Assembly: GCA_021798235.1 (NCBI GenBank)
Contig: JAJZMO010000195.1
Span: 5,674 to 25,038 of the forward strand
Source: Acidobacteriota bacterium
GTDB taxonomy: Bacteria; Acidobacteriota; Terriglobia; Terriglobales; Acidobacteriaceae
Reading direction: 5' to 3'
Length of the DNA: 19,365 bases
The notes below the pieces were generated by a model. The model was not told where the DNA came from and made no database searches. It saw only the letters and a program-made list of their open reading frames with translations. The first letter of the stretch is position 1. The number at the start of each line of letters is the position of its first letter. The translations under genes were made by a program, and so were the position numbers. Shown here in pieces: positions 1 through 19,365 of this stretch.

Positions 1-135
1 GCAGTTGCCGCCGGGGCCTGCATTGGCTGCGATCATGGTCTTGGCGCTCTGGGTGGTCTTGGCCGACAGATAGTGATCCGCAGCGAAACCGGTGAGCAAC
101 ATTCCGAGGGCGAGGGCGCGAACAATAATCTTCAT
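1..135 (-). CDS. Small secreted protein of unknown function (partial, N-terminal 45 residues)
   Basis: An open frame starts at the ATG whose first base is 135 (minus strand) and runs off the left edge without a stop. The start MKIIVRALALGMLLTGFAAD looks like a signal peptide: Lys2 and Arg6, a hydrophobic core at about residues 5-18, then a small-residue stretch where signal peptidase could cut. The rest is polar (AKTTQSAKTMIAANAGPGG) and includes Cys45 at the window edge. An AAAGG element lies about 10 bases before the ATG. The gene is divergent from trpC, so it is probably not part of the trp operon. I do not recognise the family. The call as a coding sequence rests on the signal peptide, the ribosome binding site and the uninterrupted frame. 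Confidence 0.55.
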   Translation of the reverse strand, partial: MKIIVRALALGMLLTGFAADHYLSAKTTQSAKTMIAANAGPGGNC

Positions 136-172
136 GGCGTATTACCTTTCAGGGTTGGGAGTAGTGTGTCAG

Positions 173-277
173 TCAAGGGCAACTGACTGAAATCATCCTA
201 CGACAACCCTTCAGGAAACGCCTTTACTTTCAGCGACAAAGCAAACAAAACGAAAACTTTATAATCAAGGGTAACTG
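173..277. repeat. Spaced direct repeat, 13-mer, 12 of 13 identical
   Basis: TCAAGGGCAACTG at 173-185 recurs as TCAAGGGTAACTG at 265-277, 92 bases apart. An inverted core copy lies at 309-316. The copies sit in the divergent promoter region, and the second one directly follows the TATAAT at 260-265, a position where a bound regulator could affect transcription. The match is short, so chance cannot be ruled out. Confidence 0.4.
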
Positions 278-427
278 CAAAATTTAAACAAGAATCTCGC
301 TTTCAAGTTTACCCTTTGAGCATCGACACAATTGTCTCTATCGTGCATCCCAGACCTTTCCATCAATTATTTCTCCTTTGCTTGCTTTGCCCCCGCAAAG
401 GCCCAAGAATCCTCCGTACTGACTCGC

Positions 428-453
428 GCAGCCGGAAACCGCAGCCGGAAACC
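428..453. repeat. Perfect tandem duplication of a 13-mer
   Basis: GCAGCCGGAAACC occurs twice head to tail, at 428-440 and 441-453, with no mismatch. It lies 70 bases before the trpC start, in the presumed untranslated leader. Perfect identity suggests a recent slippage duplication or a pair of binding sites. Confidence 0.75.
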
Positions 454-522
454 TTGGATCCCATTCCCCCCAAAGCCCTGCGACCTATTTATACTGGGAG
501 TTCTATCCATTAGGTAGGCTGC

Positions 523-1332
523 ATGGCGACGCATTTAGACACAATTCTGGCCGCAACCCGGCGCACCGTCGCCGAACGGAAAGCCGCTGCCGACCTGCGC
601 GCGCTGGAGCGCCGCGCCGAGGCACACTCCCCACGCGGCTTTGCCCGTGCTTTGCGGGAACGCGCGGTCACTGGCCCGGCCATCATCGCCGAACTGAAAA
701 AGGCTTCGCCCTCGCGGGGACTCATCCGCGCCGACTTTGCCGTGGAGCCGCTGGCACGCGCGCTGGCTGGCGCTGGAGCAACGGCGCTTTCCGTGCTCAC
801 CGATGAACCTTTCTTTCAAGGCAGCCTGGCGAATCTGGAAATGGTATCGGCAGCCGTTTCCCTGCCCTGCCTGCGCAAGGACTTTATTGTCGACGCGTTT
901 CAGATTCTCGAAGCCCGCGCCCATTGCGCCGACGCGATTCTGCTGATCGCTGCGGCGCTGACCGATGCCGAATTGCGCAGCCTGAGCGATGCCGCACATG
1001 CGCTTTCGCTCGACGTGCTTTGCGAAGTGCATGATGCGGATGAGGCCGCGCGCGTCTTTGATCTTGGCGCAGAGGCCGTCGGCGTCAACAACCGAAATTT
1101 GCGCACCTTTGCTGTGAGTCTGGAAACCTCAATCGAACTGGCGGCCCATCTGCCGCAGAGCGCTGTTTTGGTTGCCGAAAGCGGCATCCATACGGCGGAG
1201 GACATCGCGCGGCTGCGCGCGGCTGGCTACGCAGCGTTTTTGATTGGGGAATCGTTGATGCGCCAGCCGGAGCCGGGTCGCGCGTTGCAAACGCTGCTGG
1301 CGGTTGAAGCTGCAGCGGGCAAAGGCGTCTAA
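523..1332 (+). CDS. trpC: Indole-3-glycerol phosphate synthase
   Basis: This cytosolic enzyme of the tryptophan pathway closes the indole ring, converting carboxyphenylamino-deoxyribulose phosphate to indole-3-glycerol phosphate. The 269-residue length is normal for a stand-alone TrpC. A single (beta/alpha)8 barrel is visible with the family residues in order: E57 and K59 in AELKKASPS, K119 in LRKDF, E168 in LCEVH, N190 in GVNNRNL, and E219-S220 in AESGI. A helical N-terminal extension (about residues 1-45), typical of IGPS, precedes the barrel. The ATG at 523 follows a GGTAGG element. The stop is one base before the trpF start, so the two are likely co-translated. It is not fused to trpF as in enteric bacteria. 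trpE, trpG and trpD are absent upstream. Confidence 0.97.
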   Translation: MATHLDTILAATRRTVAERKAAADLRALERRAEAHSPRGFARALRERAVTGPAIIAELKKASPSRGLIRADFAVEPLARALAGAGATALSVLTDEPFFQGSLANLEMVSAAVSLPCLRKDFIVDAFQILEARAHCADAILLIAAALTDAELRSLSDAAHALSLDVLCEVHDADEAARVFDLGAEAVGVNNRNLRTFAVSLETSIELAAHLPQSAVLVAESGIHTAEDIARLRAAGYAAFLIGESLMRQPEPGRALQTLLAVEAAAGKGV

Positions 1333-1333
1333 G

Positions 1334-2065
1334 ATGTGGATCAAAATCTGCGGCAACACGAATCTTACCGATGCCCAATTTGCCGCCGAATCCGGCGCGG
1401 ATGCCGTCGGATTCGTCTTTGCGCCCAGCCCGCGCCAGATCGCTCCAGAAACCGCTGCACGTATCACCGCACATTTGCCGCATACGATGGAGAAGTACGG
1501 CGTCTTTGTGGATGCGGACTTCGAAACGATCGTTCACACGGTGGAAACAGCGGGCCTGACGGGAGTGCAGTTGCACGCAGTGCCTGCAATGGGTTTGGCG
1601 CAACGACTGCGCGCGCATTTTACGCAGCAACCGGTGCGTATTGTGCAGGTATTGCACTATGTTCCGGATGCAGCGCGCTTCGCTGCTGATCTACACGCGC
1701 TGCATGCACAACAGGAGTTGGATGCCGTGCTGATCGACTCTCGCACGGCCACGTTGGTGGGTGGCACCGGCATTGCCTTTGATTGGCAGTCGGCCCGCGC
1801 AGCCTTTGCCCGCGAAGAGCGCGCCCTGCACCTGATCGCCGCAGGCGGTTTGCGGCCAGAGAATGTTGCTGAAGCCATCCATACGCTGCACCCATGGGGC
1901 GTGGATGTTAGCAGCGGCGTGGAAGCACAGCCAGGCAAAAAAGATCCGGAGCGTGTGGCGAGATTTCTCCGCGCGGCACGCGCAGCGGCGGCAGCAATGG
2001 AATCCGCACAACAGGCACCACCAGAGTTCGCGCACAGCCCAGGCAGAAAGGGAGCATCCCAGTGA
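1334..2065 (+). CDS. trpF: Phosphoribosylanthranilate isomerase
   Basis: The enzyme rearranges phosphoribosylanthranilate to carboxyphenylamino-deoxyribulose phosphate, the substrate of TrpC. The start [10 protein letters not shown] carries the catalytic Cys6 of the KICG motif, and D135 in LIDS is the partner general acid. [19 protein letters not shown] and VDVSSGVE are family phosphate-loop and barrel motifs. The ATG at 1334 is chosen because KICG normally lies at the very N-terminus and AAAGG at 1321-1325 is well placed; a TTG at 1304 would add ten residues inside trpC. At 243 residues the protein is longer than the usual 200-220. The excess is an Ala-rich, then polar tail after about residue 214, probably disordered. 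The stop overlaps the trpB start by four bases (GTGA). Confidence 0.96.
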
Positions 2066-3282
2066 GTAACGCTACCGCAACCGAATCCCAGATCCCACAG
2101 GTCGCAGCCGGGCGCTTTGGTGCCTATGGTGGCCGCTATGTGCCGGAGACGCTGATGGCCGCGCTGGAAGAGCTGGAGCGCGCCTATGCCGAGGCGCAAC
2201 GCGATCCGGCCTTTCAAAGCGAGTTGGACTACCTGCTGCGCAATTATGCGGGACGGCCCACGCCGCTCTACTATGCTGCGCGACTCAGCGAGCACCTGGA
2301 CGGCGCAAAAATTTATTTGAAGCGCGAAGATCTGCTGCATACGGGCGCACACAAGATCAACAACTGCATTGGCCAGGGATTGCTGGCACGCCGCATGGGC
2401 AAGCGCCGCATCATCGCCGAGACCGGCGCGGGCCAGCATGGCGTGGCCACGGCCACCGTCTGCGCGCTCTTTGGCATGGAGTGCGTCGTCTACATGGGCG
2501 AGGAGGACATGCGCCGCCAGGAGTTGAACGTCTACCGCATGCGCCTGCTGGGCGCGGAGGTGCGCGGCGTGCGCTCCGGCTCGGCCACACTCAAAGATGC
2601 CATCAATGAGGCCATGCGCGACTGGGTCACCAACGTTCGCACCACGCATTACCTGCTAGGCAGCGTGTTGGGAGCGCATCCCTATCCCACCATGGTGCGT
2701 GACTTTCACCGCGTCATTGGCAACGAAGCGCGACAGCAAATTTTGGAAGCGGAAGGTCGCTTGCCCTCCGCCGTGGTGGCTTGTGTTGGCGGCGGCTCGA
2801 ATGCGATTGGTGCGTTTTATGCTTTTATCCCGGACACAGCCGTGCGGTTGATTGGCGTTGAAGCTGGTGGACGCGGCACAGGTTTGGGCGAACACGCTGC
2901 GCGCTTCCAGGGCGGATCGCCGGGCGTGCTGCAAGGAACCTATTCGTATGTGTTGCAGGATGACGCGGGGCAAGTCTCCTTGACGCATTCTGTTTCTGCC
3001 GGGCTGGACTATGCTTCCATCGGGCCGGAGCACGCCGCGCTGCATGACTCTGGCCGTGCCGCATACGTCTCTGCCGATGATGCGGCGGCGCTGAACGCCA
3101 CTGTCACGCTGGCACGCATGGAAGGCATTTTGCCCGCACTGGAAAGCGCGCACGCCGTGGCCGAGGCCATGCGCATCGCACCCACACTCCAGCGCAGCGA
3201 TCTTTTGATCGTCAATCTCTCTGGCCGCGGCGACAAGGATATGGGCATCCTGGCGCGCGAACTCAAGTTGCAAGGGGCGTAA
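2062..3282 (+). CDS. trpB: Tryptophan synthase beta chain
   Basis: The PLP enzyme condenses indole with serine to give tryptophan and works as an alpha2-beta2 complex with TrpA. The 406-residue protein is full length. Visible signatures are [14 protein letters not shown] near the start, the PLP Schiff-base lysine K98 in HTGAHKINN, catalytic E120 in AETGAGQHG, the phosphate-binding loop GGGSNAIG at 243-250, and a C-terminal NLSGRGDKD. It is the TrpB1 type that partners TrpA. The start is GTG at 2062, overlapping the trpF stop, with AGAAAGGGAG about eight bases before it. trpA follows after three bases. PLP could come from pdxS-pdxT 5.5 kb downstream. Confidence 0.98.
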
Positions 3283-3285
3283 CCG

Positions 3286-4062
3286 ATGCCAATACAATTC
3301 CGACACAAACCGGGACTAGTGGTCTATCTCACGATTGGCGATCCCGATCTGGCCACGTCCAAGAAAATTGCTTTGGCCGCCATCGATGCGGGCGCAGATG
3401 TGCTCGAACTCGGCGTGCCTTTTAGCGATCCACTGGCCGACGGCCCGGTGATCCAACGGGCCAGTGAGCGTGCCTTGGCGCACGGAACACGCCTGACCGA
3501 TGTACTGGCGCTGGCACGAGAGTTGCGCGCAGAGCGACCGCAAACCGGACTGGTGATCTTTTCCTATTTGAATCCTGTGCTGCGTTTGGGCTTGGAGAGT
3601 TTTTGCGCGCAGGCTCAGCAATCGGGCGTGGATGGCGTGCTGCTGACCGACATGATTGTCGAAGAGGCCGACGAGTACCGCGCTGCCATGCGCCGTCACA
3701 AATTGCAGCCCATCTTTTTGGCCGCGCCCACCAGCCCGGATGCGCGCCTGCAAAAAATCGCCGCCGCCAGCGAGGGCTTCATTTACGCCATCTCGCGCAC
3801 CGGCATCACCGGCGCACAACAACAAATGGCCGGTGACGCGGAGCAGTTGACCGAGCGCCTGCGCACCTACTCGCGCCTGCCCATCGCCGTGGGCTTTGGC
3901 GTCTCCACGCCGGAGCATGTGGCTGCCGTGGGCCGCTTCGCAGACGCTGCCGTCATCGGCAGCGCCATTGTGGCCATCATCGAAAAATCCACACCCGCGC
4001 AGGCTCCCACGGCTGTGGCGGAGTTTCTGGCCAGCCTGCGCTTGCAGCCCGCAACGGTCTGA
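3286..4062 (+). CDS. trpA: Tryptophan synthase alpha chain
   Basis: TrpA cleaves indole-3-glycerol phosphate to indole and glyceraldehyde-3-phosphate and passes indole to TrpB. The (beta/alpha)8 barrel shows catalytic E41 and D52 in ELGVPFSDPLADGP, matching Salmonella E49 and D60 with the same spacing. It also shows the mobile loop SRTGITG and the phosphate site GFGVSTPEH. At 258 residues it is about ten shorter than usual, because the N-terminal helix is trimmed to MPIQFRHKPG. Loop 2, usually VPDLPxEE, reads LTDMIVEE: the Asp is kept but the flanking prolines are lost, which may alter contact with TrpB. AAGGGG lies nine bases before the ATG. It is the last gene of the trp block. Confidence 0.97.
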   Translation: MPIQFRHKPGLVVYLTIGDPDLATSKKIALAAIDAGADVLELGVPFSDPLADGPVIQRASERALAHGTRLTDVLALARELRAERPQTGLVIFSYLNPVLRLGLESFCAQAQQSGVDGVLLTDMIVEEADEYRAAMRRHKLQPIFLAAPTSPDARLQKIAAASEGFIYAISRTGITGAQQQMAGDAEQLTERLRTYSRLPIAVGFGVSTPEHVAAVGRFADAAVIGSAIVAIIEKSTPAQAPTAVAEFLASLRLQPATV

Positions 4063-4250
4063 GCCTGTGCCAACGGCAGCACGAATCGCTGCGAGGGACT
4101 CGCGCCCATTTGCCGCACAAAACGCCGTGCTCTGCCCGTCGCTTCTAAAAAACGACCCGGGTCGTTTAAGATGGTAGGGATACCCTGCACAGGGAATGCA
4201 ATGCCGCCTGCGGGTGCTGTGCGCCCGGGCAACCCAGGTTGAGGTGTGTA
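4063..4250. promoter_or_regulatory. Spacer between trpA and the chorismate mutase gene
   Basis: This 188-base spacer carries several inverted repeats. The strongest is the 18-bp palindrome at 4150-4167, listed separately. A GC-rich stem pairs CGGGTGC (4211-4217) with GCGCCCG (4221-4227) around a three-base loop, with one G-T pair, about 24 bases before the start. AGGG/CCCT arms lie around 4177-4187. None is followed by a T-run, so none reads as an intrinsic terminator. The spacing suggests that the aromatic block downstream has its own promoter. Confidence 0.4.
4150..4167. promoter_or_regulatory. Perfect 18-bp palindrome, candidate repressor operator
   Basis: AAACGACCCGGGTCGTTT is a perfect dyad with no central spacer, so it is an unlikely RNA hairpin and a plausible site for a dimeric regulator. 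The hexamer TAAGAT at 4167-4172 matches the -10 consensus at four of six bases, and a poor -35 (TCTAAA, 4144-4149) would lie 17 bases before it. If those boxes are real, the palindrome fills the promoter spacer, a classic repressor position. The perfect dyad is seen; the promoter and operator roles are inferred. Confidence 0.5.
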
Positions 4251-4544
4251 ATGGAGATAGCCGATTGGCGGCGCAAAATTGATGAGGTCGATCAGAAGAT
4301 TGTGCATTTGCTGAACGAGCGCGCCAAGGCCGTGCAACACATTGGCGCATTAAAGGATGCAGCACAGCTGCCCATATATGAACCATCACGCGAGCGGACG
4401 ATTTTTGAAAATGTGTGCAAAGCCAACCAAGGCCCACTGCCTGACGTGGAACTCAAGCACATTTATGAGCGCATCATTGATGTGATGCGAGCCATGCAGC
4501 GCGATGAGCTTGCCTCGGATGGCGCAAGCGGCACGGCACAATAA
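4251..4544 (+). CDS. Chorismate mutase, AroQ class, monofunctional
   Basis: The enzyme converts chorismate to prephenate, the first step towards phenylalanine and tyrosine. The 97-residue protein is one all-helical AroQ domain. Residues line up with the E. coli P-protein active site: R7/R8 (for R11), R24 (R28), K35 (K39), R47-E48 (R51-E52 region) and Q83 (Q88). The ATG at 4251 is preferred over the in-frame TTG at 4239 because GAGG at 4241-4244 is correctly spaced and the helix begins just after. The DAHP synthase gene follows after 70 bases. In some bacteria these two activities are fused, or a free mutase binds DAHP synthase, so a complex is plausible here. No gene symbol is given because aroQ is also used for a dehydroquinase. 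Confidence 0.92.
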   Translation: MEIADWRRKIDEVDQKIVHLLNERAKAVQHIGALKDAAQLPIYEPSRERTIFENVCKANQGPLPDVELKHIYERIIDVMRAMQRDELASDGASGTAQ

Positions 4545-4614
4545 AAGTTGCAGCACAGGTTTCCAACAAGAAACAGCAGTACAAATCAAAGCATGAGGAA
4601 CGGGTTCAACCAAC

Positions 4615-5634
4615 ATGATTGTAGCCATGGAAGAAGGAGCCACCGAAGAGCAGATTCAAAAAGTGCTCGCACGGATGGTCGAGATTGGATTCAAAGTGCA
4701 TCGCACCACAGGTGTCGAACAGACGGTTCTGGCCGGCGTGGGTAGCCCAAAGAGCTTTGATGTGCAAGACTTTCAAGTTATGGACGGCGTTAAGGAAGCT
4801 CATCGCATCACCTCCCCATACAAATTGGCCGGACGCGGCTTTCGCCCCGAAGGCACTGTGGTTCGTTTTCCCAACGGCGTTGAGGTTGGAGGCAAAGAGG
4901 TCATCGTCATGGCCGGGCCGTGCTCCGTTGAATCCCGCGAGCAAATCTTTACTGCTGCCGAGCAAGTGAAAAAGTCCGGCGCAAAGTTTTTGCGTGGCGG
5001 AGCCTACAAACCCCGCAGCTCGCCGTACTCCTTCCAAGGCATGGGCGTCGAAGGACTCAAGCTGATGCGCGAAGTGGGCGATGCCACCGGCCTGCTCATC
5101 ATCAGCGAAGTTATGGAGATTTCGCAGATTGAAATCATGCTGCCCTACGTCGATTGTTTCCAAGTTGGCGCGCGCAACATGCAAAACTTCAACCTCCTGC
5201 GCGAACTCGGCCAGGTGCGCCGTCCCGTTCTGCTCAAGCGCGGCATCGCTGCCACCATTGAAGAGGTACTGCTTTCGGCAGAGTACATTCTCTCTGGCGG
5301 CAACTATGATGTCATGCTCTGCGAGCGCGGCATCCGCACCTTTGAGACCTACACGCGCAACACCATGGACATTTCGGCGATTCCCGTGCTCAAGCACCTG
5401 TCGCACCTGCCCGTGCTGGGCGATCCGTCGCATGGCACAGGCCGCAGAGATATGGTGCCCGCACTGGCGCGCGCCTCTCTGGCCGCTGGTTGCGATGGCC
5501 TGCTGATGGAAGTCCACCCGAATCCAGAAAAGGCCGTCTCCGATGGCGCTCAAACCCTCTTCCCGCAGCAGTTTGACAAGCTGATGGGTGAGCTGCGCGC
5601 GATTGCTCCGGCGGTGGGCCGCACCGTGGCATAA
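4615..5634 (+). CDS. aroF: 3-deoxy-7-phosphoheptulonate (DAHP) synthase, type I-beta
   Basis: The enzyme joins phosphoenolpyruvate and erythrose-4-phosphate in the first committed step of aromatic amino acid synthesis. The 339-residue sequence resembles Thermotoga maritima DAHP synthase along its length. An N-terminal ferredoxin-like regulatory domain (about 1-70, MIVAMEEGATEEQI) precedes a KDO8P-synthase-like barrel. The metal ligands are C103 (AGPCSVE), H273 (DPSHGTGRRD), E299 (MEVHP) and D310 (SDGAQ), each one residue from the Thermotoga numbering. RGGAYKPRSSPYSFQG and LLKRG bind substrate. In Thermotoga that N-terminal domain mediates tyrosine inhibition, which would suit a gene beside tyrA. 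The ATG at 4615 matches the family N-terminus, although the nearest GAGGAA (4595-4600) is rather distant. Confidence 0.97.
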   Translation: MIVAMEEGATEEQIQKVLARMVEIGFKVHRTTGVEQTVLAGVGSPKSFDVQDFQVMDGVKEAHRITSPYKLAGRGFRPEGTVVRFPNGVEVGGKEVIVMAGPCSVESREQIFTAAEQVKKSGAKFLRGGAYKPRSSPYSFQGMGVEGLKLMREVGDATGLLIISEVMEISQIEIMLPYVDCFQVGARNMQNFNLLRELGQVRRPVLLKRGIAATIEEVLLSAEYILSGGNYDVMLCERGIRTFETYTRNTMDISAIPVLKHLSHLPVLGDPSHGTGRRDMVPALARASLAAGCDGLLMEVHPNPEKAVSDGAQTLFPQQFDKLMGELRAIAPAVGRTVA

Positions 5635-5662
5635 CCAATCCCGCAAAACCACAGGAGGCGCC

Positions 5663-6547
5663 GTGTCCACAGGTTCCGTGCAGAACATTACGATCCTCGG
5701 CACTGGACTCATCGGCGCCTCGCTGGGCTTGGCTCTGCGCGCTCAGGGCTTCTCTGGCTCCATTACGGGCTGGGATAAAAATGCAGAAGAAGCCGCAATG
5801 GCCCTGCACCTTGGCGCGATTCACCGCACAACCGACGACCCCATTGCAGCCGTAAAATCCAGCGAAATCATCGTGCTCGCAACCCCCGTGCTCGCCATTC
5901 TCGACTGGATGGAGAAGCTCGCGCCCGTCTTGCACTCTGGACAATTCCTCACCGACGTCGGCAGTACCAAGCACCGCATCTGCGAGCGCGCCTCCAGTCT
6001 ATTTACATCGCCATCGCGCGCTGAGTTTCTCGCCGGGCACCCCATGGCCGGCAAAGAGGTCTATGGCGCTGCAAATGCCGATGCAGATCTCTTTCGGGGA
6101 GCCGTCTGGCTTTTCGCCACGCTGTCGGGCGCGCAAGACACGCCGCCCTCACCGCAGCAACAGACCTGGCGCGCGTGGGTGCAAAAGATTGGCTGCCGCA
6201 TTGTCGATGTCGACTCCACGCGCCACGATGAACTCTGCGCCTGGGCCAGCCATTTGCCGCAAATGGTTGGCACCGCGCTGGCCGCCTTGTTGGAAGACAC
6301 CTTCGGCACAACGCCGGAACATCGCACCGAACTACGCGATGTGGGCGGACGCGCCCTGCGCGAGATGACGCGGCTGGGAGCCAGCCCTTTTTCCATGTGG
6401 CGTGACGTGGCGCAGACCAACGCCGAAGCGCTGGGCGCAACCCTGTTGGCATTGGAGCAGCGGCTGGCGCATATCCGCGAAAATCTGAAACAACCAGAGC
6501 TGCGTGCAGAGTTTGATCGCGCCAACCAATTCCGTAAAAATTTTTAA
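5663..6547 (+). CDS. tyrA: Prephenate (or arogenate) dehydrogenase
   Basis: The enzyme oxidatively decarboxylates prephenate to hydroxyphenylpyruvate, or arogenate to tyrosine, using NAD(P)+. The 294-residue protein has a Rossmann dinucleotide motif GTGLIG (13-18), TDVGSTK near residue 97, the catalytic His126 in GHPMAGKE, and a helical C-terminal dimerisation domain with SHLPQMVGTALA. The GTG at 5663 is chosen: AGGAGG at 5653-5658 is adjacent and the Rossmann strand begins ten residues in. An upstream in-frame start at 5588 would lie inside aroF and add 25 residues with no family likeness. It has no ACT domain, so feedback control probably acts elsewhere. W37-D38 after the second strand is the cofactor-selecting region; substrate and cofactor preference cannot be read with certainty. 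Confidence 0.94.
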   Translation: MSTGSVQNITILGTGLIGASLGLALRAQGFSGSITGWDKNAEEAAMALHLGAIHRTTDDPIAAVKSSEIIVLATPVLAILDWMEKLAPVLHSGQFLTDVGSTKHRICERASSLFTSPSRAEFLAGHPMAGKEVYGAANADADLFRGAVWLFATLSGAQDTPPSPQQQTWRAWVQKIGCRIVDVDSTRHDELCAWASHLPQMVGTALAALLEDTFGTTPEHRTELRDVGGRALREMTRLGASPFSMWRDVAQTNAEALGATLLALEQRLAHIRENLKQPELRAEFDRANQFRKNF

Positions 6548-6589
6548 TCCACCATTGCACATTTGCTCGCCGTTGCGTACAACGGCAGC

Positions 6590-8185
6590 ATGAGGATTTT
6601 GACGGCGGCGGAGATGCGGGCCTGCGATGAGCGCACCGTGCGCGAGCATGGCATCCCCATCCACCGGCTCATGGAAAACGCGGGCGCAGCCGTCGCGTGT
6701 TTTGCGCGGCTCCAGTACCCAATCGCACGCAAGATCACCGTGCTCTGCGGCAAGGGCAACAATGGCGGCGACGGTCTGGTGGCCGCACGGCTGCTGGCCG
6801 CAGAGGGCTGCACAGTCACTACACTGCTGCTCGCCCAGCCGCAACAGTTGCAAGGCGCAGCCCGGCGCGCGCTGGATCAGCTTGCTGAAAATCCCATCCT
6901 GCTTCTCAGGGAAGCAGACCTGGCATCCGAGCCGGTGCGGGCGCATCTGGCGCAGACGGAACTCTTCATTGACGCACTCTTCGGCACGGGTTTTCGTCCG
7001 CCGCTCACCGGCCTTGCCTTGGCTTTACGCGACACCATCGCGCACCACGCTGCGCCGGTGCTGGCCGTCGATCTTCCCTCCGGCTGGGATGCAGATACGA
7101 CCGACTTCACTGCGGAGCCAGTCTTCCCTGCGGATTCTGTGCTCACCTTCACCGCTCCAAAGTTTGCGCACATCTTTGGAGCACTCACTGGCCCCAACCA
7201 TCGCGGCCCCATCGCCGTTGCCTCCATTGGCTCGCCCGAAGAGGCGCTGCAATCGGAAGCCAAGCTGCACTGGACCGGCTCCGCGCGGCAACTCGCCGCA
7301 ACCCCCCGCTCCCTCAACGCGCACAAAGGCACGTTTGGCCATGTGTTGGTCATCGGCGGCTCGCGCGGTAAATCCGGCGCACCGGCCATGGCAGCGTTGG
7401 CCGCGCTGCGCGCCGGCGCAGGCTTGGTCACAGCCGCTGTTCCAGAGAGCCTGGTCTCGACAGTTGCCGCGCTTGCTCCCGAGATCATGACGCTTCCGAT
7501 GACCGAGACAGCCACTGGCGGCATCGCGCTCAGTAATCTGAATCGCCTGCGACAGGATTTCTTTCCACAAGAAAAAATCACCATCGCGCTAGGTCCTGGC
7601 TTGGGCCGCGATGCTCAAACTCTGGAGTTTGTTCGCCAACTGGTGCAGACCGTACGCCAGCCCATCGTGCTGGATGCCGATGGTCTCCACGCCTTTGCCT
7701 CCGCGCACACGCAGCACCTGCTCAACGGACGCGATCGCACACTGGTGCTGACACCCCACCCCGGCGAGATGGCCAGTCTACTCAACACAACTGTGGCCAC
7801 CATTGAAGCCAGTCGCCTGCGAGTTGCACGCGAATTCGCACAGCAGTATCGGCTCACGCTCGTGCTGAAGGGCTGGCGCACGCTGGTTGCGCACCCCGAC
7901 GGCGCACTGGCTGCCAACACCAGCGGCAATCCCGGCATGGCCAAAGGAGGCAGCGGAGATGTGCTTACAGGCATCATTGCCGCGCTGCTCGCGCAACATC
8001 CCACGCACGCGGCGCAGGCTGTCGAGGCCTCCGTTTGGCTGCACGGGGCCGCAGCGGACGCAGCACTGGCACAGCAAAATGAACACACGCTTCTGGCCAC
8101 AGACACGATCGCGCATTTGCCACAAGCATGGAACGCTTCCATCTGCCATGATGGATTTGTATGGTTGCAGAACAACACCCTGTAA
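6590..8185 (+). CDS. nnr: Bifunctional NAD(P)H-hydrate epimerase / ADP-dependent NAD(P)H-hydrate dehydratase
   Basis: The protein repairs damaged NAD(P)H: the N-terminal domain epimerises the hydrate, and the C-terminal domain dehydrates it at the cost of a nucleotide. The YjeF_N domain covers about 1-215, with NNGGDGLVAARLL (57-69), DALFGTGF and AVDLPSGWDAD. The ribokinase-like YjeX/CARKD domain covers about 238-531, with HVLVIGGSRGKSGAP, ALGPGLGRD, LDADGLHAF, LTPHPGEM (388-394 region) and GGSGDVLTG with catalytic Asp457. The 531-residue length fits the fused form. MRILTAAEM at 6590 is the usual N-terminus; the TTG at 6563 adds nine residues without support. The ribosome binding site is weak. 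tsaE overlaps its end, a pairing found in many bacteria. Confidence 0.95.
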   Translation: MRILTAAEMRACDERTVREHGIPIHRLMENAGAAVACFARLQYPIARKITVLCGKGNNGGDGLVAARLLAAEGCTVTTLLLAQPQQLQGAARRALDQLAENPILLLREADLASEPVRAHLAQTELFIDALFGTGFRPPLTGLALALRDTIAHHAAPVLAVDLPSGWDADTTDFTAEPVFPADSVLTFTAPKFAHIFGALTGPNHRGPIAVASIGSPEEALQSEAKLHWTGSARQLAATPRSLNAHKGTFGHVLVIGGSRGKSGAPAMAALAALRAGAGLVTAAVPESLVSTVAALAPEIMTLPMTETATGGIALSNLNRLRQDFFPQEKITIALGPGLGRDAQTLEFVRQLVQTVRQPIVLDADGLHAFASAHTQHLLNGRDRTLVLTPHPGEMASLLNTTVATIEASRLRVAREFAQQYRLTLVLKGWRTLVAHPDGALAANTSGNPGMAKGGSGDVLTGIIAALLAQHPTHAAQAVEASVWLHGAAADAALAQQNEHTLLATDTIAHLPQAWNASICHDGFVWLQNNTL

Positions 8186-8721
8186 ATACGCCTTCCGCAG
8201 AGCCAAACGCCGCAAGCGCACGTACCCATGTCTACATCACGCGCTCCAGTGAGGAGACCATCGCACTGGGCCGGGAACTAGCCATAATGCTGACGCCGCC
8301 GAAGATGTTGGTGCTGCGCGGAGACCTGGGCGCGGGCAAGACGACGCTGGTCAAAGGCATCGCCGCCGCACTCGGCGCAGCCGAGCCGGAGGAGATCACC
8401 AGCCCCACCTTCGCGCTCATCCATGAATATGCAGGCCGCGCGAAATTTGCCGATACCCGGGCACAAAACGCACCCATGAATGCAGGCGGAGATGCCAACC
8501 CCACTCCCCTGCCGGTGCGCCTATACCACTTGGACGTGTACCGCATCGAAGGCCAGCGCCAGCTCAACACGCTGGGCATGGAAGAGTTGCTGACCCCGGA
8601 GAGCATTGTGCTGGTCGAATGGGGAGAAAAATTTCCGTGGATTGTTGCGCACAGTCAGGGAGAAATCTCCATTCACGCATTGCATGGGGACGAACGGAAA
8701 ATCACGCTCAGCCTGCGCTGA
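8161..8721 (+). CDS. tsaE: tRNA threonylcarbamoyladenosine biosynthesis ATPase TsaE
   Basis: TsaE is the P-loop ATPase that drives turnover of the TsaB-TsaD complex during t6A37 modification of ANN-decoding tRNAs. The 186-residue protein shows Walker A GDLGAGKT (54-61), SPTFALIHEY (81-90), HLDVYR (123-128) and LVEWGEKFPW (151-160), in family order. Two features are unusual: an N-terminal extension of about 20 polar residues, and an Ala/Asn/Pro-rich insert at about 93-118 between IHEY and the HLDVYR strand, which makes the protein longer than the usual 150-160. The ATG at 8161 lies inside nnr (25-base overlap). A better-placed ATG at 8228 is out of frame, so 8161 is kept. TsaB and TsaD are not in the window. 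Confidence 0.94.
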   Translation: MVAEQHPVNTPSAEPNAASARTHVYITRSSEETIALGRELAIMLTPPKMLVLRGDLGAGKTTLVKGIAAALGAAEPEEITSPTFALIHEYAGRAKFADTRAQNAPMNAGGDANPTPLPVRLYHLDVYRIEGQRQLNTLGMEELLTPESIVLVEWGEKFPWIVAHSQGEISIHALHGDERKITLSLR

Positions 8722-8784
8722 TGTTTCCGCGCATATCTGCCAGCAGCGCGAATCGCCTGCAAAATTCCTCACCAGAGGGAGATA

Positions 8785-8823
8785 CGCATCTGAATCGAAG
8801 ATGCGGACTGGCAGTGATAAAAT
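8785..8823 (+). promoter_or_regulatory. Inverted repeat and candidate -10 box upstream of pdxS
   Basis: Perfect seven-base arms CGCATCT (8785-8791) and AGATGCG (8799-8805) flank a seven-base loop. TGATAAAAT follows, with the hexamer TAAAAT at 8818-8823 as a possible -10. No good -35 is visible; where it would lie (8795-8800) is inside the inverted repeat. No T-run follows the repeat, which argues against a terminator for tsaE. An operator for pdxST, or a promoter that needs an activator, is the likelier reading. Confidence 0.4.
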
Positions 8824-8865
8824 GGAAGAATCACAGAAAAGTAAAGGCTTCGCAGAGGAACGACC

Positions 8866-9849
8866 ATGACAGACAAGAACGGCAACAACGGCAGTGCAAG
8901 CAGCAACTCTGGACTTCGCTTGAAAATCGGCTTGGCGGAAATGCTGAAGGGCGGCGTGATTATGGACGTCATCAACGCCGAGCAGGCTGAGATTGCCGAA
9001 AAAGCCGGAGCTGTGGCCGTGATGGCGCTGGAGCGCGTGCCTGCGCAGATTCGCGCCGAGGGCGGCGTAGCCCGAATGGCATCGCCCAAGATTATTAAAG
9101 AGATCATCGCAGCCGTCTCGATTCCTGTGATGGCCAAGTGCCGCATCGGCCACTTTGCCGAAGCGCAGGTATTGCAGGAGCTGGGCGTGGACTTCATTGA
9201 TGAGTCTGAGGTGCTGACCCCGGCGGATGAATTGCATCACGTGGACAAGCACGCCTTCAAAACGCCTTTTGTCTGCGGCGCGCGCGATCTGGGCGAAGCC
9301 CTGCGGCGCATTGCCGAAGGTGCAGCCATGATCCGCACCAAGGGCGAAGCGGGAACAGGCGATGTAGTGCATGCGGTGAAGCACATGCGCCAGATCGTAA
9401 AAGACATGCGCGGGCTGACGGTACTGGGTGAGGAAGAACTTTACGCTGCGGCCAAGGAGTTCCGCGCGCCCTATGAGCTGGTGCGCATGGTGGCCAAGAC
9501 GGGCAAGCTGCCCGTGCCGAATTTTTCAGCCGGCGGCATCGCCACTCCAGCGGACGCAGCCCTGATGCGCCAACTGGGCGCGGAGGCAGTCTTTGTCGGC
9601 TCTGGAATTTTTATGAAGGATGGCGTCACGCGCTTGGTCGTTGAGCACGACGAGAAAACCGGGCTGCTCAAGAATCCCAAGGAGCGTGAGCAGGCGGAGG
9701 CGCGCGCGCGTGCCATTGTGCGTGCCACCACCTTCTTCAACGATGCCAAGGTGCTGGCGGAAACCAGCGAAGAATGCCTGGGCGCGATGAAGGGCTTGGC
9801 CGTCGCAGCTATGCAGCCGGAAGATCTGATGCAGACACGCGGCTGGTAA
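8866..9849 (+). CDS. pdxS: Pyridoxal 5'-phosphate synthase, synthase subunit PdxS
   Basis: PdxS builds PLP directly from ribose 5-phosphate, glyceraldehyde 3-phosphate and ammonia supplied by PdxT (the DXP-independent route), as a cytosolic dodecamer. The 327-residue protein shows D34 in GGVIMDV, the substrate-binding Lys91 in VMAKCRIGH, the second lysine K159 in RTKGEAGTG, and [31 protein letters not shown] low-complexity N-terminus ([12 protein letters not shown]) makes it about ten residues longer than the Bacillus protein. Residue 92 is Cys where Ala is common. The ATG at 8866 has GAGGAA at 8855-8860. It leads the pdxS-pdxT pair. Confidence 0.98.
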
Positions 9850-9883
9850 AAACGCGCGTTCGCCCACGGACTGCAAAATCGAC

Positions 9884-10486
9884 ATGCAACGACTCCCCAT
9901 CATTGGCGTACTCGCCCTGCAAGGCGATTACGAAGCACACGCGCAGGCTCTGTCTGAGGCTGAGGCCGTTCCACGTCTGGTACGCACGGCTGCCGAGCTG
10001 AGCAGCGTGCAAGGTTTGGTGATTCCGGGCGGTGAGTCCACAACATTTCTGAAATTTTTAGAGCGGGAAGGATTGCTCGAACCCTTGCGCGCCTATGTGC
10101 GCAAGCAGCCCACCTTTGGCACCTGTGCTGGCTGTATTTTGCTGGCCAAGCATGTGGTGCAACCCAAGCAAGCCAGTCTGGGTGTGCTCGACGCCACTGT
10201 TGAACGCAACGCCTACGGTCGTCAGGTGGACAGCAGCATTGAGATGGGCGAGAGTTCCCTGCCCGGCGGCCCGCTGGAAATGGTCTATATCCGCGCGCCG
10301 CGCATTCAAAAAACCGGCGTGGGTGTCAAAGTGATGGCACTGCGCGACGGCTTCCCTGTTCTGGTACGGCAAAAACAAATCCTGGCTGCAACCTTTCATC
10401 CAGAACTCTCCGCCGACCGCCGTGTGCATCATTACTTTGTGCAGATGGTAGAAGAGATGACTACGCAGCGTCATTCTGAGAAGTGA
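9884..10486 (+). CDS. pdxT: Pyridoxal 5'-phosphate synthase, glutaminase subunit PdxT
   Basis: PdxT releases ammonia from glutamine and channels it to PdxS. It is a class I glutamine amidotransferase with the triad C81 (GTCAG), H172 and E174 (FHPEL). IGVLALQGDYEAH at the N-terminus and IPGGESTT (47-54) are specific to PdxT. The 200-residue length is normal. The gene starts 34 bases after pdxS; no strong ribosome binding site is visible, so translation may depend on coupling. The last residues (QRHSEK) are encoded by the start of a dispersed-repeat-like sequence, so the extreme C-terminus may not be ancestral. Confidence 0.97.
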   Translation: MQRLPIIGVLALQGDYEAHAQALSEAEAVPRLVRTAAELSSVQGLVIPGGESTTFLKFLEREGLLEPLRAYVRKQPTFGTCAGCILLAKHVVQPKQASLGVLDATVERNAYGRQVDSSIEMGESSLPGGPLEMVYIRAPRIQKTGVGVKVMALRDGFPVLVRQKQILAATFHPELSADRRVHHYFVQMVEEMTTQRHSEK

Positions 10487-10520
10487 GGCGAGTCGAGCAA
10501 TCCGCGATTCGCCCTGCGAC
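10468..10520. repeat. Degenerate 'GTCATTCTGAG'-type dispersed intergenic repeat
   Basis: GTCATTCTGAG at about 10470-10480, followed by a GAGGCGAGTCGAGCAATCC tract, resembles the dispersed intergenic element seen in many environmental bacteria (general pattern: GTCATTCTGAG, then GCGAAG repeats, then AATC). Translated backwards it gives the RLASLLRMTL-like string typical of such elements. GCGAGTC (10488-10494) can pair with GATTCGC (10506-10512) with one G-T pair, giving a seven-base stem. No T-run follows. The element begins inside the end of pdxT. Assignment is by resemblance; no other copy is in the window. Confidence 0.5.
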
Positions 10521-10547
10521 ATTTCAATTTGTTATAGGCTGGCAACA

Positions 10548-11306
10548 ATGCCTGTGCCTGCACTTCTAATGCGCTTGCCGTGGCTGTTGCCGCCTGGAGC
10601 CTCGCTCCACGCACCTGCGATCGACGCGCTACTCTACTCTAGCCTCGCCCTGTTGCTGGGGTTTATGTTGCTCGGCCAAGTGCTGCTCGTTGCGGGATTT
10701 TTTTTGCCCGCTCAGTCTCAGGCACGCCTGCAACCCATGTACCGCTGGGCCTTGCTGTTAGCGTTGGTGGCTCTCTTTGTGTGGATGACGACCCGCGCCG
10801 AGCATTTGTGGATGGAAACACAGATGACGCCAGATGGCCCGGACGCGCTGCACGTTGAGGTAGTCGGCGCGCAGTTTCAGTGGTACTTCCGCTACGCCGG
10901 GCCGGATGGCGTTTTTGGACGCACGCGCTTGAAGTTGGCCGATGCTGCGGCTGGCAATCCGCTGGGGATCGATCCGGAAGACCCGCACGGCAAGGATGAC
11001 ATCCTAAGCGCGGTGTTGGTGTTGCCCGTGGGCCGTGCCGCAGATTTGCAACTCCACTCGCTCGACGTCATCCATGGATTTTTTGCGCCCAATCTGCGCA
11101 TCAAAATGAATGCCGTGCCCGGACGCACCACCGAGTTGCACGTTACGCCAACTGCTCTTGGCGACTACCCCATCGTCTGCTCGCAGGTCTGCGGCCTGGG
11201 CCACTTCCGCATGCACGCCGTGCTGCGCGTGGTGTCGCAGCAGGAGTTTGCGCACTGGATGGAACAACAGCAAGCCGCGCAGCGCGCAGCAACGGAGCAA
11301 CCCTGA
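10548..11306 (+). CDS. ctaC: Cytochrome c oxidase subunit II (CuA subunit)
   Basis: This membrane-anchored subunit accepts electrons from cytochrome c at a binuclear CuA centre and passes them to subunit I. The 252-residue protein has two transmembrane helices (about 27-52 and 66-82) and an outer cupredoxin domain. QFQWYFRY (109-116) is the aromatic electron-entry motif. CuA ligands are H176 (DVIHGF), C211, C215, H219 and M222 in CSQVCGLGHFRM. Position 213 is Gln where most A-type oxidases have Glu; Thermus ba3 oxidase also has Gln there. No heme-c domain follows CuA, so it is not caa3-type by fusion. No lipobox is visible. The start at 10548 has a modest AGG nine bases before it. The stop overlaps the ctaD start by one base. 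Confidence 0.95.
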   Translation: MPVPALLMRLPWLLPPGASLHAPAIDALLYSSLALLLGFMLLGQVLLVAGFFLPAQSQARLQPMYRWALLLALVALFVWMTTRAEHLWMETQMTPDGPDALHVEVVGAQFQWYFRYAGPDGVFGRTRLKLADAAAGNPLGIDPEDPHGKDDILSAVLVLPVGRAADLQLHSLDVIHGFFAPNLRIKMNAVPGRTTELHVTPTALGDYPIVCSQVCGLGHFRMHAVLRVVSQQEFAHWMEQQQAAQRAATEQP

Positions 11307-12961
11307 TGCGCAACTCTCTACAAAAAAAATCCTGGCTGCGCCGCTGCCTCTTCACCACTGCGCATCGCGTGGTGGGGGTGCAATATCTGCTGCTGGCCCT
11401 GGCTGCGGTGGTCTGCGGCACGCTGCTTTCGCTGCTGATGCGCATTCACCTCGTCTGGCCCAATGCCGCCTTGCCCGGCCACGGAGTGCTGCGGCCCGAG
11501 GAATATCTGGCGCTGGTCACGATCCACGGTACGTTGATGATCTATTTTGTTTTGACCGCAGCGCCGCAGAACGGATTGGCCAGTTTGATTTTGCCCGCGC
11601 AAATTGGCGCGCGACGCATGGCGTTGCCGCGGCTGAATGCGCTGTCGTTGTGGGTGATCCTGCTCGGTTTTCTTGTGCTACTCTCCGCATTTTGTGTCGT
11701 CGGCGGCGCGCCCATCTCCGGTTGGACAGCGTATCCACCACTGAGCGCTCTGGCCATTGCAGGGCCGGGGCAAGCCATGGGCATGGATCTTTGGCTGCTC
11801 AGTATCGCCCTCTTCTGCGTTGGTTCGCTACTCAGCGCCATGAGTGTGGTCGCCACGGTGTGTACGCAGCGTGCGCCCGAGATGCGCTGGATGCGCTTGC
11901 CCCTGACGGTGTGGTCCTGGTTCACAAGCGCATGTATGATGCTGCCCGCATTCAGCGTGTTACTGGTGGCCGATGGCATGCTCTTCAGCGACCGGCATTG
12001 CGGCACAGCATTTTTTCTGCCTGCTGGCAGCCTCGTCAATGGACAGATCTTGCGTCACGCGGTAAACGGCGATCCGCTGTTGTGGCTGCATCTTTTCTGG
12101 TTCTTTGGTCATCCCGAGGTCTACATTGCGATCCTGCCTGCGATGGGTCTAACTTCTTGCCTGCTGGAAACGTTCTCGCGCCGTCCGCCGGTCAGCTATC
12201 GCACCATGGTGGGATGCACGCTGGCGATTGCCACGCTGGGCTTTGCCGTTTGGGGCCATCACATGTTTGTCAGCGGCATGAATCCCTACGACAGTCAGGC
12301 ATTCAATCTGACCACGATCGCCATAGCCGTGCCTTCGGCGATAGAGGTGATTTTGTGGCTGGCAACCGTGATGGGCGGCGGCTTGGAGCGCACCACGCCG
12401 CTGCTGTTTACGCTGGGCTTTCTTTCTCTCTTCCTCAGCGGCGGCGCAACCGGACCCGTGCTGGCCCAGCCGATTCTTGACAGCTACCTGCACAATACCT
12501 ACTTTGTCGTGGCGCATTTTCATCTGATCCTCGGCATGGCTGGAGTCTTCGCGCTCTTTGCCGCGATCTATTATTGGTTCCCGCTGCTAACGGGCCGCAG
12601 GATGAATGAGCGCTTGGGCCGCTGGCATTTTTGGCTCACACTGGCTGGAGCCTATGCCGTCTTCTTCCCCATGCACTTTGCCGGGCTGGCCGGCGAGCCA
12701 CGCCACTACGCCCAGTTGACGGGCAGCGCAACCTATTTGGCCCGACTGGTGCCGCTGCAAGTGGGCATCACGCATGCGGCATTTCTTCTGAGCGCGGCGC
12801 AATTACTCTTCTTGTGGAATCTGCTGCACAGTCTGCGCCAAGGTGCCGTGTGTGGCCAAAATCCCTGGAAGGCTTCCACAGGGGAATGGAGCGAATCCGG
12901 AAGGATTTGCGCAGCGAGTTTCCCAGCAAAAATCCATGCCACTGCCAGCGAACAGGAGTAA
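11306..12961 (+). CDS. ctaD: Heme-copper oxidase subunit I with substituted proton-channel residues
   Basis: This is the catalytic subunit that reduces O2 to water. The 551-residue protein has about 12 membrane helices and all metal ligands: H74 (TIHGTLM) and H406 for the low-spin heme, H404 for the high-spin heme, and H269, H318 and H319 for CuB. Y273 of GHPEVY is the His-Tyr crosslink residue and E271 the A1-type glutamate. Two proton-path residues differ. The D-channel Asp of GARDxAFPRxN-type motifs is Arg104 (GARRMALPRLN). The K-channel Lys of IPTGVKxxxWL is Glu347 (VPSAIEVILWL). The Mg-site Asp after the helix-X His is N397 (LHNTYF). A Ser/Cys/Trp-containing tail follows residue 510. It starts within the ctaC stop (TGATG). 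Heme type and donor cannot be read. Confidence 0.96.
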   Translation: MRNSLQKKSWLRRCLFTTAHRVVGVQYLLLALAAVVCGTLLSLLMRIHLVWPNAALPGHGVLRPEEYLALVTIHGTLMIYFVLTAAPQNGLASLILPAQIGARRMALPRLNALSLWVILLGFLVLLSAFCVVGGAPISGWTAYPPLSALAIAGPGQAMGMDLWLLSIALFCVGSLLSAMSVVATVCTQRAPEMRWMRLPLTVWSWFTSACMMLPAFSVLLVADGMLFSDRHCGTAFFLPAGSLVNGQILRHAVNGDPLLWLHLFWFFGHPEVYIAILPAMGLTSCLLETFSRRPPVSYRTMVGCTLAIATLGFAVWGHHMFVSGMNPYDSQAFNLTTIAIAVPSAIEVILWLATVMGGGLERTTPLLFTLGFLSLFLSGGATGPVLAQPILDSYLHNTYFVVAHFHLILGMAGVFALFAAIYYWFPLLTGRRMNERLGRWHFWLTLAGAYAVFFPMHFAGLAGEPRHYAQLTGSATYLARLVPLQVGITHAAFLLSAAQLLFLWNLLHSLRQGAVCGQNPWKASTGEWSESGRICAASFPAKIHATASEQE

Positions 12962-12987
12962 ACTGTAGCGTCGGAGGGCGAATCCGT

Positions 12988-13746
12988 ATGCCAGCCACCA
13001 TCACGCGCACCCCGGTTAATGTGGAGCGCAAAGACCCCGGCACAGGCGGCAAACCACCCGTGCACCACCGGCCTACGGGCGGCGGCGGGGATGGCGACAA
13101 TTGGGACAATCGTCCACCCGGACGACGCGGCCCACGCGAGATGTTGGCGCGCTACCGCATGCTGCTCTTCTTTGCACTGGCCGGGGACATGATGTTTTTC
13201 GCTGTTATCGTTCTGGCTTTTTACTTCCAACAACGCGCCGTGCGCATGGATCCAGCCAGCACGCTACTGCTCGACTGGAAGCCGCTGGTGCTGCCGCCCG
13301 TATTGTGGATCAACACTGCACTGTTGCTGCTCAGCAGCCTCACCATGGAATTTGCGCGTCGCCATCTCTTCCGCGAAATTGATGTAATGGAAGAGTGGCT
13401 CGGCCTGGGAAAGCCCACATCCAAACGCGCTGCGCCGTGGCTGATCGCCACAGGGATTCTGGGCGCGCTGTTCCTCGGCGGCCAGTGGATTGCATGGAAA
13501 CAACTGAGCGCCGAAGGCGTCTACTTTGCCTCCAACCCCAGCAGCCACTTTTTTTATTTGATTACGGCCACACATGGGTTGCATCTGCTGCTGGGGGTGC
13601 TGGCGATTGCAGGCACGGGATTGGCACTACTCTGGGCCAAGCGCGTGGAACTGCGCCAGATTGCCGTGGATTGCGCGGCTTGGTACTGGCATGCGATGGG
13701 CCTCTGCTGGCTGGCACTGTTTGCGCTGCTGATTTACGGAAAATAG
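12988..13746 (+). CDS. ctaE: Cytochrome c oxidase subunit III
   Basis: Subunit III stabilises subunit I during turnover and in canonical enzymes supports proton uptake into the D channel. The 252-residue protein has a Gly/Pro-rich cytoplasmic N-terminus (about 1-50) and five membrane helices (about 56-80, 103-121, 150-170, 186-217, 228-250), the short five-helix form. Family motifs are ATHGLHLLLG (194-203) and AWYWHAMGLCWL (231-242), with conserved E121 in LTMEFARRH. The ATG at 12988 is chosen because GGAGGG (12973-12978) is well placed; the frame is open upstream only as a shadow of ctaD. It ends the cox block: no subunit IV, heme synthesis (ctaA, ctaB) or cytochrome c gene follows. Confidence 0.93.
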   Translation: MPATITRTPVNVERKDPGTGGKPPVHHRPTGGGGDGDNWDNRPPGRRGPREMLARYRMLLFFALAGDMMFFAVIVLAFYFQQRAVRMDPASTLLLDWKPLVLPPVLWINTALLLLSSLTMEFARRHLFREIDVMEEWLGLGKPTSKRAAPWLIATGILGALFLGGQWIAWKQLSAEGVYFASNPSSHFFYLITATHGLHLLLGVLAIAGTGLALLWAKRVELRQIAVDCAAWYWHAMGLCWLALFALLIYGK

Positions 13747-13775
13747 AGCGCTTACGCTGCGGCGGTTCGGAATGG

Positions 13776-14018
13776 CTACTGTAGACGATGTTGCGGTGAA
13801 TTCGATGCGCACCCACCGCCAACAAATTGCACAATCTCCAATTTGTCCCCGTCACGAAGTGCTGTGCTGCCCCAAGCCGCGCGTGCCACGATAACGCCGT
13901 TGTGTTCGACGGCGATACGGTCGGCTTTCAATTCAAGTGCGATAAGCGCCTGGGCCAGCGTCGCGTCTGTGTCCAACTGGGAGAGTTCGCGCGCCGTGCC
14001 ATTGATGTGCAACTGCAT
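13776..14018 (-). CDS. thiS: ThiS-like sulfur carrier protein with a C-terminal extension
   Basis: ThiS carries sulfur as a C-terminal thiocarboxylate for thiazole formation in thiamine synthesis. The 80-residue protein has the beta-grasp pattern: [12 protein letters not shown], a helix over about 20-30, [13 protein letters not shown], and [18 protein letters not shown]. The Gly-Gly that must be C-terminal for adenylation is at 67-69, but eleven residues (C70 to Q80) follow before the TAG. Either the tail is removed by a protease, or the protein no longer acts as a normal ThiS. No thiG, thiF, thiO or TPP riboswitch is nearby. It lies downstream of an unknown minus-strand gene and convergent with ctaE. 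GGAG just before the ATG lies in a hairpin. MoaD-like or other carrier roles are alternatives. Confidence 0.82.
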
Positions 14019-14040
14019 ACACTCCAGTGTAGTGGAGTGT
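14019..14040 (-). promoter_or_regulatory. Perfect hairpin covering the thiS-like ribosome binding site
   Basis: Arms ACACTCCA (14019-14026) and TGGAGTGT (14033-14040) are perfect eight-base complements around a six-base loop. On the minus-strand mRNA the 3' arm holds the GGAG ribosome binding element and ends at the base before the ATG. Folding would hide the binding site, which suggests translational control; the same dyad could be a protein operator. The hairpin is seen directly; its role is inferred. Confidence 0.6.
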
Positions 14041-14077
14041 GCAATGCAGACAAAATTCTATTGGTGCGCTCCTGTAA

Positions 14078-14467
14078 TTACTTCAATCCCAGCGAAAGAA
14101 TTTCGGGCGACAGGTTGCGGCGCAAAGCGGTTGCGATGCGCTGCGAGAATGGCTCGACGACTGCAAGCGATTCCAAAACATGATTGCGCGCTTGGATGAG
14201 CAATCGCACCGCTTCCATCTCATCAGCATTGGGATGCAGCACGGCCTCTTTTGCTCCCATGTGTACATAGGAGTCCATCAGATAATCCGCAGCATGGCCA
14301 ATGGTTTCCAGCGCCTGCCCTTGCTCGCGCGTGATGCGACGCCGCCCCCGTAGCGCACGCTGGCGCGCAGGAGAGATTTCCTGCTGCGCTACGGCTGGAT
14401 GTAAACCATAAATCGACTGTGGCACTGCACTGGAACTTCCGGTCATGGAAAACTCTTGCAATGTCAT
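14078..14467 (-). CDS. Helical protein of unknown function
   Basis: I do not recognise this 129-residue protein. Residues 1-45 are polar and likely flexible (QEFSMTGSSSAVPQSIYGLHP, then an Arg-rich ARQRALRGRRRITREQ). The rest reads as two or three amphipathic helices: QALETIGHAADYLMDSYVHMG, a short HPNADEMEAVRLLIQARNHVLESLAVV, and a final PFSQRIATALRRNLSPEIL. There is no signal peptide, membrane helix or Cys. The ATG at 14467 is chosen for its AGGAG about eight bases upstream; an earlier in-frame start at 14515 lacks support. The thiS-like gene follows on the same strand after 59 bases, so both may share a transcript. The Arg cluster hints at nucleic acid or membrane-surface contact, but this is weak. 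Confidence 0.75.
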   Translation of the reverse strand: MTLQEFSMTGSSSAVPQSIYGLHPAVAQQEISPARQRALRGRRRITREQGQALETIGHAADYLMDSYVHMGAKEAVLHPNADEMEAVRLLIQARNHVLESLAVVEPFSQRIATALRRNLSPEILSLGLK

Positions 14468-14836
14468 GCAATACGCTCCTGGATTCTGCGATCCTGCTGC
14501 TGACTTTATCTGCATCGTGCGGAGAAAAACGAGCAGAAAAGGCGAAGAAATACAGGAGCGCGTGCCAACATGGGAAGGCTTGCAAGGTTCTCAAAATGGG
14601 AATCCGCAAAGCTGGGCATCCAAGGGGGAACGAAAACCTGTCTTCTCCCACCGCCGCTTCGCCCAGGACAGGCTGTGTCTGTACGGTTTTGGCAGAAGAG
14701 ATATTCGTGCGGAGCTGCGCAAAAGAACGCCTCCACGCTTCCAAGTGGTTCCGCATTGCTTGACAGTGCCGCGCGGCAAACTTAATCTCAAAGAAGGGAG
14801 CGCGGGGGAAATCTCAGCGCTGCCGGTCATCTTGCA
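14468..14836. promoter_or_regulatory. Divergent spacer between the unknown minus-strand gene and nuoA
   Basis: This 369-base region holds several short open frames on both strands with no ribosome binding site, family likeness or consistent codon use, so I call no gene. It should contain the minus-strand promoter for the unknown gene and thiS-like pair, and the nuo promoter. A six-base inverted repeat, CCTGTC (14637-14642) and GACAGG (14667-14672), has a 24-base loop and is weak. The best promoter signal, near 14760, is listed separately. No strong ribosome binding site precedes nuoA. Confidence 0.4.
14760..14788 (+). promoter_or_regulatory. Candidate nuo promoter with palindromic spacer
   Basis: A perfect TTGACA (-35) lies at 14760-14765. 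The -10 side is weak: CTTAAT at 14781-14786 (15-base spacer) or TAATCT at 14783-14788 (17-base spacer). Between the boxes is a perfect 12-bp palindrome, TGCCGCGCGGCA, at 14767-14778, which could be an operator. The nuoA start is about 50 bases downstream. The -35 and the palindrome are seen; promoter activity is inferred. Confidence 0.5.
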
Positions 14837-15244
14837 ATGAGCCAATCTGCCTATCTTCTCAACTACATTCCGCTGCTGATGCAGATCGTGGCCGCCGTGG
14901 GACTGGCCGCGGTGATGGTCACGGCCTCCTGGTTCATCGGCAAGCACCGCAACACGGCCGTCAAGCTGGAAGCCTACGAGTGCGGCATGGTGGCCCAGGG
15001 CGACGCCCGCGGTCGCTTCTCAGTCCGCTTCTATATGGTGGCCATGCTCTTCATCCTGTTTGATGTCGAAGCGGTCTTCATGTTGCCCTGGGCGGTCATC
15101 TATCGCCAGCTTCCCGCGTTGACCGGTTCGCGCTTCTTCGGCTTTTGGGAGATGCTGGTCTACATCGGATTTGTGCTGGTTGGGTTTTTCTACATCTGGA
15201 AAAAAGGGATCCTGGAGTGGTCCAAAGACAAGGCGGATCTGTAG
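14837..15244 (+). CDS. nuoA: NADH-quinone oxidoreductase subunit A
   Basis: NuoA is a small membrane subunit of complex I at the joint between the membrane arm and the quinone-binding peripheral arm. The 135-residue protein has three membrane helices (about 10-33, 66-88, 99-120). The family signature is clear: KLEAYECGMVAQGDARGRF, then SVRFYMVAMLFILFDVEAVF, whose FDVE acidic pair is conserved. It is the first gene of the nuo block, behind a candidate promoter at about 14760. The ribosome binding site is poor. The next gene, three bases on, is nuoC and not the expected nuoB. Confidence 0.96.
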   Translation: MSQSAYLLNYIPLLMQIVAAVGLAAVMVTASWFIGKHRNTAVKLEAYECGMVAQGDARGRFSVRFYMVAMLFILFDVEAVFMLPWAVIYRQLPALTGSRFFGFWEMLVYIGFVLVGFFYIWKKGILEWSKDKADL

Positions 15245-15247
15245 CCC

Positions 15248-15739
15248 ATGCCGACTACGACAACCAGCGAGGCCGTGCTCACCACTCACGCCAATCATCC
15301 CGCCATTCTTGGCTTGCAGCAGAACCATCCCGGCGCATTGCAGGGCGCAATTTTTGACCGCGAAGAGTTGACGCTGGCCATTGCGCGTGAGCAGATCGTC
15401 CCAGCCTGCCGTGCCGTGCAGCAAGCTGGCTTCAATTTTCTGGCCGACGTCACCTGCGTCGATCTCTATCCCGCGCAGCCGCGCTTTCAGGTCACCTATC
15501 ATCTGCTCTCGCACACGCTCAAGCAGCGCCTGCGCCTCTGCGTTTATCTGGCCGAGGCCGATGCCGCGGTGGAGAGCATCACCGGCGTTTGGCCGGCAGC
15601 CGGTTTTTATGAGCGCGAGGTCTTTGACCTCTTCGGCGTTCGCTTCCTCAACCATCCCGATCTGCGCCGCATCATGCTGCCAGAGGAATTCAGCGGCCAT
15701 CCGCTGCGCAAGGACTTCCCCGTGGAGGGCTACCGCTGA
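15248..15739 (+). CDS. nuoC: NADH-quinone oxidoreductase subunit C (30 kDa)
   Basis: NuoC is a peripheral-arm subunit that packs against NuoD and carries no cofactor. The 163-residue protein shows the family pattern FNFLADVTCVDLYP (62-75), FQVTYHLLS, and the signature GFYEREVFDLFGVRFLNHPDLRRIMLPEEF, ending in HPLRKDFPVEGY. The first 20 residues are Thr-rich and variable. It begins three bases after nuoA, and its TGA overlaps the nuoD ATG by one base. It is a separate gene, not fused to nuoB or nuoD. Confidence 0.95.
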   Translation: MPTTTTSEAVLTTHANHPAILGLQQNHPGALQGAIFDREELTLAIAREQIVPACRAVQQAGFNFLADVTCVDLYPAQPRFQVTYHLLSHTLKQRLRLCVYLAEADAAVESITGVWPAAGFYEREVFDLFGVRFLNHPDLRRIMLPEEFSGHPLRKDFPVEGYR

Positions 15740-16968
15740 TGTCTGAAACCCTGACCGCACAGCCGCCCATCGCCACGGCAGACAATGGAGCCGAAGCGCC
15801 GCTGGACCGCACGATGATCCTGAACATGGGCCCGCAGCATCCGTCCACACACGGTGTGCTGCGCCTGGTGCTGGAAATTGACGGCGAGGTCGTCGTCAGC
15901 CTCAAGCCCGACATCGGCTACCTGCACACCGGCATTGAAAAAACCTGCGAGGCCAAGTTTTACCAGCAGGTGGTGCCGCTCACCGACCGCATCGACTACC
16001 TCAGTCCGATGGCCAACAACCTTTGCTACTGCCTAGCCGTGGAGAAGCTGTTGGAGCTGGAAATCCCCGCGCGCGCGCAATGGATGCGTGTGCTGCTGGC
16101 GGAGTTGACGCGCCTGAATTCCCACTTGGTCTGGCTGGGCACACACGCTTTGGACGTGGGCGCGATGAGCGTCTTCCTGTACTGCTTCCGCGAACGCGAG
16201 GAGATTCTGCGCATCTTTGATTGCCTGGCTGGCCAGCGCATGATGACCTCCTACATCCGCATCGGCGGTCTGGCGCTGGATCCTCCGCTGGACTTTTACG
16301 AACGCGTGCACAAATTGCTGGCCATGCTGCCAGAAAAAATTGATGAGTACGAAAATCTGCTCAGCGGCAATCCCATCTGGGTGCAGCGCACGCAAGGCAT
16401 CGGCTACTTAAGCGCTGCCGATGCGATCGCCTTCGGCGTCACCGGGCCGCCGCTGCGCGCCAGTGGTGTGGATTGGGATCTACGGCGCGACATGCCGTAC
16501 TCCAGCTACGAAAAATTTCAATTCAAAGTCCCCGTGGCCACGGCTGGCGATGTATGGTCTCGCTACGTGGTGCGGCTGCAAGAGATGCGCGAGTCGGTCA
16601 AGATCGCCCAGCAAGCCCTCGACGGCCTGCCGGAAGGCCCGATCAAGGCCGATGCACCCAAGATCGTGCTGCCAGAGCGCGAAAAGATGAAGACGCAGAT
16701 GGAGTCCTTAATCCATCACTTTAAGATCGTCACCGAAGGCTTCGCCGTTCCGGCGGGACAGGTCTATCAAGGCATCGAATCGCCGCGCGGCGAGATGGGA
16801 TACTTTGTCGTCAGCGACGGCACAGCCAAGCCCCACCGCGTACACATGCGCAACCCAACCTACGCCACCCTGCAGGCGCTGGAGAAGATGTGCGTGGGCC
16901 GTTTGCTGGCCGACGTGGTGGCCGTCATTGGCTCCATTGACATTGTGCTGGGAGAGATTGACCGGTGA
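15739..16968 (+). CDS. nuoD: NADH-quinone oxidoreductase subunit D (49 kDa)
   Basis: NuoD forms most of the quinone pocket of complex I together with NuoB. The 409-residue protein is full length. GPQHPSTHGVLR (31-42) supplies H34 and H38, and Y87 in DRIDYLSP is the quinone-binding tyrosine; H38 and Y87 match Thermus Nqo4 numbering. Other signatures are GYLHTGIEK, LLAELTRLNSHLVWLGTHALDVGA, and ESPRGEMGYFVVSDGTAKPHR near the C-terminus, ending GEIDR. The ancestral hydrogenase Ni-binding cysteines are absent, as expected for NuoD. Its TGA overlaps a downstream GTG start by four bases (GTGA). Confidence 0.97.
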   Translation: MSETLTAQPPIATADNGAEAPLDRTMILNMGPQHPSTHGVLRLVLEIDGEVVVSLKPDIGYLHTGIEKTCEAKFYQQVVPLTDRIDYLSPMANNLCYCLAVEKLLELEIPARAQWMRVLLAELTRLNSHLVWLGTHALDVGAMSVFLYCFREREEILRIFDCLAGQRMMTSYIRIGGLALDPPLDFYERVHKLLAMLPEKIDEYENLLSGNPIWVQRTQGIGYLSAADAIAFGVTGPPLRASGVDWDLRRDMPYSSYEKFQFKVPVATAGDVWSRYVVRLQEMRESVKIAQQALDGLPEGPIKADAPKIVLPEREKMKTQMESLIHHFKIVTEGFAVPAGQVYQGIESPRGEMGYFVVSDGTAKPHRVHMRNPTYATLQALEKMCVGRLLADVVAVIGSIDIVLGEIDR

Positions 16969-17345
16969 GCACGGCGATGCTGACAATCCCCAATTCCCTG
17001 CTGGCTGCCGAGATGTGGACCTCGCTGCGCGCGCTGGTGGCCTCGCATGTAGCCATGTATGCCGTGGCGGAGCCGCAACGCGACTGGAAGGTCTCCAACA
17101 ACGATGCTGAGACCATCTCCATCCGCAACGTGGTCGGCGTCTTCCATTGGCACGCGCCGGATTCCATGGGCACGGGAGTTTGGAAGTTTGCGCCTGCGCG
17201 CGCCAAGGCAGGCCCCCGAAACGGCCTGTATGAATTTACTGAGGAGGGCCGCTTGCGCGTGGACATCAGCGAGCAGCCGCTGGAGATGGACGCTGCCGTG
17301 GAGTTGCAACTACGGCACATGCAGGAAACGGAGCGACGCGCATGA
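16965..17345 (+). CDS. Unknown protein, translationally coupled between nuoD and nuoE
   Basis: I do not recognise this 126-residue protein, but its context is strong evidence for a real gene: the GTG start overlaps the nuoD stop (GTGA), and its TGA overlaps the nuoE ATG (ATGA). The protein looks soluble, with a helix at about 10-36 (LLAAEMWTSLRALVASHVAMYAV), then an aromatic segment VGVFHWHAPDSMGTGVWKF (57-75), a Pro/Arg/Ala linker, YEFTEEGRLRVDISEQP, and an acidic helical tail MDAAVELQLRHMQETERR. No Cys, signal peptide or membrane helix is seen. It could be an accessory or assembly factor of complex I, or a lineage-specific extra subunit. A start at 16977 (Met5) is possible but would lose the overlap. 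Confidence 0.85.
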   Translation: MSTAMLTIPNSLLAAEMWTSLRALVASHVAMYAVAEPQRDWKVSNNDAETISIRNVVGVFHWHAPDSMGTGVWKFAPARAKAGPRNGLYEFTEEGRLRVDISEQPLEMDAAVELQLRHMQETERRA

Positions 17346-17842
17346 CGGCTGCAACAGCAACCATTTTTTCTCCAGAGCTGGCCGCGCGTTTTGACAAGCT
17401 GGTCACGCTCTACCCGGTGCGCCGCTCGGCGCTGGTGCCCATGCTGCTCTACGCGCAGGACGAGCTGGGTTACCTTACCGAAGCCGCCATTGCTGAAATC
17501 GCACAGCGCATCGGCATCACCGAACTCGACGTGCGCAACGTGCTCAGCTATTACTCCATGCTGCGCACCGCGCCCGTTGGTCAATATCACGTGCAGGTCT
17601 GCACAAACATCAGCTGCATGTTGCGCGGCGGCCAGGAACTTTTCGAGCATTGCAAAGACAAGCTCGGCGTCGGCCACAAGCAGACCACGCCCGACGGTGT
17701 CTTTTCCCTTGAAGAAGTCGAGTGCATCGGAGCCTGCTGCTGGGCGCCCGCCGTGCAGGTCAACTACGACTTCCACGACAACCTGACGCCCGAAGCCATG
17801 GACGCCGTGCTCGATCAATATCGCAAGCAGGCGAGAAGGTAA
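17342..17842 (+). CDS. nuoE: NADH-quinone oxidoreductase subunit E (24 kDa, 2Fe-2S)
   Basis: NuoE belongs to the NADH-dehydrogenase module and binds the N1a 2Fe-2S cluster next to the NuoF flavin. The 166-residue thioredoxin-like protein has a helical N-terminal domain (LVTLYPVRRSALVPMLLYAQDELGYL) and the four cluster cysteines C87 and C92 (VCTNISCML), and C128 and C132 (ECIGACCWAP), in the usual Cx4C...Cx3C pattern. An extra C133 is present. It starts within the stop of the unknown gene upstream and ends 14 bases before nuoF. Confidence 0.97.
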   Translation: MTAATATIFSPELAARFDKLVTLYPVRRSALVPMLLYAQDELGYLTEAAIAEIAQRIGITELDVRNVLSYYSMLRTAPVGQYHVQVCTNISCMLRGGQELFEHCKDKLGVGHKQTTPDGVFSLEEVECIGACCWAPAVQVNYDFHDNLTPEAMDAVLDQYRKQARR

Positions 17843-17856
17843 CGCGAAGAGACTCT

Positions 17857-19188
17857 ATGCCGACACTGGTTTCCCATCCCGAAGAGGTCAAGATCGTCTC
17901 CAGCCGTTTTGGCAAGGGCGCGACCGACATCGACCGCTACATCGAACTCGACGGCTACCAGGCCGCGCGCATGGCGGTGGAAAAGGGCGCAGACTGGATC
18001 ATCGCCGAGATGAAGGCCTCCAATCTGCGTGGGCGCGGTGGTGCGGGCTTCCCCACCGGCATGAAGTGGTCCTTCGTGCCCAAGCAATCCGAGCGGCCCA
18101 AATATGTTTTGGTCAATGGCGACGAAAGCGAGCCGGGCACCTGCAAAGATCACCTCATCTTTTTGCACGATCCCCATACGGTGATTGAAGGCACCATCAT
18201 CGCCGGCCTGGCCATTGGCGCGAAGATGGGCTTCATCTATCTGCGCGGCGAATATCGCTATCTGCTCACGATCATGGAAAAGGCCATTGCCGATGCTTAC
18301 GCCAAAGGTTTTCTCGGCAAGGGCATCTTCGGTTCGCAGTTGGACTTTGACATCGTCTCGCACACTGGAGCAGGCGCGTATGAAGTCGGCGAAGAGTCGG
18401 CGCTGATGGAGTCGCTCGAAGGCAAGCGCGGCATCCCGCGCATCAAGCCGCCCTTCCCTGCCGTGGTCGGCCTCTACGGCGGACCCACCGTCATCAACAA
18501 TGCGGAGACCATCGCCACCGTGCCGCACGTGCTGCGTATGGGCGGCGAGGCCTACGCCAAGGTCGGCTCGGAACGCAACGGCGGCACGCGCCTCTTCGGC
18601 GTCAGTGGCCACGTGGAGCGCCCCGGCGTCTATGAACTGCCGATGGGCTACAACCTGAAGAAGCTCATCTATGAAGTCGCCGGCGGCATCCGCGGCGGAC
18701 GCCAGTTGAAGGCCGTCGTTCCCGGCGGTTCCTCCACGCCCGTGCTTCTGCCCAGCGAAATTGATCTCGGCCTGGACTTCGACCAAGTCGGCAAGGCAGG
18801 CAGCATGCTCGGCTCTGGCGGCGTGGTTGTGTTGGATGAGACGGTCTGCATGGTGGAGTTTGCCCTGCGCACGATCAAGTTTTATCAGCATGAGAGCTGC
18901 GGCTGGTGCATTCCCTGCCGCGAAGGCACGGACTGGCTGAAGAAGACGCTGACGCGCTTCCATGCCGGCGGAGGCGAGGCACGCGACATCGACAACATCC
19001 GCTATCTGGCGGAGAACATGCTGGGCCGCACCTTCTGCCCGCTCGGCGATGCGGCGGCCATGCCCACAATTGGATTTGTAAAAAAATTCCGGCAGGAGTT
19101 TGAGGATCACTTGAACGGCAAGCCCTGCCCCTATGCAAAGCATCCGGCGATTGCAAAGCATCCTGCGCTGGAGCCGGTGTCAGCGTAA
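17857..19188 (+). CDS. nuoF: NADH-quinone oxidoreductase subunit F (51 kDa, FMN and 4Fe-4S)
   Basis: NuoF oxidises NADH and passes electrons through FMN and cluster N3. The 443-residue protein shows the FMN/NADH motif GRGGAGFPTGMKW (59-71), NGDESEPGTCKD (88-99), the SLBB fold around 245-300, and the 4Fe-4S cysteines C348, C351, C354 (SCGWCIPCREGT) and C394 (FCPLGDA). The ATG at 17857 is chosen because upstream in-frame sequence lies inside nuoE and has no family likeness; GAAGAGA just before it may serve as ribosome binding site. The C-terminal tail carries a short duplicated AKHPA unit. nuoG follows after 45 bases. Confidence 0.97.
   Translation: MPTLVSHPEEVKIVSSRFGKGATDIDRYIELDGYQAARMAVEKGADWIIAEMKASNLRGRGGAGFPTGMKWSFVPKQSERPKYVLVNGDESEPGTCKDHLIFLHDPHTVIEGTIIAGLAIGAKMGFIYLRGEYRYLLTIMEKAIADAYAKGFLGKGIFGSQLDFDIVSHTGAGAYEVGEESALMESLEGKRGIPRIKPPFPAVVGLYGGPTVINNAETIATVPHVLRMGGEAYAKVGSERNGGTRLFGVSGHVERPGVYELPMGYNLKKLIYEVAGGIRGGRQLKAVVPGGSSTPVLLPSEIDLGLDFDQVGKAGSMLGSGGVVVLDETVCMVEFALRTIKFYQHESCGWCIPCREGTDWLKKTLTRFHAGGGEARDIDNIRYLAENMLGRTFCPLGDAAAMPTIGFVKKFRQEFEDHLNGKPCPYAKHPAIAKHPALEPVSA
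19134..19169 (+). repeat. In-frame 18-base tandem duplication at the nuoF 3' end
   Basis: TGCAAAGCATCCGGCGAT is followed directly by TGCAAAGCATCCTGCGCT, 15 of 18 bases identical. It encodes the repeated AKHPA/AKHPA in the NuoF tail, outside the conserved fold. It looks like a slippage duplication that has begun to diverge. Confidence 0.6.
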
Positions 19189-19233
19189 GTTTCCCGCGCG
19201 TACAGCAGCGCGCAACAGAAAGAGATTCGAACC

Positions 19234-19365
19234 ATGGTGGATGTAACGCTCACAGTCGACGGCAAAATCATCACCGCGCCCGCGGGCACGCTGCTCATTG
19301 AGGCTTGCCGCAAGGTAGGCATCGAAATTCCCGCCTTCTGCTATTACCCCGGCCTGTCGCTACAA
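19234..19365 (+). CDS. nuoG: NADH-quinone oxidoreductase subunit G (partial, N-terminal 44 residues)
   Basis: NuoG is the large iron-sulfur subunit of complex I. Only the start is present; the frame is open to the right edge. MVDVTLTVDGKIITAPAGTLL followed by IEACRKVGIEIPAFCYYPGLS is the plant-ferredoxin-like N-terminal domain, with C36 as the first ligand of the N1b 2Fe-2S cluster. AGAAAGAGA lies about ten bases before the ATG at 19234. Position after nuoF fits the usual nuoE-F-G order. Confidence 0.95.
   Translation, partial: MVDVTLTVDGKIITAPAGTLLIEACRKVGIEIPAFCYYPGLSLQ

What the first reader, a model, noticed from the sequence alone, without database searches (positions are those of the whole stretch)
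11306..12961. Oxidase subunit I has both classic proton-channel entry residues replaced (Asp to Arg104, Lys to Glu347)
All heme and CuB ligands, the crosslink Tyr273 and the A1-type Glu271 are intact, so the enzyme should be catalytic. The D-channel Asp, expected as GARD in a GARDxAFPRxN motif (bovine D91, E. coli bo3 D135), is Arg104 in GARRMALPRLN. The K-channel Lys, expected in IPTGVK (bovine K319, bo3 K362), is Glu347 in VPSAIEV. Reversing charge at both sites is unusual for a protein with an HPEVY motif. The enzyme may pump by an altered route, pump less, or not pump. A Glu at the Lys position could be a protonatable substitute.
Basis: partly seen in the sequence, partly recalled or inferred. 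Interest (0 to 1): 0.75.

Follow-up and report, generated by a model that had tools for sequence, protein, structure and literature searches.

The report
Oxidase missing both proton-channel entry residues
A soil bacterium carries a respiratory oxygen-reducing enzyme whose catalytic centre looks intact but whose two usual proton-channel residues have been replaced; its lineage lost one channel's entry while a related lineage lost the other's key residue, which offers a natural test of how such enzymes take up and pump protons.

Summary
CoxA (11306-12961) keeps its heme and CuB ligands, Tyr273 and Glu271, but has Arg104 at the D-channel Asp (R. sphaeroides D132) and Glu347 at the K-channel Lys (K362). 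Independent relatives share both residues, so they are not errors. In 240 listed relatives of this Acidobacteriaceae lineage (two searches, best 120 each) position 104 is Asp in 0, and 347 is K 172, E 60, S 7, T 1. On a 125-row tree the Asp was lost at or near the base of the lineage; parsimony then gives six separate Lys-to-Glu changes. A related acidobacterial lineage is the mirror image: in 120 listed proteins 104 is D 114 or E 6 and 347 is always hydrophobic. dN/dS of 0.09-0.22 in nine hand-picked pairs suggests that the enzymes are in use. In 24 of 25 hand-picked genomes there is a further heme-copper oxidase. Most likely this is a working accessory cytochrome c oxidase, derived from type A1, fed by a K-type path with Glu347 as relay and pumping little or not at all; none of this was measured. 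Channel variants of archaeal family A oxidases are on record; my searches found no report of this reciprocal loss.

The parts
8866..9849 (+). pdxS, pyridoxal 5'-phosphate synthase lyase subunit; upstream neighbour
   Evidence: NCBIfam NF003215 over cut-off; found near coxA in a number of longer loci
9884..10486 (+). pdxT, glutaminase subunit; directly upstream of coxB
   Evidence: NCBIfam TIGR03800 over cut-off; same-strand neighbour in 41 of 50 lineage loci
10548..11306 (+). coxB, subunit II with CuA domain, no fused cytochrome c
   Evidence: PF00116 over cut-off; CuA His/Cys/Cys/His/Met present, the Glu of the CuA motif (E254, number recalled) is Gln; no CXXCH
11306..12961 (+). coxA, subunit I of a heme-copper oxidase derived from type A1 (the finding)
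   Evidence: PF00115 over cut-off; TIGR02891 538 bits, below its cut-off of 671; translation
11582..11584 (+). Ser93 at R. sphaeroides N121 (D-channel)
   Evidence: S in 74 and N in 46 of 120 relatives, but N in 120 of 120
11615..11617 (+). Arg104 (CGC) at the D-channel Asp (R. sphaeroides D132)
11843..11845 (+). Ser180 at R. sphaeroides N207 (D-channel)
11996..11998 (+). His231 at R. sphaeroides N258, typical of the lineage
   Evidence: H in 74 of 74 tree rows and 239 of 240 relatives
12116..12124 (+). Glu271-Val272-Tyr273: A1-type Glu (E286) and cross-link Tyr (Y288), intact
   Evidence: E 239 and Y 240 of 240 relatives
12344..12346 (+). Glu347 (GAG) at the K-channel Lys (R. sphaeroides K362)
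12704..12706 (+). His467 at R. sphaeroides R482 (near the heme propionates, location recalled)
   Evidence: H 186 and Q 54 of 240 relatives
12988..13746 (+). coxC, subunit III (start at ATG 12988 inferred; the mechanical ORF begins at TTG 12631 inside coxA)
   Evidence: PF00510 over cut-off; ORF list

Best explanation
The locus encodes a working cytochrome c oxidase (coxBAC, CuA plus heme/CuB centre) of an Acidobacteriaceae lineage derived from type A1 enzymes. Supported by sequence and tree: the D-channel Asp was lost at or near the base of the lineage, further D-channel positions vary in the window's part of it, the Lys of the K-channel was later replaced by Glu in the window's branch (one of six such events by parsimony), and the catalytic centre has stayed under selection. 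Inferred: protons for water formation enter through the K-type path, with Glu347 (Ser or Thr in a few others) doing the relay that Lys does elsewhere, as in single-channel B-type oxidases; Glu271 at the inner end of the old D-channel keeps a local role. Inferred with less certainty: little or no proton pumping, so that the enzyme serves as an accessory, low-coupling oxidase beside canonical ones.
For: Position 104 is Asp in 0 of 240 listed relatives; 347 is K172/E60/S7/T1, never hydrophobic. Mirror image in 120 listed relatives of L139: 104 D114/E6, N121, N139, S142 and N207 kept in 120 of 120, 347 I91/V22/M4/L3. Tree and states; K to E six times, K to S/T three times, no reversal needed; holding all 35 Glu rows together is rejected, p-AU 6e-49 (quick tree, group named after the tree was seen). 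Position 304 goes with 347 inside the lineage: Thr in 35 of 36 Lys rows, Ala/Ser/Met/Cys in 33 of 35 Glu rows. Ligands invariant in 240 of 240, E286 in 239. dN/dS 0.09-0.22 in nine pairs. CuA ligands intact. Other heme-copper oxidases in 24 of 25 genomes. Papers, passages seen: in A-type enzymes all pumped protons use the D-channel (PMC8079940; PMC6934443); B-type enzymes use one K-like pathway (PMC6934443); T. thermophilus ba3 has Arg at the D132 position and Thr at K362, its D-pathway inactive (PMC12901375 Table 2).
Against: N139 and W172 (240 of 240), Y33 (238 of 240) and E286 (239 of 240) are kept, which a wholly dead D-channel would not need. In the Granulicella-like half N121 is kept in 120 of 120 and N207 in 116 of 120, so erosion beyond the Asp is partial. 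79 of 120 close relatives have an acid somewhere in the mouth segment, so entry may be relocated in some; the window has none there. L133 has Asp at 104. The 304/347 link is weak: independent pairs 4:0 with 2 ties, p 0.125, and D+K+ sisters have mostly Ala at 304 together with Lys (A13 T1 S1 of 15). Lys to Glu is a one-base change, so mutation bias helps the repetition. No activity, pumping or expression data for this locus; the model shows no water paths.
Confidence: 0.58

Rival explanations
1. The D-channel still works, with its entry moved: water and other polar groups (E98 or acids in the mouth inserts in some members, N111 and Glu271 inside) carry protons, so the enzyme still pumps, perhaps more slowly.
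For: N139, W172, Y33 and E286 equivalents kept in 238-240 of 240 relatives; N121 and N207 kept in 120 and 116 of 120 of the Granulicella-like set; acid in the mouth segment in 79 of 120 relatives.
Against: The window has no acid in that segment; position 98 is Ala or Ser in 120 of 120 of the Granulicella-like set. In the relatives, N121 (S 74), N207 (52 of 120 not Asn) and S142 (25 of 120 not Ser) vary, while all are kept in 120 of 120 of the D-retaining lineage. Inserts of up to 27 residues sit at the mouth.
Confidence: 0.2
2. Proton uptake has switched to the periplasmic side, making a non-electrogenic oxidase, comparable in this respect with cytochrome c-dependent NO reductase (comparison recalled).
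For: Changes typical of the lineage at positions that I place on the outer side from recalled structures: H231 (239 of 240), N397 at D412 (240 of 240), His or Gln467 at R482 (240 of 240).
Against: R482 is also Ser or Gln in 6 of 29 other oxidases of the same genomes, so that change is not specific. Lys, Glu, Ser or Thr kept at 347 argues for an inner K path. The outer-side placement was not tested here.
Confidence: 0.1
3. A decaying or inactive accessory oxidase whose channels are no longer maintained.
For: Some sequences look damaged: L160 has Val and P0015 Phe at E286; outside the lineage L091 lacks a CuB His and G253 holds a broken COX1 match.
Against: Ligands invariant in 240 of 240; dN/dS 0.09-0.22; coxB in 49 and coxC in 50 of 50 lineage loci.
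Confidence: 0.06
4. Misalignment or sequence error; other residues occupy the channel positions.
For: None found.
Against: M105, P108, N111 and W351 around the two sites are invariant in 120 of 120 relatives; both residues recur in independent assemblies; the model matches A-type subunit I structures.
Confidence: 0.01

Closest known systems
Type A1 cytochrome c oxidase (R. sphaeroides / P. denitrificans aa3)
   Same: Fold (TM 0.82 to 2gsm_A), metal ligands, cross-link Tyr, HPEVY Glu, CuA subunit II, subunit III
   Different: D132 is Arg and K362 is Glu; N121 and N207 are Ser; R482 is His; D412 is Asn
Engineered R. sphaeroides mutants D132A and K362M (PDB 3omi, 3omn, 3om3)
   Same: Same two positions altered; listed among the structural matches
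   Different: Laboratory mutants of a pumping enzyme, strongly impaired by recall; here both sites are natural, with Arg and Glu
Type B oxidase (T. thermophilus ba3)
   Same: Arg (R100) at the D132 position and Thr (T312), not Lys, at K362; D-pathway inactive (PMC12901375 Table 2)
   Different: ba3 has Ile at E286 and Met at N139 (same table); the window keeps Glu and Asn and matches A-type chains far better
D-retaining, K-less lineage of Acidobacteriota (L139 and relatives)
   Same: Mirror image; same fold family, coxB and coxC beside coxA in 9 of 9 loci
   Different: D-channel intact, hydrophobic residue at K362
Archaeal family A oxidases with K- or D-channel variants
   Same: Natural channel variants within family A; K-channel loss inferred seven times under one hypothesis (PMC8239418, section 11)
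   Different: Different lineages; the variant details are in supplements that I could not open

Membership tests
Type A1 heme-copper oxygen reductase | Glu in HPEVY at the inner end of the D-channel | tested here: met
   Glu271; 239 of 240 relatives
Type A1 heme-copper oxygen reductase | D-channel with entry Asp (D132) and Asn residues (N121, N139, N207) | tested here: not met
   R104, S93, N111, S180: only N139 kept
Type A1 heme-copper oxygen reductase | K-channel Lys (K362) | tested here: not met
   Glu347
Type A1 heme-copper oxygen reductase | Phylogenetic place within family A beside A1 enzymes | tested here: met
   Groups with acidobacterial D+K+ rows that have HPEVY; lineage node support 97-100 SH-aLRT on a quick tree
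Type A1 heme-copper oxygen reductase | Pumps about one proton per electron | not testable with these tools
   needs proteoliposome measurement
Type B oxidase (ba3-like) | Sequence groups with B-type chains and lacks the A1 Glu | tested here: not met
   Glu271 present; ba3 chains score at most 57 bits against 370 for A-type
Nitric oxide reductase of the superfamily | No cross-link Tyr at the CuB His | tested here: not met
   Tyr273 present, Y in 240 of 240 relatives; that NORs lack it is recalled
caa3-type oxidase | Cytochrome c domain fused to subunit II | tested here: not met
   0 CXXCH in coxB of the window and of the lineage loci examined
Cytochrome c oxidase (CuA type) | CuA ligands in subunit II | tested here: met
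   H, C, C, H, M present; motif Glu is Gln

The most novel reading that the evidence does not exclude
A family A oxidase lineage has abandoned both textbook proton inputs and works without pumping, its substrate protons coming through a rebuilt path (a Glu-based K-type path from inside, or a path from the outer side), while a related lineage abandoned only the K-channel: nature has separated the two channels and then altered the second as well.
Probability: 0.3. Interest if true: 0.88.

Novelty: new variant of a known kind. Interest (0 to 1): 0.72.

Why it matters
How the D- and K-channels share substrate and pumped protons has been worked out largely with laboratory mutants (recalled). Here are natural groups of related oxidases with only a D-channel, with a D-less enzyme that keeps the K-channel Lys, or with neither canonical residue. 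Members occur in named species (relatives are named Granulicella cerasi and G. paludicola and Alloacidobacterium dinghuense), so the question of which channel is needed for pumping can be put to natural enzymes. It also warns against assuming that an A-type coxA in a genome means an efficient proton pump.

Tried and rejected
Rejected: error or misalignment (see rivals). Rejected: a single paired charge swap, because the two sites changed at different points of the tree. Rejected: NO reductase, because the cross-link Tyr is kept. Left open: a relocated mouth acid such as E98, absent in the window. Tried without result: the K-channel entry Glu of subunit II (R. sphaeroides E101, recalled); the segment aligns poorly and not every D+K+ sister has an acid there, so I draw nothing from it. 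R482 to His looked like a mark of the lineage, but 6 of 29 other oxidases of the same genomes have Ser or Gln there. Position 304 looked like a K-channel partner, but D+K+ sisters do not share its Thr. The structural model supports fold and placement of the two sites only.

Of PMC8407424, PMC5900883, PMC11636273, PMC12901375, PMC8079940, PMC6934443 and PMC6431628 I saw passages; of PMC8239418 passages and section 11; no paper was read whole, supplements could not be opened, other listed papers were seen as listings only. The library holds open-licence papers only. In PMC8407424 'D-channel' occurs 0 times in the main text.

Selections: the tree has 125 rows: P0001 and 23 of the 120 relatives; the locus ORFs of L001-L009 and L081-L163 except six duplicates or near-duplicates (L081-L085, L137); and 15 of the remaining loci (L010-L080). 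All were hand-picked. Group counts leave out six of the 125 rows (L050, L061, L091, L094, L150, L157). The 25 genomes were hand-picked from the 300, and that search kept loci for only 30 of its matches. The nine dN/dS pairs were hand-picked and several synonymous distances are near saturation. Fisher's test on loss events (p 0.014) counts events that I delimited after seeing the tree and is only suggestive; I do not rest on it.

Full report
Observation. CoxA at 11306-12961 (551 aa) is a heme-copper oxidase subunit I (PF00115). Mapping onto R. sphaeroides subunit I (alignment printed, script) puts Arg104 at D132 and Glu347 at K362, with the His ligands, Tyr273 and Glu271 intact. In the same protein N121 is Ser93 and N207 is Ser180; N139 is kept as Asn111.

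Where it is. The window holds trp genes, pdxS, pdxT, coxB, coxA, coxC and nuo genes (trp names from my reading of the ORFs). No whole genome is held for it. Relatives with a source name are Acidobacteriaceae or named acidobacterial genera. pdxT lies beside coxBAC on the same strand in 41 of 50 lineage loci, in both early-branching loci with Gln or Glu at 104 (L150, L157), and in 2 of 15 D+K+ sisters (L132, L163); some misses have little upstream DNA, others (L134, L149, L159) have enough. The two sisters suggest, but do not prove, that the D+K+ and D-less genes go back to one locus.

The lineage. In the 120 listed relatives position 104 is R87 Q14 G4 E4 S4 A2 H2 K2 C1, never D, and 347 is E59 K53 S7 T1. 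In 120 listed relatives of a Granulicella-like member 104 is again never D (R71 H22 Q16 G4 S3 E2 K1 C1) and 347 is K119 E1. Each search scored about 8000 candidates and listed the best 120, so the counts describe the listed ones only. On the tree (125 rows, quick method) 74 rows including the window form one group with support 97 (100 without L145); one of the 74, L133, has D at 104. L150 (Q) and L157 (E) branch separately, so the Asp was lost once or twice around the base. Other D-channel positions vary too: in the 74 rows N121 is N49 S25, S142 is S43 A18 G13, N207 is N57 with 17 others, while N139, W172 and Y33 are invariant and E286 is E in 73. This erosion is uneven: in the Granulicella-like set N121 is kept in 120 and N207 in 116 of 120. 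In 36 of 120 relatives the mouth segment is lengthened from 12 to 15-39 residues.

The mirror image. A related acidobacterial group keeps the D-channel and has lost the Lys. In 120 listed relatives of L139 104 is D114 E6, N121, N139, S142 and N207 are kept in 120 of 120, and 347 is I91 V22 M4 L3. So where the Asp is gone the Lys position stays Lys, Glu, Ser or Thr (240 of 240), and where the Asp or Glu stays in this group it is hydrophobic (120 of 120). I take this as the best evidence that the K-type path is still used in the window's lineage and that Glu347 is a functional replacement. Against a strict rule: tree row L140 of that group has Thr at 347 with Glu at 104, and L094, elsewhere on the tree, has Gln at 347 with Asp kept.

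Repeated Lys to Glu. Parsimony inside the 74-row group needs nine losses of Lys: six to Glu, three to Ser or Thr, none reversed. Holding all 35 Glu rows together is rejected (p-AU 6e-49; group named afterwards). Position 304 follows 347 inside the lineage (Thr in 35 of 36 Lys rows; Ala, Ser, Met or Cys in 33 of 35 Glu rows), but independent pairs are too few to test (4 to 0 with 2 ties) and D+K+ sisters have mostly Ala there. Lys to Glu is a one-base change, so part of the repetition may be mutational.

Is it in use? dN/dS is 0.09-0.22 in nine hand-picked pairs, the window against L095 giving 0.11. Ligands and the cross-link Tyr are invariant in 240 of 240. Subunit II keeps the CuA ligands, with Gln for the motif Glu, and has no cytochrome c motif. 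In 24 of 25 hand-picked genomes there is at least one further heme-copper oxidase match; G227, an assembly of 3.6 million bases, shows only this one. Of the 30 loci kept from that search 29 are other oxidases, and all 29 have Asp and Lys; the thirtieth is a lineage member. A cytochrome bd match is found in 12 of 25 genomes, two of them partial. The enzyme is therefore an accessory one in most of these hosts. Expression of this locus was not seen in any source.

Mechanism. From passages read: in A-type enzymes all pumped protons and part of the substrate protons use the D-channel (PMC8079940; PMC6934443), B-type enzymes use one pathway that overlaps the K pathway (PMC6934443), and T. thermophilus ba3 has Arg at the D132 position and Thr at K362 with an inactive D-pathway (PMC12901375; that paper itself argues for a third, H-pathway for pumped protons, which would loosen the link between D-channel loss and pumping). 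The window has moved towards the ba3 state at D132 while keeping Glu271 and Asn111. I therefore expect a single K-type input with Glu347 as relay and reduced or absent pumping. The input path is inferred from the substitution pattern; the pumping loss is inferred from the literature. Changes at H231, N397 and H467 may mark a changed outer side, but R482 also varies in 6 of 29 other oxidases of the same genomes, so the periplasmic reading gets a low weight.

What is known. Acidobacterial strains are described with several A1 and A2 oxidases, some as extra single copies beside the bc1- or ACIII-linked ones (PMC8407424, passages), and type A genes are counted across genomes in PMC5900883 (passages). 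The passages of PMC8407424 treat the A-type enzymes as energetically favourable; the passages seen do not discuss their channel residues. K- and D-channel variants within archaeal family A oxidases are on record (PMC8239418, section 11). The lineage here, and the reciprocal losses, did not turn up in ten searches of an open-licence library, which is not the whole literature. I file it as a new variant of a known kind: derived from A1, but failing two fingerprint features of A1.

Noticed in passing
L136-L143, L008, L009 (coxA): A D-retaining acidobacterial oxidase lineage, mostly with a hydrophobic residue at the K-channel Lys; itself a natural K-less family.
   Followed up: yes
L160 and P0015 (coxA): Two lineage members have also lost the A1 Glu (Val, Phe at E286), so all three classic channel residues are changed.
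   Followed up: no
L091 (G002:C63:25514-26650): A long-branch paralogue with LAEVY in place of HPEVY and Gln for one CuB His; probably not an oxidase any more.
   Followed up: no
L094 (G003:C11:23475-24944): A long-branch oxidase with Trp at E286 and Gln at K362, Asp kept.
   Followed up: no
P0008, P0012, P0014, P0018 and others: Inserts at the D-channel mouth; in 36 of 120 relatives the segment is longer than the usual 12 residues.
   Followed up: partly
G253:C1:2183154-2184255: A COX1 match in three pieces with stops in two of them, apparently a broken oxidase gene.
   Followed up: no
L167, L168, L171, L172, L175, L177: Other oxidases of the same genomes with Ser or Gln at R. sphaeroides R482, which is Arg in all 45 non-lineage rows of the tree groups.
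   Followed up: no
window 13776-14018 (-): A small ThiS-like gene on the opposite strand just after coxC.
   Followed up: no
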